64,000 nucleotides of DNA from Cyclobacteriaceae bacterium (lineage in GTDB: Bacteria > Bacteroidota > Bacteroidia > Cytophagales > Cyclobacteriaceae): contig JAIBBC010000001.1 in the NCBI GenBank assembly GCA_019694875.1, positions 930,001 through 994,000 on the forward strand, written 5' to 3'. Every line of letters begins with the position of its first letter. The stretch's first letter is position 1. The notes under the pieces are model-generated. The model was not told the origin of the DNA. It saw only the letters and a list, made by a program, of their open reading frames with translations, and searched no databases. Shown here piece after piece: positions 1-64,000 of the stretch. The position numbers were made by a program, and so were the translations under genes.

Positions 1-308
1 TCTAAAACGGCCAGAATGTTTTCTTCAACGGTAAGCTTTCTGAATACCGATGCTTCCTGCGCGAGATATCCCAATCCAAGCTTGGCGCGCTGATACATGG
101 GCAGCGGAGTTATCTCCTCATTCTCCAGAAATATTTTTCCTTCATTGGGTTTGATAAGCCCAACGATCATGTAGAACGATGTCGTCTTCCCGGCACCATT
201 CGGACCGAGCAGACCCACGATCTCTCCCTGGTTAACTTCCACGGAAACATTGTTAACCACCGTGCGGGTTTTATATTTCTTAACAAGATTCTCTGCCCGT
301 AATTTCAT
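1..308 (-). CDS. lptB: LPS export ABC transporter ATP-binding protein LptB (3' part outside window)
   Basis: This is the ATPase of the LptB2FGC complex, which extracts lipopolysaccharide from the inner membrane and drives it to the outer membrane. About 102 N-terminal residues are in the window. They begin [12 protein letters not shown] and contain the Walker A motif GPNGAGKTT near residues 35-43 and a Q-loop segment [14 protein letters not shown] that is characteristic of LptB rather than other ABC ATPases. The start ATG (306-308) lies one base beyond the recJ stop, so the two genes are probably co-transcribed with recJ upstream. The signature motif and Walker B lie outside the window. The LptB assignment rests on the Q-loop context and is secure at family level. 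Confidence 0.9.
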
Positions 309-309
309 A

Positions 310-2010
310 TCAATCAAACTTAATGTCTTTCGCGCGAAGCTGAATAGACGTATATCCGTTATAATAATTTTCTTCTATCGTGAATGCCATGCGGAAAGGT
401 GTTTGCATGGCAAGCTGTTCGTAATGTTCACCCAAATCAAACCCTACTACCTGGAATGCACTGCCGTTTCCTTCCTGCGATGCCGTGAACTTAACATGCC
501 GGTCTTTGAAGTTTGATAAGGAATTCGATACGTAAACATTTTGCGCTTCAAACACAGGCCGCTGATTTTCCGGTCCGAAGGGTGCCATCTGCTTCAGCAC
601 ATTGATAAACTTAGGTGTAATCGCATCGAAGGAAATGGTTGTATCAATTTCAATCGAAGGTGTGAGCATCTCGGAAGTGATCTGTGCCGTCACAACCTCT
701 TCAAAACGCTGTTGAAAAGCCTCGAGGTTTTTTTTCTCCATGGTAAGGCCCGCGGCATACTTATGACCGCCAAACTTTTCGAGCAGGTCGCTGCACTTGC
801 AAATCGCCTCATACAAGTCGAAACCCATTACGCTGCGCGCAGAGCCGGTTATTTTATCGTTCGATTCCGTAAGGATCACAGTGGGGCGGTAATATTTTTC
901 GATACACCGAGCAGCAACTATGCCAATTACTCCCTTGTGCCACGTGTTTTTAAATAAAACAGTCGATTTCGCTGAGCGGAGCACCTCATTGTTGTGGATC
1001 ATTGACAAGGCCTCCTCGGTTATGTCAAGATCGAACTGCCTGCGGGTATCATTGTTAAGATTCAATGCACCTGCCAGCTCTAGTGCTTCCGATTCCGTTT
1101 CTGCGATCAGCAATTCAACTGCCGCGCTCGCATGTGCTACCCGGCCGGCAGCATTGATGCGTGGACCAAGCGTGAACACGATTCCGGATACATCCAGGTC
1201 GCTGCGATTTTGCGACACTTCGCGTAAAGCTTTCAGGCCCGGTAACGGGTTTTCATTCAGCTTTTTTAGTCCGAAATACGTAAGGATTCTGTTCTCACCT
1301 GTGATCGGGACAATATCGGATGCAGTACTTACAGCAACCAGATCGAGAAATCTGTAAACCTCCTGTTCATTGCGGTGTTGTCGTGCGAAAGCCTGGATTA
1401 GCTTGAAGCCAAGCGCGCAGCCGCTGAGTTCTTTGTATGGATAGTGGCAATCGTTTCTTTTCGGATCCAGTACGGCAACTGCATTTGGGATTTCTTCATC
1501 CGGCAGGTGATGATCGCAGATAATAAAGTCTATTCCTTTATGATCCGCCAGCACAACCATGTCGGAAGCCTTAATGCCACAGTCTAACGCAATGATTAAG
1601 GAATAACCATTTTCATCAGCCCACTCGATGCCAGCTCGCGATACGCCATAACCTTCTTTATGCCGGTCGGGAATATAAACTGCACAATGCGGATGAAACT
1701 CGCGGAGGTAGCTGTAAACAAGGGCCACTGCTGTGGTGCCGTCTACATCGTAATCGCCATACACCAGTATTTTCTCACCCGTATCAACAGCTTGTTTTAA
1801 ACGATCAACAGCTTGTTGCATGTCCTTCATTAAAAACGGATCATGCAGTTTATCAAGTGTTGGCCGAAAGTATGCTTTTGCGGAGTCGAAATCATTTGTG
1901 CCGCGCTGCACGAGAATGGTGCTGAGGTACGGATTGATGTTGATCTCCTGCGAGAGTTTTTCAACCGCTTCGCGTGGGGGAGTTTGCTTATAAATCCAGC
2001 GCTTTTCCAT
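310..2010 (-). CDS. recJ: Single-stranded-DNA-specific exonuclease RecJ
   Basis: RecJ degrades single-stranded DNA 5' to 3' in recombinational and mismatch repair. The 566-residue product has the usual family length. The DHH-superfamily metal motifs are visible: DYDVDGTT at residues 86-93, DCG at 143-145 and DHHLPDE from 166. The DHHA1 part carries [10 protein letters not shown], and a C-terminal OB-like region follows ([14 protein letters not shown]). The ATG start opens the protein MEKRWIYK, as in other Bacteroidota RecJ proteins. The gene ends one base before lptB, and an intrinsic terminator separates it from the gene upstream, so recJ-lptB form their own unit. Function is confident from the motifs. 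Confidence 0.95.
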
Positions 2011-2031
2011 ACCTGTTTACATCTGCAAGAA

Positions 2032-2062
2032 TACAAAAAGAGCAGCGATGATGCTGCTCTTT
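2032..2062 (-). terminator. Intrinsic terminator after the SPOR-like protein gene
   Basis: A perfect 10-bp stem (AAAGAGCAGC / GCTGCTCTTT, 2037-2046 with 2053-2062) closes a 6-base loop. Read on the minus strand it runs into TTTTTGTAT. It lies 20 bases after the stop of the minus-strand gene at 2083-2733 and before the recJ start, so it separates these two units. Confidence 0.8.
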
Positions 2063-2082
2063 GACTGACAGGTTATGTCAAC

Positions 2083-2733
2083 TTATTGCTTTGGCGCATC
2101 CGCAGGCTTGGCAGGCACTTTGTCGCCAACCACTCCTTCGAGAACGTCCTTAATTTCTACACGCTGACCGTCTTTGTAAGGAACAATCCAGGCATCTTTC
2201 ACGCCCATTTCACGCATATACTTTTTGAAAGTGTCTGCTTCCCAATAGTCGCGGAACACTCCGATCGTAAGTTTCTGATCACCTTTATCGGTAGCCTCAC
2301 CACCAAAGTTCGGATTGTTATCGAAGTACTTTTTAAGGTCTTTGTTTTTGAACGCACCAATCTGAACCTTGAACACCACACCTTTTGAGAAATCCATCGG
2401 GTTAATCACCGGATTCTCTTTCAGCTGTGCGAGTTCAGCTTTTGCGGCCGTCAACTCTGAACGCATGCGCGAAAGCTGATCTTCGAGCTCCGCGATCTTT
2501 GCGTCTTTGTCGCTGATGGTTGCCTGCAGTTGCTTGGTCTGATTGGTTAATGTAGCCACATTGTCGTCCGCTACCTTTTTTTCTTCGGTAAGCGTTTTCA
2601 GCGCTGCGGGGTTCTTCTTGAACTCCTTGGCTTTCTTCTTCCACTCCTTTTTTTCTTGCTTGGAGAGCTGGGCGAATGATTCGGTGCCCGCAAAAAGTAA
2701 AACCAGACAGAATAGTAGTGTTAGTTTTTTCAT
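2083..2733 (-). CDS. Secreted coiled-coil protein with C-terminal SPOR-like domain
   Basis: The 216-residue product begins with a clear signal peptide (MKKLTLLFCLVLLFAGTESFAQ) cut near residue 21, so it is periplasmic or surface-exposed. Residues about 24-110 are lysine- and glutamate-rich and predicted coiled coil with repeated T-A-Q-L heptads. Residues about 120-195 resemble a SPOR domain (VFKVQIGAF, then IGVFRDYWEADTFKKYMREMG and AWIVPYKDGQRV). SPOR domains bind denuded peptidoglycan, so a cell-wall role is possible but is an inference. The gene is monocistronic, with a terminator on its downstream side. Such proteins are sometimes named after ezrin/radixin/moesin because of the coiled coil, which says nothing about function. 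Confidence 0.8.
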   Translation of the reverse strand: MKKLTLLFCLVLLFAGTESFAQLSKQEKKEWKKKAKEFKKNPAALKTLTEEKKVADDNVATLTNQTKQLQATISDKDAKIAELEDQLSRMRSELTAAKAELAQLKENPVINPMDFSKGVVFKVQIGAFKNKDLKKYFDNNPNFGGEATDKGDQKLTIGVFRDYWEADTFKKYMREMGVKDAWIVPYKDGQRVEIKDVLEGVVGDKVPAKPADAPKQ

Positions 2734-2874
2734 GTGTGTTTTTTTGTTTTTATAAAGTGGTCACAAAAAATGGTCATGAATATGATCTGCCGAAGCAGCA
2801 TTTAGACCTGACCCGTTCATTGTTAGAGGTTAAATCTTATTTAAAAGTACGAAATATTTCTAAAATCCTAATTT

Positions 2875-4269
2875 TCAGAGGCTTCCGACCATCTTCTCCG
2901 GACGAACCCACTCGTCAAACTGTGCCGATGTTAGCAAGCCGAGTTCAACAGCCGCTTCGCGCAACGTTTTATTTTCCTTATGAGCTTTCTTGGCAATTTT
3001 TGCTGCATTCTCATAACCGATGTGCGTGTTGAGTGAGGTTACGAGCATGAGCGAATTCTCCATGTGTTGCTTGATAATCGCGAGGTTTGGCTCAATGCCT
3101 TCCGCACACTTATCATTAAACGACACGCATGCATCACCCAGTAATCTTGCTGACTGCAGTACGTTTGCTGCGATAACCGGTTTGAATACGTTCAGTTCAA
3201 AATGACCATTCATACCTCCGACTGACACAGCAACATCGTTACCGATAACCTGCGCGCACACCATTGTTAACGCTTCAGGCTGTGTGGGATTCACTTTACC
3301 CGGCATGATTGATGAACCGGGTTCATTATCAGGAATGACAATTTCCCCGATACCGGAGCGCGGTCCTGAACTTAACATCCGGATATCGTTGGCGATCTTC
3401 ATGAACGCCACGGCTGAGCGTTTCAGTGCACCCGACAGCTCAACCATTGCATCGTGCGCAGCAAGCGCTTCGAATTTGTTTGGTGCTGTTACAAACGGAT
3501 AGCCGGTTAATTCCGCAATCTTCTTTGCAACCAGCACATCGTATCCTTTGGGCGTATTCAACCCGGTTCCAACTGCAGTGCCGCCCAACGCAAGTTCACG
3601 CACAACCTCCAATGCGTTTTTAATCGCACGCATGCTGTTGTCGATTTGCTGAACATACCCTGAAAATTCCTGACCTAAGGTTAAAGGCGTTGCATCCATG
3701 AAATGCGTACGGCCGGTCTTTACAATGCTTTTGTATTCCTTTGCTTTCCTGTCGAGCGTGTCGCGAAGTTTCTTCATGCCCGGCAGTGTAATTTCCGTTA
3801 CCTGCTTGTAGGCCGCAATGTGCATCGCAGTCGGGAATGTATCGTTTGATGATTGCGATTTGTTCACATCATCGTTAGGGTGAAGCACTTTCTTCTCATC
3901 GGCCAGGTTGCCTCCGCTTAATACATGTGCGCGGTATGCGATCACTTCATTCGCATTCATGTTACTTTGCGTGCCTGATCCCGTTTGCCAGATTACCAGC
4001 GGGAACTGATCATCAAGCTTACCGGCAATTATTTCATCGCATGCTTTTGCGATAAGGTCTTTCTTATCGGCAGAAAGAACGCCCAACTCGTGGTTGGCCA
4101 TGGCCGCAGCTTTCTTCAGATATCCGAAAGCGTAAATGATTTCCTTCGGCATGCTGGCCTCCGGGCCGATTTTAAAGTTATTGCGCGAGCGTTCAGTTTG
4201 TGCGCCCCAATATTTATCGGAGGGCACTTTTACTTCGCCCATGGTGTCTTTCTCAATGCGGTAGCTCAT
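2875..4269 (-). CDS. fumC: Class II fumarate hydratase FumC
   Basis: FumC interconverts fumarate and malate in the citric acid cycle as a cytoplasmic homotetramer. From the chosen start the protein is 464 residues, the family length. Motifs seen are GSGTQSNMN at 97-105, SSND at 140-143, TGRTHFMDA with His189, and the fumarase/aspartase signature [11 protein letters not shown] at 318-328 with its catalytic serine. The reading frame is open for 25 more codons upstream, but that part encodes unrelated residues, overlaps the terminator of the preceding gene and lies upstream of a good promoter -7 element (4291-4298), so [11 protein letters not shown] at 4269 is taken as the start. The gene appears monocistronic. 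Confidence 0.96.
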
Positions 4270-4290
4270 GTTGGTTTGTTGTTTGATGTT

Positions 4291-4298
4291 CAAAGTTA
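4291..4298 (-). promoter_or_regulatory. fumC promoter -7 element
   Basis: The minus strand reads TAACTTTG, a perfect match to the Bacteroidota -7 consensus TAnnTTTG. It lies 21 bases upstream of the fumC ATG. A CAAA on the plus strand at 4314-4317 could be the -33 TTTG, but the 15-base spacing is short. Confidence 0.5.
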
Positions 4299-4311
4299 GA
4301 AAAAGGCCGAA

Positions 4312-4340
4312 AACAAAAATGCCGGAATTTACTCCGGCAT
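4312..4340 (-). terminator. Intrinsic terminator after the OmpA/PorE-like gene
   Basis: An 8-bp stem (ATGCCGGA 4319-4326 with TCCGGCAT 4333-4340) and 6-base loop is followed on the minus strand by TTTTTGTTT. It lies 22 bases after the stop of the upstream minus-strand gene and just before the fumC promoter. Confidence 0.75.
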
Positions 4341-4362
4341 CCATATCGTTCTGACGAGGTCG

Positions 4363-6399
4363 TCAACCACCGTCTTTCTTAAAGTACTTGTCTTCATCGA
4401 ATTCCGGCTGGGCCTCCTCTTCCACAGGCTTGACGCGTTCGCGGACCTCAAGAATCTTAAACTCTGTACGCCTGTTCATATCGCGGCCTTTCGGATTGTC
4501 GGTTCCGTCCGGGTTCGTATTGCGGGCGATAGGCTTTTCCTCACCATATCCCCGTGCTGTTAACCGTTCTTGTGAAATGCCATGATCAACCAGGTATCGC
4601 ACAGTTGATTCGGCCCGGCCTTTTGAAAGTTCGTAGTTGTAGGAATTCGAGCCTACGCTGTCCGTGTGTGATCCCATCTCGATTTTAATTTCAGGGTTAT
4701 CAATCAGCAACTGAACAAGCTTGTCAAGTTCTTTTGCTGCAACGGATGTAATGCGCACGCTGTCGAATTCGAAGTAGATATTCTCCAGCCGGAACACTTT
4801 GTTAATCTCAATTTTATCCAGAACCACAATTGTATCAAGCGTAATGTTGGTGATCAGCTCGGTAAGTGTTTTGGGATCAACCGACTTGCCAAGTGTGGTA
4901 TAGGTTTGGCGTTTTACCAGATATCCATCCTGTTCACCGATGAGGTTGTAGTTTTCATTTTCATAAACCCGGAACAGGAACTTACCATCGTTACCGGTCA
5001 CATAATCCTGCATCACATTACTGTTGGCATCAATCAATGAAACTTTTGTATTGGGAAGAATTTGAAGTTTACCGGCTTTATCCGGTGTATAGGTAACGCC
5101 TGCGAGATAGTAGTTGACTACGCGCAGGTCAGGATCTTCGTTCACGAATGTATACACATCATCATCACCTTTTCCGCCTTCACGATTCGAAACAAAAAAT
5201 CCTCTGTCAGGCCGAACGAGAAAAATCCCAAAGTCATCGCCTGTTGAGTTTACCGGTTCCCCCAGGTTCTCAATGGTTGTTTTTCCATTAACCCGTTTCA
5301 CAACAAAAAGATCAAGCCCGCCAAAGCCCGGATGTGCATCCGAAGCAAAGTAAAACTTGGCATCCTCCGCTACGTACGGAAACATTTCATTACCCGGTGT
5401 GTTAATCTCGGGGCCGAGGTTCCTAACACGGGAGAATCTCCCACGAGAATCCATCTGTGCCGCGTAGATATCGGTTCCCCCATAACCTCCTAATCTGTTT
5501 GATGCAAAATATAAAGTGCGTCCGTCCGGGCTAAAAGCAGGTGTAGAATCCCAACTATAGTTATTGGCCGTCTCATCATCCTTTGCAGCGGTATTAACAC
5601 TACCTGTGATAATTTGCGCGTCACCCCACTGACCGTTACGATAACGAGCAATATAGAGGTCCACGTCGGCCGAACCTTTCTTTCTTCCCGAATTCCCCTT
5701 TCCGAAAACCATGATCTTCCCATCGGGTGAAAAAGCAACTGTTCCGTTGTTTACATTTTCGGTGTTAATGCTTGGCGGAAGTGGTGAAACGGTTGCCATG
5801 TCCACATTCGCTCCGCGCGAAGCGACTTTATAAATATTGGTGAATGGTGTTCCGGTAGCGCTGTAGATTTTTCCGTTGCCACGGGAAGAGGTGTAATACA
5901 ATTCGTTGTTGAGGTAAGCCGGTGAATATTCGCTGGCCGGAGTGTTCAGCAATTCAAGATTTTTAACGCGGTAATAGCTTGGCTTCTGCCGAAGATTGCT
6001 GAGGTAGTCTAATCCGTTAAGCTCAGCTGCTGCACGCTCTTTCAGCAATTCATTTATTGTGCGGGCCTGAAGTTCCTGGAGTTCTTTGCGGGCCTCATCA
6101 TATTTTCCATTGGCTTTTAATGCCTGAGAACGATAAAACTGAATGGTGTCTTTATCAAATCCTCTTCCGCCCGCTTTTTCATAATACTCCTCCGCTTCTT
6201 TTAACCGGTTTGAAAGACGATACGATTCTGCGATAAGAAAATTTGCGCGCCCCGAGTTAGCCGTTTTCGATCCCTTCAATAAGTTAATCGTGTTCTGATA
6301 CTCTCCGCGATTGAACGACTTCAGAGCTTTCTTCTCAACGCTGCATCCGACAACCAGTAGTACGGCCACTAATGCTATAACAACCCTCATCTTTTTCAT
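4363..6399 (-). CDS. PorE-like lipoprotein: TPR, PD40 propeller, regulatory-like domain and OmpA C-terminal domain
   Basis: The 678-residue product has a lipoprotein signal with lipobox VVGC and Cys19. Next comes a TPR-like helical region (about 20-130), then a beta-propeller of PD40/WD40 repeats (VAFSPDGKIMVFG, PAFSPDGRTLYFASNR, about 150-420), then a carboxypeptidase-regulatory-like domain (about 430-510), and last an OmpA peptidoglycan-binding domain (FEFDSVRI ... GSHTDSVGSNSYNYELSKGRA ... GYGEEKPI). This four-part order is that of PorE, the protein that anchors the type IX secretion trans-envelope complex to peptidoglycan. Assignment to PorE itself rather than a paralogue is inference, because Bacteroidota often have several proteins of this plan. 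It is transcribed alone, with its own terminator. Confidence 0.8.
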   Translation of the reverse strand: MKKMRVVIALVAVLLVVGCSVEKKALKSFNRGEYQNTINLLKGSKTANSGRANFLIAESYRLSNRLKEAEEYYEKAGGRGFDKDTIQFYRSQALKANGKYDEARKELQELQARTINELLKERAAAELNGLDYLSNLRQKPSYYRVKNLELLNTPASEYSPAYLNNELYYTSSRGNGKIYSATGTPFTNIYKVASRGANVDMATVSPLPPSINTENVNNGTVAFSPDGKIMVFGKGNSGRKKGSADVDLYIARYRNGQWGDAQIITGSVNTAAKDDETANNYSWDSTPAFSPDGRTLYFASNRLGGYGGTDIYAAQMDSRGRFSRVRNLGPEINTPGNEMFPYVAEDAKFYFASDAHPGFGGLDLFVVKRVNGKTTIENLGEPVNSTGDDFGIFLVRPDRGFFVSNREGGKGDDDVYTFVNEDPDLRVVNYYLAGVTYTPDKAGKLQILPNTKVSLIDANSNVMQDYVTGNDGKFLFRVYENENYNLIGEQDGYLVKRQTYTTLGKSVDPKTLTELITNITLDTIVVLDKIEINKVFRLENIYFEFDSVRITSVAAKELDKLVQLLIDNPEIKIEMGSHTDSVGSNSYNYELSKGRAESTVRYLVDHGISQERLTARGYGEEKPIARNTNPDGTDNPKGRDMNRRTEFKILEVRERVKPVEEEAQPEFDEDKYFKKDGG

Positions 6400-6425
6400 T
6401 CAATCCTAAAGCTATAAAAAATCCG

Positions 6426-6923
6426 TTATACAACCGTTTTGGCAAGATAACGCCTGAGCCAGGTTTGTCCGGCCGGGACAAGCCATTCCGTTTCAAGTTG
6501 CCCTTTTGTTCCGATCACATTATTAAAGACTATGGAATCCTGATTCCACCTGCCTTCAGTTAACGCCCGGGGTAACTCATTTAGGGGGATAATTTCAATT
6601 CCCTGATTCTTCCGGAAAGCAACCTGAGTTCGGTCGAACAATCCCAACGAAAACTGCTGCTCAAGCTGCCGGATCACCTTAACCGATGAGTCAATCGAAC
6701 AACCACTGGCTTCGTTGAAGTTCTCGTCAGCGGCCAGCACGATAAACTGATCCAGCAAAATCGCAAAAGAAGTTTTCAGCGGATTGCCATGCGCTACCCA
6801 TGAATGAGTAAACGCTGTGAGGGTTTCTGAAATTGTGCTCTTTTCAGCTTCTGTGAATTTCCGACCGGATTGATAAATCCAGATACGGGCAGAATTATCG
6901 AGTGATTCAAAGGGTGCGAACAT
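6426..6923 (-). CDS. Conserved protein of unknown function (Bacteroidota type)
   Basis: This 165-residue protein has no signal peptide or membrane segment. It begins MFAPFESLDNSARIWIYQSGR and has a stretch FTHSWVAHGNPLKTSF that looks like a conserved core, then a C-terminal WLVPAGQTWLRRYL. I recognise the type as a conserved Bacteroidota protein that databases sometimes label an ABC transporter ATPase, but no Walker A or signature motif is present, so that label is not supported. It lies 45 bases after the CCG-domain gene on the same strand and is probably its operon partner. Function is unknown. Confidence 0.7.
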   Translation of the reverse strand: MFAPFESLDNSARIWIYQSGRKFTEAEKSTISETLTAFTHSWVAHGNPLKTSFAILLDQFIVLAADENFNEASGCSIDSSVKVIRQLEQQFSLGLFDRTQVAFRKNQGIEIIPLNELPRALTEGRWNQDSIVFNNVIGTKGQLETEWLVPAGQTWLRRYLAKTVV

Positions 6924-6968
6924 ATGCGAAGATCAAGTTTAATAGCCGATTGCCAAAGGCACCGGCCG

Positions 6969-7754
6969 TTAATTCAAACCCTTCGCTTCCGCTATTAGTT
7001 CGGCCAAATCTTTTACTTTAACCTCGGCTTCGCGCTCCTTGTTTTTCACGCCATCGCTCATCATGGTCATGCAAAACGGACAGGCTACGGCTATTGTATT
7101 TGCACCGGTAGCCAATGCTTCTTCAGTACGTTCGATGTTGATTTCCTTTTTTCCTTTTTCAGCATCCTTAAACATCTGCGCTCCACCTGCTCCGCAGCAC
7201 AGGCCCGTTGTGCGGCAACGTTTCATTTCTACCAGATCAGCATCCAGTGCTTCCAATACCGCACGCGGTGCTTCGTAGATGTTGTTCGCGCGGCCCAAAA
7301 AACACGAATCGTGGTACGTGATCTTTTTTCCTTTGAAAGAGCCTCCGCCTTCAAGTTTGATGTTACCTTCGTTGATCAACTGTTGCAGAAATGCAGAGTG
7401 ATGAATCACATCATAATTTCCACCCAACTCAGCGTATTCGTTTTTAATCGTGTTGAAGCAATGCGGACAGGCCGTCACAATTTTTTTGATACCATAACCA
7501 TTCAACACCTGAATGTTGCTCATCGCCTGCATCTGGAATAAAAATTCATTCCCCGCTCTTCTTGCAGGATCACCGGTGCATGATTCCTCGGTTCCCAACA
7601 CGGCAAACTTAATATTCACCGCATTCAGAATTTTTACAAAGGCTTTCGTTACACGTTTGTACCGATCGTCATACGAGCCGGCACAGCCAATCCAGAAAAG
7701 TATTTCGGGCGATTCTCCTTTTGCGGCAAGATCCGCTACGGTTGGAACATTCAT
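6969..7754 (-). CDS. CCG-domain (Fe-S)-binding oxidoreductase subunit
   Basis: The 261-residue protein has the two cysteine-rich CCG modules of heterodisulfide-reductase subunit B, GlpC and LutA-type proteins. The first runs from FWIGCAGSYDDR through CTGDPARRAGNEF to ACPHCFN, the second from HDSCFLGR through LCCGAGGAQMF to ACPFCMTMM. These modules hold Fe-S clusters and pass electrons to quinone or disulfide acceptors. The upstream gene (7767-9074), 12 bases away, encodes a membrane protein with two 4Fe-4S motifs, and the two together form the usual membrane Fe-S oxidoreductase pair. The electron donor cannot be told from the sequence. Such pairs in Bacteroidota often stand next to electron-transfer flavoprotein genes, but none is in this window. 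Confidence 0.88.
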   Translation of the reverse strand: MNVPTVADLAAKGESPEILFWIGCAGSYDDRYKRVTKAFVKILNAVNIKFAVLGTEESCTGDPARRAGNEFLFQMQAMSNIQVLNGYGIKKIVTACPHCFNTIKNEYAELGGNYDVIHHSAFLQQLINEGNIKLEGGGSFKGKKITYHDSCFLGRANNIYEAPRAVLEALDADLVEMKRCRTTGLCCGAGGAQMFKDAEKGKKEINIERTEEALATGANTIAVACPFCMTMMSDGVKNKEREAEVKVKDLAELIAEAKGLN

Positions 7755-7766
7755 CAGGTAATGCTT

Positions 7767-9074
7767 TTAAGATTCTTTTGACCAGTTAAAACGATCGCTC
7801 GGTGAAAACTTCCACGGTGCAAAGCTGGTTTCAATATTTTGAAACATGGAGTTCCAGGAAGGCGGTGCACCCGACTCTTCCATGGCTACGTATCGCCTTA
7901 ACTCCAATATTATTTCAAGAGGATTAATTAAGACCGGGCACGCTTCCACACATGCATTGCAGCTTGTGCAGGCATTGATTTCTTCTTTGGTGATGTAGTC
8001 GTTCAATAATGTTTTGCCATCATTCAATCCCGGACCACCTTTTTGTAAACTCTTTCCAACATCTTCCATGCGGTCGCGGGTGTCCATCATGATTTTGCGC
8101 GGAGAAAGTTTTTTGCCCGTAATGTTTGCGGGGCATTGTTCAGTACAACGACCACATTCCGTACACGAATAAGCGGCCATCAGATTATTCCACGTCAGAT
8201 CATTTACATCTTTTGCACCAAAGCGTCCGGGTTCAACAACTGTTGCAGACGCATTTGCATCGGCAAGGCCAAGCATCGACTTAACTTCGTTGGTCACCAC
8301 GGGCATGTTTGTCATTTTTCCTTTAGGCTCAAGCTTTGCGAAATACGTATTCGGGAATGCGAGGAAAATATGCAGGTGCTTTGAATACGTAACATATACT
8401 GCAAAGGCGAGAATGCCGATGATATGGAACCACCATGCAAATCGCTCTATAATTATAAGTGTACTGGTTTCAACATTTTGAAACAGCGGCAACAGAAAAC
8501 CGCTGAAGAACAATGACCCGGTTGCTGTGTAATGATCGTTCCGGGTTTGAAGAATCTGATCGGATGCATTCATCGTTAAGATGGCGAGCATCAGAATAAT
8601 TTCCGTGAACAGGATAATGTTGGCGTCCATGCGTGGCCAACGGGTCAGGTCGTGGAGATTTAATCTCTTTGTCCTTACAATGTTTCTTCGGATCAGAAAA
8701 ATCAGACAAGCGGTAAGTACGGCCACTGCGAGAAATTCGAAGGTGTTCATGAGTGCCGTATAAAATCCTCCGAGGTATGGAGCAAAAATCCGGTGGGTTC
8801 CGGCAAGACCGTCAATGATAAACTCGAGCACTTCCAGGTTGATGACCAGGAAGCCTACATAGACGAACAAGTGAAGAAAGGCCGGAATAAACTTTTTGAA
8901 CATCTTCTTCTGACCGAAGGCCACGAGCAACACATTTCGCAGGCGTTCGTCTTTTCGATCGGTGATGTCTGCCTTTTTGCCAAGATTAATGGTGCTGCGG
9001 ATAAAGCCGACCCTTTTGGCGATCAAATAACCGGCACCGGCCAGCACGATAAAAAACAGAATTTGCTGAATCAT
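7767..9074 (-). CDS. Membrane-bound 4Fe-4S ferredoxin-type oxidoreductase subunit
   Basis: From the start MIQQILFFIVLAGAG the protein is 435 residues. The N-terminal half carries about five hydrophobic segments (for example IQQILFFIVLAGAGYLIA, FLAVAVLTACLIFLI, IILFTEIILMLAIL) resembling a NarI-type cytochrome b region. The C-terminal half has two 4Fe-4S motifs, CTECGRCTEQCP and CTSCNACVEACP. This layout passes electrons between the membrane quinone pool and the adjacent CCG subunit. A longer open frame reaches upstream into the promoter and gene of tRNA-Phe on the other strand and encodes nothing conserved, so the start at 9074 is preferred. Its 5' end lies 19 bases from the opposing tRNA promoter. 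Confidence 0.85.
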   Translation of the reverse strand: MIQQILFFIVLAGAGYLIAKRVGFIRSTINLGKKADITDRKDERLRNVLLVAFGQKKMFKKFIPAFLHLFVYVGFLVINLEVLEFIIDGLAGTHRIFAPYLGGFYTALMNTFEFLAVAVLTACLIFLIRRNIVRTKRLNLHDLTRWPRMDANIILFTEIILMLAILTMNASDQILQTRNDHYTATGSLFFSGFLLPLFQNVETSTLIIIERFAWWFHIIGILAFAVYVTYSKHLHIFLAFPNTYFAKLEPKGKMTNMPVVTNEVKSMLGLADANASATVVEPGRFGAKDVNDLTWNNLMAAYSCTECGRCTEQCPANITGKKLSPRKIMMDTRDRMEDVGKSLQKGGPGLNDGKTLLNDYITKEEINACTSCNACVEACPVLINPLEIILELRRYVAMEESGAPPSWNSMFQNIETSFAPWKFSPSDRFNWSKES

Positions 9075-9093
9075 TCCGCGATCGGGGATATGT

Positions 9094-9124
9094 TTTGCAT
9101 ACAATCTAAAATTATATAGTTTTG
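9094..9124 (+). promoter_or_regulatory. tRNA-Phe promoter
   Basis: TTTG at 9094-9097, a 19-base spacer and TAGTTTTG at 9117-9124 form a textbook Bacteroidota promoter (TTTG-N19-TAnnTTTG). Transcription would start near 9130, about 30 bases before the tRNA. Confidence 0.7.
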
Positions 9125-9160
9125 TGCCCCTGTTCAACCGCCACAGGTTGAATATCTTCC

Positions 9161-9233
9161 GGTGACGTAGCTCAGTTGGTAGAGCAAAGGACTGAAAATC
9201 CTTGTGTCGGGGGTTCAATTCCCTCCGTCACCA
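9161..9233 (+). tRNA. tRNA-Phe (GAA)
   Basis: A 73-base cloverleaf is complete. The acceptor GGTGACG pairs with CGTCACC, the D-arm is GCTC/GAGC, and the anticodon stem AAGGA/TCCTT closes the loop CTGAAAA with anticodon GAA. The T-arm GGGGG-TTCAATT-CCCTC has one G-T pair, and the discriminator is A. The 3' CCA is not encoded (the next bases are CAT), so it must be added after transcription. It is transcribed alone from a strong promoter and followed by an intrinsic terminator. Confidence 0.96.
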
Positions 9234-9237
9234 CATC

Positions 9238-9266
9238 AAACCCCTTCTTTACGGAGGGGTTTTTTG
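9238..9266 (+). terminator. Intrinsic terminator of tRNA-Phe
   Basis: The stem AAACCCCTTC / GGAGGGGTTT, with one G-T pair, closes a short loop and is followed by a run of T. It begins five bases after the tRNA. Its T-run is also the left edge of the first 201-base direct repeat. Confidence 0.8.
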
Positions 9267-9460
9267 TTTTCAGCTCCGCTGCACAAACCCAGTGCCTCAA
9301 AAAAAGGCAAAATCCGTGAAAGAATTATTATTTATTGCTTCGGATTCAAAACCATAACCTGAGATGGTTCATTTTGTTTACATTCTGCAGAGCAGGGCTG
9401 ATGATTCTTTTTACAAGGGAATAACTGATAATCTCGCACGGAGGTTTGCTGAACACAATG
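9260..9460 (+). repeat. Direct repeat copy 1 (201 bp) with 5' half of GIY-YIG gene
   Basis: These 201 bases recur at 9684-9884 with six substitutions (about 97% identity). The repeat begins in the T-run of the tRNA terminator, covers the leader of the GIY-YIG gene and stops 32 codons into it. The offset between copies is 424 bases. Confidence 0.9.
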
Positions 9461-9669
9461 CGGGCAAGGACAGTTATACCAAGCAGCATGTACCCTGGGA
9501 TTTAATTTGGTACACAACTAAAGAAAGTCGGGCCGAGGCGTTTCGGCTTGAACAAAAGCTAAAAAATCTCTCGGTTCAACGAACCCTTGAGTTCATAAGA
9601 AAATATCCGGTGGAAGATTCAGTTGTCGGGGTCCCTGACGTGACGCAGCCGCGTCAGTCAGGATGCTGA
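9364..9669 (+). CDS. Single-domain GIY-YIG nuclease family protein
   Basis: This 101-residue protein is a stand-alone GIY-YIG domain of the UPF0213/YhbQ type. Its motif is FVYILQS followed by FYKGITDNLARRFAEHN, with the conserved arginine and the later YT, W and E residues (FRLEQKLKNL). Family members have predicted metal-dependent endonuclease activity, but the cellular role of these small forms is poorly known. The gene is followed at once by a hairpin terminator that overlaps its stop codon. Its leader and first 32 codons are duplicated directly downstream. The last 15 or so residues (EDSVVGVPDVTQPRQSGC) come from a palindromic stretch and are probably not part of the domain. Confidence 0.85.
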   Translation: MVHFVYILQSRADDSFYKGITDNLARRFAEHNAGKDSYTKQHVPWDLIWYTTKESRAEAFRLEQKLKNLSVQRTLEFIRKYPVEDSVVGVPDVTQPRQSGC

Positions 9670-9690
9670 CCGAAGCGTCAGCATTTTTTG
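9663..9690 (+). terminator. Intrinsic terminator after the GIY-YIG gene
   Basis: The 8-bp stem ATGCTGAC / GTCAGCAT (9663-9670 with 9677-9684) and 6-base loop are followed by TTTTTTG. It overlaps the stop codon of the GIY-YIG gene. As with the tRNA terminator, its T-run is the left edge of a 201-base repeat copy. Confidence 0.75.
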
Positions 9691-9884
9691 TTTTCAGCTC
9701 CGCTGCACAAACCCAATGCCTCAAAAAAAGGCAAAATCCGTGAAAGAATTATTATTTATTGCTTCGGATTCAAAACCATAACCCGCGATGGTTCATTTTG
9801 TTTACATTCTGCAGCGCAGGGCTGATGATTCCTTTTACAAGGGAATAACTGACAATCTCGCACGGAGGTTTGCTGAACACAATG
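9684..9884 (+). repeat. Direct repeat copy 2 (201 bp), truncated GIY-YIG unit
   Basis: This is the second copy of the repeat at 9260-9460. Homology stops abruptly at 9884 inside the GIY-YIG reading frame, and unrelated sequence with a REP-like palindrome follows. Confidence 0.9.
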
Positions 9885-9943
9885 TTGAAGCAGGCGACTC
9901 AAAGAAAGAGCGGAACTGTCAAGCCGAGCTTGTCGAAGCCTGA
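9788..9943 (+). pseudogene. Truncated GIY-YIG nuclease gene copy
   Basis: An open frame of 51 codons begins at the same ATG as the intact gene, 424 bases further on. The first 32 residues match it apart from one Ser-to-Arg change, and then the frame runs into unrelated sequence and stops at TGA 9941-9943. The YT-W-E half of the domain is missing, so it cannot encode a complete nuclease. Of three coding differences from the intact copy two are synonymous. Confidence 0.8.
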
Positions 9944-9946
9944 CGC
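9913..9946 (+). repeat. REP-like dispersed repeat, single arm
   Basis: The stretch around 9917-9945 (GTCAAGCCGAGCTTGTCGAAG then CCTGACGC) resembles the arms of the inverted repeat at 41531-41587 (TGTCAGCCTGAGCATGTCGAA). It looks like one unit of a genome-wide dispersed palindrome family. Confidence 0.5.
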
Positions 9947-9981
9947 ATCAAAGTGTTGCGCTGTGACAGGGAAGTTACGAC

Positions 9982-11328
9982 CTACTGATAATGCTTTAAC
10001 CGAACAACCTCCTCGCGGGTGAGGTGGCGCCAGTGGCCGCGGCTAAGATCTTTTTTATCCAAACCGGCATACACCGAACGATCGAGCTTTACCACTTCAT
10101 AGCCGAGCGATTCAAAAATTCTGCGGATAACACGGTTCCAGCCGATGTGAATCTCAATTCCAATCGTTTTGTTATCGGGCGAAACCATCGCCAGATCATC
10201 TACGATCGCTTTACCTTCTTCAAGATGAACGCCTTTCTTTATTTTTTCGAAGTCGGCCTTCGTTAAAGGTTTATCGAGATCAACCTTATAAATTTTCTTA
10301 ACGTTGTGCGATGGGTGCATGAGCTTGTCGGCAAGCTCGCCATCGTTGGTGAGCAGCAACAGCCCTGTTGTATTTCTATCGAGCCTTCCAACAGGGTAGA
10401 CGCGTTCTTTAACCGACTCAGCAATAATCTGCATCACCGTGTTACGGTCTTGCGGATCTTTTGTAGTCGTTAAAAAACCTTTCGGCTTGTTCATTAAAAT
10501 GTAAACCGGTTTCTCAGCACGCAATGTTTTACCATCGTACTTCACTACATCCTTGCGGCTAACCTTGTGACCCATTTCGGTAACAACTGTTCCATTAACC
10601 GTAACCAGTCCCATCTTGATCAGTTCATCCGCTTCTCTGCGCGAACACACACCGCTGTTAGAGATGTAACGGTTTAACCGGATTTTATCAGAGCCTAAAT
10701 CTTCTTTGCTTTTTTCAATTGCTTTCCCGTATTCAGGGGCAGGGGCAGCATTGCGCGTGAAGGCTTTTCCGCCTCGTGTTAATTTCGAAAAGAATCCTTT
10801 CTTCTCTCCGCGTTCTTCCTTGTCGGAAAATTTCGACCGCTTTGAATCATCACGGTCGTCGCGCGGGCGTGAAAACTTTTCATCGCGACGCTTAAAACCT
10901 TCCGAACGTTTTTTGAAATTTCCCTCCTCTGAAGATTTGTTAAAACGTGAAGGACGTTTTGAATCATCCCGGTTATCGCGGGAAAAGCTACCTCCCTCTG
11001 AACGTCTCTTGAAGTTTCCTTCGCCTGACGGCTTACCAAAACGTGACGGCTTCTTTACATCATCACGGTTGTCGCGTGAAAAACCTTCCGAGCGCTTACG
11101 AAAATTGCCACCGGGTTTGTCCGATTGGTCCTTGCGATCGTAGGATCTGCGCGGCTTTGAAAAATCTTTTGAATCGCCCCGTGAAGATTTGAATGGCCTC
11201 TTTGAATCTCCACGGTTTCCGCGTTCACCGCGAGGTGAATCGGAGCGTGATGAATTTGAGCGCGATCTGCCACCGGAAGATTTTCTTCTGTCGCTATTCC
11301 GCTCGTTTGATTGATCACGCCTGGGCAT
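9982..11328 (-). CDS. rluB: Pseudouridine synthase of the RluB/RsuA family with long disordered N-terminus
   Basis: The C-terminal 240 residues form a standard large-subunit rRNA pseudouridine synthase. An S4 RNA-binding domain is at about 215-275 (IRLNRYISNSGVCSRREADELI), then the catalytic domain with GRLDRNTTGLL and nucleophile Asp317, then the C-terminal IRRIFESLGYEV segment. Before it lie about 200 residues rich in Arg, Ser, Asp and Lys with tandem imperfect repeats (RSEGFSRDNRDD, RSEGGSFSRDNRDD, then PSRFGKPS and PSRFNKSS blocks). This tail is strongly charged, probably disordered and likely to bind RNA. Such tails are common on Bacteroidota RluB. The start overlaps the scpB end by 14 bases, so translation is coupled. 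Confidence 0.92.
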   Translation of the reverse strand: MPRRDQSNERNSDRRKSSGGRSRSNSSRSDSPRGERGNRGDSKRPFKSSRGDSKDFSKPRRSYDRKDQSDKPGGNFRKRSEGFSRDNRDDVKKPSRFGKPSGEGNFKRRSEGGSFSRDNRDDSKRPSRFNKSSEEGNFKKRSEGFKRRDEKFSRPRDDRDDSKRSKFSDKEERGEKKGFFSKLTRGGKAFTRNAAPAPEYGKAIEKSKEDLGSDKIRLNRYISNSGVCSRREADELIKMGLVTVNGTVVTEMGHKVSRKDVVKYDGKTLRAEKPVYILMNKPKGFLTTTKDPQDRNTVMQIIAESVKERVYPVGRLDRNTTGLLLLTNDGELADKLMHPSHNVKKIYKVDLDKPLTKADFEKIKKGVHLEEGKAIVDDLAMVSPDNKTIGIEIHIGWNRVIRRIFESLGYEVVKLDRSVYAGLDKKDLSRGHWRHLTREEVVRLKHYQ

Positions 11329-11899
11329 CCGGTTCTTTTAAGTCTGTACTTTCTCCGATGATATTGATGTCGCCTGTAAAATCTTTGGGCACCGGCAGTT
11401 CACTGATGTCGTTGATGCCGAAGTACTCCATGAATTTTGTTGTTGTTCCGTATAACATCGGCCGTCCGATGGTATCCGCCTTACCGGTGATTTCAATGAG
11501 TTGCTTATCCAGTAATTTCTGAACCGCATAGTCGCAGTTCACTCCGCGAATGTTTTCGATTTCTGTTTTTGAAATCGGCTGACGGTATGCAATGATGGAA
11601 AGTGTTTCCATGGCCGAAGTCGACAATCTTTTTTTCGATTGCTGCTTCAGCATGATGCCGATGCTTGCCTGGTAGGCAGGCTTGGTTAAAAACTGGTAGC
11701 CACCTGCTGCGCGGCTCAATTGAAACGAAAATTCATCCTGGTTGAATTTTTCATCCAGGCGAATGATCGCGTTGGTGATATCTTCTTCCGGAACATCGGC
11801 ATTAAACATTTCCGAAAGACAAGCCTTGATCTCGCTCACTTTAATCGGAGTGGGTGAACAGAAAATCAATGCTTCAATATGATTTTGAAGGAAATCCAT
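11315..11899 (-). CDS. scpB: SMC-ScpAB complex subunit ScpB
   Basis: ScpB with ScpA and SMC forms the bacterial condensin that compacts and separates chromosomes. The 194-residue product has the usual length and the two winged-helix domains of the family: N-terminal MDFLQNHIEALIFCSPTPI, and a second with LSTSAMETLSIIAYRQPISKTEIENIRGVN, the ScpB hallmark. The end IGRPMLYGTTTKFMEYFGI is also typical. The gene overlaps rluB by 14 bases, and scpB-rluB is a widespread gene pair. The ATG start is well placed relative to homologues. Confidence 0.95.
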   Translation of the reverse strand: MDFLQNHIEALIFCSPTPIKVSEIKACLSEMFNADVPEEDITNAIIRLDEKFNQDEFSFQLSRAAGGYQFLTKPAYQASIGIMLKQQSKKRLSTSAMETLSIIAYRQPISKTEIENIRGVNCDYAVQKLLDKQLIEITGKADTIGRPMLYGTTTKFMEYFGINDISELPVPKDFTGDINIIGESTDLKEPDAQA

Positions 11900-11964
11900 T
11901 TTATGAGAATACCAGTTACGTTACCGGTTAAGCAGTCACTGGTAGCTGCCGGCCGGAGAAAGAT

Positions 11965-12612
11965 TTAGTCTTTCTTCATCATTTTAGCTTCGATCGACTG
12001 CGTGGTGTGCGGAACGGCAATCAATCGTTCTTTTGAAATCAACTTCCCGGTAACGGTGCAAATACCATATGTTCCGTTCTTAATGCGCACAAGGGCATTC
12101 TCCAGGTTTGAAATAAATTTCTGCTGACGCGCGGCAAGCTGGCTGAGGTTTTCTTTTTCAGCAGTTTCTGCACCGTCTTCCAAAACTTTGGTATTTCCGC
12201 CAGAGGTTGAATCTGTACCCGAATCGTTATCGCGGCTAAGCGTGTCTTTCAAAATTTTGTATTCACCACGAGCCTTGTCGAGCTTTTCGTTGATCAAAAC
12301 TTCAAATTCCTTCAGTTCAGCATCCGAATAACGTGTTCTGTCGTCTTCCTTGGAAGCCGATTTCGCAGGTTTGTGCGCGATCGGGCGCTGAGTTAACACT
12401 GGGAAATTCACGAGTTGCGGAGGTGCCGGCTTTGCTGGCGCTGGCGTTGCTTTTACGGTCGTAGTCTTTTTTGCGGCTGTTTCTTTCTTCACGGTTATCT
12501 TTTTAGTGGCCACCTTTTTTGCAGGCGCTTTCTTTTTAGGAGCTGCTTTTTTCGCGGGTTTTGCCTTAGCGGTCTTCTTGGCTGCCTTGGCAGGTTTTTT
12601 TGTCTTCGCCAT
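11965..12612 (-). CDS. DksA/TraR-family regulator with histone-like lysine-rich N-terminus
   Basis: The C-terminal 110 residues form a DksA/TraR-type coiled coil and zinc-ribbon-like end (YSDAELKEFEVLINEKLDKA, then NALVRIKNGTYGICTVTGKLISKERLIAVP). DksA relatives enter the RNA polymerase secondary channel. In the ribbon only the first cysteine (GIC) is kept and no later CxxC follows, so zinc is probably not bound, as is usual for the Bacteroidota subfamily. The first 75 residues are Lys-, Ala- and Pro-rich repeats (KKAAPKKKAPAKKVATKK) like histone H1 or AlgP tails and may bind DNA or RNA, which is inference. It has its own promoter. Confidence 0.85.
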   Translation of the reverse strand: MAKTKKPAKAAKKTAKAKPAKKAAPKKKAPAKKVATKKITVKKETAAKKTTTVKATPAPAKPAPPQLVNFPVLTQRPIAHKPAKSASKEDDRTRYSDAELKEFEVLINEKLDKARGEYKILKDTLSRDNDSGTDSTSGGNTKVLEDGAETAEKENLSQLAARQQKFISNLENALVRIKNGTYGICTVTGKLISKERLIAVPHTTQSIEAKMMKKD

Positions 12613-12629
12613 GTCTTAAAAAAGTTGCG

Positions 12630-12637
12630 CAAAATTA
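12630..12637 (-). promoter_or_regulatory. Promoter -7 element of the DksA-like gene
   Basis: The minus strand reads TAATTTTG, matching TAnnTTTG, 17 bases before the ATG at 12612. TTTG-like sequences lie 11-15 bases further upstream, closer than usual. Confidence 0.45.
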
Positions 12638-12784
12638 AACCCTTGGGGCAAACAAAAAAAGTTATCGCGTTAATTCACAGGCAGCTAAAAGCCTGAAATT
12701 CACCCCTATTCGCCATTTGCGTAATCCGCTATGATAAAAATGAAAACGTTTGCTAAGATTACGTTAAGCTTTTAACCCGAACCC

Positions 12785-14977
12785 ATGAGGATAGTGCCCC
12801 TGTTATTCCTGATTTTGCTTGTATCAGCGTGTTCTCAGAAAACGGATGAGCAAAAACGGTGGGAGGAGCATAAAGCAAACGTCACCATTAGCCGTGACGA
12901 TTTCGGAGTGCCTCATATCTATGGAAAAACGGATGCTGACGCGGTTTTCGGAATGTTGTATGCCCAATGCGAAGACGACTTTAACCGTGTGGAGCGAAAT
13001 TATATTTGGGCGACAGGCCGTCTGGCGGAAGTGGAGGGAAGGTCGGAACTCTACAGCGACCTCCGCGCAAACCTGTTCATGACACAGGATGAAGCAGAAT
13101 ACTATTACAAAACAAGTCCGGAGTGGTTGCGCAACTTATGCGATGCTTTTGCAGATGGAATAAACTACTACCTCTTCACGCATCCGAAGGTAAAGCCGAA
13201 ACTCTTAACTCACTTCGAACCGTGGATGCCGATGTACTTTTTTGAAGGTTCGATTGGTGGTGACATCGAATCGATTTCCACGCGCGGCATTCAGCAACTT
13301 TATGATTCCGCTGAAAGGAATATCGCATTAAGGTCTGAAACAACAGAGTCACTTGCTTCGCATTCTCTTGCAATACCGGGTGTTGAAGAACCACAGGGCT
13401 CGAACGGGTTTGCCATTTCCGGCAAGCTTACTGAATCCGGCAAGGCCATGTTGTTAATCAATCCGCACACTTCATTCTTCTTTCGGGGCGAAGTACATGT
13501 CGTCAGCGAAGAAGGCCTGAATGTATACGGAGCCGTTACGTGGGGACAGTTTTTTGTTTACCAGGGGTTCAATGAACACAACGGCTGGATGCACACCTCA
13601 TCGTACACCGATGTGATGGATGAGTTTGTTGAAACGGTGATCACAAAAGATGATCAGATGTTTTATAAGTATGGTGAAGAGCTCCGGCCTGTTATTAAAA
13701 AACAAATCACGCTTAACTACGTGGAGGGTGATTCTGCCGGAGAAAAAACATTTACATATTATCGAACTCATCACGGTCCGATAACACATCTCACTAACGG
13801 CAAGTTAACGGCCACCGGCATGAACTGGAATCCGTCAAAGGCATTGCAGCAATCTTTCCTTCGCACAAAAACAACATCACACGAAGAATTCTTGAAAGTG
13901 ATGGACCTGAGAACAAATTCTTCCAACAACACCGTGTATGCCGATGCGCAAGGAAACATTGCGTTGTACCAGGGAAATTTCATTCCGAAGCGTGATGTGC
14001 AATTCGATTATTCAAAACCGGTTGACGGAAGCAATGCCGCCACCGACTGGAAGGGTTTGCACGATGTGAAAGATGAGATTCATGTTGTTAATCCGCCTAA
14101 CGGCTGGATTCAGAACTGCAACTCAACTCCGTTTACATCTGCGCTTGAATATTCTCCCAAAAAAGAAAACTATCCGTACTACATGGCTACCGAACCGGAA
14201 AACTTCCGGGGCATTCATGCGCAGCGTGTGTTAACCGGCCGGAGCGGATACACACTCGATAAGCTCATTCAAACAGCGTATGATCCTTATCTGCCCGCAT
14301 TTGAAAAACTGATTCCCGGATTGATTGATGCATTCAACAAAAAAGGTTCGAAGTATCAAACGTTGAAGCCCGCTATCGACACCCTTCGCCATTGGAATTT
14401 GAAAACATCGAAAGAGTCGGTGGGCATGTCGCTCGCGCATTTCTACCTCTCCATATACATGCAAAAAGGTGAGCGCGATCCGGAGCTTGAACTCATTGAC
14501 GTGATCAACTACTTCGGCACGGGTAGTCCGCTGGAAGAACGCCTTGAAATGTTCTCGCTCACGGTTGAAAAACTGAACCATGATTTCGGAACATGGAATA
14601 CCCCGTGGGGAGAGATTAATCGCTTGCAGCGTTTAACAGGCGACATCAAACAACCTTTTAATGATAGCAAGCCAAGCGTTGCAATAGGAATGGCTTCCGG
14701 CAACTGGGGTGCGTTGGCTTCATTTGGAGCACGCGGCACACCGGACACCAAGCGCATTTACGGAACCTATGGCAACAGTTTCGTGGCCGTTGTTGAGTTT
14801 GGTGATCGTGTAAAAGCAAAAAGTATTCTGGCGGGCGGGCAAAACGGAGATCCAGCTTCACCGCATTTTTTCGACCAGGCTCAGCGCTATGCCGATGTTC
14901 AGTTTAAAGATGTCGCCTATTACAAGGAAGATGTCGATAAACGTGCGGTGAAAGTGTATCATCCGGGAGAGCAATAG
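12785..14977 (+). CDS. Penicillin acylase family lipoprotein (Ntn hydrolase)
   Basis: The 730-residue precursor has a lipoprotein signal with lipobox VSAC and Cys16. It then shows the plan of penicillin and acyl-homoserine-lactone acylases: an alpha chain beginning VTISRDDFGVPHIYGKTDADAVFGMLYAQ, a spacer, and a beta chain that would start at Ser206 in EEPQGSNGFAI, the autocatalytic cleavage site and nucleophile. Later conserved parts include LLINPHTSF, THHGPI and MASGNWGAL. It would cleave an N-acyl group from an unknown amide, and N-acylated signals or lipids are possible substrates. It ends in TAGTG, so the next small gene is translationally coupled. Confidence 0.9.
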   Translation: MRIVPLLFLILLVSACSQKTDEQKRWEEHKANVTISRDDFGVPHIYGKTDADAVFGMLYAQCEDDFNRVERNYIWATGRLAEVEGRSELYSDLRANLFMTQDEAEYYYKTSPEWLRNLCDAFADGINYYLFTHPKVKPKLLTHFEPWMPMYFFEGSIGGDIESISTRGIQQLYDSAERNIALRSETTESLASHSLAIPGVEEPQGSNGFAISGKLTESGKAMLLINPHTSFFFRGEVHVVSEEGLNVYGAVTWGQFFVYQGFNEHNGWMHTSSYTDVMDEFVETVITKDDQMFYKYGEELRPVIKKQITLNYVEGDSAGEKTFTYYRTHHGPITHLTNGKLTATGMNWNPSKALQQSFLRTKTTSHEEFLKVMDLRTNSSNNTVYADAQGNIALYQGNFIPKRDVQFDYSKPVDGSNAATDWKGLHDVKDEIHVVNPPNGWIQNCNSTPFTSALEYSPKKENYPYYMATEPENFRGIHAQRVLTGRSGYTLDKLIQTAYDPYLPAFEKLIPGLIDAFNKKGSKYQTLKPAIDTLRHWNLKTSKESVGMSLAHFYLSIYMQKGERDPELELIDVINYFGTGSPLEERLEMFSLTVEKLNHDFGTWNTPWGEINRLQRLTGDIKQPFNDSKPSVAIGMASGNWGALASFGARGTPDTKRIYGTYGNSFVAVVEFGDRVKAKSILAGGQNGDPASPHFFDQAQRYADVQFKDVAYYKEDVDKRAVKVYHPGEQ

Positions 14978-15378
14978 TGAAAGCGTTTGCAACAATTATT
15001 ATTGTCATCCTAACCTTCATGTCAAATGAAGCAACTAACACGTGGTACACGGTAAAGTTCCAATCGTTGTGCGATGAACTTGAACGTCCGGTTACACCCG
15101 AGCGCGCAGCCCGGCTGGGCACATTGAAGGCATACGACATCCAACAGAAAAAAATTGCAGCCGACACAACGCTTGTTTCGTTCGATTTCATTTCAAACTG
15201 CTGTGAAACGCACAGCGGCAATGCAACGATCCTAAACGGAGTGTTGAATCTTAACTATTATCAAACGAATTCCGAGGCATGTCGCTGTCTTTGCGACTAT
15301 CGCCTCACATACACCATTTCCGACACAACCCGGCACTGGACTTCGATAAAAGTGAAACGGTTTGAAAAGAAAAACTAA
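14977..15378 (+). CDS. Small secreted cysteine-containing protein of unknown function
   Basis: The 133-residue protein starts at a GTG overlapping the stop of the acylase gene by one base (TAGTG). It has an N-terminal hydrophobic segment (FATIIIVILTFMSNEA) that is probably a signal peptide. The remainder contains the cysteine clusters NCCETH and ACRCLCDY, which could form disulfides in the periplasm. I do not recognise the family. The tight coupling suggests a role with the acylase, for example as a partner or inhibitor, but nothing in the sequence shows this. Confidence 0.65.
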   Translation: MKAFATIIIVILTFMSNEATNTWYTVKFQSLCDELERPVTPERAARLGTLKAYDIQQKKIAADTTLVSFDFISNCCETHSGNATILNGVLNLNYYQTNSEACRCLCDYRLTYTISDTTRHWTSIKVKRFEKKN

Positions 15379-15460
15379 GTTGACGCGCTCGTTTTCAGGC
15401 TGTGTTTAGTTTCTTTGCGCCTTCGGTAGCCTCAACCGGAATTACTTTTTCAAAAACTCA

Positions 15461-16405
15461 ATGGAAAATACTGTTGTAAAGGAAAGGCTTTTCAGCCCGT
15501 ATCAGGTTTTTATTATTGCCGTACTCTCATTTTTGCAGTTCACGGTTATTCTCGATTTTATGGTGTTGTCGCCATTAGGCGAGCAACTCATGAAAGAACT
15601 CGACATCTCTCCCTCGCAGTTCGGAATTGTGGTATCAGCCTATGCGTTAAGTGCTGGTGCATCCGGATTATTGGCCGCTGGCTTTGCCGATAAGTTCGAT
15701 CGCAAAAAACTCCTGTTGTTCTTTTATATCGGATTTATAATCGGCACGCTGCTCTGCGGACTTGCTCCTGATTATAACTCATTACTGATTGCACGAATTG
15801 TTACCGGGGTATTTGGTGGGGTAATCGGTTCGATCAGCTTTGCTATCATAACCGATCTCTTTCCGCTGCAAACACGCGGTCGAGTAATGGGGTTTGTGCA
15901 GATGGCGTTTGCTGCGAGCCAGATTCTGGGTATTCCCATTGGCCTTTACCTGGCCAACAAAATGGGTTGGCACTCGCCCTTCCTGCTGATCGTTGGCGTA
16001 AGCTTGTTTGCCGGTCTTTTCATTTTCGTTTACATGAAACCCGTAAACGCTCACCTTCAGCTACAGACCGTTAAGAATCCGCTCGAGCATTTATTTAAAA
16101 CCGTATCGAAGCCAAGATACCTTCAGGCATTTGCAGCAACAGCGTTGCTGGCTACCGGTGGATTTATGATGATGCCTTTTGGAACAGCATTCAGTGTGAA
16201 CAACCTGGGCGTTACGCGTGAAGATCTTCCGATGATTTTCTCGATCACCGGTTTATTCTCCATTGTAACAGGCCCGCTGATCGGATTTTTCAGTGATAAG
16301 ATTGGTAAGTACACGATTTTCGTGATTGGTTCGGTTTGGAGCATCGTCATGGTGCTCGTTTACACACACCAGGATGTGATTCCGCTGGATGGTGATTATG
16401 TTTAA
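15461..16405 (+). CDS. MFS transporter, N-terminal part of a frameshifted gene
   Basis: This 314-residue frame encodes the first nine or ten membrane segments of a major facilitator transporter of the drug/sugar efflux type. It has the loop 2-3 motif GFADKFDRKKLL near residues 75-86 and IARIVTGVFGGVIGSI in helix 4. It ends abruptly with VIPLDGDYV and a TAA. The missing last helices continue in another frame from 16389. A loss of two bases (or gain of one) near 16384-16390 explains it, because CTGTGGATGG would give the expected PLWMVIMFNVL. It is either a real pseudogene or an assembly error. Confidence 0.8.
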   Translation: MENTVVKERLFSPYQVFIIAVLSFLQFTVILDFMVLSPLGEQLMKELDISPSQFGIVVSAYALSAGASGLLAAGFADKFDRKKLLLFFYIGFIIGTLLCGLAPDYNSLLIARIVTGVFGGVIGSISFAIITDLFPLQTRGRVMGFVQMAFAASQILGIPIGLYLANKMGWHSPFLLIVGVSLFAGLFIFVYMKPVNAHLQLQTVKNPLEHLFKTVSKPRYLQAFAATALLATGGFMMMPFGTAFSVNNLGVTREDLPMIFSITGLFSIVTGPLIGFFSDKIGKYTIFVIGSVWSIVMVLVYTHQDVIPLDGDYV

Positions 16406-16712
16406 CGTGCTGATGTTTATGGGCATTTCCGCCCGCATCATTTCTTCATCTGCTTTGTTAACAGCTGTGCCGAGCCCGGCTGATCGCGGAGCGTTTATGG
16501 GTGTCAATGCATCCTTGCAACAAATTTCCGGTGGTATTGCTGCCGCTATCGCGGGAATGATTGTTTACCAGGAAACCAAAACAAGTCCGCTTCAAAACTA
16601 TCCGATACTCGGGTATGTGGTGTGCGTCACAACCATCATCACCATCATCATGATGTATTTCCTGAACCGAATGATAGCCCGAACACAACCTGATCCGAAC
16701 AAACCGGTTTAA
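16389..16712 (+). CDS. MFS transporter, C-terminal part of a frameshifted gene
   Basis: This 107-residue frame overlaps the previous one by 17 bases. It supplies the last three membrane segments of the same transporter (VIMFNVLMFMGISARI, LQQISGGIAAAIAGMIVY, VVCVTTIITIIMMYFL). The ATG at 16389 could in principle be a start, but no MFS protein is known to be made as such a split pair, so the two frames are best read as one broken gene, 15461-16712. Confidence 0.75.
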   Translation: MVIMFNVLMFMGISARIISSSALLTAVPSPADRGAFMGVNASLQQISGGIAAAIAGMIVYQETKTSPLQNYPILGYVVCVTTIITIIMMYFLNRMIARTQPDPNKPV

Positions 16713-16740
16713 GTGAAGATCTCTTTACCAACCTGCTGCG

Positions 16741-19065
16741 TCACTGAAAGCGCGATGCAACAATAACCCGCTTCCGGAACGAATCCACCCGTCCTTTCGA
16801 ATCAAAAACCTCCATCCAAACAATGTAATAGCCGGTTCGGACTTTAGTGCCATCTGCCGCATCACCATCCCATCGCAAAAAACCGGTTGTTCCCAGTAAA
16901 GCATTATTGGCAAGTTGCTTCACTTCACGCCCCTGCCCGTCAAGAATTTTTACGTTTGCCACATAGCCTCCTGTATCAAAGTTGTAATGAATTTGTGTGA
17001 ACGAAGGCTGACCATTAACGGGTTCAAAAATTTCAGGCTCCACATTAACCCGATCGGCCAGCATTTCGTTCCGGGCATTCGAGTTGATGTATCCGGGCGT
17101 TGCAAAGCCGGCAGCGGAACTTGCCGATTGCCAGTTTGCCCGATCGTTCGTTGTCGCTTCCGCTGAAATTCGTTCGAGCGAAACGCCTTCATCATCCTTC
17201 AGGAACACCGAGTGGTAATCATCCGAATAGGAAAACAAATCGATCATTGAACCGTCAGCATCAATCAGCGCAACGGTTCCTTCATCGTCATTAAATGAGG
17301 GCAAATTTGAAACCTCGAAAACATTCTTCTCAACAGCCTGCACATACTCACCCGGCAGCACATTTTTGTCTTCCGTGAGAACCACATACGCATGAGGTGC
17401 TACAAGGAAGTCGTCGGCAGAAACGGGTTTTGCATTGAGAATCGTGCCGTCAATATAGTTCGCGATCGACCAGCCTTTCAGGGAAATGTATTTATCCGAG
17501 TTATTGTAAACCTCCACAAAATCAACTCCGGTCGGACGCGGGTTAAACAGAATCTCATTAACGATCAAATCCTTTTCTTCTGCAGGTTCTGGTAAAGCAA
17601 ATGATGCTGTAGAGAATTCGGTTTGAATTTCGTTGCCGTTGCAATCGAATATCTCATGTACGGAAAGTGCGTAGAGTGTTCTCACCTGAAGTGGTGTCAT
17701 CAGCGTAAGCTGAAGAGTGGTTAATGTTTCATCTGTAAAATTAGTGGACGTTATCTCTATAGCTGGTGTCAACTGAAATGCGATTGATGCAGGAGCATTG
17801 GCTAAAAGCTTTTCATTAAACTTCACAAGCAGCGTTGTTTCCGAAACAGGTACGATGGAGATTAACTTTGGCCCGGTTAAATCCGGTTTGCTTTCCAACA
17901 CGGAGTTCTGTGTTCCCGGTGTGCCGCCTTTGTCCGCTTCCGATGCAATCCAGTTATCACCTTCTCCGCATGGATTGCCGGGATCAATCAGTTCCAGTGT
18001 GTAGCCGCCTTGCTTCTTGTCTTCATCCCGGTACCAGCTATCGGAGTACGAAACCTTGTCGATAAGCAAGTCGTCTTTTCGTTTCAGCACAAGGTTGTCG
18101 CCATTGTTGTTCAGTGTGGGGAGGTTCACAACACCGATCGTTGCGCCAAATGATTGAAATTCTGAAACAGAAGTTGTGGCTGTAACAATTCTGTATTCAG
18201 CGGGATTCAATAACCCCGAAAGAATTGCTGTTGAACTGCCATCGGTAAATTTCCAGCCTGCCAGGTTTATGATTTTATTGCTTCGATTGAATAGTTCTAT
18301 AAACTCCGCTTCCGGCAGCCCGATAACGGGTGAGGGATCAGGGAAAATTTCGGTGATGATAACATCTTTGTACTCGGCCGGCTGCGAAGGGTCAACGTAT
18401 CGATCTCCGTTCACGACAAAATCGTCAAATGCATAATCGTTTGAGCGGGTGGAGGAATAAACGCAAACCAATCCGAAAAAAGCTGTACTGAAAATGTCAT
18501 TATTCGTGTCAGATCCTTCCTGTACATAACCACTTCCGGCCGCATCCGAAAACAACTGCCAGCTGCCATTCGCATCGCGCGTAACTTTTACTTTTATATT
18601 CGCCAGTGTTTGATTCACGCGCCCGTCCGGGCCATCGATAATTTTGGTTTTGGTTGATCCCGTTTGTTCATAAAGCGCTATTTCGTCTGCAGTATTACCG
18701 ATTCGAACGAAGTAGCCGTTCAGGGGCCCGGTTAAAACCGCTGCATCTGACACCAAATACACATCTGCATAGTTTGCCGATGATGTACTTCCGGTTATGG
18801 TTACCAAAAACTCCCACGAGGCATTATTGATTGCTTCGCTTGGTGTTGAGAGATAAGCTGTTTCACTTACCGCTGGTGCCTTGAGCTTGAGTACCCCGCT
18901 TTGAATGGTGAACTTTGAATCTGTTCCTGTCCAGGATGGATTAGTCGTAAAGTTACCGTCATTGAAGGTATCGGTAAACTGTGCTTTGCAATCGTAAGCA
19001 TAAACGAGCGTTAGGCATGAGATGATGAGGCAACATATTATTTGCACTCGACTGAAACGGGGCAT
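16741..19065 (-). CDS. Secreted protein with two lamin-tail domains
   Basis: The product is about 774 residues. It has a signal peptide (IICCLIISCLTLVYA), an N-terminal beta-rich domain (about 30-210, concanavalin-like), a lamin-tail domain (about 235-370, VIITEIFPDPSPVIGLPEAEFIE), an Ig-like domain (about 395-495), and a second lamin-tail domain (about 500-650, IVNEILFNPRPTGVDFVEVYN). The C-terminal region (YNFDTGGYVANVKILDGQG to GYYIVWMEVFDSKGR) resembles a FlgD-like domain that often ends type IX secreted proteins, so surface export is likely. The ATG at 19065 is preferred over a TTG six bases upstream. Its start faces asd across a 45-base gap. Confidence 0.82.
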   Translation of the reverse strand: MPRFSRVQIICCLIISCLTLVYAYDCKAQFTDTFNDGNFTTNPSWTGTDSKFTIQSGVLKLKAPAVSETAYLSTPSEAINNASWEFLVTITGSTSSANYADVYLVSDAAVLTGPLNGYFVRIGNTADEIALYEQTGSTKTKIIDGPDGRVNQTLANIKVKVTRDANGSWQLFSDAAGSGYVQEGSDTNNDIFSTAFFGLVCVYSSTRSNDYAFDDFVVNGDRYVDPSQPAEYKDVIITEIFPDPSPVIGLPEAEFIELFNRSNKIINLAGWKFTDGSSTAILSGLLNPAEYRIVTATTSVSEFQSFGATIGVVNLPTLNNNGDNLVLKRKDDLLIDKVSYSDSWYRDEDKKQGGYTLELIDPGNPCGEGDNWIASEADKGGTPGTQNSVLESKPDLTGPKLISIVPVSETTLLVKFNEKLLANAPASIAFQLTPAIEITSTNFTDETLTTLQLTLMTPLQVRTLYALSVHEIFDCNGNEIQTEFSTASFALPEPAEEKDLIVNEILFNPRPTGVDFVEVYNNSDKYISLKGWSIANYIDGTILNAKPVSADDFLVAPHAYVVLTEDKNVLPGEYVQAVEKNVFEVSNLPSFNDDEGTVALIDADGSMIDLFSYSDDYHSVFLKDDEGVSLERISAEATTNDRANWQSASSAAGFATPGYINSNARNEMLADRVNVEPEIFEPVNGQPSFTQIHYNFDTGGYVANVKILDGQGREVKQLANNALLGTTGFLRWDGDAADGTKVRTGYYIVWMEVFDSKGRVDSFRKRVIVASRFQ

Positions 19066-19068
19066 AAC

Positions 19069-19085
19069 CAAAAATACTATTTTTG
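19069..19085. promoter_or_regulatory. Divergent -7 elements in a perfect inverted repeat (asd and lamin-tail gene)
   Basis: CAAAAATA-C-TATTTTTG is a perfect 8-1-8 palindrome. Its right arm, 19078-19085, is TATTTTTG, a TAnnTTTG -7 element for asd 26 bases before that ATG. Its left arm is the same element on the minus strand, but it lies only four bases before the ATG of the lamin-tail gene, so use in that direction would need a leaderless start. Confidence 0.45.
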
Positions 19086-19110
19086 CGCCTTTAAAAGATT
19101 GACTAAGAAG

Positions 19111-20103
19111 ATGAAACTTGCAGTGGTAGGAGCTACCGGTCTGGTAGGTCAGGAGGTTTTGAAAGTCCTCGAAGAGAGGAAATTCCAGTTTGATGAGCTA
19201 TACCTGGTAGCATCAGTAAAATCCGTTGGACAAACGCTCCGTTTTAAGAATAAGGACTATACAATTCTTAGCATCGAAGAGTGCTGCAAACTTGCGCCTG
19301 ATGTTGCAATTTTTTCTGCCGGAGGCGGCACTTCACTCGAGTGGGCACCCAAGTTTGCCGAAATGGGTACGATCGTGATCGACAATTCTTCGGCCTGGAG
19401 AATGGATCCGACCAAAAAACTTATCGTTCCGGAGATCAACGGCCATGAATTAAAGATTGACGACCGCATTATCGCCAATCCGAATTGTTCTACCATTCAA
19501 ATGGTAATGGCGCTTGCTCCGTTACACGTAAAGTATAAGCTCAAGCGTATCGTTGTATCTACCTATCAGTCCGTGACTGGTACCGGTAAGGACGCTGTTC
19601 AGCAGATGATGGATGAGCGCGGTAATGTTGAGGGTCAGAAAGTATATCCGCACCGCATCGATATGAACGCATTGCCGCACATTGATGTGTTTACGGAAAA
19701 CGGATATACAAAAGAAGAAATGAAGATGGTAAATGAAACGCGCAAAATTCTGGGCGATCAAACCATTGGCGTTACTTCTACAACAGTTCGCATTCCAACC
19801 ATTGGCGGCCATGCTGAAGCCGTGAACGCTGAATTCTATCACGATTTTTCATTGAGCGAAGTGCGTGAAACGCTTGTGAATACTCCGGGAATTATCGTTC
19901 AGGATAATCCGAAAAACAATCTCTATCCGATGCCGATTACTGCACAGGGTAAGGATGAAGTTTTTGTTGGCCGCTTACGCAGAGACGAATCGCAACCCAA
20001 TACATTAAACATGTGGGTTGTTGCTGACAACCTCCGCAAAGGTGCTGCTACCAATGCAGTTCAAATCGCAGAATTTATGCTTGAAAAAAGCTTGGTGTAC
20101 TAA
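19111..20103 (+). CDS. asd: Aspartate-semialdehyde dehydrogenase
   Basis: Asd reduces aspartyl phosphate to aspartate semialdehyde on the route to lysine, diaminopimelate, methionine and threonine. From ATG 19111 the protein is 330 residues. It starts MKLAVVGATGLVGQEVL with the NADP-binding GATGLVG at 7-13, and has the catalytic cysteine Cys126 in NPNCSTIQ and the conserved STYQSVTGTGKDAV. The frame is open 23 codons upstream, but that part overlaps the divergent promoter and the opposite gene, so it is not used. A strong terminator follows the gene. Confidence 0.96.
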   Translation: MKLAVVGATGLVGQEVLKVLEERKFQFDELYLVASVKSVGQTLRFKNKDYTILSIEECCKLAPDVAIFSAGGGTSLEWAPKFAEMGTIVIDNSSAWRMDPTKKLIVPEINGHELKIDDRIIANPNCSTIQMVMALAPLHVKYKLKRIVVSTYQSVTGTGKDAVQQMMDERGNVEGQKVYPHRIDMNALPHIDVFTENGYTKEEMKMVNETRKILGDQTIGVTSTTVRIPTIGGHAEAVNAEFYHDFSLSEVRETLVNTPGIIVQDNPKNNLYPMPITAQGKDEVFVGRLRRDESQPNTLNMWVVADNLRKGAATNAVQIAEFMLEKSLVY

Positions 20104-20122
20104 ACGTCAAGCTCGACTTTAT

Positions 20123-20157
20123 AACAAACCCGGTTTAATACCGGGTTTGTTGTTTTA
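20123..20157 (+). terminator. Intrinsic terminator of asd
   Basis: A perfect 12-bp stem (AACAAACCCGGT 20123-20134 with ACCGGGTTTGTT 20140-20151) and a five-base loop are followed by GTTTTATG. It lies between convergent genes and may also stop transcripts from the minus-strand flavoprotein gene. Confidence 0.8.
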
Positions 20158-20164
20158 TGACAAA

Positions 20165-21397
20165 TCAGGCTGACGCTATCTGTTTCGCGGCAACATACGA
20201 AGTGGTCCACGCAGCCTGAAAATTAAACCCACCGGTTTCTCCGTCAATGTTCAATACTTCACCGGCAAAGAAGAGATTCTTCACTTTTTTACTCTCCATG
20301 GTATCAAGGTCGATCTCGTGAAGATCAACGCCTCCGCAGGTAACAAACTCTTCTTTGAATGTTGTCTTGCCCTTGATCTGGAACGGACAACGGATCAGCA
20401 GTTCAAGCAATTTGTTTAAGTTCTTATTCGCGAGTTCGCCCCAGATTTTTTCAGGATCAATTTCTGCAAGTTCACATAACCGCACCCACAACCGTTGCGG
20501 CAACTCATACAACGGATATGAATAAATCTTCCGTTTTCCGTTTTTGCTTTTGTAATCGATCAAAAATTGCCTGACAACTTCTTCGCGTGTTTCCGGTATC
20601 CAGCCCACTAAAACCGTAGCCTCATATCTGTGCTGATAAAAATATTCGGCAGCCCAGGCCGAAAGTTTGATAACCGCAGGACCGCTCAATCCCCAGTGTG
20701 TGATCAGTATCGGTCCTTCCTGAAAAAACTTTGCCCCTGCAATTCTCACCACACCTTTCGAAACCGACACGCCCATTAAATCTTTAAACTGCTTCTGCGA
20801 ATCATTGAGTGTGAAAAGCGATGGGATAAGCGGCAAGGTTGAATGGCCCATGCTTCTCAGAAACGAATAGGCACTCGCGTTAGGGTGGCCCCCGATAGCG
20901 ACTAAAACTTTCTTGCCTGCGAATTTTTTATCGTCACAAAAAATTGAAAACCCGGTGGATGTGATTTTGATTTCAGTCACGCCTGCGTTAAGCTCGATTT
21001 TAATTTGATGCTTTTTTGCTTCACGCAGAAAACAATCGATAATCGTGGCCGAGTTATCGGTAACCGGGAACATTCGTCCATCTGCTTCCGCTTTAAGTTT
21101 CACGCCTTGTTGTTCAAACCAGCGAACCACATCGGTCGCCTGGTATTTCCGGAACAACGACTTAAGCACCTTTTGTCCACGTGGATAATGGTGTGAAAGT
21201 TCAGTCGGCTCGAAACAGTTGTGTGTAACGTTGCAGCGGCCGCCCCCTGAAATCCGGACTTTAGAAAGTAACTTGTTCGATTTCTCCAGAATTAAAATTT
21301 TCAGATCCGGCCTCATTTCCGCTGCCTGAATTGCACCAAAAAAGCCTGCGGCCCCGCCTCCGATAATTATTAAATCAAACACCCCTAAAAATGGCAT
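20165..21397 (-). CDS. FAD-dependent oxidoreductase of the HI0933/BaiN family
   Basis: The 410-residue flavoprotein begins with a Rossmann FAD-binding motif IIIGGGAAGFFGAIQA (about 10-25), followed by ILEKSNKLLSKVRISGGGRCN, the HI0933-like family signature. The C-terminus has the second FAD contact FFAGEVLNIDGETGGFNFQAA. The family includes BaiN, implicated in bile-acid dehydroxylation in gut clostridia, but most members such as YhiN have no known reaction, so no substrate is assigned. The gene is transcribed alone and converges on asd. Confidence 0.9.
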   Translation of the reverse strand: MPFLGVFDLIIIGGGAAGFFGAIQAAEMRPDLKILILEKSNKLLSKVRISGGGRCNVTHNCFEPTELSHHYPRGQKVLKSLFRKYQATDVVRWFEQQGVKLKAEADGRMFPVTDNSATIIDCFLREAKKHQIKIELNAGVTEIKITSTGFSIFCDDKKFAGKKVLVAIGGHPNASAYSFLRSMGHSTLPLIPSLFTLNDSQKQFKDLMGVSVSKGVVRIAGAKFFQEGPILITHWGLSGPAVIKLSAWAAEYFYQHRYEATVLVGWIPETREEVVRQFLIDYKSKNGKRKIYSYPLYELPQRLWVRLCELAEIDPEKIWGELANKNLNKLLELLIRCPFQIKGKTTFKEEFVTCGGVDLHEIDLDTMESKKVKNLFFAGEVLNIDGETGGFNFQAAWTTSYVAAKQIASA

Positions 21398-21469
21398 TTT
21401 TCGCGGGAATTAAACTTACCTTTAAGGTCGTATTTGTATACACAACAGTCTAACGTTCGGCATTTAGGT

Positions 21470-21751
21470 ATGTCTTTCATCTATTCACTCGTGGCGCGTG
21501 CAGAGGTGGCTTTTCCTCGCAGTTTCAGCATACTGAACCTGTTAAGCATTATTTTGTTCGGAGTCGCGCTGATTCTTCCGGTAACTTCCTCTATCGTTGT
21601 TTTGATTATGAGCATGCTTATTCAGGCGGCTTTCTTTCGCGTTATGCACCGGCAGAAAGTTGGCACCTATAAACTGCTTAAGCGTCTCGCTTTTCTGGTG
21701 ATTTCCTCTTGTACCATTTTCGTGATTCTTTTTCAGCATCATCTGCTGTAA
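21470..21751 (+). CDS. Small membrane protein of unknown function
   Basis: From ATG 21470 the protein is 93 residues, with two or three hydrophobic segments (LNLLSIILFGVALILPV, SIVVLIMSMLIQAAFF, RLAFLVISSCTIFVILF). The frame is open a further 12 codons upstream from a TTG, which is less likely as a start. I do not recognise the family. It is 47 bases upstream of the next plus-strand gene and may be transcribed with it. Confidence 0.6.
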   Translation: MSFIYSLVARAEVAFPRSFSILNLLSIILFGVALILPVTSSIVVLIMSMLIQAAFFRVMHRQKVGTYKLLKRLAFLVISSCTIFVILFQHHLL

Positions 21752-21798
21752 TCCCGTTTACAAATCAATTACTAATATTGCGTTCATAATTGCTCGCA

Positions 21799-22347
21799 AT
21801 GGTTCGCTTGTTTCTTGTCGTATTTTTTGTTTCCGCAATTTCTTTTGATCTGTACTCACAGAAAGAAAAAGTAAATGCCGAAGGCCATTATGCTTTTACC
21901 CCATTAGCCGGTTGGAATGTTCGCTTCAGCGGAAGCGAAAGTTATGCGTATGCGCCTGCTGATGGCGAGATGGACCCCTGGGACGAAAAGATAGAATTCA
22001 GCGTTACCGATGGTGAGGGTATTGAATTGACAGATGCCTTTGATTTTTATCTCAACACCGACTTTCCTGAAGTCTACGGGGGTTTCAAAGTTGTAGACCA
22101 GGGATCGGAACAAATCAATGGGCTTTCGGCTAAATGGATGACGTTTACATTTGCAGCACAAGGCACGGCCGCGGGAGCAACGGGCACGGGCGACAGCACA
22201 GTATCGGCAACTCTTCAGGCTCTGTTCTACGTGATCAAAAAAGACAATTCTCTTTACCTGATTAATGGCGTTACTGACAAAAGTCTTTTTTCCCGATTCG
22301 ACCAGCCCTTCCGCACCATCATCCGCACATTTCGTGTTAAAGAATGA
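21799..22347 (+). CDS. Secreted protein of unknown function, possibly PsbP-like
   Basis: From ATG 21799 the product is 182 residues with a signal peptide (MVRLFLVVFFVSAISFDLYSQ). The mature part reads like a PsbP/MOG1-type fold: a start YAFTPLAGWNVRF, a middle DFYLNTDFPEVYGGFKVVDQG, then NGLSAKWMTFTF and a late YLINGVTDKSLFSRFDQPFRTIIRTFRV. That pattern, ending in a motif about filtering small error terms, is common in bacterial PsbP-related proteins, but the match is by eye only. It overlaps the next gene by four bases (ATGA), so they are coupled. Confidence 0.65.
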   Translation: MVRLFLVVFFVSAISFDLYSQKEKVNAEGHYAFTPLAGWNVRFSGSESYAYAPADGEMDPWDEKIEFSVTDGEGIELTDAFDFYLNTDFPEVYGGFKVVDQGSEQINGLSAKWMTFTFAAQGTAAGATGTGDSTVSATLQALFYVIKKDNSLYLINGVTDKSLFSRFDQPFRTIIRTFRVKE

Positions 22348-23540
22348 TTGAGAAGCTGCTCCAGGAAAACATTCAGGAATTTATCCGGCAGCATGCTAAC
22401 GATGACGAGCAAAAGCTTCTGCTCAGGCAACAAACAATTTTCGATGTGCCGGCAAGTGCGATCGCCTGGCAGATTGCCGGAAGAAGAAAAGCAAAGATTA
22501 AAATTCCGCTCTATTATAATACTGTGAACATCGTTTATCCGCCCGGAGTAAACCTTGAGCAGAGTTCATCCGAACAAACTGCTGCGTTTAAAGCATCGGT
22601 TCTCTCAGAGCAGTCATCGGCAACAAGTTCACTGATCGATCTTACCGGTGGATTTGGCATTGATAGTTATTTCTTCAGTAAGAAATTTGACCGCGTTACG
22701 TATGTAGAGCCCAATTCAGAATTACTCGATCATGCTAAACACAATCACGCTGAATTGGGTAGTAAAAACATCCGGCACCTAAACTCAACCGCAGAGGAAT
22801 TTCTTGAGTCGCTAACAGAAGCTGTTGATTGTTTTTACATCGATCCTTCCCGCAGATCATCTTCAAACACCAAAGTTTTTAAACTTTCGGACTGCGAGCC
22901 CAACGTTATTACACTTTTGCCCGGGATTTTCAAGCGGGCAAATTATCTGATGATTAAGGCAGCGCCATTGCTTGACGTGCAGCAGGCTCTGCGAGAATTG
23001 ATTTTTGTAAAACACGTCTGGGTCGTTTCTGTCAGTAATGAAGTGAAGGAACTTTTATTGCTCTGCAAAAAAGATTACAAAGAACAGGCAACCATTACTG
23101 CTGTTAACCTCGAGAGCAGTCAGCCACCCTTCACATTTCAGCTTGCTGACGAACAAAAAACGCAAGCTTTATTTTCAAATCCGTTGGCATACTTGTATGA
23201 ACCAAACGGCTCCATTCTCAAGGCGGGTGCATTTAAGTCAGTTGCGGAGAAATTTGCGCTGAGCAAACTGCACGCAAACACGCATCTGTACACAAGCGAT
23301 GCGCTTATCAATGATTTCCCCGGCCGGATTTTCAAAACAGAAGCTCTATTAAAAGCTGATGCCAAAGCCGTGGCATCATATTTTCCCGACAGAAAAGTGA
23401 ACGTGATCACCCGCAATTACCCGCTGTCACCGGATGAACTGAAGAAAAAACTTAAACTTCAGGATGGGGGTGAGCAATACCTGATTGCATGTTCGGGAGA
23501 AAAACAAAAATTTTTGATCGCGGCAGGACGACTGAAATAA
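22344..23540 (+). CDS. Class I SAM-dependent methyltransferase with C-terminal THUMP-like domain
   Basis: The 398-residue protein has an N-terminal helical domain (about 1-95), a Rossmann methyltransferase core with SAM motif LIDLTGGFGIDSYFFSKKF (about 117-135), acidic residue YVEPN, and a catalytic-type motif YIDPSRRSS near 178. The C-terminal region LSPDELKKKLKLQDGGEQYLIA resembles the THUMP-like domain seen in this Bacteroidota family. The DPSRR motif and domain plan suggest RNA as substrate, but the target is unknown. It is translationally coupled to the preceding secreted protein and converges on the next small gene with a one-base gap. Confidence 0.85.
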   Translation: MIEKLLQENIQEFIRQHANDDEQKLLLRQQTIFDVPASAIAWQIAGRRKAKIKIPLYYNTVNIVYPPGVNLEQSSSEQTAAFKASVLSEQSSATSSLIDLTGGFGIDSYFFSKKFDRVTYVEPNSELLDHAKHNHAELGSKNIRHLNSTAEEFLESLTEAVDCFYIDPSRRSSSNTKVFKLSDCEPNVITLLPGIFKRANYLMIKAAPLLDVQQALRELIFVKHVWVVSVSNEVKELLLLCKKDYKEQATITAVNLESSQPPFTFQLADEQKTQALFSNPLAYLYEPNGSILKAGAFKSVAEKFALSKLHANTHLYTSDALINDFPGRIFKTEALLKADAKAVASYFPDRKVNVITRNYPLSPDELKKKLKLQDGGEQYLIACSGEKQKFLIAAGRLK

Positions 23541-23541
23541 C

Positions 23542-23733
23542 CTATGCAAAAAAATAGAGTCCCCAGTAAACCGCATAGCAAAGCACGGCCACTGTGCCAT
23601 AGACTTTAATTACTTTTCTCCGGTTCTGGATATCTTCCCACCACAGCATTGCCCACGGACGGAAAAGTCCGATCACCAAAAAAATCACGCTGGTAGCGGC
23701 AAGTAGCAGAAAGAAAAGCCGTACGATTCCCAT
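23542..23733 (-). CDS. Small two-helix membrane protein
   Basis: From ATG 23733 this 63-residue protein has two hydrophobic segments (LFFLLLAATSVIFLVIGLF and VAVLCYAVYWGLYFF) separated by a loop with WAMLWWEDIQNRRKVIKVYG. Similar short proteins are common and unnamed in Bacteroidota. The frame is open a further 42 codons upstream, but that part is polar and overlaps the mfd start, so it is left out. Function is unknown. Confidence 0.65.
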   Translation of the reverse strand: MGIVRLFFLLLAATSVIFLVIGLFRPWAMLWWEDIQNRRKVIKVYGTVAVLCYAVYWGLYFFA

Positions 23734-23816
23734 GACAGAAAGGTAAAACAAATTTCTGCCTCCTTCATTTTTTGCAGCATCGTTTACACGTGGAACTAAA
23801 AAATCTGATTCCTGAT

Positions 23817-23824
23817 TATCTTTG
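23817..23824 (+). promoter_or_regulatory. Possible mfd promoter -7 element
   Basis: TATCTTTG matches TAnnTTTG. It would put the transcript start only a few bases before the assumed mfd start codon and no TTTG -33 is seen, so either the gene is nearly leaderless or the match is chance. Confidence 0.25.
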
Positions 23825-23833
23825 CTGTTGAAT

Positions 23834-26800
23834 TTGAGGGCGCAAGATTTTTTGAACATCTATTGCGCGGATGGTTTGATCAAGACCGTAGCCGCAGGGA
23901 TTCATGCGGCCAAAAACCAAAACATTCGCCTGAAAGGGCTTGCCGGCAGTTTCGATGCCGTGATCACCGCCAGCTCGTTCAAACTTCACCCGCACGATTA
24001 TTTTATCGTTCTCCAGGATAAGGAAGAAGCCGCCTATTTTCAGAACGATTTACAAAACCTGCTCGGTCGCGAAATTCTCCTCTTCCCCATGTCGTACAAG
24101 CGCCCGTATGAATTCCTGGAAATTGAAAACGCAAACATTTTAATGCGGGCAGAGGTGCTTAACCGCCTTGCAGAGAAAACCAAACCCGAAATTATTGTCA
24201 CGTATCCCGAAGCGCTTTCTGAAAAAGTAATTAATAAGCGTTCGCTCGCCACAAATACGTTCACTGTTAAGCTGAAAGAGAAGCTTGAAATTCCCTTTCT
24301 GGAAGAGTTTTTACACAGCTACGATTTCGAAAAGACCGACTTCGTTTATGAGGCGGGACAGTTTTCGGTACGCGGAGGCATAATTGACGTGTTTTCTTTT
24401 GCGCACGAATTGCCGTACCGGATCGAACTATTTGGTGACGAAGTTGACAGTATCCGTTCATTCGATCCCGGATCGCAACTTTCGGTTGATACGCTTACGC
24501 AGATCAGCATTATTCCCAACGTACAAACCAAGTTGATGCAGGAAGAGCGTCAGTCGTTGCTTGATTTTATTGCTCCGACCACACGCCTGTGGTTTAAAGA
24601 CTTTCAGCTTACGCTGGATGTGTTGAAGAAATCATTCGAAAAAGCTGAAGAATCGTTCGATTCGATCGTTCAGCAAAGTGGTGCACAGGTGGTGTTAAAG
24701 CCCGAACAGCTCTTTGAAGTTGCAAAAACATTTAAGTCCCGCTCCGAATCTTTCCAGCGGATTGAATTCGGCAGCCGCGCCATACTGAATGATGCAATCG
24801 TCTTTGATCTTCCTTCAGCGGCCCAGCCTTCGTTCAACAAAAATTTCGAATTGCTTGCCGGAAACCTGGTGGAACATCAGGCGCAGGGTTACTCCAATTT
24901 CATCGCGGCCGATATCGCCAAACAGCAAGACCGGCTGAAAGAAATTTTTGAAGAGATTCATCCGGAAATCCGGTTTCAGCCGCTTGAATTTGCGCTTCGC
25001 GAAGGTTTTGTCGATCAGTCGCTTAAAATAGTTTGCTATACCGATCACCAGATTTTCGAGCGCTTTCACCGGTATCGTTCAAAAGAAAAATTCTCAAAGT
25101 CGAAGGCTATCACGTTACGCGAGTTGCATACGCTGCAGCCCGGAGATTTTGTAACACACATTGATTACGGAATTGGAAAGTTTGCAGGCCTCGAGAAGAA
25201 AGAAGTAAACGGTCACGAACAGGAATCGATCCGGTTGGTTTATCGTGACAACGATTTGCTCTACGTGAGTATTCACGCGCTCCACAAGATTTCTAAATAT
25301 TCCGGAAAGGATGGCACGCCTCCTCAAATCAGTAAGCTCGGTTCCCAGGAATGGGAGTCGAAAAAAGCGAAGGTTAAAGGAAAAGTAAAAGACATTGCCA
25401 AGGAGCTTATCAGTCTGTATGCAAAACGAAAAACAGCTCCCGGTTTTTCTTTTTCACCCGACAGCTATTTGCAGGCTGAGCTTGAATCATCTTTCCTGTA
25501 TGAAGATACACCCGACCAGGCGCGGGCAACCGAAGATGTTAAGCGCGACATGCAGGAACCGCATCCAATGGACCGGTTGATTTGTGGAGATGTCGGCTTT
25601 GGAAAAACGGAGGTTGCGATTCGGGCTGCTTTCAAAGCCACTGCAGACGGGAAACAGGTTGCTGTACTGGTGCCCACCACCATTTTGGCCATGCAACATC
25701 ACCGAACGTTCAGGGAACGTCTTCGAAACCTGCCGGTGCGTGTTGATTACATTTCGCGTTTCCGTACTGAAAAAGAAATCAAAAAAATCATTGCAGATGT
25801 AAAGGAGGGCAAGGTCGACATCCTGGTTGGTACTCATCGTGTTGTAAGCAAAGACATAGAGTTTAAAGACCTTGGTTTGCTCATTGTTGATGAAGAACAA
25901 AAGTTCGGGGTAAAAGTAAAAGACCGGCTAAAGGAATTGAAGGTTAATGTTGACGTGCTCACATTAACGGCTACGCCAATTCCACGCACGTTACATTTCT
26001 CGTTGATGGGTGCGCGCGATCTTAGCATTATTTCCACACCTCCGCCAAACCGGCAGCCTGTTACAACCGAACTTCATACGTTCGATGAAAAAGTTATCCG
26101 CGATGCCGTCAGTTATGAGTTGCGAAGGGGAGGGCAGGTGTTTTTTGTTCACAACCGTGTAAGCGACATCGACTCGGTTGCCAATACGATCTACAAGCTT
26201 GTTCCGGATGCAAAGATTGGCATTGCCCATGGTCAAATGGAAGGTGACAAACTTGAGCGCGCGATGATGAAATTTATCGATGCCGAGTACGATGTATTAG
26301 TGTCGACGAATATTATAGAGTCAGGCCTTGATATTCCAAACGCCAACACCATCATTATCAATCAGGCCCACATGTTCGGGTTATCCGATCTGCACCAGAT
26401 GCGCGGGCGTGTGGGCCGTTCGAACAAGAAAGCGTTTTGTTATTTACTAACTCCGCCTGCTTCGTTACTTACATCCGACTCGCGCAAACGTCTCGCGGCT
26501 CTGGAAGAGTTTTCTGATTTGGGTGACGGCTTCAAGGTTGCAATGCGCGATCTTGATATCCGGGGTGCGGGCAATTTGTTGGGTGGCGAGCAAAGTGGTT
26601 TCATTAACGATCTCGGCTTTGAAACCTATCACAAGATTTTGGACGATGCGATTCAGGAGTTGAAAGAAAACGACTTCCGCGAACTGTTTGCCGTGGAGCT
26701 TGCCGAGAAAGCAAAAATCATTGTTCAGGATTGCGTGATTGAAACCGACCTTGAAATCTTAATCCCCGAAACGTACGTGAACAACACGAGCGAACGCCTT

Positions 26801-27208
26801 CAGCTTTACGCACGTCTCGACAACATTAAAGATGAGGAGCAGCTTAAGAAATTCTCGAATGAGTTAGGCGATCGCTTTGGCGAAATCCCGCCCGCGGTTC
26901 ATGAAATGATCAACTCGGTTCGTTTGCGCTGGCTGGGTGAAGAGCTTGGTTTCGAAAAGATCAGCCTGAAAAATGATCGTGTACGCGGATATTTTGTCAC
27001 CGGGAATGACGCCTATTTTAATTCCGAAATTTTTGGACTGATTCTAAAGTTTGCTCAAAACAATCCGCGCAGGTGTAAAATAAAAGATCAGGGCGGCAAG
27101 CCACTGATCGTTATTGAAAATGTTCCGTCTGTTGATGCTGCGATCGAACTGTTCGATCACATGATCGGCCGCTTGTCAAGATCCGACAAGGAAATTGCAT
27201 CCAAATAA
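23834..27208 (+). CDS. mfd: Transcription-repair coupling factor Mfd
   Basis: Mfd removes RNA polymerase stalled at DNA lesions and recruits UvrA. The protein is about 1124 residues. It has an N-terminal UvrB-like part (about 1-330), the CarD-like RNA-polymerase-interacting domain (about 430-500, LQPGDFVTHIDYGIGKFAGL), a RecG-like helicase with Walker A GDVGFGKTEVA near 584 and DEEQ near 686, the TRG motif region and a C-terminal UvrA-interacting domain. No ATG is available at the start. TTG 23834 gives MRAQDFLNIY, which best fits the usual M-x3-DFL-x-x-Y beginning, and TTGs at 23822 and 23828 are alternatives. The 3' end is overlapped by an opposite gene. Confidence 0.95.
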   Translation: MRAQDFLNIYCADGLIKTVAAGIHAAKNQNIRLKGLAGSFDAVITASSFKLHPHDYFIVLQDKEEAAYFQNDLQNLLGREILLFPMSYKRPYEFLEIENANILMRAEVLNRLAEKTKPEIIVTYPEALSEKVINKRSLATNTFTVKLKEKLEIPFLEEFLHSYDFEKTDFVYEAGQFSVRGGIIDVFSFAHELPYRIELFGDEVDSIRSFDPGSQLSVDTLTQISIIPNVQTKLMQEERQSLLDFIAPTTRLWFKDFQLTLDVLKKSFEKAEESFDSIVQQSGAQVVLKPEQLFEVAKTFKSRSESFQRIEFGSRAILNDAIVFDLPSAAQPSFNKNFELLAGNLVEHQAQGYSNFIAADIAKQQDRLKEIFEEIHPEIRFQPLEFALREGFVDQSLKIVCYTDHQIFERFHRYRSKEKFSKSKAITLRELHTLQPGDFVTHIDYGIGKFAGLEKKEVNGHEQESIRLVYRDNDLLYVSIHALHKISKYSGKDGTPPQISKLGSQEWESKKAKVKGKVKDIAKELISLYAKRKTAPGFSFSPDSYLQAELESSFLYEDTPDQARATEDVKRDMQEPHPMDRLICGDVGFGKTEVAIRAAFKATADGKQVAVLVPTTILAMQHHRTFRERLRNLPVRVDYISRFRTEKEIKKIIADVKEGKVDILVGTHRVVSKDIEFKDLGLLIVDEEQKFGVKVKDRLKELKVNVDVLTLTATPIPRTLHFSLMGARDLSIISTPPPNRQPVTTELHTFDEKVIRDAVSYELRRGGQVFFVHNRVSDIDSVANTIYKLVPDAKIGIAHGQMEGDKLERAMMKFIDAEYDVLVSTNIIESGLDIPNANTIIINQAHMFGLSDLHQMRGRVGRSNKKAFCYLLTPPASLLTSDSRKRLAALEEFSDLGDGFKVAMRDLDIRGAGNLLGGEQSGFINDLGFETYHKILDDAIQELKENDFRELFAVELAEKAKIIVQDCVIETDLEILIPETYVNNTSERLQLYARLDNIKDEEQLKKFSNELGDRFGEIPPAVHEMINSVRLRWLGEELGFEKISLKNDRVRGYFVTGNDAYFNSEIFGLILKFAQNNPRRCKIKDQGGKPLIVIENVPSVDAAIELFDHMIGRLSRSDKEIASK

Positions 27209-27420
27209 GGTTCGAGTCCGGTCCGTTGCTCAAACGCGTTAATCATTAACACTTTCTGATATTTTGCGGAGTAATACACTTCAATGAAGAAGCTGTCGGT
27301 GCTGTAGAGAAACACTTTGCACTCTCCTAAAAACCGGTGGGTGAGATACTGTCCGAAATACGTCACCACATCACATTTTTTTTCAAAAGGCATTACACGA
27401 AACTCACTGATGTTAATCAT
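27157..27420 (-). CDS. Small conserved protein of unknown function overlapping the mfd 3' end
   Basis: This 87-residue protein begins MINISEFRVMPFEKKCDVVTYFGQ and contains FFIEVYYSAKYQKVLMINAFEQR. It has no signal peptide or membrane segment. The composition is that of a real globular protein, and I recall similar short proteins starting MINxxEFR..PFxxKCD in other Bacteroidota, so it is called a gene. Its last 52 bases overlap the end of mfd on the other strand. There is no clue to its function. Confidence 0.65.
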   Translation of the reverse strand: MINISEFRVMPFEKKCDVVTYFGQYLTHRFLGECKVFLYSTDSFFIEVYYSAKYQKVLMINAFEQRTGLEPYLDAISLSDLDKRPIM

Positions 27421-27679
27421 ACTGCGTTATTTTCCCTACCCTTCGTAAATCCCGTGCCAGCCACCCAAGACGCTAAAAACAGCGTTTAAACTGGTAAAAA
27501 TGTTCACTTGTCGGCCGTCATATTCTTATTTTGGGACGCCCGATTCCCGAAACAATACGACTAACACTTCACCGTTTAGTAAAAGCGTTTACACCATCAA
27601 TTCATCATTTAACGCCTACTGCTTGGAAAACATATATTTATCTCTCTATATTAGCATTTGTTTTAAACTGAAAACCCAG

Positions 27680-28930
27680 ATGAAGACTTGTTTCAGACTT
27701 CTTTCACTTCTAGCCGTGAGCTCTGCAATCCTCTCAGGATGTGCACTTTTTGGAGGCGGTGGCGGTAAACCCACTTCTACCAACCCAGGACAGATCAGTA
27801 CCGCAACCGGATTGGCATATAATGACGAAGATGCCGGTACTTACAAGGTTAGCGACTACGAAGGCCAGCCAGACGCTCCAAACATGATTTTCATCGAAGG
27901 CGGGCGTGCCGTAATGGGTTCTTTCGAAGAGGATGTTATGGCTTACCGCGACAATATTGAAAGAACTGTATCGGTAGCTTCTTTCTTCATGGACGAAACA
28001 GAAATTGCAAACATCCACTGGCTTGAATACATGTGGTACCTGGGCAAAGATTCAACTCAGGAAGTTCTCGCAGCAGCAAAACCTGATACAACTGTTTGGA
28101 TTGGAAAGCTTGCTTTCAACGATCCCTACGTAGAACATTACCTCAGATATCCCGGCTTCCGTTACTTCCCGGTTGTGGGTGTAACCTGGACACAGGCAAG
28201 CGAATATGCAGTATGGAGAACCCGTGCGGTAAACATCGCGCTGGCTAAAGATGCTGGTGAAGAATATGCTGAAACAGATGGTCGCATTCCGTTGGAATCC
28301 GGTATCGTAGTTCCTGCTTATCGTCTGCCGACAGAAGCAGAATGGGAATATGCAGCTCAGGCAATGATTGGAACTCAATGGCTTGATGAAATGCAAACGC
28401 ACCAGCGCATCTATCCCTGGGATGGCCACGCTGTTCGTAACCCGTATGGTAAGCAGATGGGTTATATGCTTGCAAACTTCAAGCGCGGTCGTGGTGACTA
28501 TGCCGGTATCGCGGGTCGTTTGAACGATGGCGCACTGATCACTTCACAGATTTATGAATTCCCTCCTAACGATTATGGCTTGTACAACATGGCCGGCAAC
28601 GTGAGCGAATGGGTACAGGATGTTTATCGTCCGATGACGTTCCAGGATTTTGATGACCTGAACCCGATCCGGAGAGATGGCTTCCTGGATGATGCAAAAG
28701 ATTATAACAACAACCTGATTAAAGACCCTGCAACAGGCCAGTACACTGAACGTAATGCTGAAAGCTTTACCTCATTGGTAACCGATCGTGCACGTGTGTA
28801 CAAAGGTGGAAGCTGGAAAGATGTCGCTTACTGGATGTCTCCGGGTACCAGAAGATTCCTCGATCAGGACAGTGCGACAGCAACTATCGGTTTCCGTTGT
28901 GCAATGATCAAAGCTGGTTCGAACTACTAA
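27680..28930 (+). CDS. gldJ: Gliding motility / type IX secretion lipoprotein GldJ
   Basis: From ATG 27680 the product is 416 residues with a lipoprotein signal and lipobox LSGC (Cys21). The rest is a formylglycine-generating-enzyme-like (SUMF1) fold: MIFIEGGRAVMGSFEEDVM, SFFMDETEIANIHWLEYMWYL, PVVGVTWTQASEYAVWRT, RLPTEAEWEYAA, NMAGNVSEWVQDV and the end GFRCAMIKAG. The EEDVM and LEYMWYL contexts match GldJ rather than GldK. GldJ is an outer-membrane lipoprotein that stabilises GldK and the type IX secretion system and is needed for gliding. The frame is open 60 codons upstream but encodes no signal peptide there. A long leader (about 260 bases) separates it from the previous gene. Confidence 0.9.
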   Translation: MKTCFRLLSLLAVSSAILSGCALFGGGGGKPTSTNPGQISTATGLAYNDEDAGTYKVSDYEGQPDAPNMIFIEGGRAVMGSFEEDVMAYRDNIERTVSVASFFMDETEIANIHWLEYMWYLGKDSTQEVLAAAKPDTTVWIGKLAFNDPYVEHYLRYPGFRYFPVVGVTWTQASEYAVWRTRAVNIALAKDAGEEYAETDGRIPLESGIVVPAYRLPTEAEWEYAAQAMIGTQWLDEMQTHQRIYPWDGHAVRNPYGKQMGYMLANFKRGRGDYAGIAGRLNDGALITSQIYEFPPNDYGLYNMAGNVSEWVQDVYRPMTFQDFDDLNPIRRDGFLDDAKDYNNNLIKDPATGQYTERNAESFTSLVTDRARVYKGGSWKDVAYWMSPGTRRFLDQDSATATIGFRCAMIKAGSNY

Positions 28931-28948
28931 AAAACATCGAAATCAATA

Positions 28949-28984
28949 TCAAAAACCCTGACTTAACGGTCGGGGTTTTTTATT
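28949..28984 (+). terminator. Terminator between gldJ and comF
   Basis: A 12-bp stem with one G-T pair (AAAAACCCTGAC 28951-28962 with GTCGGGGTTTTT 28969-28980) ends in a T-run. It lies 19 bases after gldJ and overlaps the comF stop codon, so it probably works in both directions. Confidence 0.8.
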
Positions 28985-29690
28985 TGCCCTCATCAGTATA
29001 GGCGATACTTGCGATACTTACGCTCCTGCAGCCGGCCGTGAGTAACATGTTTACGCAAGCCTCAATCGTTGCCCCGGTTGTGATTACATCATCCACTAGC
29101 AGAACATTTTTTTGGTACACTTCTTCAGGTTTTGCCACGTGAAAAACTTCTTTCACATTTTGCCAGCGCATCAATTTTGTCTTCCTGGTTTGTGTTTCAG
29201 TCTTGGTAATTCTTACAAGTATATCGTCATGACAAGGCCTTTCCAGACTTTGGGATAAACCCTTTCCAAACTCCATGCTCTGGTTATATCCGCGTCTGCG
29301 TTTTCGCGAAGCATGCAATGGCACCGGAATGATCGCATCAATTCTCTCATCGAAATGGTGCTGACGAAGATCTTCGCCATACACCCGACCAAGCGTTTCC
29401 CCAATCTCGGGATGGTTGTTATACTTCAATTGATGGAGTAAGCGCTGAACCTTTCCGCGTTTGCGAAAAAGGAAAAACGCGGTCGCAAATTGTAACGGAA
29501 CGCGGCCTTGTAATCTCATAAACAAAGCATTTTCCGGGTTAACGTGATAATCCGTGCGCGGAAGTTCAAGCATACACGCAGTACAAACCGTTTCTTCGCC
29601 TTTCGCCAGTCCATGATTGCACGCAAAACAGTAGCGCGGATAGAACAGCGTGATGAAGTCAGTTAAAATTTCAGTTGCAAAGAATTTCAT
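28980..29690 (-). CDS. comF: ComF family phosphoribosyltransferase-like protein
   Basis: The 236-residue protein has an N-terminal zinc-finger with cysteines 21, 24, 36 and 39 (CFAC, CTAC) and a C-terminal PRTase domain with the PRPP loop VLLVDDVITTGAT at 196-208. IIPVPLHASRKRRRGYNQS is the ComF signature. ComF proteins help DNA uptake in naturally competent bacteria, probably in handling single-stranded DNA on entry, but the biochemical role is unclear and the gene is kept in many species not known to be competent. It is transcribed alone, convergent with gldJ. Confidence 0.92.
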   Translation of the reverse strand: MKFFATEILTDFITLFYPRYCFACNHGLAKGEETVCTACMLELPRTDYHVNPENALFMRLQGRVPLQFATAFFLFRKRGKVQRLLHQLKYNNHPEIGETLGRVYGEDLRQHHFDERIDAIIPVPLHASRKRRRGYNQSMEFGKGLSQSLERPCHDDILVRITKTETQTRKTKLMRWQNVKEVFHVAKPEEVYQKNVLLVDDVITTGATIEACVNMLLTAGCRSVSIASIAYTDEGK

Positions 29691-29760
29691 GCTGGGTACA
29701 TTTGCAGCAACACCTTACTAATATTACTGAGGTTTTTAATCAGGAACAATAAACTTTGTT

Positions 29761-30102
29761 ATGGGATTAGTAGAAGATTTCAATTCATACCGCAGCAAAA
29801 TGAACGAAAAGATCATGGCTTCTGACGGCCTGATCGTAAAGCGCATCTTTAACCTCGACACCAACGCTTACGCGGAGGGCCACCTGGATGTAAAAAGCAA
29901 GGAGTTGATCGGTTTAACGTGTTCTTTGGTGCTTCGCTGTGATGATTGCGTAAAGTACCACCTGGGAAAATGCAAGGAGGTTGGTTTCACCACCAACGAA
30001 GTGCACGAAGCCATGGGGGTGGCGACCCTGATTGGCGGCACCATAGTAATCCCGCACCTCCGCAGGGCATTTGAATTCTGGGAAGCTCTTCAAAATGTTT
30101 AA
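29761..30102 (+). CDS. Carboxymuconolactone decarboxylase / AhpD-like protein
   Basis: The 113-residue protein has the AhpD-type redox motif CDDCVKYHLGKC, with Cys60, Cys63 and His67, inside the usual helical core (KELIGLTCSLVLRC ... HEAMGVATLIGGT). Such proteins act in peroxide defence or as small decarboxylases, and the CxxC-x3-H form points to the thiol-redox type. It shares eight bases with the next gene, so the pair is coupled. No partner such as AhpC is nearby. Confidence 0.88.
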   Translation: MGLVEDFNSYRSKMNEKIMASDGLIVKRIFNLDTNAYAEGHLDVKSKELIGLTCSLVLRCDDCVKYHLGKCKEVGFTTNEVHEAMGVATLIGGTIVIPHLRRAFEFWEALQNV

Positions 30103-30478
30103 GCGCGACCTCGATTTTGAGCGCAGATGGCAGGCGTTATTAAGTTTGCTTCAACAAACTATCGGCAAAAAGCCTAAAGATCTCAACGGTGTGCTGTTCC
30201 TGATCGGAGTTCACGAGCTTGGAAAAGGCCCGAAGACATTTTCAAAAGAGGAAAAACAGGATCTGATGCACATTGCTATTTGCAAGGTTTTGAGCCTGGC
30301 GGGTTATTATCAGCTGGAAGGCCTTGATGAACAGGGTTGGCCGCACTGGAAAATGATTAAAAAACTGCCACATTTCGATCTGCTTGAACAGGAAAAACTT
30401 CTGAAAATGCACGTGATCGAATACTTCGAACATGAGAACGGATGGGTTATCGATTCTTCACCCGCCCCCGAAAACTGA
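30095..30478 (+). CDS. Conserved small protein of unknown function
   Basis: From ATG 30095 the protein is 127 residues and starts MFKRDLDFERRWQALLSLLQ. It is helical, with a middle LFLIGVHELGKGPKTFSKEEKQDLMHIAICKVLSLAGYY and an end that ends shortly after FEHENGWVIDSS. It has no signal or membrane segment. I recognise it as a conserved Bacteroidota protein without known function. It overlaps the AhpD-like gene by eight bases, so the two are likely to act or be regulated together. Confidence 0.72.
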   Translation: MFKRDLDFERRWQALLSLLQQTIGKKPKDLNGVLFLIGVHELGKGPKTFSKEEKQDLMHIAICKVLSLAGYYQLEGLDEQGWPHWKMIKKLPHFDLLEQEKLLKMHVIEYFEHENGWVIDSSPAPEN

Positions 30479-30501
30479 TCCCGTCCTTCCATACCAACAC
30501 C

Positions 30502-30533
30502 TTTGTTGAAAAATGAATTAGCCTGTATCTTTA
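30502..30533 (+). promoter_or_regulatory. Promoter of the DUF4175 gene operon
   Basis: TTTG at 30502-30505, a 20-base spacer and TATCTTTA at 30526-30533 (one mismatch to TAnnTTTG) form a plausible Bacteroidota promoter about 40 bases before the ATG at 30573. It would drive the plus-strand run from 30573 to at least 39351. Confidence 0.45.
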
Positions 30534-30572
30534 GAGAAGGCGCATTCGTTTTTAGTGTAAACTCTGGTCAGG

Positions 30573-33500
30573 ATGGCGAACGGTATCGAGCGGATCCAAA
30601 AAAAAATTGATTCCTTTAAAAGAAGATATTACCTGAACCTGTTGGTTCGGGGTATCTTGTTTACGCTTTCAATATTAGTGGCGTATTTTCTTACGGCTGC
30701 ATTGCTTGAATACGTTCTCTGGCTCGGCACCTGGGGCCGACTGTTAATTCTGATTATTTTCTTTGCGCTGGTTGTCTACTGCGGTTTCAAATTTTTTAAA
30801 GATCCGGTCGCGTATCTGGTTTCGAAGCGTGGGCTGAATGATGAGCAGGGTGCGCGTTTGATAGGCGATTATTTTCCGGGAATTAAAGACAGGCTTGTTA
30901 ACCTGATCCAACTTTCATCGGTAAGCGATTCTGGTTTGGCCCAGGCCAGCATTTTGCAGAAGTCGAAAGAATTCGAGCCGGTACAATTCGAATCGGTTAT
31001 CCGGATTAACGACAACAAAAAATATCTGAAATACCTGGCGATCCCGGTCGGGATTGTCCTGGTTATTCTGTTCCTCAACAAAACGATTATTACCCAGAGC
31101 ACCGAACGAATCGTCAATTTCAATCAACAGTATTCGCCTCAGGCGCCTTTCACATTTAACATTGAAAACAAAAACCTTGTTGGCTTTTTCAATGAAGATT
31201 TCACCCTGAAGATTTCGCTTAAAGGTGAGGCCATTCCGGAAGAAGCTTATCTCGTGATCGGGAACCAGCAGTTAAAATTGGAGAATGTTGAGCCCGGGGT
31301 TTTTCAATACACATTCGAAAAGCTTCAGCAGCCGAAGTCCTTTCAGCTTTCTGCGGCCGGCTATTACTCGGAAGGTTACGAAATAACACTGGCAAACCGG
31401 CCCGAGCTTACCCAACTGGCAATTGAGCTTCAGTATCCAAAATATCTTCAGCGCAAAAATGAAAAACTTATAAATGCCGGAAACCTGGAAATTCCGGAAG
31501 GCACGTTGGTTACGTGGCGTTTCAACACAGCCAATGCAAGTAGTGTAGCAATGATTTTCGCTTCAGACAGCTCGAAAATAAGCATTCAATCAACTGATAA
31601 TCAGTCGTTTATACACTCAAAACAATTCCGGAATCCCGATCAGTACGAAGTCTTTCTCAAGAACGAACAAAGTCAAAACAAGGAACGCATCTTTTATTCA
31701 GTTGATGTGATAAAAGATCTGTATCCCCAGCTCACCATTAATAATTTCAGGGACTCGGTATTGTATAAACGTATCATCTTAAGCGGTATCACTGCCGATG
31801 ACTATGGAATCACACAGCTGAGTCTGCAGTTTCACGTGAAAGATGCTCAGCAAAAAATAGTAACACAGCGAACCGTTAACATTCCTGTTTCCTACAACCA
31901 GCCTCAGCAAAGTTTCTTTTTCAACTGGAGTCTTGATACACTAAATCTAAAGCCCGGCCAGCAACTTGAATATTTTTTACAGACGTGGGATAACGATGGT
32001 GTGAATGGCCGCAAGTCGACACGGTCCGCATTGTACACGTTCTTCATTCCCGACAAGGACCAGCTGGTGACAGATATTTCCAAAACACAATCACAGACTG
32101 AAAGCAAAATTGAACAGAGCGCCAAAAAAGCCGAAGACTTTCAGAAGCAGGTTGAAGATCTCAATCAAAAATTAAAAGGAAAACAATCGCTTGACTGGCA
32201 GGATGAGAAGAAGATCGAAAATCTGCTGGAGCAGAAAAAGAAGCTCGATCAGATGATCAACCAGATGAAAGAGCAGAACAAATTGCTGGAACAGAAAAAA
32301 GAAACATTCACCGAGCAGGACGAACGGCTTCGGGAGAAAGCTGAGCAAATCCAAAAACTGATGGATGAGCTGCTTGATGACGAAACAAAAAAATTAATGG
32401 AGGAGCTCGAAAAGCTTTTGCGCGAAAAGAACGATCCGCAGCAGCTTCAGCGCACCCTTGATAAGCTAAACCAGAACTCAAAAAATCTTGAGAAGGAACT
32501 TGAGCGAACGCTCGAACTTTTCAAGCAGCTTCAGTTCGATTACAAAATGGAGCAGGCTATTGCCGACATAAAGGAAAAGAAGGAAGCCCAGGAAGCGCTT
32601 CAGAAAAAAACGGAAGAACTCGAAAAGCAGTCCGACAAGTCCGGGAAAAAGGAATCCGGAGAGAAAAATCAGAAAAGCGACCCCAAAAAGGAAGAGGGAA
32701 AAAATCAGGAGAAATCCGGTGAGCAATCAAAAGAAAATCAAAAACAGTCCGGGGAGCAGTCTAAAGAAAATCAGTCGGGACAGCAGTCTAAAGAAGAAAA
32801 GGCTCAGGAACTGGCAAAAGAGCAGCAAAAACTGAATGAAGAATTCAAAAAAACAGAGGAAAAACTCGAAGAATTAAGAAAACTGGGCGAGGAATTGAAC
32901 GAAAATGGGGCACCTGAGAAGGAAAAGTCCGAATCCGTTGAAAAATCGCAGCAGGAAAGTGAGCAAAATCTTAAGCAAAACAGTCCATCAAAGGCAAAAG
33001 AATCACAGAAAAAAGCAATTCAGCAAATGCAGCAAATGCAGCAGCAGATGGAGGATTCGCAGAATAGCATGCAGATGGAAATGGAGATGCAAAACCTTGA
33101 ATCACTCCGGCAGATTATTCATGGTTTGATCAAAATTTCGTTCGACCAGGAAAACCTCATAAAGAAGTTCCGTGAGCTTGAGCAGAATGATCCGCGTTTC
33201 AATGTACTCGCTCAACAGCAGCTCAAGCTAAAAGATGACGTTAAAGTGCTGGAAGACAGTTTGTTAGAGCTGAGTAAAAAGGATGCAATGATGAGTTCAT
33301 TTGTTACACGCGAGGTAACGGAACTCAACACACGGGTAGATAAAGTAATTGAGGCTAATAAAGAACGAAGACGTCAGCAGGCAGCAACTGAAATGCAATT
33401 CAGTATGACAGCGATTAATAATCTTGCTTTGATGCTCGACAGTCATTTCGATCAGATGATGGAGATGATGAAGAATGCCAAGCCAGGCAAAGGAAAATCA

Positions 33501-34019
33501 AAAGGCGGCAAACAAAGTCTTGGTCAGATGCAGCAGCAACTCAATAAGAGAATTGAAGAACTCAAAGGCAGTGGAAAACAGGGGCGGGAATTATCGGAAG
33601 AGTTGGCGGAGATGGCTGCGGAGCAGGAAAGGATTCGCAGGGCACTACAGGAGATGCAGGAGAAAATGAAAAATGAGAATGGCGGAAAGCTTCCCGGAGG
33701 GGATCTCACTCAAAAAATGGAAGAAACTGAAACAGAATTAGTGAACAAGCAGTTAACTGATAAATTAATTGAACGTCAGAAGGAAATCCTAACACGTTTG
33801 CTCGAATCAGAGAAGTCGATGCGTGAGCAGGATCTGGACCATGAGCGTAAAGGTGAAACTGCAAAGGACCATGAAAAAGAAATTCCGCCTGCAGTTGAAG
33901 AATATTTACGTTTAAAGGAAAAAGAAGTAGAATTGTTGAAAACCGTACCGCCCAAGCTGTTTCCGTATTATAAGAAGGAGGTTGGCGAATATTTCAAGCG
34001 GATAGGCGGTAATAAATAG
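30573..34019 (+). CDS. DUF4175 family membrane-anchored giant coiled-coil protein
   Basis: The 1148-residue protein has two membrane segments at about 25-70 (LLVRGILFTLSILVAYFL, LLILIIFFALVVYCGF) and a third at about 150-168 (YLAIPVGIVLVILFL). A beta-rich extracytoplasmic region follows (about 180-510), and then some 600 residues of lysine-, glutamate- and glutamine-rich coiled coil, including a low-complexity stretch SGEQSKENQKQSGEQSKENQ (about 700-740) and MQQMQQQMEDSQNSMQ. This is the DUF4175 plan. The function is unknown, and the shape suggests an envelope scaffold. The next gene, an ATPase of anti-sigma type, starts five bases after the stop, so they are one operon. Confidence 0.88.
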   Translation: MANGIERIQKKIDSFKRRYYLNLLVRGILFTLSILVAYFLTAALLEYVLWLGTWGRLLILIIFFALVVYCGFKFFKDPVAYLVSKRGLNDEQGARLIGDYFPGIKDRLVNLIQLSSVSDSGLAQASILQKSKEFEPVQFESVIRINDNKKYLKYLAIPVGIVLVILFLNKTIITQSTERIVNFNQQYSPQAPFTFNIENKNLVGFFNEDFTLKISLKGEAIPEEAYLVIGNQQLKLENVEPGVFQYTFEKLQQPKSFQLSAAGYYSEGYEITLANRPELTQLAIELQYPKYLQRKNEKLINAGNLEIPEGTLVTWRFNTANASSVAMIFASDSSKISIQSTDNQSFIHSKQFRNPDQYEVFLKNEQSQNKERIFYSVDVIKDLYPQLTINNFRDSVLYKRIILSGITADDYGITQLSLQFHVKDAQQKIVTQRTVNIPVSYNQPQQSFFFNWSLDTLNLKPGQQLEYFLQTWDNDGVNGRKSTRSALYTFFIPDKDQLVTDISKTQSQTESKIEQSAKKAEDFQKQVEDLNQKLKGKQSLDWQDEKKIENLLEQKKKLDQMINQMKEQNKLLEQKKETFTEQDERLREKAEQIQKLMDELLDDETKKLMEELEKLLREKNDPQQLQRTLDKLNQNSKNLEKELERTLELFKQLQFDYKMEQAIADIKEKKEAQEALQKKTEELEKQSDKSGKKESGEKNQKSDPKKEEGKNQEKSGEQSKENQKQSGEQSKENQSGQQSKEEKAQELAKEQQKLNEEFKKTEEKLEELRKLGEELNENGAPEKEKSESVEKSQQESEQNLKQNSPSKAKESQKKAIQQMQQMQQQMEDSQNSMQMEMEMQNLESLRQIIHGLIKISFDQENLIKKFRELEQNDPRFNVLAQQQLKLKDDVKVLEDSLLELSKKDAMMSSFVTREVTELNTRVDKVIEANKERRRQQAATEMQFSMTAINNLALMLDSHFDQMMEMMKNAKPGKGKSKGGKQSLGQMQQQLNKRIEELKGSGKQGRELSEELAEMAAEQERIRRALQEMQEKMKNENGGKLPGGDLTQKMEETETELVNKQLTDKLIERQKEILTRLLESEKSMREQDLDHERKGETAKDHEKEIPPAVEEYLRLKEKEVELLKTVPPKLFPYYKKEVGEYFKRIGGNK

Positions 34020-34024
34020 AAGAA

Positions 34025-34429
34025 ATGAACACGATCAGTATCCAGATTCCCTCAATCGTTGAAAACATCAGAATGATTGAGAGCTTTATCGACAACGCGA
34101 AAGAGCGTTTTCACCTGGATGAGGACCTTTATGGAAATATCATGATCGCAGTTACGGAAGCAGTCAACAACGCTATCCGTCACGGAAACTCCGGCAATTC
34201 CGCAAAAAACGTATTCCTGAGCCTTACTCTTCACGACAATCTGTTAAAGTTCATAGTGAAAGATGAGGGTCCGGGCTTCAATTACGAACAGCTGCCCGAT
34301 CCGACTGCTCCGGAAAATCTGGAAAAGCCGGGCGGGAGAGGAATATTCTTAATGAAACATCTTTCAGATGAAGTTGAATTCCGTGAAAACGGAAAAACTG
34401 TAGAGTTGAGCTTCTACATGAATTCTTAA
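34025..34429 (+). CDS. Anti-sigma factor-type serine kinase/ATPase (RsbW/SpoIIAB-like)
   Basis: The 134-residue protein is a stand-alone GHKL ATPase. It has the N box EAVNNAIRHGN (45-55), G1 box DEGPGF (80-85) and G2 box GGRGIFLMK (103-111), all intact. Stand-alone domains of this size are typical RsbW-type switch kinases that bind a sigma factor or phosphorylate an antagonist. No STAS-domain antagonist or sigma factor gene is in the window. It lies between the DUF4175 gene and ybeY and overlaps ybeY by one base. This order is recurrent in Bacteroidota to my knowledge. Confidence 0.88.
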   Translation: MNTISIQIPSIVENIRMIESFIDNAKERFHLDEDLYGNIMIAVTEAVNNAIRHGNSGNSAKNVFLSLTLHDNLLKFIVKDEGPGFNYEQLPDPTAPENLEKPGGRGIFLMKHLSDEVEFRENGKTVELSFYMNS

Positions 34430-34851
34430 TGGCCTGCATTAACTATTTCTCACAAAAGCCCCGCTTCAAGCTCGCCCACCCCAGAAAAACCACCTCTTGG
34501 ATACAAAGCACGATTAACCGAGAAGGAAAATCACTTTCTGCCCTTACTTACGTTTTTTGTACAGATGAATATTTGAAGGAGATCAATATTGAATTCCTTA
34601 ACCATAACACGTACACCGACATTATCACTTTCAATTACAATCCTTCTAAAAAGGACATTGAGGGCGAAATTTATATCAGCATCGACCGCGTTCGCGAAAA
34701 TGCCAAAATCTTCAAAACAGATTTTCCTACCGAATTGAACCGTGTGATGATTCACGGGGTTCTACACCTGCTTGGGTATAACGACAAGACGAAGGCAGAA
34801 AAGGCGGTAATGCGTGAAAAAGAGGATGCTTGCCTATCTTTGTGGAAATAG
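34429..34851 (+). CDS. ybeY: Endoribonuclease YbeY (rRNA maturation)
   Basis: YbeY matures the 3' end of 16S rRNA and takes part in ribosome quality control. The 140-residue product has the family core LNHNTYTDIITFNY and the metal site HGVLHLLGYND, with His109, His113 and Asp119. The third ligand is Asp where most phyla have His. This is the usual Bacteroidota form, so it is not a defect. The ATG shares one base with the preceding stop (TAATG). The 3' end contains a -7-like element for the next gene. Confidence 0.93.
   Translation: MACINYFSQKPRFKLAHPRKTTSWIQSTINREGKSLSALTYVFCTDEYLKEINIEFLNHNTYTDIITFNYNPSKKDIEGEIYISIDRVRENAKIFKTDFPTELNRVMIHGVLHLLGYNDKTKAEKAVMREKEDACLSLWK
34835..34842 (+). promoter_or_regulatory. 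mnmG promoter -7 element
   Basis: TATCTTTG, within the last codons of ybeY, matches TAnnTTTG exactly. A transcript from it would start near 34848 and carry both parS-like sites and the DnaA boxes in the mnmG leader. No good -33 TTTG is seen. Confidence 0.35.
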
Positions 34852-34904
34852 GCTGTTCCACGTGAAACCTTCACTGTGGATAAAGCTTGTGGAATTGTGG
34901 AATA
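34841..34904 (-). promoter_or_regulatory. Cluster of four DnaA-box-like 9-mers in the mnmG leader
   Basis: Four tandem sequences of the form TGTGGnnnn lie in one orientation: 34841-34849 TGTGGAAAT, 34875-34883 TGTGGATAA (a perfect complement of the DnaA box TTATCCACA), 34888-34896 TGTGGAATT, and 34896-34904 TGTGGAATA. The last three sit between the two parS-like palindromes; the first lies just before parS site 1. Confidence 0.55.
34854..34869. promoter_or_regulatory. parS-like site 1
   Basis: TGTTCCACGTGAAACC differs from the bacterial parS consensus TGTTTCACGTGAAACA at two of 16 positions and keeps the central CACGTG. It is directly downstream of ybeY. Confidence 0.7.
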
Positions 34905-34909
34905 CACCA

Positions 34910-34925
34910 AGTTCCACGTGGAACT
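34910..34925. promoter_or_regulatory. parS-like site 2
   Basis: AGTTCCACGTGGAACT is a perfect 16-base palindrome with the parS core CACGTG and GTTC/GAAC flanks. It lies six bases before the mnmG start codon. Confidence 0.7.
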
Positions 34926-34931
34926 AATATT

Positions 34932-36794
34932 ATGCTGCCTGAATACGATGTAATTGTTGTTGGGGCCGGTCATGCCGGATGTGAGGCTGCTGCCGCAGCT
35001 GCCAAGATGGGCTCAAAAGTCCTGCTTGTTACGATGAACATGGCCACAATTGCCCAGATGTCGTGTAATCCCGCTATGGGCGGAGTGGCTAAGGGACAGA
35101 TTGTGCGTGAAATTGATGCCTTGGGTGGACAGTCCGGGATTGTGTCCGACAAGTCAATGATCCAGTTCCGAATGCTCAACATGTCGAAAGGACCTGCCAT
35201 GTGGAGCCCCAGAACTCAAAACGACAGGATGAGATTCGCGGAAGAATGGCGCCTGGCACTGGAGGTGATTCCGAATGTTGACTTCTGGCAAGAGATGGCC
35301 AAAGAAATACTGGTAAAGGACGGCAGGGTGGCAGGAATCAAAACTGCCCTCGGAATTGAGATAAAAGGAAAAGCCGTTGTGTTAACCAATGGCACCTTTC
35401 TGAACGGCAAGATTCATATCGGTGAAAAAAATTTTGGCGGAGGCCGAACCGGTGAGAAATCCGCGACCGGGCTCACGGAGCAACTTGTCTCGCTGGGATT
35501 TAAATCCGGACGAATGAAAACCGGAACACCTCCAAGAGTTGACGGACGCTCGCTCGACTATTCAAAAATGGAAGAACAACCAGGTGACGAGAAACCGGGC
35601 AAGTTTTCATACTCCGACACCAAGCCGCTTGAAAAGCAAGTGAGCTGCTGGATCACTTATACCAATGAAGACGTACACGCTGAACTCCGCGAGGGTTTTG
35701 AGAAGTCACCTATGTTCAGCGGAAGAATAAAAGGTCTTGGTCCGAGGTACTGTCCGTCAATTGAAGACAAAATAAACCGGTTCGCTGAACGCGACCGTCA
35801 CCAAATATTTGTTGAGCCGGAGGGATGGAATACCGTGGAGATTTATGTTAACGGATTCTCGACATCATTACCCGAAGATGTGCAGCATGAAGCGCTCCGA
35901 AAAATCCCAGGATTCGAGAATGCAAAAATGTTCCGGCCGGGTTATGCGATTGAATACGATTTCTTTCCGCCAACTCAACTGAAACTGACGCTGGAGACGC
36001 AACTTATTGATAATCTGTACTTTGCGGGTCAGATTAACGGCACAACCGGATACGAAGAGGCTGCTTGTCAGGGACTTATGGCCGGAATTAACGCTCACAA
36101 CAAAGTACACGAAAAAGACCCATTTATATTAAAGAGATCAGAAGCCTACATCGGTGTACTGATTGACGACCTGGTAAACAAAGGCACTCAGGAGCCCTAC
36201 CGGATGTTCACTTCCCGGGCAGAGTATAGAATTCTTCTTCGTCAGGATAATGCCGATTTACGCTTAACGGAAATGGGCCATAAACTCGGACTAGCCGATG
36301 ATTTCCGTCTGGAAAAACTAATCGACAAGCGAAACGATATCAATCGCCTGACAGAAGAGCTGGCAAAAATTAAGGTTGAACCGGAAACAGTAAATGCCGG
36401 ACTTGAAACTCTGAACACCTCAACCATCCAGGAAAAAATTGCCGCTGTGAATTTGCTCAGGCGCCCACAAATCAGACTGTCGGAATTCAAATCTATCAAT
36501 CCGGAAATCGCGACACTCTTTAACAAGTATTCGCAGGAGGTTCAGGAGCAGGTAGAAATCGCAGTGAAATACGAAAGCTATATCGACCGCGAACAAAAGC
36601 TGGCCGAGAAAATCGGAAATCTGGATGCATACAAAATTCTCCCGGACTTCGATTACGATAGGGTAAAAGCGCTCTCGGCCGAAGGCCGGGAAAAGTTGAA
36701 AAAGATTAAACCAGAAACCATCGGCCAGGCATCACGCATCAGCGGTGTTTCACCTGCCGACATTTCCATCCTAACTATCTATCTTGGCAAATAA
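34932..36794 (+). CDS. mnmG: tRNA uridine-5-carboxymethylaminomethyl modification enzyme MnmG (GidA)
   Basis: MnmG with MnmE modifies U34 of several tRNAs using FAD, NADH and methylene-tetrahydrofolate. From ATG 34932 the protein is 620 residues, the family length. It begins MLPEYDVIVVGAGHAGCEAA with the FAD motif GAGHAG at 11-16, and shows SCNPAMGGVAKG, the conserved PRYCPSIEDK, and the end SISGVSPADISI-like (ISGVSPADISIL). The open frame extends 15 codons upstream through parS site 2, which is not taken as coding. The stop shares one base with the next gene's ATG. In many bacteria this gene lies next to the replication origin. Confidence 0.97.
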   Translation: MLPEYDVIVVGAGHAGCEAAAAAAKMGSKVLLVTMNMATIAQMSCNPAMGGVAKGQIVREIDALGGQSGIVSDKSMIQFRMLNMSKGPAMWSPRTQNDRMRFAEEWRLALEVIPNVDFWQEMAKEILVKDGRVAGIKTALGIEIKGKAVVLTNGTFLNGKIHIGEKNFGGGRTGEKSATGLTEQLVSLGFKSGRMKTGTPPRVDGRSLDYSKMEEQPGDEKPGKFSYSDTKPLEKQVSCWITYTNEDVHAELREGFEKSPMFSGRIKGLGPRYCPSIEDKINRFAERDRHQIFVEPEGWNTVEIYVNGFSTSLPEDVQHEALRKIPGFENAKMFRPGYAIEYDFFPPTQLKLTLETQLIDNLYFAGQINGTTGYEEAACQGLMAGINAHNKVHEKDPFILKRSEAYIGVLIDDLVNKGTQEPYRMFTSRAEYRILLRQDNADLRLTEMGHKLGLADDFRLEKLIDKRNDINRLTEELAKIKVEPETVNAGLETLNTSTIQEKIAAVNLLRRPQIRLSEFKSINPEIATLFNKYSQEVQEQVEIAVKYESYIDREQKLAEKIGNLDAYKILPDFDYDRVKALSAEGREKLKKIKPETIGQASRISGVSPADISILTIYLGK

Positions 36795-37678
36795 TGATAG
36801 ATATTAAAGAATGCCCGGTTTGCCAAAGCCGGACGCTCAAGCCTTTCAGACAGTGTAAAGACTTCACCGTTTCACATGAAACGTTTCCCGTTATGCTATG
36901 CGCTGAATGTTCGCTTGGAATTACCAGCCCAAGGCCGGACTCTGAAAAACTTGGGGATTATTATAAGTCAGAAGAATACATCTCCCACTCCGGCAAATCA
37001 TCCGGATTAATGGGGCCTCTATATAAAGTCGCGCGACAATTCGCGTTAAACTGGAAAACACGAATCATAAGCCGGTATCAAAAAAAAGGGGTGGTCCTTG
37101 ATTTCGGTTGTGGAACTGGAGAATTTCTTGGTGCGCTAAAAGAAAAAGGCTGGACGACAAACGGGGTTGAACCTTCGGAACTCGCCCGGAAAAAAGCTGA
37201 AGCACATACCGGACAACCGATGCACGAATCGCTAAATGAAATAACCGGTAAAAAATTTAATGTGATCACTGCCTGGCATGTACTTGAGCACGTCCCTGAT
37301 TTAAGCGCGACCATCCAATCATTAAAGAGTTCGCTGGAAAAAGATGGCACTATATTTATTGCTGTTCCGAACTATGAATCCCCCGATGCAGAAAAATATC
37401 AAAACTATTGGGCGGGCTACGATGTGCCCCGGCATCTGTGGCACTTCTCGAAAAGCAGCATGACTAAGCTCCTGAAATCGAACGGCCTGTTTGTTGAAGA
37501 GATCGTGCCGATGAAGCTCGATGCATTTTATGTAAGCATGCTGAGTGAAAACTATCGCAACGAAAACAGATCCTCTGCATCAACACTTTTCAAAGGATTC
37601 GCTTCCGGATTACGATCCAACTTATCAGCAGGAACCGACAACTACTCCAGTTTGATCTACATCGCCAGGCACTTATGA
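36794..37678 (+). CDS. Class I SAM-dependent methyltransferase with N-terminal zinc-finger-like motif
   Basis: The 294-residue protein has an N-terminal cysteine motif CPVCQ with CAEC 31 residues on (residues 7-38), then a Rossmann methyltransferase with SAM motif VLDFGCGTGEFL (about 100-111) and post-I acidic VEPS, and a late DVPRHLWHFS. This plan is common in UbiG-like enzymes of Bacteroidota glycolipid or surface-polymer loci, but there is no such locus here and the substrate is unknown. It is coupled to mnmG by TAATG and to the next gene by a four-base overlap. A degenerate parS-like palindrome lies in its coding sequence. Confidence 0.85.
   Translation: MIDIKECPVCQSRTLKPFRQCKDFTVSHETFPVMLCAECSLGITSPRPDSEKLGDYYKSEEYISHSGKSSGLMGPLYKVARQFALNWKTRIISRYQKKGVVLDFGCGTGEFLGALKEKGWTTNGVEPSELARKKAEAHTGQPMHESLNEITGKKFNVITAWHVLEHVPDLSATIQSLKSSLEKDGTIFIAVPNYESPDAEKYQNYWAGYDVPRHLWHFSKSSMTKLLKSNGLFVEEIVPMKLDAFYVSMLSENYRNENRSSASTLFKGFASGLRSNLSAGTDNYSSLIYIARHL
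36868..36883. promoter_or_regulatory. Degenerate parS-like site 3 (intragenic)
   Basis: CGTTTCACATGAAACG keeps both GTTTCA and TGAAAC arms of the parS consensus. It has CACATG in place of the core CACGTG and changed outer bases. It lies within the methyltransferase gene, 1.9 kb from site 2. Confidence 0.35.
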
Positions 37679-39351
37679 AATTCAGATTAATCTATTTTCT
37701 ATTGCTGAGTTTCCTCGCACTTCAATGCGCCAAGCAGACTGCTCCGACCGGGGGGCCGAAAGATGAAACTCCGCCAAAGCTGCGGGAGTCATTTCCGAAA
37801 CACGAACAGATTAATTTTAAAGGTGACCGGATTGAGCTTTCTTTTGACGAGCCGATCCAACTTAATAATCCGAGAGAGCAAATCATTATTACGCCCAGTG
37901 TCGGAAAGGACTTTGATGTTACCTTCAACAAAAACAGGGTTACCATCCAACTGAAAAGCAGGCTTCAGGAAAACACAACCTACACAATTAACTTCCGCGA
38001 AGCTGTTCAGGATTTAACCGAAAAAAATCCCGCCAATGCCAAAATCGCCTTCAGTACCGGGGATTACTTAGACTCCTTACAGATCAGCGGAAAGGTGATT
38101 GATGCGCTAACAGAAGTTGCACCGAAAAGCTATACCGTTGCATTGGCAGAGTACTCCGACACCTTCAACATCTTTAAACATCCCGGAGCCTGGATAACGC
38201 AAACAGACAAAACCGGAAAATTTTCGCTCGAAAACTTAAAGCCCGGCAAGTATTTCCTCTATGCGTTTAACGACAAAAGCAAAAACCTTTTGGTCGACAG
38301 CAAGTCTGAAACATACGGCTTCATTTCGCAGCCAATTACGCTTGAGAAAAATCTGGATTCGCTTGTTATCCGGACTTTCAAAGCTGACATGAACAGGCTA
38401 AAGTTGATGACCGCAAGGCCAACCTTTGCGTACTTCATTTTAAGGTTTTCCAAAAGCCTGACAGCCTATTCAATCACACCAGTTGACAGTACAAAAAAAG
38501 TTTATGCCTCGCTAGAACCCGACCTGACAACCGTTAAGCTTTACAATACATTTCCGAACCTCGATAGTATGCAAATTAAGGTTCACGCTACAGACAGTAT
38601 GAACTTTGCAGCCGACAGCCTGATATACATGAAGTTTCCGAAGAAGGAAGCAACAAAAGATAAATTCACCAGCGGAATTGAATACGCAATATTAACTGAG
38701 AATAATTCACTGCTCACCTCACAAATCTCCTTCACAAAGCCCATAATAACGTTTACCCCCGACAGCATCTACATCAAGATCGACTCCGTCACTAACATAC
38801 CATTTTCGCCAACGGATTTCACATGGAACTACAACCGTACTAAACTTTCAATAAACAAAAAGGCTGACATATCAGTGCTCTTCCCGAAAGACACAACATC
38901 AAAAGAACAAGCAACGATAAAAGGCCCGAAGTCCGGACCACCAACACAACCGCCACAGATCGCCTTTACAAAAGCAGCTTTCATATCAGCTGAAGGCGAC
39001 ACATCCATCTCCGTCTCAACACCTATAAAATACGTAACCCTCGAATCGACCGCCATAATTGAAGCGGAGGTAAAGACAACCAAAAACTTCGTGCTTCAAC
39101 TTGTCACTAAAACAGGTAAAGTTGTTGCCGAGGTTATCAATCAGAAAAAATTCTCTTTTGAAAATCTCAATCCGGAAACGTACCTGTTGCGCCTGATCAT
39201 TGACGTGAACGGTAACGGAAAATGGGATCCGGGTAACTACCAGTCCAAAACCGAGCCCGAACCTGTCGTGTATTATCGTAACCCAAAAGGCGTTACAGAA
39301 ATATCATTAAAGGCCAACTGGACGCTCGGCCCATTGTTAATAACTTATTAA
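37675..39351 (+). CDS. Lipoprotein with N-terminal Ig-like domain
   Basis: The 558-residue product has a lipoprotein-type signal (LIYFLLLSFLALQC, Cys18). Next comes KQTAPTGGPKDETPPKL and a bacterial Ig-like (Big_5) domain at about 32-130, with IELSFDEPIQLNNPREQI and ENTTYTINFREAVQDLT. Further beta-rich regions follow, including a Cna-B-like part at about 135-215 (GKFSLENLKPGKYFLYAFNDK) and a second at 490-545 (FENLNPETYLLRLIIDVNGNGKWDPG). This is a common surface or periplasmic lipoprotein type of Bacteroidota with unknown function. It overlaps the methyltransferase by four bases and is the last gene before the presumed replication origin. Confidence 0.85.
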   Translation: MKFRLIYFLLLSFLALQCAKQTAPTGGPKDETPPKLRESFPKHEQINFKGDRIELSFDEPIQLNNPREQIIITPSVGKDFDVTFNKNRVTIQLKSRLQENTTYTINFREAVQDLTEKNPANAKIAFSTGDYLDSLQISGKVIDALTEVAPKSYTVALAEYSDTFNIFKHPGAWITQTDKTGKFSLENLKPGKYFLYAFNDKSKNLLVDSKSETYGFISQPITLEKNLDSLVIRTFKADMNRLKLMTARPTFAYFILRFSKSLTAYSITPVDSTKKVYASLEPDLTTVKLYNTFPNLDSMQIKVHATDSMNFAADSLIYMKFPKKEATKDKFTSGIEYAILTENNSLLTSQISFTKPIITFTPDSIYIKIDSVTNIPFSPTDFTWNYNRTKLSINKKADISVLFPKDTTSKEQATIKGPKSGPPTQPPQIAFTKAAFISAEGDTSISVSTPIKYVTLESTAIIEAEVKTTKNFVLQLVTKTGKVVAEVINQKKFSFENLNPETYLLRLIIDVNGNGKWDPGNYQSKTEPEPVVYYRNPKGVTEISLKANWTLGPLLITY

Positions 39352-39660
39352 GACCGTGTGGAAATCTCTCAGAGAAACCCACATCAACATCGAAAAAGGG
39401 CAAAATCCAAAAAAAGAGATTCTGGTTGTGCGTAAAAGAAGAGTTAACCACACATCAAAACATTACGTTTAATCAACATGGGTTTTGTCCACACTCACAA
39501 AAATTGTTGATATTGTTCTAACTATCTGACTAATTGGGCATTACTATAAACACGTTTTTCACACGTAACAGACAACGAAAGAGGGGTTCCGGTTATCCAC
39601 ATATCAACATGACTAATAGTAATTATAATATATATATAAATACATTAATAATAAGAGCTA
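39352..39660. other. Candidate chromosomal replication origin (oriC)
   Basis: This gene-free gap holds a cluster of DnaA-box-like 9-mers. 39593-39601 is TTATCCACA, a perfect box. 39555-39563 is TTTTTCACA and fits TTWTNCACA. One-mismatch forms are 39485-39493 TTGTCCACA, 39444-39452 TTAACCACA, 39427-39435 (TTACGCACA on the minus strand) and 39357-39365 (ATTTCCACA on the minus strand). Four boxes point the same way, toward an AT-rich tract at 39611-39657 with long runs of alternating A and T. Boxes next to such a tract are the usual form of oriC with its unwinding element. The parS-like sites 4.5 kb away support it. dnaA is not in the window, which is common for this phylum. Confidence 0.65.
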
Positions 39661-39665
39661 TACCC

Positions 39666-41525
39666 ATGTGTATGCTTCTTGTTCTTCTGTGCTTAACCGG
39701 TTATTCCCAAAATCAGAGTGAAATACAACTGGCGAACGAATATCTTTTAAAAGGCGATAAACGTAAAGCTGTTGAAGTGTATCGCGATCTTGCCAAAGAT
39801 GAGATCAACATTCCCTTTATACACAACAATTATCTTAATACGCTGCTGGACCTTAATGAAACTGCCGAGGCCCAGGCGTATTTAAAGCGCCAACTCAAAC
39901 GCGATCCACAAAACATTTTTTACAATCTTGATGTGGGCATTGTTTACGTGCGAACCGGTGATATGACAAAAGCTGATAAGCATTTTAAAGGCCTGATCGA
40001 TCAATACAAAGACAATGTGACCATGATCAAAATGCTGTCGGATTATCTTTCCACCAAGTCTCTTGGGGAGTATTCAATTATCGCGCTTAACGAGAGCCGT
40101 AAAACCCTGGAGAACCCCGTGCTTTTCAGTTTTGAACTTGCAACCCTTTATCGCCTAAAAGGCCAGCGTGAAAAGATGATTGAGGAGTATCTGAATTTTG
40201 CGAGTCAGAATTCCGGTACCATCCAGAATGCAAAAAACATGATGCAGATTCTTCTTACAAAACCGGAGGAACTTGATGCGCTCGAAAAGGTTTTGTACGA
40301 CCGTATTCAGAAATTTCCGGATGCGGATGTTTATTCCGATCTGCTTATTTGGGTAACGATGCAGCAAAAGAATTTTGGGGCGTCTTTTAACCAGGCCCGT
40401 GCTTATGACAGGAGGTACAAACGTTTTGGTGAAAAAAGCCTGGAGATAGCTAAGGTCGCGCTCGATAACGAAGACTACGAAACTGCGAGCAAGGCATATA
40501 GTTATGTAATCCGTGAATATCCCGGAGGTCCGTATTATTTGCAGGGGCAGCTTGGTCTGTTACGAACGCGCGAAGCCCGGGTAAAGAATACGTTTCCGGT
40601 AAATTCAGATTCAGTAAAAAGTCTTGCAGCCGACTACCGCAAGTTTGTTACGAAATACCCGGAGAATGCCAACTCGCTTGAAGCGCAACGGAGTGAAGCG
40701 ATGCTTTACGCCACGTATCTCGACAAAAAGGACCAAGCGATTGCATTGCTGGAAGACCTGATAAAGAATCCTAAAGTTTCGCTACAGCTTAAGTCGAGAG
40801 TTAAGCTTGATCTTGGAGATATTTATTTGCTGAAAGGCGAACCCTGGGAGTCGACATTGCTGTACTCGCAGGTTGAAAAAGCCCTGGAAGAAAATCCTGT
40901 GGGTTATGAAGCCAAGCTTAAGAATGCAAAACTATCCTACTACAAAGGCGACTTCAAACTCGCGCAAGAACACCTGGATATTTTGAAGGAAGCAACAACC
41001 CGCGAAATAGCCAACGATGCCATGGAGCTGAGCATCCGCATTAAAGAAAACCTCGTGGAAGATACGCTGGGCGAAGCGCTCAAAGCCTACGCAAAAGTTG
41101 AATTGCTTTTATATCAGAACAAACGTGAAGAAGCTCTGACTGCACTCTCACAACTTGCGAGCGGAACTTCGGCAACAACAGACTCGTCAAGGACAGGGGC
41201 TGTGTCAAGAATTTCAAACAGTGCGATTAAAGATGATGTTTATTGGCTGGAGGCAAACATTCAGATGGAGCGCGGAGAGTTTCAAAAATCTATCCAATTG
41301 TTGCAGCAAATAATCGATGAATATCCGGATGATATCCTGGTTGACGATGCATACTTCTTACAAGGCGAAATTTATGAGCGCCACTTAAGCAACAAGGACA
41401 AGGCGATGGAAATCTATCGCAACTTCCTCGACAAATATCCGGGTTCTGTGTTTGCCGCTGAGGCGCGAAAAAGATTCAGGGTTCTTCGCGGAGATTTTAA
41501 AGACACACCTGTTCCGCAAAGCTAG
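39666..41525 (+). CDS. TPR-repeat protein with signal peptide
   Basis: From ATG 39666 the protein is 619 residues. A hydrophobic signal (MLLVLLCLTGYSQNQ) is followed by many tetratricopeptide repeats, from about residue 20 (IQLANEYLLKGDKRKAVEVYRDLA) to the end (YFLQGEIYERHLSNKDKAMEIYRNFLDKYPGS). TPR proteins of this sort scaffold envelope complexes; no specific partner can be named. An ATG at 39609 would add 19 residues including one arginine to the signal, but it would make the AT-rich tract coding. The frame is open even further upstream, with no recognisable protein. Confidence 0.82.
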   Translation: MCMLLVLLCLTGYSQNQSEIQLANEYLLKGDKRKAVEVYRDLAKDEINIPFIHNNYLNTLLDLNETAEAQAYLKRQLKRDPQNIFYNLDVGIVYVRTGDMTKADKHFKGLIDQYKDNVTMIKMLSDYLSTKSLGEYSIIALNESRKTLENPVLFSFELATLYRLKGQREKMIEEYLNFASQNSGTIQNAKNMMQILLTKPEELDALEKVLYDRIQKFPDADVYSDLLIWVTMQQKNFGASFNQARAYDRRYKRFGEKSLEIAKVALDNEDYETASKAYSYVIREYPGGPYYLQGQLGLLRTREARVKNTFPVNSDSVKSLAADYRKFVTKYPENANSLEAQRSEAMLYATYLDKKDQAIALLEDLIKNPKVSLQLKSRVKLDLGDIYLLKGEPWESTLLYSQVEKALEENPVGYEAKLKNAKLSYYKGDFKLAQEHLDILKEATTREIANDAMELSIRIKENLVEDTLGEALKAYAKVELLLYQNKREEALTALSQLASGTSATTDSSRTGAVSRISNSAIKDDVYWLEANIQMERGEFQKSIQLLQQIIDEYPDDILVDDAYFLQGEIYERHLSNKDKAMEIYRNFLDKYPGSVFAAEARKRFRVLRGDFKDTPVPQS

Positions 41526-41530
41526 CGACA

Positions 41531-41587
41531 TGTCAGCCTGAGCATGTCGAAGGACATTTACCAGGTTTCGACAGGCTCAACCTGACA
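41531..41587. repeat. REP-like inverted repeat between convergent genes
   Basis: Two 21-base arms, TGTCAGCCTGAGCATGTCGAA (41531-41551) and its near-complement at 41566-41586, can form a long hairpin with about three mismatches. It separates the TPR gene from the convergent permease gene, so it may end both transcripts. Its arm sequence recurs near 9917-9940. Confidence 0.65.
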
Positions 41588-41592
41588 AGAAA

Positions 41593-44295
41593 TTATTCGC
41601 TTCTTAACGAAGTCACCGGATTATTTCTCGCGGCCCGGATCGATTGATAGCTCATCGTTATCCAGGCGATTGCAAAGGCGAACAATCCCGCGACAGCGTA
41701 AACCAAAATTCCGATTTCCACTTTGTAGGTATAACCTTTCAGCCACCAGTTGATTGCGTACCATGCGATTGGAGCGGCCAATACAAACGCGATCAGTATA
41801 AGCTTGCCAAACTCTTTCGACAATAGGACAACGATGCTGCTAACCGAAGCCCCGAGCACTTTCCGAATGCCGATTTCCTTGGTGCGCTGTTCAGCTGTGA
41901 ACGAAGTTAGCGCGAATAACCCCAGGCATGCTATAATGATGGCCAGACTGGCAAACACAGCAAACGTTTTACCCAATCGTTGTTCGGTTGAGTACATTCT
42001 AGCGAAATCTTCATCCAAAAAGGAATATTGAAAAGGCTGACCGGGAGCGAGGTTTTTCCAGGTCTTTTCAACTGCAGATATTACATCCTGAGAGTTGGCC
42101 GCTTCAAATCTGAAAATTACCGTGCCGGTGCTGTTATCAAGAAACAGACCCAAAGGAGAAATGTTTTGCTTCAACGATTCAAAATGAAAATCTTCAACAA
42201 CGCCAATCACCGTCCATGAGCGCAACGAATTACGATCGGGAGAGCCATCGGGATTGCTGTCGTTGAACGTGCTGATTTTTTGTCCGAGCGGATCTTTTTC
42301 GAAATGGAAAAACTTTAACGCGGCCTGGTTCAAAATAACGGCAGAAGAGTCAGACGGAAAATCATCCGAAAAATCACGACCGTCAGTGATTTTCATACCC
42401 ATCGTTTTCACGTAGTCATAATCCACACTCCAGTTTTGCAAGCCAACCATGGTTTCTTCATTAGGCTCCTTGCCTTCAGGCCAAAATGTGTTGTCGTTTC
42501 TCCATCCGCCCGTTACCGGGATGAAGCCGGAAATACTTCCACTTTTTATGAAATTGTTTTTCACGACTTCATTTTTGAATGCCTGAATGTTGTCACCCAG
42601 GGCATACGCATCGTTTACCACAAGCACTTGATCTTTCTGAAAGCCGATCTTTTTATTTTGAATGTAATTGAGCTGGCGGTTAACGGTGATGGTTGCAATA
42701 ACCAGGAATATTGAGATCACGAATTGAAAAACAACCAGCGAACTTCTGATCCACCCGCTGCGCATGCCCAGTGCCACGTTGCCTTTCAACACGTTCACCG
42801 GTTTAAATGCGGAGAGGAAGAATGAGGGATAAAGTCCGGCAAGAACCCCGATGAAAACTGAAGCGCCAGCAAGTATGCTATAGAACAGCGGGTTATTTAA
42901 TGGTAATGTCAGATCTTTTTGAGACAGTGAATTGAAAACCGGCAACGCCATCCATGCGAGGCCGACAGCTACGATAAACGATGCAACGCTTAACAAAATC
43001 GATTCAAGCAAAAACTGCCGCACGAGGTGAGAGCGCAATGAACCCATTACTTTTCGAACGCCAACTTCTTTTGCACGATTCGCGGATCGCGCAGTTGAAA
43101 GATTCATGAAGTTGATACATGCAATGCCGAGAATGAACAAAGCGATTGCCGAAAACAGGTAAACGTACGTGATGTCGCCATTTGGGCCGAGCTCCGCGGT
43201 AAGATCGGAATGCAGGTGAATGTCGGTCAATGGCATGAGCGTATACTCCCAAATGTTTCCTCCGGCCCGGAATTTTTCCATCGAAAAGTCGCCACCCAAA
43301 ACAGCAGCAGCCTGAGGCCCCATAAACTTGTCGAGATACCCGGGGAATTTCTTTTGCAATTCCTTGGGATCGGCACCGGGCTTGAGCAAAACATAGGTTT
43401 GAAAGTTATTGCTCATGAAATTGGTTTGTTGAGCTTCGCTCAGGCCGGCCAGCGCGATGAGAAAATCAAAATGAAAATGCGAGGCACGCGGCATGTCTTC
43501 AAACACCGCTGTAACTTTAACATTCCACCGGTTATCAAGAATGAGCGACTGGCCCAACACGTTACCATCGGGGAAATATTTTTTAGCTGCTGATTGGCTG
43601 ATCGCAATTGTATTGGGTTCGGCCAGTGCGGTTGATGCGTTGCCGGATAACACCGGGATGGAGAAAATTTTAAAGAACGTACTGTCTGTCCAGATGATAT
43701 CATTCTCTTTAATGTTGTCTGAAGTTTCGTTACGCTTTACCAGGTATGAACCACGCGAGCGAAACCGTACAGCCGATTCTACTTCCGGAAAACCCTGAAC
43801 CAATGTACTTCCCAACGGAGCGGAAGCAACAGCAAGCTTGTAATGATTACCTCCAAATTTGATTTCACCGTTGAGACGATAAATGTTCTCTGCATTTTCA
43901 AAGTGCCGGTCGTAGCTGAGCTCGTGCTGAATGAAGAGCACAATGATCAGGCACGCTGCTATGCCGGTAGCTAATCCGATAACGTTGATGAAAGAATAAA
44001 AGCGATGCTTCGTGAGCGAACGAATGGCAATGAGCAGGTAATTCTTTAACATGATTTTGGTTTTTTGATTTTCAAACTGAAGGGTTTGCGTTTGTAGTTC
44101 GCGAAGGCCTCCGGTGTGTCCGAATGATTTTAGAACATGATGATAGGCATCGATGAACCGTTTACCCGATTGCATTTCTGTTTCAACTGAACTGCAGATG
44201 TGATCGATGATCTCATCTTTCAGCCCATCGACAATAATGCCCCGGTAGTGAACATCTTTAATAATATAATCGATATGGTCCGCAGTGAGCTGCAT
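41593..44295 (-). CDS. Large ABC transporter permease (FtsX/MacB type)
   Basis: The 900-residue protein starts with a soluble prefix of about 85 residues (MQLTADHIDYIIKDVHYRG ... DEIIDHICSSVE). A duplicated MacB_PCD-FtsX module follows: a first membrane segment near 95-120 (INVIGLATGIAACLIIVLF), a large periplasmic domain, FtsX helices with the cytoplasmic KEVGVRKVMG at about 410-420, a second copy, and a last helix group with TKEIGIRKVLGASVSSIV. Such permeases work with a MacB-like ATPase, which is not present nearby. It starts directly after the padR stop with no gap, so the regulator controls it. A second cassette of the same type is at 51290-54261. Confidence 0.88.
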   Translation of the reverse strand: MQLTADHIDYIIKDVHYRGIIVDGLKDEIIDHICSSVETEMQSGKRFIDAYHHVLKSFGHTGGLRELQTQTLQFENQKTKIMLKNYLLIAIRSLTKHRFYSFINVIGLATGIAACLIIVLFIQHELSYDRHFENAENIYRLNGEIKFGGNHYKLAVASAPLGSTLVQGFPEVESAVRFRSRGSYLVKRNETSDNIKENDIIWTDSTFFKIFSIPVLSGNASTALAEPNTIAISQSAAKKYFPDGNVLGQSLILDNRWNVKVTAVFEDMPRASHFHFDFLIALAGLSEAQQTNFMSNNFQTYVLLKPGADPKELQKKFPGYLDKFMGPQAAAVLGGDFSMEKFRAGGNIWEYTLMPLTDIHLHSDLTAELGPNGDITYVYLFSAIALFILGIACINFMNLSTARSANRAKEVGVRKVMGSLRSHLVRQFLLESILLSVASFIVAVGLAWMALPVFNSLSQKDLTLPLNNPLFYSILAGASVFIGVLAGLYPSFFLSAFKPVNVLKGNVALGMRSGWIRSSLVVFQFVISIFLVIATITVNRQLNYIQNKKIGFQKDQVLVVNDAYALGDNIQAFKNEVVKNNFIKSGSISGFIPVTGGWRNDNTFWPEGKEPNEETMVGLQNWSVDYDYVKTMGMKITDGRDFSDDFPSDSSAVILNQAALKFFHFEKDPLGQKISTFNDSNPDGSPDRNSLRSWTVIGVVEDFHFESLKQNISPLGLFLDNSTGTVIFRFEAANSQDVISAVEKTWKNLAPGQPFQYSFLDEDFARMYSTEQRLGKTFAVFASLAIIIACLGLFALTSFTAEQRTKEIGIRKVLGASVSSIVVLLSKEFGKLILIAFVLAAPIAWYAINWWLKGYTYKVEIGILVYAVAGLFAFAIAWITMSYQSIRAARNNPVTSLRSE

Positions 44296-44628
44296 TTACG
44301 CGATAGCAACATTTAATACGGTGCTCATGGTTTTGATGAAAGCGATAAACTCACTCACCTTGTCCTCCACGATGTTTTTCCCAACAGGAGTAAGAGAATA
44401 GTATTTCCGGATTCGCTTGCCGATGGCTTCTGTTTCTGTTCTGAGCAAGCCTTCCGCCTCCATCTTGTGAAGCGTAGGATATAACGCTCCCTCCGTGAGC
44501 AGAATGGTCCCAGCCGAAAGTTCTTTCACCCGCTGGGTGATTTCGTAGCCGTACATTTTACCGTGATCGGCCAGGATTTTAAGGATGATTGTCTGAAGGG
44601 TGCCTTTTAATAACTCCGTAGAATGCAT
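44296..44628 (-). CDS. PadR family transcriptional regulator (first cassette)
   Basis: The 110-residue protein is a PadR winged-helix regulator: LLKGTLQTIILKILADHGKMYGYEITQRV, then LTEGALYPTLHKMEAEGLLRTE and KYYSLTPVGKNI. PadR proteins are repressors, often released by small toxic compounds, and often control a neighbouring ABC transporter. Here the stop abuts the permease start, so both form one transcript. A perfect 14-base palindrome 12 bases upstream (44641-44654) is a good candidate operator for autoregulation. Confidence 0.92.
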   Translation of the reverse strand: MHSTELLKGTLQTIILKILADHGKMYGYEITQRVKELSAGTILLTEGALYPTLHKMEAEGLLRTETEAIGKRIRKYYSLTPVGKNIVEDKVSEFIAFIKTMSTVLNVAIA

Positions 44629-44640
44629 AATACCTAATTC

Positions 44641-44654
44641 TCTTATGCATAAGA
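44641..44654. promoter_or_regulatory. Palindromic candidate operator upstream of padR
   Basis: TCTTATGCATAAGA is a perfect 14-base palindrome lying between the divergent padR and marR genes, 12 bases from the padR start. It could bind PadR, MarR or both. The match is by symmetry only. Confidence 0.4.
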
Positions 44655-44754
44655 CGCCAAACCCGACTTGCGGGTTGCTCGCGAAAAGAAAATTAATTTA
44701 AAATGCTCGGCATGCATACTAAATATTTTATACCTTCGACAACGATTGCATGGA

Positions 44755-45198
44755 ATGAGAAAGGAAGAAACCATAGATTATCATATCAAAACTGCCTGGC
44801 ATGCGATCGCGCGGATGTACAACCAGCAGGCATTGAAATATGGTGGCACGATGTCGATTGGGTTTGCGCTGTTGAATATTGATGCAGACGAGGGAACACC
44901 GGCAACTAAAATCGCTCCGCTGATGGGCCTTGAGGCCAGGAGCCTGACACGGCTGCTTCGCTCGATGGAAGAAAAAAAGCTTATCTGCCGCGAAAGCGAC
45001 AAAACAGATAAACGTTCGGTACGAATTAAATTAACGGAAGAAGGGAAGAAACAACGGGAGCACTCGAAAGCTACCGTGTTACGATTTAATGAAGTTGTGC
45101 GTGAACAATTGCCAGAGGAAAAACTGAATGTTTTTTTTGAAGTCGTTCAGAACATTAACCAGCTGATAGAGAAAAATAATATTTATCAAAAGCACTGA
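44755..45198 (+). CDS. MarR family transcriptional regulator
   Basis: From ATG 44755 the protein is 147 residues. The MarR winged helix is seen in GTMSIGFALLNIDADEGTPATKIAPLMGLEARSLTRLLRSMEEKKLI and the wing DKTDKRSVRIKLTEEGKK. It lies 21 bases upstream of fadN in the same direction, so it is most likely the local repressor of this beta-oxidation operon, sensing acyl-CoA or a similar ligand by analogy with other fatty-acid MarR and TetR regulators. An upstream extension of 29 codons is open but is not conserved in character. Confidence 0.88.
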   Translation: MRKEETIDYHIKTAWHAIARMYNQQALKYGGTMSIGFALLNIDADEGTPATKIAPLMGLEARSLTRLLRSMEEKKLICRESDKTDKRSVRIKLTEEGKKQREHSKATVLRFNEVVREQLPEEKLNVFFEVVQNINQLIEKNNIYQKH

Positions 45199-45219
45199 TT
45201 AACCTAATCAAACCTATTC

Positions 45220-47619
45220 ATGAATAGATCAATCCGCAAAGTCGCAGTTTTGGGTTCAGGTATTATGGGCTCCCGCATTGCCTGTCATTTCGCCAACATC
45301 GGTGTGCAGGTATTGCTGCTCGACATTGCCCCCAAAGAATTAACGGAAGAGGAGAAGAAGAAAAATCTAACGCTCGATCATCCTGCGGTGAAAAACCGCA
45401 TTGTGACCGCTGCGTTCGAATCGACTTTGAAGTCGAGCCCGGCCGCATTGTTCAGCAAGAAATTTGCCTCGCGTATCACGCTGGGAAATTTTGCGGATGA
45501 TATGCCGAAGATTAAACACTACGACTGGATCATTGAGGTGGTAGTTGAGAATCTTGACATCAAGAAAAAAGTTTACGAAGAAGTAGAGAAGTATCGCACG
45601 CCCGGAACACTTATCACATCCAATACGTCCGGTATCCCGATCCATTTGATGGCAGAAGGCCGCAGTGAAGATTTTCAGAAGCACTTTGCAGGAACTCACT
45701 TCTTCAATCCGCCACGCTATTTAAAACTTCTCGAAATTATTCCGACCGCGAAGACCGATTCAGAAGTGACTAATTTCCTGATGCACTACGGTGACCTGTT
45801 CCTCGGAAAGACGACTGTATTGTGTAAAGATACGCCTGCCTTTATCGGCAACCGCGTTGGTGTTTATGGATTGTTGAAAGTTATCGACTCGATGCGCAAG
45901 TTCGATCTGAACGTAGACGAAGTTGATAAACTTACCGGACCGGTTATCGGCCGGCCAAAGTCGGCAACGTTCCGAACATCAGACGTTGTCGGACTGGATA
46001 CGTTGGTGAAGGTTGCAAACAATTTATACGCAGGCCTGCCGAACGATGAGGGCCGCGAAATGTTCAAGCTCCCGGAAGTTGTTGCCAAACTTGAGCAAAA
46101 CAAATGGCTCGGTGATAAAACCGGTCAGGGTTTTTATAAGAAGACTAAGAATGCCAAAGGTCAAACTGAAATTCTAACGCTCGATCTTAAAACACTCGAG
46201 TACAAAGAAAAGGCGAAAGCAAAATTCGCAACGCTTGAGACAACAAAGACGATCGACAATCTTAAAGATCGCTTCAAAGTATTACTCGCGGGTAAAGACA
46301 AAGCCGGTGATTTTTACCGCGACATGTTTTACGATTTGTTTAAGTACGTAAGCTATCGCATTCCGGAAATCAGTGATGAATTATTCCGCATTGATGATGC
46401 CGTGAGCGGAGGCTTCGGCTGGGATCTTGGTCCGTTTGAAACCTGGGATGCAGTAGGCGTTGAAAAAAGTATCCCGCTGATGGAGACGGCCGGGTATAAA
46501 CCCAACGACTGGGTTTACGAAATGCTCGATGCCGGTAACAAGTCGTTCTACAAAGTTGAGAACGGTGTTAAAAAATATTACGACATCCCGACAAAAACAT
46601 ATAAACCGATTCCGGGCCGCGAGGCGTTCATCATCCTCGAAAGCAAAAAGGACAGCGTTGTATGGAAAAATGCCGAATCAAAAGTTACCGACATAGGTGA
46701 TGGAGTGCTCAACTTCTCGTGGCATTCAAAAAGTTATACACTCGGCAGCAGCGTAATCGAAGGGCTGAACAAAGCCATCGATCTGGCAGAAAAAGATTAC
46801 AAAGGTTTGGTGGTAGGTCACCAGGGACCTGATTTTTCATTGGGTGCGAACCTCGGCCTTGTGTTCATGTATGCCATTGAACAGGATTACGATGAGATTG
46901 ATTTCATGATCCGTGCATTCCAGAATTCCGTAATGCGCCTACGCTACTCATCCATTCCGGTGGTTGTTGCTCCGCAGGGAAGAACGCTCGGTGGTGGTTG
47001 TGAGATGACCATGCATGCCGACATCGCGCAAGCTGCTGCGGAAACCTATATCGGGCTCGTGGAAGTTGGTGTAGGCTTAATCCCTGGCGGAGGTGGAACA
47101 AAAGAATTTACGAAACGCGTGAGCGATTCACTGCAGGAAGGTGACGTGGAATTGAATGCACTGCAAAATGCCTTCATGACCATCGCGACTGCAAAGGTTG
47201 CCACGTCAGCAGAAGAAGCGCGTGAGTTCGGCATCCTGAAAAAGGTAGACCGCGTAACCATGAATAAAGACCGCCAAATCGCGGATGCGAAACAAGCCGT
47301 GCTGGATTTGGTGGAGGCAGGATATACGATGCCGCAGCAGGCAAAAAACATTAAAGTTCAGGGTAGAACGGGACAAGCATTATTCATGGCCGGGTTGCAG
47401 GGAATGCAGATGGGCCGATTCATTTCGGAGCACGATGCAAAAATTGCCAAGTGGATTGCCAACGTAATGTGCGGTGGCGACTTAACGTCTCCGCAGGAAG
47501 TGAGCGAGCAGTACCTTCTTGATTTGGAACGTGAAGCATTCCTGTCGTTAACCGGTGAACGGAAAACACTTGAACGGATCCAATCGATATTAACGGGGGG
47601 TAAGCCTCTGAGGAATTAG
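45220..47619 (+). CDS. fadN: 3-hydroxyacyl-CoA dehydrogenase / enoyl-CoA hydratase fusion
   Basis: The 799-residue enzyme carries out the hydration and dehydrogenation steps of beta-oxidation. The dehydrogenase comes first: NAD motif VLGSGIMGSRIACHF (10-24), catalytic region FAGTHFFNPPRYLKLLEII, and its C-terminal domain (GNRVGVYGLLKVIDSM, DKTGQGFYKK). The hydratase follows at about 500-650 with PVVVAPQGRTLGGGCEMTMHAD and GLVEVGVGLIPGGGGTKEF, which carry the two catalytic glutamates. This reverse order and the length are those of Bacillus FadN rather than proteobacterial FadB. It is the first gene of the fadN-fadA-fadE set. Confidence 0.93.
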   Translation: MNRSIRKVAVLGSGIMGSRIACHFANIGVQVLLLDIAPKELTEEEKKKNLTLDHPAVKNRIVTAAFESTLKSSPAALFSKKFASRITLGNFADDMPKIKHYDWIIEVVVENLDIKKKVYEEVEKYRTPGTLITSNTSGIPIHLMAEGRSEDFQKHFAGTHFFNPPRYLKLLEIIPTAKTDSEVTNFLMHYGDLFLGKTTVLCKDTPAFIGNRVGVYGLLKVIDSMRKFDLNVDEVDKLTGPVIGRPKSATFRTSDVVGLDTLVKVANNLYAGLPNDEGREMFKLPEVVAKLEQNKWLGDKTGQGFYKKTKNAKGQTEILTLDLKTLEYKEKAKAKFATLETTKTIDNLKDRFKVLLAGKDKAGDFYRDMFYDLFKYVSYRIPEISDELFRIDDAVSGGFGWDLGPFETWDAVGVEKSIPLMETAGYKPNDWVYEMLDAGNKSFYKVENGVKKYYDIPTKTYKPIPGREAFIILESKKDSVVWKNAESKVTDIGDGVLNFSWHSKSYTLGSSVIEGLNKAIDLAEKDYKGLVVGHQGPDFSLGANLGLVFMYAIEQDYDEIDFMIRAFQNSVMRLRYSSIPVVVAPQGRTLGGGCEMTMHADIAQAAAETYIGLVEVGVGLIPGGGGTKEFTKRVSDSLQEGDVELNALQNAFMTIATAKVATSAEEAREFGILKKVDRVTMNKDRQIADAKQAVLDLVEAGYTMPQQAKNIKVQGRTGQALFMAGLQGMQMGRFISEHDAKIAKWIANVMCGGDLTSPQEVSEQYLLDLEREAFLSLTGERKTLERIQSILTGGKPLRN

Positions 47620-47654
47620 TATTGAGTCTATAGTCCTGAGTAAAGAGTTTAAGA

Positions 47655-48005
47655 ATGAATAACTACAAAGAACTTAAGGTTTGGCAGAAGGCGGTTGACT
47701 TGGCCGTTAAGATTTACAAGACAACATCCGCATTTCCACGTGAAGAAGTGTACGCCCTAACAAATCAAATAAGAAGGTCGGGCGTCTCAATCGCGTCAAA
47801 CATCGCTGAAGGCGCCGGTAGAAGTTCAAAAAAAGATTTCAAGAACTTTTTGAGTATTTCAAATGGATCAATCTGTGAGTTGGAAACGCAATTGATAATT
47901 GCGAACCGGATCGAATTTTTAGACAAGGAAACATTAGATACGCTTCAAAGGGAAATAACAGAGATACAAAAAATGAACTGGTCTCTTCAAAAAACTTTGA
48001 GCTAA
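47655..48005 (+). CDS. Four-helix bundle protein (23S rRNA intervening-sequence protein family)
   Basis: The 116-residue protein has the family start YKELKVWQKAVDLAVKIYK, the conserved center QIRRSGVSIASNIAEGAGR and the end EIQKMNWSLQKTL. The family was first seen in insertions within 23S rRNA genes and is related to the accessory proteins of diversity-generating retroelements. Free-standing members are scattered across Bacteroidota, and their function is unknown. It is inserted between fadN and fadA in the operon, and a decayed relative lies after fadA at 49244-49405. It is not expected to take part in beta-oxidation. Confidence 0.9.
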   Translation: MNNYKELKVWQKAVDLAVKIYKTTSAFPREEVYALTNQIRRSGVSIASNIAEGAGRSSKKDFKNFLSISNGSICELETQLIIANRIEFLDKETLDTLQREITEIQKMNWSLQKTLS

Positions 48006-48037
48006 GTACTATTAACTAAAGACTAACTACTAACACT

Positions 48038-49210
48038 ATGAACGCATACATCGTTGCTGGATTCAGAACAGCAGTAGGTAAAGCAAAAAAAGGCGGATTT
48101 CGGTTCACACGTCCGGATGATCTTGCCTCGGATGTAATTAAATACCTGGTGAAGTCTGTTCCCGGTGTTGAGAACAACATGATCGATGATTTGATTGTCG
48201 GTAATGCAGTTCCGGAAGCGGAGCAAGGCATGCAAATGGGTCGCATGATCTCGTTGCTTGCGCTAGGGCTTGATGCACCCGGAATGGTGATCAACCGCTA
48301 CTGCGGATCGGGTGTTGAGGCGATTGCCATTGCATCAGCCAGAATTCATGCCGGTCAGGCCGATATAATCATCGCAGGAGGCACGGAGTCTATGTCGCTC
48401 GTGCCGGTGATGGGTTTTCGCACAGCGTTGAACTACGAGATTGCCAAGAATCACCCGACCTATTACACGAGTATGGGCCTGACGGCCGAGGAGGTTTCGA
48501 AGCAATACAAGATTTCCCGTGAGGAGCAGGATCAGTTCTCCTATGAATCGCACATGAAAGCTGCGGCCGCATGGAAGGAAAATAAATTCAAAGGCGAAGT
48601 GGTTCCGATCACAGTGAAAGAAGTTTACGTGGATGAGAACATGAAAAAGAAAACCCGAGAATGGGTGGTTGAAAAAGATGAGGGTATCCGCGCGGATACA
48701 ACCGTTGAAGGCTTGTCGAAACTGAAGCCCGTGTTTGCTGCGGGCGGAACCGTAACCGCGGGCAACTCTTCACAAACCTCCGATGGCGCAGCCTTCGTGA
48801 TGGTGGTGTCGGAGAAAATTCTAAAGCAGCTGAATCTCAAACCGATCGCCCGGATGGTGAGCTACGCTGCTGCAGGTGTTGATCCGAGAATTATGGGTAT
48901 CGGTCCGGTGGCGGCTATTCCAAAAGCGCTCAAGTTGGCGAATATGAAACTGCAGGACATTGACCTGATCGAATTGAATGAAGCATTCGCAGCTCAATCG
49001 CTAGCCGTGGTGAAAGAATTGAACATCGATAAATCGAAACTGAATGTGAACGGAGGCGCCATTGCGGTAGGCCACCCGCTCGGATCTTCCGGTGCGCGCT
49101 TATCGGTTCAGTTGTTCAACGAATTAAAACGTCAGAATAAAAAGTACGGAATGGTTACGGCCTGCGTTGGCGGAGGCCAGGGCGTTGCGGGTATTTATGA
49201 AATGCTATAA
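48038..49210 (+). CDS. fadA: Acetyl-CoA C-acyltransferase (3-ketoacyl-CoA thiolase)
   Basis: The thiolase cleaves 3-ketoacyl-CoA in the last step of beta-oxidation. The 390-residue product has the nucleophile Cys89 in INRYCGSGVEAIA, the middle GGTESMSLVP, and the C-terminal pair GGAIAVGHPLGSSGAR (catalytic His) and VTACVGGGQGVA (catalytic Cys). It follows the four-helix-bundle gene by 32 bases and lies between fadN and fadE as in Bacillus. Confidence 0.95.
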   Translation: MNAYIVAGFRTAVGKAKKGGFRFTRPDDLASDVIKYLVKSVPGVENNMIDDLIVGNAVPEAEQGMQMGRMISLLALGLDAPGMVINRYCGSGVEAIAIASARIHAGQADIIIAGGTESMSLVPVMGFRTALNYEIAKNHPTYYTSMGLTAEEVSKQYKISREEQDQFSYESHMKAAAAWKENKFKGEVVPITVKEVYVDENMKKKTREWVVEKDEGIRADTTVEGLSKLKPVFAAGGTVTAGNSSQTSDGAAFVMVVSEKILKQLNLKPIARMVSYAAAGVDPRIMGIGPVAAIPKALKLANMKLQDIDLIELNEAFAAQSLAVVKELNIDKSKLNVNGGAIAVGHPLGSSGARLSVQLFNELKRQNKKYGMVTACVGGGQGVAGIYEML

Positions 49211-49243
49211 GGCGTAAGATTCAAGTAGAAAGACGCAAGGCAA

Positions 49244-49405
49244 ATGCACAATCTCAAAGAATTAAAGATTTGGCAGAAGGCGATGAATTACAAACACAAT
49301 AACGCATTGCAAAAAAACCTGAACTTAGTTAATGCTTAGCTGGATCAATTAGATCAAATCCAAAAGATGAGTTATGCACTACAAATAAAGTTATCACAAG
49401 AATAA
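49244..49405 (+). pseudogene. Decayed four-helix-bundle gene remnant
   Basis: An ATG at 49244 opens MHNLKELKIWQKAMNYK, clearly the same start as the intact four-helix-bundle protein (MNNYKELKVWQKAV). After a large internal deletion and an in-frame TAG at 49337, the same frame continues with LDQLDQIQKMSYALQIKL, matching the intact C-terminus EIQKMNWSLQKTL, and ends at TAA 49403. This is a dead gene in the fadA-fadE gap. Confidence 0.8.
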
Positions 49406-49437
49406 TCTCATACCTGAATACTCAAATTTCAAGTCTT

Positions 49438-51234
49438 ATGACAACAACAGAAACCAAAGCGATAAAAGGAGGCGAATTTTTGATTCGCGAGACGCACGCA
49501 GCAGAAATCTTTACCCCGGAAGATTTTAATGAAGAACAGAAAATGATTCGTCAACAGTGCGAAGACTTTCTGGCGAAAGAAGTTTGGCCGAAGCTGGACG
49601 AAATCGATTCGATGAAAAATCCCAAGCTGATGCCGGAGATTCTCGACAAAGCCGGTGAACTTGGACTTCTCGGAACGTCCGTTCCCCAGGAGCTAAGCGG
49701 CTTCGGAATGGATTTTAATACTTCGATGCTGGTTGCCGAAGTTCTTGGAGCGGGCCACTCTGTGGCAGTTGCAGTTTCAGCACATACCGGTATCGGTACA
49801 TTACCAATTCTCTACTACGGTAGTGACGCTCAGAAGAAGAAGTACATTCCAAAGCTCGCGACAGGAGAATGGAAGGCTGCATATTGTTTGACCGAACCAG
49901 ACTCAGGATCGGATGCAAACTCAGGCAAGACGAAAGCTGTGCTGAGCAAAGACGGAAAGCATTATCTGATTACCGGACAGAAGATGTGGATCACCAACGG
50001 TGGTTTTGCCGACATCTATGTGGTGTTTGCCAAGATCGATAACGATAAGAATCTGACCGGATTTATTGTGGAAAAATCGTTCGGAGGTATCACCATGAAT
50101 GAGGAAGAAAAGAAAATGGGTATTAAAGGATCTTCTACCCGTCAGATTTTCTTTAACGACTGCCCTGTTCCGGTAGAAAATATGTTGAGCGAACGCGAGA
50201 ACGGATTTAAGATCGCGGTAAACATTTTGAACATCGGCCGGATTAAACTAGGCATTGCGGCCATCGGTGGATCGAAAGCTACGCTGAGCAAAGCCATCAA
50301 CTATGCAAAAGAGCGCAAGCAGTTCGGTACATCTATTTCCAACTTTGGTGCGATTAAACATAAACTCGCGGAAAGCGCAGTTAAAATTTATGCTTCTGAA
50401 TCGGCACATTATCGTGCAAGCCAGAATATTGACGATGCCTACAATGCGTTTGTTGCGGGGGGAATGGAATCCGGTAAGGCGCGATTGAAAGCACTCGAGG
50501 AATTTGCGATTGAATGTGCGATTCTGAAAGTTCATGGTTCGGAAGTTCTTGATTTCGTTACGGATGAAGGCGTACAGATTTATGGCGGTATGGGTTTCTC
50601 AGCGGAAGGCCCGATGGATCGTGCCTATCGCGATGCACGCATCAACCGGATTTTTGAAGGAACGAATGAAATCAACCGTCTGCTCACCATCGACATGCTT
50701 CTGAAACGTGCGATGAAGGGCACACTCGATTTAATGGGCCCGGCAACTGCAGTTCAAAAAGAATTGATGGGCATTCCGGATTTTGGCGGAAGCGATGAAG
50801 AAGGATTGTTTGTAAAAGAAAAGAAGGCACTTGCTAACCTGAAGAAAGCCGGACTGATGGCGGCAGGAGCGGCTGTTCAAAAGTTTATGATGAAGCTTTC
50901 GGACGAGCAGGAAGTGTTGATGAACCTTGCCGACATGCTGATTGAAGGTTACGTGGCAGAATCGGTTTTGCTTCGCGTGGAAAAACTCATTCAACAGCGC
51001 GGTGAAAAGGCGTGTGAGATCGAAAAAGAAATGGCAATCATTTATCTGCACGAAGCAATTGAAAAGGCGGCTTCGGCAGGCAGGTCGGCCGTGACTTCTT
51101 TTGCGGAGGGAGATGAGTTGCGGTTGATGTTACTCGGATTGAAGCGATTTACTAAAATCGATACATACAATCTGAAGAACGCGCGCAGAAAAGTGGCTGA
51201 CTATATGATTGAAAAGGGTAAGTATCCTTTCTGA
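49438..51234 (+). CDS. fadE: Acyl-CoA dehydrogenase FadE
   Basis: This enzyme makes the first double bond in beta-oxidation with FAD and passes electrons to electron-transfer flavoprotein. The 598-residue length fits the long FadE type of Bacillus. Motifs are YCLTEPDSGSDA and KMWITNGGFAD for FAD and substrate binding, YGGMGFSAEGPMDRAYRDAR, and the catalytic base Glu407 in RIFEGTNEINR. The last 170 residues are the extra helical domain. It is the last gene of the operon and is followed by a strong terminator. Confidence 0.94.
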   Translation: MTTTETKAIKGGEFLIRETHAAEIFTPEDFNEEQKMIRQQCEDFLAKEVWPKLDEIDSMKNPKLMPEILDKAGELGLLGTSVPQELSGFGMDFNTSMLVAEVLGAGHSVAVAVSAHTGIGTLPILYYGSDAQKKKYIPKLATGEWKAAYCLTEPDSGSDANSGKTKAVLSKDGKHYLITGQKMWITNGGFADIYVVFAKIDNDKNLTGFIVEKSFGGITMNEEEKKMGIKGSSTRQIFFNDCPVPVENMLSERENGFKIAVNILNIGRIKLGIAAIGGSKATLSKAINYAKERKQFGTSISNFGAIKHKLAESAVKIYASESAHYRASQNIDDAYNAFVAGGMESGKARLKALEEFAIECAILKVHGSEVLDFVTDEGVQIYGGMGFSAEGPMDRAYRDARINRIFEGTNEINRLLTIDMLLKRAMKGTLDLMGPATAVQKELMGIPDFGGSDEEGLFVKEKKALANLKKAGLMAAGAAVQKFMMKLSDEQEVLMNLADMLIEGYVAESVLLRVEKLIQQRGEKACEIEKEMAIIYLHEAIEKAASAGRSAVTSFAEGDELRLMLLGLKRFTKIDTYNLKNARRKVADYMIEKGKYPF

Positions 51235-51258
51235 TAAAAACGAAGTAATAAGAAAGAT

Positions 51259-51288
51259 AAACCCGGAAATCACTTCCGGGTTTTTTTA
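51259..51288 (+). terminator. Intrinsic terminator of the fad operon
   Basis: A perfect 10-bp stem (AAACCCGGAA 51259-51268 with TTCCGGGTTT 51274-51283) and five-base loop run into TTTTATTT. It lies 25 bases after fadE and just before the convergent permease stop. Confidence 0.85.
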
Positions 51289-51289
51289 T

Positions 51290-53938
51290 TTATTCGGTGC
51301 GCAAGGTTTCAGCCGGATTGGTCGAAGCGGTTTTGAATGTTTGCGAAGCGATGGTAGCTAAACCCATTGTTAAAAGAATTGCCAGGCTGAGCAATACATC
51401 CCAGAAGTTTAAGGTGACGTGATATTCCTGAAGTTTCGGTAAAATAAAGTCCGCCATCCAAATTGTAAGCGGAATCGCAAACAGCGCAGCCCACATCATA
51501 AGTTTCAGGTAGTCTTTCGAAAGTAACAGCGTGATGCTCGCAGTTGTTGCACCCATTACTTTCCGAATACCAACTTCTTTGGTTTTTGTTTCAGAGGTAT
51601 ACACGACCATACCCAGCAGACCCAAAAGGGAAATGGATATTGCGAGTATGCCGAGAAAGCCGACTAACTTCAGGAACATCTTGTAGAAGTCGTACGATTC
51701 GCGAAGCTCATCGTCAAAAAACCGGGCTTCAAATTTCTTTTCGGGTTCGATCGCTTTCCAGGCGCTCTCCATTTCTGAAAGCGAACTATACGCATCTGTA
51801 AAGCGTACACTCAAATTAGAGAGCTGGAATTGGCTGGGATCGGTACGAATCATAAATGCTTCAATAGGTCGCAGAAGACTCGTGTAGTTGAAGTTTTTTA
51901 GCACCCCGATAATTTCAACTTCTTTATTTTCTATCAGGATTAATTTTCCCAAAGCTTCGAAGGGTGTTCCTAACTTAAACTGCTTGAGGAACTCTTCATT
52001 AACAAGGATGTGTTTTTCACGTTGCCAGATTTCATTTGAAAAATTTTTACCTGCGATGAGTTCGAGCTTCAACACATTAACGTAGTTGTGGTCGGCAAAA
52101 ATTTGGTAAACCTCAAACGAATCGCGTGAATCAACCGATGCAGTCATTTGAGTACCGGTACCAACACCCATGATGTGAGACGACATCGATATATTTTGAA
52201 CCGCAGCCAGTTGAGAAAACTGATTTCGGAATTGCTCGGGCTTTACACCCTGCAATTGAACGTCAACAATATTTTCACGTTCAAAGCCAAAATCATAACT
52301 GAGGTTATAATGATATTGACGGGTGAAAACAATCAATCCGATAATGAAGCAAAATGACAAAGCAAACTGGAAAATGGTTAATCCTTTTCGGATACGGCCT
52401 TGCGAAGACTGTTTGTGGGATTGGTTGCGAAGCGCCTGGATTGGATTGAGGCCTGCAAAATGAAGAGCCGGAAAGAACCCGGCAACAAAGCCCGTGAATA
52501 ACGCAAATGCAGCGAGCGCGATACCGATCGTCCACGTCAGCGACAAGTTCAGTGATGATCCGCTGACAAGCATAGTTTGGAATTCCCTGCGGATAAAGTA
52601 AAACATAACCAGACCACCCAGCAGGGAAACAGATGTAATCAACACCGTTTCGGTAATGAACTGGAAAAAAATCTGATTTTTCAGGCCACCCATTGTTTTT
52701 CGCAAACCTATTTCCTTTGCGCGTTTCAGTGCACGCGCGATTGAAATATTGGTGTAGTTAAAGCAAGCGGGGAGGAGAATCAGCAAACAGATTACCCCGA
52801 AGATGATAAAGCCTTCATTCTCCCAGGTTGGCCCGAGGCTTCCGCCTAACGTGCTCAGGTCGGGGCCGGGAACAATAGCCGTTAATGCCTGCAAATGAAA
52901 ATTGATTTTTGCGTCAGCACGTTTGCTGGCTTCTGTGGAAAGCTTGTTTAGCCTCGTCTGGAGTTTTGGAATAACAGCGTTGTCGTTCAGCAAAAGATAA
53001 ACGTACTGAAAGCCGTAGCTGCTCACGTTCCTGAAGTCGCCTGTGTAGGATTGATATTCAGCCGGCAGTGTGCTCAGTGATATCAAAACCTCAAATGCCA
53101 TGTGCGAGTTTTCCGGAGGATCAGCGATAACACCCGTGATTTCGTATACCGCAATGGAGTCTTTAGCCCGCCTTACGTTTTTTAACTCAAGTGCTTTCCC
53201 CAGAACATCTGTTGTCTTGAAAATTTTTTGCGCTGTGCTTTCGCTGATGATAACGCTGTTCGGGTTGCTTAATGCAGTTGAAGCATTTCCTCTTACCAAA
53301 GGAAATGTGAAGACATCGAAAAAGGACGGATCGGTATAAAAACCCCGAATTGGGAGGTCGAGATTATCGGCAACCGCATCTGCGCTAAAGCCTGCACTTA
53401 TCCGGACTATTTTTTTTACACCTGTAAACCCATGATCCAAATCATCAGCAATTGAAAAGGGCGCGCCCGCTAACTCCCAATCACGCTCGGTGTTATAGTG
53501 AGAGGTTACAACACGATAGATTTCTGATTTGTTAACATGAAAGTTGTCGTATGTGCACACATGCAGGTAAAATACAATCAGCAACAGGCTCACCGACATA
53601 CCGATTGCAAGCCCTAAAACATTAACAATGGTGAAATATTTGTGTTTGTAAAGATTTCGGGCAGCTATCTTAAAATAGCTGTTGAGCATCGACAACGACA
53701 GGGTGGAGGAGGCAAACCCGCTTGATTGCGATTGAGTTTTCCGTCTTCTGACAGCATAGGAAAACAAAAGAGAGAAAATCTGTCTCCAGTAAATTAGCTT
53801 CGAACGAAAAACGGATTTACCAGTCAGGTTCAGATAAAACAATTCGTCCATGTCGCCCAGCAAATCGTTAACATTCGCCTGTCCACAGTACCATTCAAAG
53901 AGTTTTCGTGCGAGTTTGGGAGGCTGAGGCGTTTTCAT
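51290..53938 (-). CDS. Large ABC transporter permease (FtsX/MacB type) with prefix domain
   Basis: The 882-residue protein starts with a permease prefix domain of the second type (PPKLARKLFEWYCGQANV ... DLLGDMDELF), about 90 residues. The duplicated MacB_PCD-FtsX module follows: first helix VNVLGLAIGMSVSLLLIVFY, cytoplasmic KEIGLRKTMGG, a second copy, and the end TKEVGIRKVMGATTASIT. No ATPase is encoded near it. It overlaps its padR gene by four bases. It shares plan, regulator type and orientation with the cassette at 41593-44628, but the soluble prefixes differ, so the two are paralogues rather than a recent duplication. Confidence 0.88.
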   Translation of the reverse strand: MKTPQPPKLARKLFEWYCGQANVNDLLGDMDELFYLNLTGKSVFRSKLIYWRQIFSLLFSYAVRRRKTQSQSSGFASSTLSLSMLNSYFKIAARNLYKHKYFTIVNVLGLAIGMSVSLLLIVFYLHVCTYDNFHVNKSEIYRVVTSHYNTERDWELAGAPFSIADDLDHGFTGVKKIVRISAGFSADAVADNLDLPIRGFYTDPSFFDVFTFPLVRGNASTALSNPNSVIISESTAQKIFKTTDVLGKALELKNVRRAKDSIAVYEITGVIADPPENSHMAFEVLISLSTLPAEYQSYTGDFRNVSSYGFQYVYLLLNDNAVIPKLQTRLNKLSTEASKRADAKINFHLQALTAIVPGPDLSTLGGSLGPTWENEGFIIFGVICLLILLPACFNYTNISIARALKRAKEIGLRKTMGGLKNQIFFQFITETVLITSVSLLGGLVMFYFIRREFQTMLVSGSSLNLSLTWTIGIALAAFALFTGFVAGFFPALHFAGLNPIQALRNQSHKQSSQGRIRKGLTIFQFALSFCFIIGLIVFTRQYHYNLSYDFGFERENIVDVQLQGVKPEQFRNQFSQLAAVQNISMSSHIMGVGTGTQMTASVDSRDSFEVYQIFADHNYVNVLKLELIAGKNFSNEIWQREKHILVNEEFLKQFKLGTPFEALGKLILIENKEVEIIGVLKNFNYTSLLRPIEAFMIRTDPSQFQLSNLSVRFTDAYSSLSEMESAWKAIEPEKKFEARFFDDELRESYDFYKMFLKLVGFLGILAISISLLGLLGMVVYTSETKTKEVGIRKVMGATTASITLLLSKDYLKLMMWAALFAIPLTIWMADFILPKLQEYHVTLNFWDVLLSLAILLTMGLATIASQTFKTASTNPAETLRTE

Positions 53939-54261
53939 TTTACAGAAAGTTTAACCTTCGATAAACTCCACAGTTCGTCACGCATACTCTTGATTTCTGA
54001 CACCGCTTTCTTGCCTGCCTGAGTAATTTCATAGTATCGTTTGCTGCGGCCACCGCGTTGTTGCGTTGCGCCTCCCAGCCAGGATTTTAAAAATCCTTTT
54101 TCTTCAAGACGCGTAATGGTAGAATGCAGTGCACCAATGCTGATGCTGCGGTTACAACGTTTTTCAATTTCGAGTTGAATGGATACTCCGTATGCATCGT
54201 CACCCAGCGAGGCCACGGTTAGCAATACGAGTTCCTCAAATTCACCGAGGTAGGTTTTCAT
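53935..54261 (-). CDS. PadR family transcriptional regulator (second cassette)
   Basis: The 108-residue protein is a PadR winged-helix regulator: FEELVLLTVASLGDDAYGVSIQLEIEKR, then SIGALHSTITRLEEKGFLKSW and RGGRSKRYYEITQAGKKAV. It overlaps the start of the permease gene by four bases, so it controls its own operon. It begins MKTYLGEFEE, in line with the PadR forms found with prefix-domain-2 permeases in Cytophagales. Confidence 0.92.
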   Translation of the reverse strand: MKTYLGEFEELVLLTVASLGDDAYGVSIQLEIEKRCNRSISIGALHSTITRLEEKGFLKSWLGGATQQRGGRSKRYYEITQAGKKAVSEIKSMRDELWSLSKVKLSVK

Positions 54262-54328
54262 AGAAACAAGCCTTTACAACGGCCTTAACGGAAACATCAA
54301 AGATTAGTTTCTATTTTTCAGAAGAAAT

Positions 54329-54357
54329 GAAAAAATAAAAGGCCGCGTAACGGCCTT
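54329..54357 (-). terminator. Intrinsic terminator of the TlpA-type gene
   Basis: The 7-bp stem AAGGCCG / CGGCCTT (54339-54345 with 54351-54357) and five-base loop are followed on the minus strand by TTTTATTTTTT. It lies nine bases after the stop of the minus-strand gene. Confidence 0.8.
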
Positions 54358-54365
54358 GTTTGTTT

Positions 54366-55811
54366 TTAACGCTTCACATAAGCGGGGTACCCCAGCGCCT
54401 GGTCAAGTTGCGCGATCAGCTCATCTCCGCTTGACGGTCGTTTCGCATCGGTCGAAAATATTTTACCATCACGATCAATGACAATGTATCGCGGTATTCC
54501 ATTAACCTTATACGTTTTGGCAATAACCGAATCAAAATTACCCGGGTCATTTACCTGCAGCCCTTCAAAATCAGGATTTTCATTCAGATACTTCAGCCAC
54601 GTTTCTTTTTCCTCATCCACCGAAACATAGAGAAATACAATGTCATCGTTTTTCTTGTAGTGCTTTTTAATGTCTTTGGCATATGGGAACTCAGCGCGAC
54701 ATGGTCCGCACCAGGTTGCCCAGATGTCTATATAAACAACCTTGCCCTTTAAATCGGAAAGTTTGAATGGCCTTCCATCAACGTGTGTAGCCGCGAAATC
54801 AGGTGCAGGTTTTCCGGCCGACAGAGCACTCCATTCTTCAAACTGTGCAGTAAGGGTTTTGTTATAGGGCGATGATGGATATTGTGCCTGAAAATTTCTG
54901 AGTGTTGGTTCAATCTCTTTCACTTTTCCACGCCTTAAAAAAGATAAAATACCTTTTCCAATCATAAGTTGACGACCTTCTTCGGGAAGATGCATGGAAT
55001 CAACCTGTGCTATGTAACTATCAATTCTCCTCGAAACCGTGTCTGTTTTCGGTAGCCGCGACATCACAACCTGATAAAGCTGGTCTCCAAAATTGAAATT
55101 CTTATATCCTCTGGATGAAAGGGACAAAAGTTCATTATAAGCTTCTTCGCGTTCAACAGAATCCACTTCGAAGGAAGGGTACCCGTAAGCACTTAAATAT
55201 GAACTTAGTATTTGCAGGAAGTACGCAGTTTCCTGCGCTTTACTTGCTTCAAGATGATTTACAAAAGCTTCCGAAAAAAGCGGTTTGATGCTATCAATAA
55301 ATGAATCGTACTTTTTGAGGCGTTCATGAAAATCGGCCAGCACCAACGCGCTGTCTTTTTTACCGATAATGCTGTAAAAGGCCATTCCGCTTATAAAATT
55401 CCCAGCGGAATCCATCACGGATAATTTATTGCTGCCATTTCCACGGAGGTTTTTTGCAGGCGAACGGAACTTACCATCCGACTCGTAATAAATGCTGTCA
55501 CCAGCTTCAATAAAGATAGTTTGATAGATCTTACCGTTTCCATCGGGTGACTTGGCCTCCAACAATAATTCTTTCGGATTGGCGGCTTCTACCGTGAACG
55601 AAAACAATCCGTCAGCTGACGTGGTAACCGTATCGATATAAATCGGAATGCTGAAATTCAACTCACTTCCATGATCGCGCACCAAAAGTGTAAGCGGTTT
55701 ATCAACACCCGTGTATTTACCGGATAGTTGTGCCGTTGTTATTTTTTTCTCCTGGCACGAAGTGAAAAGTACCACTGCCAGCAGAGTAATTAGCGATAAT
55801 TTATTTGACAT
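54366..55811 (-). CDS. TlpA-family thioredoxin-like lipoprotein with N-terminal DUF4369-like domain
   Basis: The 481-residue product has a lipoprotein signal with lipobox FTSC and Cys19. A beta-rich domain of about 90 residues (GKYTGVDKPLTLLVRD ... IFIEAGDSIYYES) resembles DUF4369, then a helical middle, and a C-terminal thioredoxin fold at about 335-475. The fold has the active site WCGPC (367-371) and cis-proline at 440 (GIPRY). It is a membrane-anchored thiol-disulfide protein facing the periplasm, of the TlpA/ResA type. Proteins of this plan are expanded in Bacteroidota, and their clients are not known. It is transcribed alone. Confidence 0.9.
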   Translation of the reverse strand: MSNKLSLITLLAVVLFTSCQEKKITTAQLSGKYTGVDKPLTLLVRDHGSELNFSIPIYIDTVTTSADGLFSFTVEAANPKELLLEAKSPDGNGKIYQTIFIEAGDSIYYESDGKFRSPAKNLRGNGSNKLSVMDSAGNFISGMAFYSIIGKKDSALVLADFHERLKKYDSFIDSIKPLFSEAFVNHLEASKAQETAYFLQILSSYLSAYGYPSFEVDSVEREEAYNELLSLSSRGYKNFNFGDQLYQVVMSRLPKTDTVSRRIDSYIAQVDSMHLPEEGRQLMIGKGILSFLRRGKVKEIEPTLRNFQAQYPSSPYNKTLTAQFEEWSALSAGKPAPDFAATHVDGRPFKLSDLKGKVVYIDIWATWCGPCRAEFPYAKDIKKHYKKNDDIVFLYVSVDEEKETWLKYLNENPDFEGLQVNDPGNFDSVIAKTYKVNGIPRYIVIDRDGKIFSTDAKRPSSGDELIAQLDQALGYPAYVKR

Positions 55812-55926
55812 GGTAGAAGGCTTTGGTTATACAGGCAAGATGACTTAAAGTTGATAAAAGTTTTGAGCAGATGGGAGCAGAAGACAGCTTCCCGCTTTTA
55901 ATCATCTAAAGTCCCGTATTGTCACT

Positions 55927-55947
55927 GTACACTTTTGTAAAATGTAC
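55927..55947. promoter_or_regulatory. Imperfect palindrome, possible operator
   Basis: GTACACTTTTGTAAAATGTAC has 10-base arms with two mismatches around a central G, in the 245-base gap between the TlpA-type gene and the glycine-zipper gene. Nothing else is recognisable in that gap. Confidence 0.3.
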
Positions 55948-56056
55948 TGTTCATTTTCCAACAGGTTACAAATGAGGAGGCCGAAATTCAGCGATCCAGA
56001 AGGGTTTTTACGTTCTGAACGATTTTTGTAAGCCTTAGCGCGTAAATCATATAACC

Positions 56057-56353
56057 ATGACACGCTCTAACACCCGCTCCGGAACGTCAACCATTTTGAT
56101 AGTTCTGCTGATCATTTTCACCTTCCCGATCTGGATTGGGTTAGCCGGAGGATTATTCGGCCTCGTCATGGGATTAATTGGAGCCGCCATCGGCATCGTA
56201 GCCGGAGTTTTCGGAGCCGTGATTGGCGGCATCGCAGGCGCGTTTGGGGGCATGTTCGGATGGCATGGATCATTTGGCTGTAACGTTCTGCTTGCTGTAG
56301 CGCTTGTATTCGCAATCGTGATGCTGGCCAAATCAACCAGTCGCAAGCAGTGA
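56057..56353 (+). CDS. Small glycine/alanine-rich membrane protein
   Basis: The 98-residue protein has an N-terminal helix (TILIVLLIIFTFPIWIGL), then a long glycine-zipper region (GGLFGLVMGLIGAAIGIV ... GGIAGAFGGMFGW) and a third hydrophobic segment (NVLLAVALVFAIVMLA). Glycine-zipper segments pack tightly in membranes and are common in stress-linked small proteins. The family is not recognised. It ends two bases from a convergent gene. Confidence 0.7.
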   Translation: MTRSNTRSGTSTILIVLLIIFTFPIWIGLAGGLFGLVMGLIGAAIGIVAGVFGAVIGGIAGAFGGMFGWHGSFGCNVLLAVALVFAIVMLAKSTSRKQ

Positions 56354-56355
56354 TC

Positions 56356-56742
56356 TTACGTTACCGGATGTTTGTTATACAATCCGGGATTTAAAAAGTA
56401 GTGACTGTAGACCGGATAGCGCTTGACAAGTTGAAGTACAGGACGTTTCCCTTTTGAGAAGTCTACTTTGTAGTAGAACTCGTACCCTTTCGTAACGCGA
56501 ACGTCTTTTCGCAATACATACCACTCTTTATCGTTTGGATTGAGCACCTTCACCATCACGTGGTATAATCCCGGATTACTTTTAATTCGCACAAACGATT
56601 GGGGCTGTGACATGCGCAGCTGACCGTTAATGTAAACCTGAAACTTGGAATTTTTTTCTGTTTGAATGGCAATGCCGGAGATATAGGCAAACGCAGATTG
56701 AACAGATGCAACGAGAATCAGGACAACAACCAACCGCTTCAT
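56356..56742 (-). CDS. Secreted protein of unknown function
   Basis: The 128-residue product has a signal peptide (MKRLVVVLILVASVQSAFA). The mature part has short beta-strand-like segments (FQVYINGQLRM, GLYHVMVKVLNPNDKEWYVLRKDV, YEFYYKVDFSKG), a pattern like a PEGA or DUF4476-N-type beta sandwich. There is no motif to suggest an activity. It is transcribed alone and converges on the small membrane protein gene. Confidence 0.65.
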   Translation of the reverse strand: MKRLVVVLILVASVQSAFAYISGIAIQTEKNSKFQVYINGQLRMSQPQSFVRIKSNPGLYHVMVKVLNPNDKEWYVLRKDVRVTKGYEFYYKVDFSKGKRPVLQLVKRYPVYSHYFLNPGLYNKHPVT

Positions 56743-56839
56743 AACAACTCTGTTTTGTCGATAAATGCAACCTTCATGCCACCGCAGGAAGCATCTGCAT
56801 TTAAAAACGAAAGTTTACAGATTAATGTTGCTGAAGTTG

Positions 56840-57823
56840 TTAATTGAGCTTCATTTCAGCCTTCATGCCCTTAATAAAATTTTGAAGAGCCTGTTGCCAG
56901 TTTGTATCAGCATCCCATTTCGTGCCCAGAAACACGTTTCCGGAATCGATATGCCTGACGTAAAACTTGTATACTTCAGTATCAGCCGGAATATTTTTGA
57001 GCTGAACCTCCGTGGCGGGATAGGTTACTGAAACAAATGCACTTTCCGATTGTGTAACGGCATAGCCAAGAAGTTCTTTAGCAATGCCGCCACGCGCGTG
57101 CACAACACACAAGACATACAGAAAGCCTTTGTTGCGTAGCTCTTTTTCGGCAACACTATTATCCGTAAGCTGATACCGTAACGGGTAACTTTTGAAAATT
57201 TCGGAGAGCTCGCGGGTTGCAACCGTGTCGGAAAATTTAGGAATGGCAAGATTGTCGACTTTCAAATCATACGCGAACGTTTCGCTGCGCGAACCTTCGA
57301 TAATTTTAACAGGCAAATCCGTTTCGGCCACTTCATTGATTAAAAGATTTTTTTTCTGGTAGGCCGACAGAGCTGAGCGATAGATGTCGTTCGTTAGCTG
57401 CGAAAGCGTTGATGCACTCGTGCTCCATGCTGTTTGGCCAGCATCAACAAAATCAGGTTTACTATTATACAATGTCAGGTAAGCGGTAAAGCCTGAAGTT
57501 CTTTTTTGAATGAAGAGAATACAGGAAATCTCGCGTCTGTTGAAATACTTATTGTATGCCTTTTCGGCATCTCCACCTGCCAAAATCTGATCTGTTGCGA
57601 AATAGGCTACCGCATCAATACCGGCCCTTACCATGCCCTCGTGAATGGTTGCGACATCTTTATTCGAGATACTGCCGGTGTGAAGTACAACCGTGCGCTT
57701 GCTCATAATCTCTTCCGGGATCGGGCCCGGCTTTAATCGCGCAAGCAGCCGTTCTTCTGAAAGAAATTGCGCTTCCGCGAAAGCGGGAAAAATCAGAAAG
57801 GCAAGCAGAATAAATCTCATCAT
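56840..57823 (-). CDS. Secreted protein of unknown function
   Basis: From ATG 57823 the product is 327 residues with a signal peptide (MMRFILLAFLIFPAFAEAQ). The mature part contains RTVVLHTGSISNKDVATIHEGM, ISCILFIQKRTSGFTAYLTLYN and ELLGYAVTQSESAFVSVTYP, the last two looking like beta-strands in a nucleotide-free alpha/beta domain. I do not recognise the family. The frame is open a further 24 codons, but these overlap the next gene and contain no signal peptide. It lies 40 bases downstream of the Rieske gene and may share its transcript. Confidence 0.65.
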   Translation of the reverse strand: MMRFILLAFLIFPAFAEAQFLSEERLLARLKPGPIPEEIMSKRTVVLHTGSISNKDVATIHEGMVRAGIDAVAYFATDQILAGGDAEKAYNKYFNRREISCILFIQKRTSGFTAYLTLYNSKPDFVDAGQTAWSTSASTLSQLTNDIYRSALSAYQKKNLLINEVAETDLPVKIIEGSRSETFAYDLKVDNLAIPKFSDTVATRELSEIFKSYPLRYQLTDNSVAEKELRNKGFLYVLCVVHARGGIAKELLGYAVTQSESAFVSVTYPATEVQLKNIPADTEVYKFYVRHIDSGNVFLGTKWDADTNWQQALQNFIKGMKAEMKLN

Positions 57824-57863
57824 GGTTAAACGCAAACCGGCCGCACGTATTTTAAGCAAGTTA

Positions 57864-58184
57864 TTAAATGCCGATAAAAAAACCTGAGTCGTCAATTTTT
57901 ACCGGATACGTTTTCAGATCGCGCGAACGGGACGACAATTCCTGACCTGTTTGCAGGTTAAAACAATAGTTGTGCAACGGACAAATGATTTCGCCCAGGT
58001 AATTTATTGATCCCTGGCTTAGCGATGCACCGCTGTGTGTGCATGAGTCCTGAACTGCAAAAAAACGGTTATTATGATTTACAAGGCAAATGCGTTGCCC
58101 GTTGGCAATAACAAGTTGGGGCTTATTGTTTTGAATCCGTTGCAGTGCCTCTTGTTCTCCGGAAAATACCTTCAGCCATTCCAT
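57864..58184 (-). CDS. Rieske [2Fe-2S] domain protein
   Basis: The 106-residue protein is a single Rieske domain with the two cluster motifs CTHSGA (Cys48, His50) and CPLHNYCF (Cys68, His71). It is the small ferredoxin form (bphF/NirD-like) that carries electrons to oxygenases or nitrite reductase. The matching oxygenase or reductase is not in the window, so its partner is unknown. It is divergent from the M20 hydrolase gene over 49 bases. Confidence 0.92.
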   Translation of the reverse strand: MEWLKVFSGEQEALQRIQNNKPQLVIANGQRICLVNHNNRFFAVQDSCTHSGASLSQGSINYLGEIICPLHNYCFNLQTGQELSSRSRDLKTYPVKIDDSGFFIGI

Positions 58185-58233
58185 ACTTTGCGAAGATGAT
58201 GTTTTTTCTCAACTTGATTGCAAACTTGTTGAT

Positions 58234-59544
58234 ATGCTGAAAATTTCTTCTGTTACCGCAGGGCTCGTTTTTATAGCGAGTGTTTCTTACGCCCAGGTGA
58301 GTACATCGCTCCAGACAAAAATCGACAAGCAGGCTAAAGAGATGGAGCAGAAAATGGTTCAATGGAGAAGAGACTTCCATGAACACCCCGAATTATCGAA
58401 TCGTGAATTCAAAACGGCTGCGAAAGTTGCAGAGCATTTGAAGTCGCTCGGGATTGAAGTTCAAACCGGAATAGCACATACCGGAGTTGTGGGAATTTTA
58501 AAAGGGGGCAAACCCGGACCGGTTGTCGCGCTTCGTGCCGACATGGATGCATTGCCTGTAACGGAACGAAACAGTTTGTCCTTCGCTTCAAAAGAAAAGA
58601 CAACATTCAACGGTCTTGAAACCGGTGTGATGCATGCGTGTGGCCACGATGCGCACGTTGCAATATTGATGAGTGTTGCCGAAGTGCTTTCGAAAAACAA
58701 AAACGATCTAAAAGGAACCGTCAAGTTTATCTTTCAGCCGGCTGAAGAAGGTGCACCCGCAGGTGAAAAAGGCGGAGCGGGGTTGATGGTCGAGGAAGGC
58801 GTACTCAACAATCCCAAAGTTGATGTGATTTTCGGATTGCACGTTCGTGCGATCAGCAAACTGGGCGTGATTGAATATCGGCCAAAAGGATTCATGGCAG
58901 CATCTGACTGGTTCACGATAAAAGTTTATGGCAAACAATCGCATGGCTCACGGCCGTGGCTCGGTGTCGACCCGATTGTTGTCTCTTCGCAGATCATTGC
59001 GGGCCTTCAAACCATCGTAAGCCGTCAAACTGATTTAACACAGGCAGCGGCAGTGATCAGCATTGGAAGAATAAACTCGGGTATTCGCGAGAACATTATA
59101 CCCGAGACTTTAGAAATGTCGGGAACGATTCGAACATTCGATCCGCAGATGCAAAATATCATTCATGAAAAAATAAAACTTACCGCAACCAACATTGCTG
59201 AAAGCGCAGGCGCACGGGCGGAGGTAATTATCGATAAAAAGATGCCGGTGACATTCAACAATGAAAAACTTACCAAACAAATGGCGGCCAGCTTGAAACA
59301 CGCGGCAGGCGATAACAACGTTGTTGAGATTCCTCCTGACACAGGTTCCGAAGATTTTGCATACTACGTTGAGAAAGTTCCGGGAATGTTTTTCTTCGTA
59401 GGCGCCTGTCCACCGGACGCAGATCCTGCGAAAGCAGCCTCCCACCACACGCCAGATTTTATGATGGATGAAGGAAGTATGTTGGTTGGACTGAAAGCTA
59501 TGCTGCAGCTAACGCTTGATTACATGTACGCACCGGCTAAATAG
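58234..59544 (+). CDS. M20 family amidohydrolase (secreted)
   Basis: The 436-residue product begins with a signal peptide (ISSVTAGLVFIASVSYAQ) and then follows the M20D/IAA-amino-acid hydrolase plan: WRRDFHEHPELSNREF, ALRADMDALPV, MHACGHDAHVAI with Cys136 and His138, QPAEEG at 168-173, and a late PDTGSEDFAYY. It binds two metal ions and cleaves an N-acyl amino acid or dipeptide in the periplasm. The substrate is not known. It is monocistronic and convergent with the SDR gene. Confidence 0.92.
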   Translation: MLKISSVTAGLVFIASVSYAQVSTSLQTKIDKQAKEMEQKMVQWRRDFHEHPELSNREFKTAAKVAEHLKSLGIEVQTGIAHTGVVGILKGGKPGPVVALRADMDALPVTERNSLSFASKEKTTFNGLETGVMHACGHDAHVAILMSVAEVLSKNKNDLKGTVKFIFQPAEEGAPAGEKGGAGLMVEEGVLNNPKVDVIFGLHVRAISKLGVIEYRPKGFMAASDWFTIKVYGKQSHGSRPWLGVDPIVVSSQIIAGLQTIVSRQTDLTQAAAVISIGRINSGIRENIIPETLEMSGTIRTFDPQMQNIIHEKIKLTATNIAESAGARAEVIIDKKMPVTFNNEKLTKQMAASLKHAAGDNNVVEIPPDTGSEDFAYYVEKVPGMFFFVGACPPDADPAKAASHHTPDFMMDEGSMLVGLKAMLQLTLDYMYAPAK

Positions 59545-59556
59545 TACCCGCAAATT

Positions 59557-60369
59557 CTACTCGTACATATCTTTCATTCGCTTCTGCGAATACATAATGA
59601 TGCGGATGACGAGGCTTGGAAAATATCGCACCATGAACGCGTTTAGTTTTCCGATAATTGTAAGCACGGTTTTAAACTGGCGGTTTTTAATGGACCGGAG
59701 TATTGCTTTTGCAACCTGCTCGCGTGTCTGCTGAAGATAAGGCGGACGTGAAGCAACCGGCACCAGCTCACCTTTAGCGTTTAACACACGTTTGTCGTCT
59801 TCATTTTGTGTGAAGCCAACATGAACAATACCGACATGAACGCCTGAACCATCAAGTTCGATTTTCATCGATTGAGCTAAGGCGGTAAGTGCCATTTTTC
59901 CTGCACTGTATGCAGAACCGGTTGGCATACCGTGCATTCCGGCCGCGCTTGAGATGAACGTGATGCTGCCTTTTGTCTTTTTAAGATGCGGCAACGCATA
60001 CCAGGCAGGAAAAGCCGACCCGTTAATGTTACTGTGAATAATCTGCGCAAAAACTTCCGGCTGAAGTTTCTCAAACTTTTCACGCATGCTGACGCTGGCG
60101 TTGGTAATCAGAATATCGAGTTTACCGTACGTGTCAATAGTCTGACTGATTAGCTTCCCGCAATCGGCAGGTGATGTAATATCACATGGAATCGCGATCA
60201 CGTCATATCCTTTGGCTTTCAGCTCTTCGAAAGCATTTTGCAGTCGTTCGGGATTTCTTCCGTTCAAAACCACTTTCGCACCCTGAGCACACAGTTCATG
60301 CGCAGTGGCTTTGCCGATACCCATTCCCGAACCGGTGATGATCGCTACTTTATCTTTGAAAAACGACAT
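59557..60369 (-). CDS. SDR family oxidoreductase
   Basis: The 270-residue protein is a classical short-chain dehydrogenase. It has the NAD(P) motif GSGMGIG (13-19), NAS (91-92 region) and the active site Ser140/141, Tyr154 and Lys158 (YSAGK). A C-terminal helical addition (FMVRYFPSLVIRIIMYSQK) may sit on the membrane, as in DltE- and retinol-type members. The substrate cannot be told. It lies one base after the epimerase gene and is most likely in one operon with it. Confidence 0.9.
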   Translation of the reverse strand: MSFFKDKVAIITGSGMGIGKATAHELCAQGAKVVLNGRNPERLQNAFEELKAKGYDVIAIPCDITSPADCGKLISQTIDTYGKLDILITNASVSMREKFEKLQPEVFAQIIHSNINGSAFPAWYALPHLKKTKGSITFISSAAGMHGMPTGSAYSAGKMALTALAQSMKIELDGSGVHVGIVHVGFTQNEDDKRVLNAKGELVPVASRPPYLQQTREQVAKAILRSIKNRQFKTVLTIIGKLNAFMVRYFPSLVIRIIMYSQKRMKDMYE

Positions 60370-60370
60370 G

Positions 60371-61357
60371 CTACTTTAAATATCCGTTTTCTTTTAACCA
60401 TTCAAACGACTCACGAATTCCGGTTTCAACAGGAGTTTGCGGAAGGTCGAGTTCTTTTCTTGCTTTCGCAGGACTGTAATAATGTTCATCTGCTGAAATC
60501 CGCGCAAGCGGATAACTGATGGCTGGTGCGTTGCCGGTGAGGTTCCCCGTCAGCGAACCGATTCGTCCGTACAATTTTGCAAAGAATGAAGGAATCGCCA
60601 GCGAAGGCGGTTTAACGCCAACCGTGTTCGCTATTTTCGTAAATATTTCTTTGTACGATAAATTTTCATTGCCAAGAATATAGCACTCACCAATTCTGCC
60701 TTTTGTTAAAGCATTGGCAATGGCAACAGCTGCATCTTTTGCACACAAATAATTTCTTCCGCCTTTTGTAAAACCCGGAACCTTCCTTTTGTACAACGCT
60801 ACAATCATGGCACCTGAACTGGGTGTTGAATCGTACGGTCCGAACATGAAAGTCGGGTTAACGATCACAGCAGGCAATGAATTTTTTTTCACTTCTTCCA
60901 GCACAACCCGCATGGCCTTATACTTCGAATCCATGTAGTCTAAACCATACGTGGCGGATTTATACGGATTACCCTCAACGCCCGGTTGCTCTTTCGAACC
61001 GAAGCCAAACGAGTTGGCAGTTCCCACATAAATCAATCGTGCAATATTGTTTTTATAAACTGCTGTGATGATGTTCTTCGTTCCTTCGAGGTTTACTTTG
61101 TTGATGATCTCCGAGCGAATTGGCCAAACAGCTGTGCTTGCCGCACAATGAATGATGGCGTCACATCCCGCTGCAGCGTTAACTACTTCTTCAGGATTGA
61201 GGAGGTTTCCCGGAAACTTTTCAATCGCCAGACCTTCCAGCGTTTTCTGCTGACGGCCGGGCTGAACAAACGCCCGAATGCTGTGCCCGCGTAACAATAA
61301 CTCGCGAACGAGATTACTCCCTAAAAGCCCATCAGCACCCGTAACCAGAATTTTCAT
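60371..61357 (-). CDS. NAD-dependent epimerase/dehydratase family protein
   Basis: From ATG 61357 the protein is 328 residues. It starts MKILVTGADGLLGSNLVREL with the NAD motif GADGLLG (7-13), has IHCAAS for the second contact and DYMDSKYKAMR as the YxxxK site. It is of the extended SDR type close to dihydroflavonol reductase and 3-beta-hydroxysteroid dehydrogenase proteins. The open frame extends 66 codons upstream through the 37-base gap into rlmI and is not used. It is co-directional with the SDR gene. Confidence 0.88.
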   Translation of the reverse strand: MKILVTGADGLLGSNLVRELLLRGHSIRAFVQPGRQQKTLEGLAIEKFPGNLLNPEEVVNAAAGCDAIIHCAASTAVWPIRSEIINKVNLEGTKNIITAVYKNNIARLIYVGTANSFGFGSKEQPGVEGNPYKSATYGLDYMDSKYKAMRVVLEEVKKNSLPAVIVNPTFMFGPYDSTPSSGAMIVALYKRKVPGFTKGGRNYLCAKDAAVAIANALTKGRIGECYILGNENLSYKEIFTKIANTVGVKPPSLAIPSFFAKLYGRIGSLTGNLTGNAPAISYPLARISADEHYYSPAKARKELDLPQTPVETGIRESFEWLKENGYLK

Positions 61358-61394
61358 GCAGTGAATTAAGCAGCAAAGATATTTAAAAGGAAGA

Positions 61395-62579
61395 TTATGC
61401 CACGTACAGCACGAGCCCCTTGAGGTATTCCCCTTCCGGATGAAACATGGAAACCGGATGATCGGGCGACTGCGTAAGCTGGTAGAGAACTTTAACATCA
61501 CGGCCCGCCTGTATCGCGGCCGAAACAACCGTATCATAAAACAATTGCCGGTCAACCACCTGCGAGCATGAGAAGGTGAAAAGTATTCCGCCTTTCTTAA
61601 TCACTTTCATCGCTTCTGCATTCAATCGCTGGTAACCCTTTACAGCCTGATGCCGGGCATCACGATGTTTGGCGAACGCAGGCGGATCGAGAATAATCAG
61701 ATCATACACATCGTTTTTGTCTTTTAAAAATTCGAACGTGTCAATGGCGAAGCACTCATGTTGCGTTGCGCTGAAACCATTCAGCTCGATATTTTTGCGG
61801 GTAAGCTCAATTGCCTTTTCTGAAGCATCCACGGAATGAACTAAAGCAGCTGATCCCTGAAGTGCATAAACCGAGAATCCCCCGGTATAACAGAATGTGT
61901 TAAGTACTTTTTTGCCGGAAGAGAATTCACTCAATAATTTTCGATTCTCGCGCTGATCGAGAAAAAATCCGGTTTTCTGTCCTTCTTCCCAGTCGACATA
62001 AAATTTATGTGCATGCTCCAGCACAACATGCGGTACTGCCGCCATTCCAAACAAGTATCCGTCTTGCTGTGCTTCCTTAACTTTTCCGGGAAGCGTTGCT
62101 TTGCTTTTGTAGTAAACGGCAATGAGTTTTTGGCCCAACACTTTCCGCAACGCTTCCGATATCAGATTCCGGTCGGCATGCATGCCAAACGAATGCGCCT
62201 GAACTACCGCAACGCCTTCGTAAAAGTCAATGATTAGTCCCGGCAGGCCATCGCCCTCACCATGAATCAGCCGAAAGGCTGTTGTATCGTTGGATACAAT
62301 GCCGGCCTTCTCACGCAGTGTGTAGGCAGCTTCGATTTTTTCGCGATACAAATCCGCTGAGGGTTCTGCTTTCAGGAAGCTCAGCATCCGAACTGCTATT
62401 GAGCCATTTTGATAATGACCGTGGCCCAGAACTTTCCCCCCGGCTGAGACAACCGTTACCCAGTCGCCATCCATTACCGCGCCTTCCAGTTTGCCGATTG
62501 CACCTGAGAAAATCCACGGATGAAACCGTTGGATGGAGAATTCTTTACCCTTTTTAAGCTGGACCCGGCCTTTAATCAT
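61395..62579 (-). CDS. rlmI: Class I SAM-dependent rRNA methyltransferase RlmI-like
   Basis: The 394-residue protein has an N-terminal PUA domain (HPWIFSGAI, 20-28), the family motif LDQREN (207-212) and a methyltransferase core with FCYTGGFSV (229-237) and the catalytic motif DPPAF (298-302), then FTFSCSQVV with the conserved cysteine. These are the marks of RlmI, which makes m5C1962 of 23S rRNA. Bacteroidota homologues differ from RlmI in part, so the exact nucleotide is inferred. It is co-directional with the epimerase-SDR pair, with a 37-base gap. Confidence 0.9.
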   Translation of the reverse strand: MIKGRVQLKKGKEFSIQRFHPWIFSGAIGKLEGAVMDGDWVTVVSAGGKVLGHGHYQNGSIAVRMLSFLKAEPSADLYREKIEAAYTLREKAGIVSNDTTAFRLIHGEGDGLPGLIIDFYEGVAVVQAHSFGMHADRNLISEALRKVLGQKLIAVYYKSKATLPGKVKEAQQDGYLFGMAAVPHVVLEHAHKFYVDWEEGQKTGFFLDQRENRKLLSEFSSGKKVLNTFCYTGGFSVYALQGSAALVHSVDASEKAIELTRKNIELNGFSATQHECFAIDTFEFLKDKNDVYDLIILDPPAFAKHRDARHQAVKGYQRLNAEAMKVIKKGGILFTFSCSQVVDRQLFYDTVVSAAIQAGRDVKVLYQLTQSPDHPVSMFHPEGEYLKGLVLYVA

Positions 62580-62667
62580 GCCGCGAAGTACGAAAAAACA
62601 GGAGCGGTTTTCAAACTATTTGGCCGGCTAAAGCCGTCTTTGGTAGTTGAACCAAAGGCCCAGACAA

Positions 62668-62686
62668 ATCGTATTTAGTATACGAT
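62668..62686. promoter_or_regulatory. Palindrome upstream of the HtrA-type protease gene
   Basis: ATCGTAT-TTAGT-ATACGAT is a perfect inverted repeat with 7-base arms and a 5-base spacer in the 232-base divergent gap between rlmI and the protease gene. It may bind a regulator. No convincing -7 element was found near it. Confidence 0.3.
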
Positions 62687-62811
62687 CGAAATCGCAGGCG
62701 CAGGAGTACAAGAAAGTCATGTTCAGCGCGTTAAAAACTGACAAATTTTCCTTCCGGGTATTTCTGCCCGCTTTTTGCATAAGACGAAACACTTTAAAAT
62801 AGAGACAGAAT

Positions 62812-64000
62812 ATGAAAAGGTTTGCAACATTTTTTATGGCGGCCATTCTGGGCAGCCTTTGCACAATCGGTGCAGTTGAATATTTTAAAAAGGATGAGGT
62901 GGCACTTTCCTACATGGCCGAAACGCCTGTTCAGAAAGTATCCTACACGCACGATGAAACCGGGCGCGAAGTTCCTCTCGATTTTACTGCGATTGCCGAA
63001 AAAGCAACGCCTGCAGTCGTTTACATTAAATCGACACAATCGAACAGTAGTCGCAACAATGAAATACCCGAAGAGTTGCGCCAGTTTTTCGGATACCGCG
63101 GTCAATCCGGTCCAAGCGTTAGCTCAGGTTCGGGTGTGATCATCAGCGAAGGCGGATACATCGTTACCAACAATCACGTTGTGGAGGATGCTGATGCAGT
63201 GGAAGTAACGTTGAATGACAATCGCACATTCCCCGCAGAAATTATTGGCACGGATCCTGACACAGATCTTGCGCTGATCAAAATCAATGCAGCCGGTTTA
63301 AAGTATATGTCGTTTGTTAACTCCGATCATTCACGCGTAGGCGAGTGGGTAGTTGCTGTGGGCAATCCATTCAACTTAACGTCAACGGTAACTGCAGGTA
63401 TCATCAGCGCGAAGAGCCGCAACATCAACATTATTAATCGCCAGACTGAAGAGGGAAATGTAGGAATTGAATCATTCATTCAGACGGATGCTGCCATCAA
63501 CCCCGGTAACAGCGGAGGCGCGTTGGTCGATATGAGCGGAGGATTGCTCGGGATCAATACGGCTATTGCCAGCAACACCGGTTCATACAATGGTTACGGA
63601 TTTGCAGTGCCGGCAAACATTGTAAGCAAAGTGGTTGAAGATTTGATCAAGTTTGGCGCAGTTCAACGTGGTTGGTTAGGTGTTTCGATCGCCAGTGTAA
63701 ACAGTGAACTCGTTCGTGATCATTCCCTCGAAGTTAATGAAGGCGCTTACGTATCAGGGTTTGCAGCTAAGAGCTCTGCGAAAGATGCGGGTATCAAGGC
63801 CGGAGATGTTGTTGTTAAAATAAATGAGACACCCATCCGCTCAAGCTCAGCATTGATTGAAACTGTTGGCAGTCATCGTCCGGGAGATAAACTTAACATT
63901 ACTGTAAACCGTGCAGGAAAAGAAATCACGATTCCGGTGGTGCTGAAAAACCGCGAGGGGAATGAAGAGACGATTAAGCGTGAAGAAAAAACCGGCTATG
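62812..64000 (+). CDS. HtrA/DegQ-type periplasmic serine protease (3' end outside window)
   Basis: This frame is open from ATG 62812 to the window end, about 396 codons. It has an N-terminal membrane or signal segment (FATFFMAAILGSLCTIG) and a trypsin-like domain with the catalytic triad His122 (TNNHVVE), Asp152 (DTDLALI) and Ser234 (GNSGGALV). A first PDZ domain is at about 285-380 (GWLGVSI, AKDAGIKAGDVVVKIN). The protease degrades or refolds damaged proteins in the envelope. The presence or absence of a second PDZ domain cannot be judged here. It is divergent from rlmI. Confidence 0.93.
   Translation, partial: MKRFATFFMAAILGSLCTIGAVEYFKKDEVALSYMAETPVQKVSYTHDETGREVPLDFTAIAEKATPAVVYIKSTQSNSSRNNEIPEELRQFFGYRGQSGPSVSSGSGVIISEGGYIVTNNHVVEDADAVEVTLNDNRTFPAEIIGTDPDTDLALIKINAAGLKYMSFVNSDHSRVGEWVVAVGNPFNLTSTVTAGIISAKSRNINIINRQTEEGNVGIESFIQTDAAINPGNSGGALVDMSGGLLGINTAIASNTGSYNGYGFAVPANIVSKVVEDLIKFGAVQRGWLGVSIASVNSELVRDHSLEVNEGAYVSGFAAKSSAKDAGIKAGDVVVKINETPIRSSSALIETVGSHRPGDKLNITVNRAGKEITIPVVLKNREGNEETIKREEKTGY

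Follow-up and report, generated by a model that had tools for sequence, protein, structure and literature searches.

Among bacteria with a described chromosomal origin of replication (oriC), Cytophaga hutchinsonii belongs to the same order as the source of the DNA studied here. Its chromosomal oriC has been used on plasmids (PMC5288383). The basal unwinding system (BUS) was described for Bacillus subtilis and is predicted in 1755 of 2070 species; it comprises a DnaA box with at most two mismatches, a second box with at most four, a spacer of up to 16 nucleotides and at least three NAN triplets (PMC8287927). The trios of B. subtilis lie on the bottom strand (PMC10201434). In Thermotoga maritima an annotated trio is treated as only supportive, and a trio motif is therefore no proof of function (PMC10316083). 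For Campylobacter jejuni, the authors propose that oriC lies partly in a coding region, a location that their 2018 article presents as unreported for any bacterial oriC (PMC6052347).

The window analysed here (the whole stretch of DNA, 64,000 nucleotides long, C1:930001-994000) comes from a genome of 4,678,476 bases in five contigs. The first-pass annotation proposed a chromosomal origin in it, a proposal supported by a sign change of GC skew, the absence of a denser cluster among the scanned stretches, and a position and architecture conserved in the order. We observe a cluster of DnaA boxes in a conserved place, a skew switch, a pair of parS sites and a conserved open frame with an ATG. The stretch is very probably a chromosomal oriC. 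We also consider it likely that two things hold jointly, namely that this is the oriC of a Cytophagales bacterium related to Chryseolinea and that its core also carries the start codon of a gene for a TPR protein. The core has the following putative parts.

39593..39601, plus strand: core DnaA box 1, an exact TTATCCACA, adjoining the unwinding element
39601..39609, plus strand: core DnaA box 2, ATATCAACA, with two mismatches to TTATCCACA; it shares one base with box 1, and its final A is the A of the proposed ATG
39613..39630, minus strand: DnaA-trio-like run, top strand CTA ATA GTA ATT ATA ATA, lower strand 3'-GAT-TAT-CAT-TAA-TAT-TAT-5' (from sequence and conservation; strand by analogy with B. 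subtilis)
39611..39657, no strand: AT-rich putative DNA unwinding element, 87% A+T, adjoining box 2

This arrangement fits a basal unwinding system, with twin boxes that overlap by one base (39593-39609) followed by a trio-like run in an AT-rich tract. Box 1 is exact, box 2 (ATATCAACA) has two mismatches, and the spacer and triplets lie within the published limits. On the lower strand, an 11-nt spacer from box 1 leads to six triplets with a central A, and the consensus triplet 3'-GAT-5' stands next to the boxes. On the top strand, TAA TAG TAA after 12 nt also reaches the BUS minimum. We assume lower-strand trios, as in B. subtilis. Conservation is compatible with either strand, and the top-strand reading may hold instead, because conservation is higher for the top-strand A of codon position 2 (0.76-0.98) than for the position-3 T (0.59-0.89). 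The first-pass annotation described a tract of about 45 bases as almost pure A and T; the tract is present, but at 87% A+T the wording was a little strong.

Compared with the published BUS oriC, the locus is alike in its DnaA box TTATCCACA, weaker tandem second box, short spacer and trinucleotide run at the AT-rich edge, with 3'-GAT-5' by the boxes. Unlike the BUS oriC of B. subtilis, it is not beside dnaA, and its core probably lies within the beginning of a gene, so that each trio triplet would match up with a codon. With the C. jejuni oriC it shares a pair of DnaA boxes that overlap by 1 bp beside an unwinding element; there the boxes in question are part of the 3' end of dnaA, next to an intergenic unwinding element, whereas here a start codon and first codons probably lie in the twin boxes, trios and unwinding element (PMC6052347). 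The origin is ordinary in kind; an unwinding core that doubles as a gene start would be the unusual part. No report of a BUS core overlapping a start codon was found among the titles and abstract beginnings listed in the literature search. Among the listed papers since 2018 with oriC, DnaA and 'within a coding region', PMC6052347 was the sole match. The location of Cytophagales origins may already have been predicted in subscription papers or in DoriC.

Upstream of the core lies a region with further boxes.

39352..39608, plus strand: non-coding part of the putative oriC, containing DnaA boxes and flanked by the Ig-like lipoprotein gene and the TPR gene (from box counts against shuffles and the like place in relatives)
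39357..39365, minus strand: DnaA-box-like site ATTTCCACA, one mismatch
39427..39437, minus strand: two overlapping DnaA-box-like sites, TTACGCACA (39427) and TTTTACGCA (39429), one mismatch each
39444..39452, plus strand: DnaA-box-like site TTAACCACA, one mismatch
39485..39493, plus strand: DnaA-box-like site TTGTCCACA, one mismatch; the close relatives L004 and L005 have TTATCCACA at the matching place
39555..39563, plus strand: exact DnaA box TTTTTCACA

The two exact TTWTNCACA boxes reported earlier, at 39555-39563 (TTTTTCACA) and 39593-39601 (TTATCCACA), were found where claimed. The earlier count of four one-mismatch boxes is fair, as two of the five that we find (39357, 39427, 39429, 39444 and 39485) overlap each other. 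The whole window has eight exact matches to TTWTNCACA against 8.0 expected, and the genome has 424 against 391 for the reversed pattern; because neither shows much excess, only the clustering of the boxes carries weight. Seven sites with at most one mismatch occur in 39352-39665, where dinucleotide shuffles average 1.28 and none of 500 reaches seven; the two exact sites in the same interval are equalled by one of 500 shuffles. The densest 300 bases of the window (about 39421-39720) hold eight boxes with no more than one mismatch, of which two fall in the coding part of the TPR gene. Runner-up places in the window have five and four per 300 bases.

The locus is also the densest among 44 scanned stretches of its own genome (912,485 of 4,678,476 bases), with eight boxes, the next having six. 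A genome scan for TTWTNCACA clusters, proposed beforehand as a check, thus revealed none denser in the scanned fifth, which included 20 kb around dnaA. Genome-wide, exact TTATCCACA is found 35 times and its reversed control 26 times; TTATCCACA forms no tight cluster anywhere, the closest pairs being C1:363600/366340 and, in the window, C1 964875/969593. The tandem pattern TTWTNCACAWWTNMACA is found exactly at two places in the genome, the core and C5:125478, and with one mismatch at 16 places against 10 in the control. Further short conserved blocks, which do not match the DnaA-box pattern, are seen in the box region in an alignment of 24 clade members, around CGTTTAATCAACA (39466-39478), TGTTGAT, CTGATAA and AATTAACG.

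The place of the cluster can be followed among relatives by the gene on its left.

37675..39351, plus strand: Ig-like (Big_5) lipoprotein gene, left neighbour of the putative oriC (from Pfam matches and the search of relatives)

This gene is present in all 39 genomes searched, our own included, and 30 loci were fetched. At least six boxes per 300 bases occur at its 3' side in 25 of the 30 fetched loci from the order; L005, L007, L015, L016 and L017 have only three to five. Loci on the minus strand were stored unreversed, so that their cluster shows near 1080-1375. A twin-box core followed by a TAATA-like run is identifiable by eye in 28 of the 30; L024 and L032, where no core was clear by eye, were left out of the core comparison.

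A matrix was built from 26 cores picked by eye, leaving out L020 and L021, and gives the twin-box core the maximum score of the window (27.9), the second score being 17.7 at 34888. It was applied to named loci, the best 80 of 105 relatives, whose titles are mostly Cyclobacteriaceae, Flammeovirgaceae, Chryseolinea, Fulvivirga and other Cytophagales. A core of at least 15 bits lies within 600 nt downstream of the lipoprotein gene, at a median of 253 nt after it, in 63 of the 78 named loci whose downstream sequence extends for 600 bases or more, and 15 score lower; because many genomes that supplied training cores are also represented among the named loci, this result speaks for constancy of place more than for independent discovery. 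The corresponding rate is 0.003 in mononucleotide shuffles, and none of 78 stretches of 600 nt inside the lipoprotein gene has such a core.

Across the phylum, 117 of the 118 Bacteroidota genomes searched, our own included, have the lipoprotein, and 28 of the 30 best loci were examined (G000 and G008 were left out). Three loci from the same family or order have 7, 9 and 8 boxes per 300 bases. The 25 loci from elsewhere in the class or phylum show no comparable cluster, with at most six boxes per 300 bases; many lipoprotein matches there are incomplete, so a 1.5-kb flank may in some cases stop short of the gene end. L235 alone among these 25 exceeds the largest of 20 mononucleotide shuffles (5 against 3), and L227, L236 and L246 equal it. 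With the other 24 within the shuffle range, we do not claim a phylum-wide origin rule beyond the order. One locus, L031 (G032), is unusually dense, with 14 boxes in 300 bases; over 4.5 kb it contains TTATCCACA exactly ten times, seven of these copies lying no further along than the lipoprotein gene's end.

GC skew was compared between sampled stretches by a one-sided Mann-Whitney test, with cut points that assume a symmetrical terminus on a 20-kb grid. The sign changes at the locus in two relatives with single-contig genomes. In G001, nine of ten stretches are negative on the left and eight of ten positive on the right (p 7e-4), with the best cut at 3.62-3.80 Mb and the locus at 3.77; in G014, 9/9 are negative and 11/11 positive (p 1e-4), with the best cut at 0.94 Mb and the locus at 0.926. 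On the contig of the window itself, nine of 11 stretches are negative on the left (one of them -0.000) and nine of 11 positive on the right (p 0.003), and an additional left-arm stretch (C1:356001) is negative. The other contigs are positive in 9/9 stretches (C3), or negative in 8/9 (C4), 4/4 (C5) and one short sample (C2). The own-genome skew is weak, and the assembly is five contigs of no established order. Within the window the cumulative skew is noisy and has its minimum near 24-25 kb rather than at 39.6 kb, so we regard the local signal as noise. The skew check proposed in the first-pass annotation is therefore clear in the two relatives and weak on the contig itself, and the minimum expected at the locus falls elsewhere in the window.

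Several features lie upstream of the lipoprotein gene.

34855..34868, no strand: parS-like site GTTCCACGTGAAAC, an exact GTTNCACGTGNAAC
34911..34924, no strand: parS-like site GTTCCACGTGGAAC, an exact GTTNCACGTGNAAC, conserved in relatives
34875..34904, minus strand: putative accessory DnaA boxes flanked by the two parS sites; TTATCCACA stands at 34875 and the tandem pair TATTCCACAATTCCACA at 34888-34904
34932..36794, plus strand: mnmG (gidA), between parS and the putative oriC

We take GTTNCACGTGNAAC to be the parS pattern. Its only two exact occurrences genome-wide lie 56 bases apart in the interval from ybeY to mnmG, 4.7 kb upstream of the core; because the reversed control has one place, the count alone is no evidence, and only pairing and conservation speak. 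The earlier mention of two parS-like sites and a second box cluster 4.5-4.8 kb upstream is confirmed, the box cluster being the weaker one. Of the 80 named loci, 70 carry one or more exact parS sites 3.6-5.6 kb upstream of the end of the lipoprotein gene; nine of the ten others are too short upstream, and L199 is not. Two or more parS sites are found in 62 named loci, at 4.3-4.9 kb upstream of the end of the lipoprotein gene, and in most loci the distance is about 4.4-4.8 kb. Exact TTWTNCACA lies between the parS sites in 12 of the 62 loci with a parS pair, where mononucleotide shuffling leads us to expect about 0.7. The mnmG, methyltransferase and lipoprotein genes are directed into the putative origin and the TPR gene out of it. 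L185, on a contig titled Candidatus Heimdallarchaeota, has a 34%-identical lipoprotein and parS at the usual distance; since both match, it is probably a misbinned Bacteroidota contig.

These observations bear on two other readings. Boxes alone cannot distinguish an origin from a DnaA-titration site or DnaA-regulated promoter cluster (datA-like), and the cluster does lie upstream of a gene start. We nevertheless consider a datA-like function very improbable, given the twin boxes, trio run and AT-rich element at conserved spacing, the skew switch in two relatives, the conserved parS pair 4.7 kb away and the conservation of the place in the order. Slightly less probable still is a true origin elsewhere, for example beside dnaA, which is on another contig (C5:92708-93193); the scan for degenerate clusters covered a fifth of the genome, and a perfect tandem-box match stands at C5:125478, 32 kb from dnaA. 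Against this, the 20 kb around dnaA (C5:85001-105000) have no stretch with at least five boxes per 300 bases, no further box accompanies the match at C5:125478 within 500 bases, and skew and parS indicate the window. An origin beside dnaA was rejected on the first two of these results.

An oriC in the window remains our preferred reading, and its right-hand neighbour is the TPR gene.

39609..41525, plus strand: TPR protein gene of 638 aa, with a signal-peptide-like N-terminus (judged by eye) and a proposed start at ATG 39609 in the core (from the open frame in same-genus genomes, the ATG position in relatives and TPR Pfam matches)

The list of open reading frames has this gene from TTG 39534, and the first-pass annotation let it start at about 39666, after a 314-base gap. 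Comparison with relatives instead suggests that it probably starts at ATG 39609, within the core, rather than at 39666. The gap would then shrink to 257 bases and the AT tract would fall inside the gene; its AT-rich end, earlier read as intergenic, is thus probably coding. In ATG 39609 the A coincides with the final base of box 2, and each trio centre falls on the third base of a codon. The predicted signal peptide start from the AT-rich element reads MTNSNYNIYIN...; in Chryseolinea serpens (L130) the product predicted from the core ATG begins MPNN....

In relatives, the frame of the mature protein stays open through the AT-rich tract into the core. It does so in all 17 same-genus genomes, our own included, although the stretch is 75-87% A+T. 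The core+16 frame has no stop over 20 codons in 15 of the 17; L018 and L019 are open in the next frame because their spacer is one base longer. The two other frames have 59 and 66 stops over the 17 genomes. Shuffled sequence gives an open frame with a probability of 0.06-0.25 per genome, and these genomes have common ancestry. Among 11 loci outside the genus, L030 alone is open in the core+16 frame, which ends before the mature protein, and L023 is open in the next.

Across the 48 loci with overlap, the ATG is at core+10 in 23, at core+16 in 21 and at both in one (45/48); in the remaining three, L139, L142 and L145, it precedes the core by 5 to 79 bases. The A of the ATG is the final base of box 2 in the core+16 type, and the ATG lies inside box 2 (often AAATGCACA) in the core+10 type, which may be why box 2 departs from the consensus.

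If the origin is placed correctly, the overlap could still be only an over-extended open frame, with the TPR gene starting downstream at ATG 39666 or 39672, as in Fulvivirga and other families. The window has both of these in-frame ATGs (core+73 and +79), seven of the 41 named loci with a core ATG have another in-frame one, and downstream ATGs are likewise present in L004 and L005, its two closest relatives. We consider this reading unlikely. In 34 of the 44 named overlap loci no in-frame ATG other than the one in the core precedes the mature region, the frame is open in all 17 same-genus genomes despite the A+T content of the stretch, and the overlap state follows the tree with two changes.

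The tree was made from the lipoprotein (83 rows, a quick method without bootstrap, unrooted count). The overlap loci form one group of 51 rows with an SH-aLRT of 99; L160 is not assessable, and L135 was counted as overlap after inspection of its core position. In 48 of the 50 assessable members of this clade, the start codon is in the core or up to 79 bases upstream, which would place the presumed opening core, not an accessory box, in the gene start. The two exceptions, L129 and L187, are sisters (99) without a core start codon, and their TPR gene starts downstream, a point in favour of the downstream start in the window as well. A downstream start is found in 32 tree rows, 30 of them outside the clade. 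Parsimony counts two changes (one without L129 and L187), and 50 label shuffles need at least 21. One gain and one loss of the overlap is the simplest fitting reading, for which an unrooted count cannot prove direction; L129 and L187 appear to have lost the core start codon and offer a natural control for comparison.

We infer that DnaA binding, melting, the start of replication and translation from ATG 39609 all take place here. DnaA would bind the box array, and, by analogy with the BUS literature, the twin boxes (39593-39609) would load a DnaA oligomer onto the trio run, and the AT-rich element would open and the helicase be loaded. ParB bound at the parS pair beside mnmG would see to segregation. 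In the clade, the core would supply the TPR start codon and the AT-rich element would be translated as the start of the signal peptide. Such dual use would open to testing the way in which DnaA, the helicase loader and the ribosome are all served by a single short sequence. The analysis further locates a probable origin with a conserved parS neighbourhood for the Cytophagales, a group for which we found few origin papers in the literature searched.

The overlap also allows the trio bases to be read against codon degeneracy, with L129 and L187 as a natural loss for comparison. The window codons after the ATG are ACT AAT AGT AAT TAT AAT; all end in T, and each of these T is one of the six trio centres. 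In 42 named overlap loci the third bases at core+21 and +24 are T 71 : C 12, against 947 : 833 in Asn, Tyr and AGY codons of the gene body (Fisher p 1e-9), for a set that is not limited to those codons, leaves out L142 and L145 and, as in all these codon statistics, is not corrected for kinship. In the same loci, Asn, Tyr and AGY codons at core+22 to +33 give T 105 : C 44 (p 5e-5), and third bases at core+27, +30 and +33 give T 81 : C 39 (p 0.002). Across 46 loci, C in the trio run is nearly limited to third codon positions, with frequencies of 0.15-0.41 at these and 0-0.11 at the others, which also counts against a downstream start, and is at 0-0.05 outside the clade (21 loci). The C pattern and the T preference fit a translated sequence under a second constraint.

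We tentatively hypothesize, with the balance against the proposal as a whole, that in this clade the DnaA box, trio and unwinding element are also the translation start of an exported TPR protein and constrain one another. Codon choice might then keep T at the wobble position and trio centre, and DnaA occupancy would block TPR transcription, tying expression to the replication cycle. L142 and L145 have in-frame ATGs 46-79 bases upstream of the core, and their DnaA boxes may themselves be translated.
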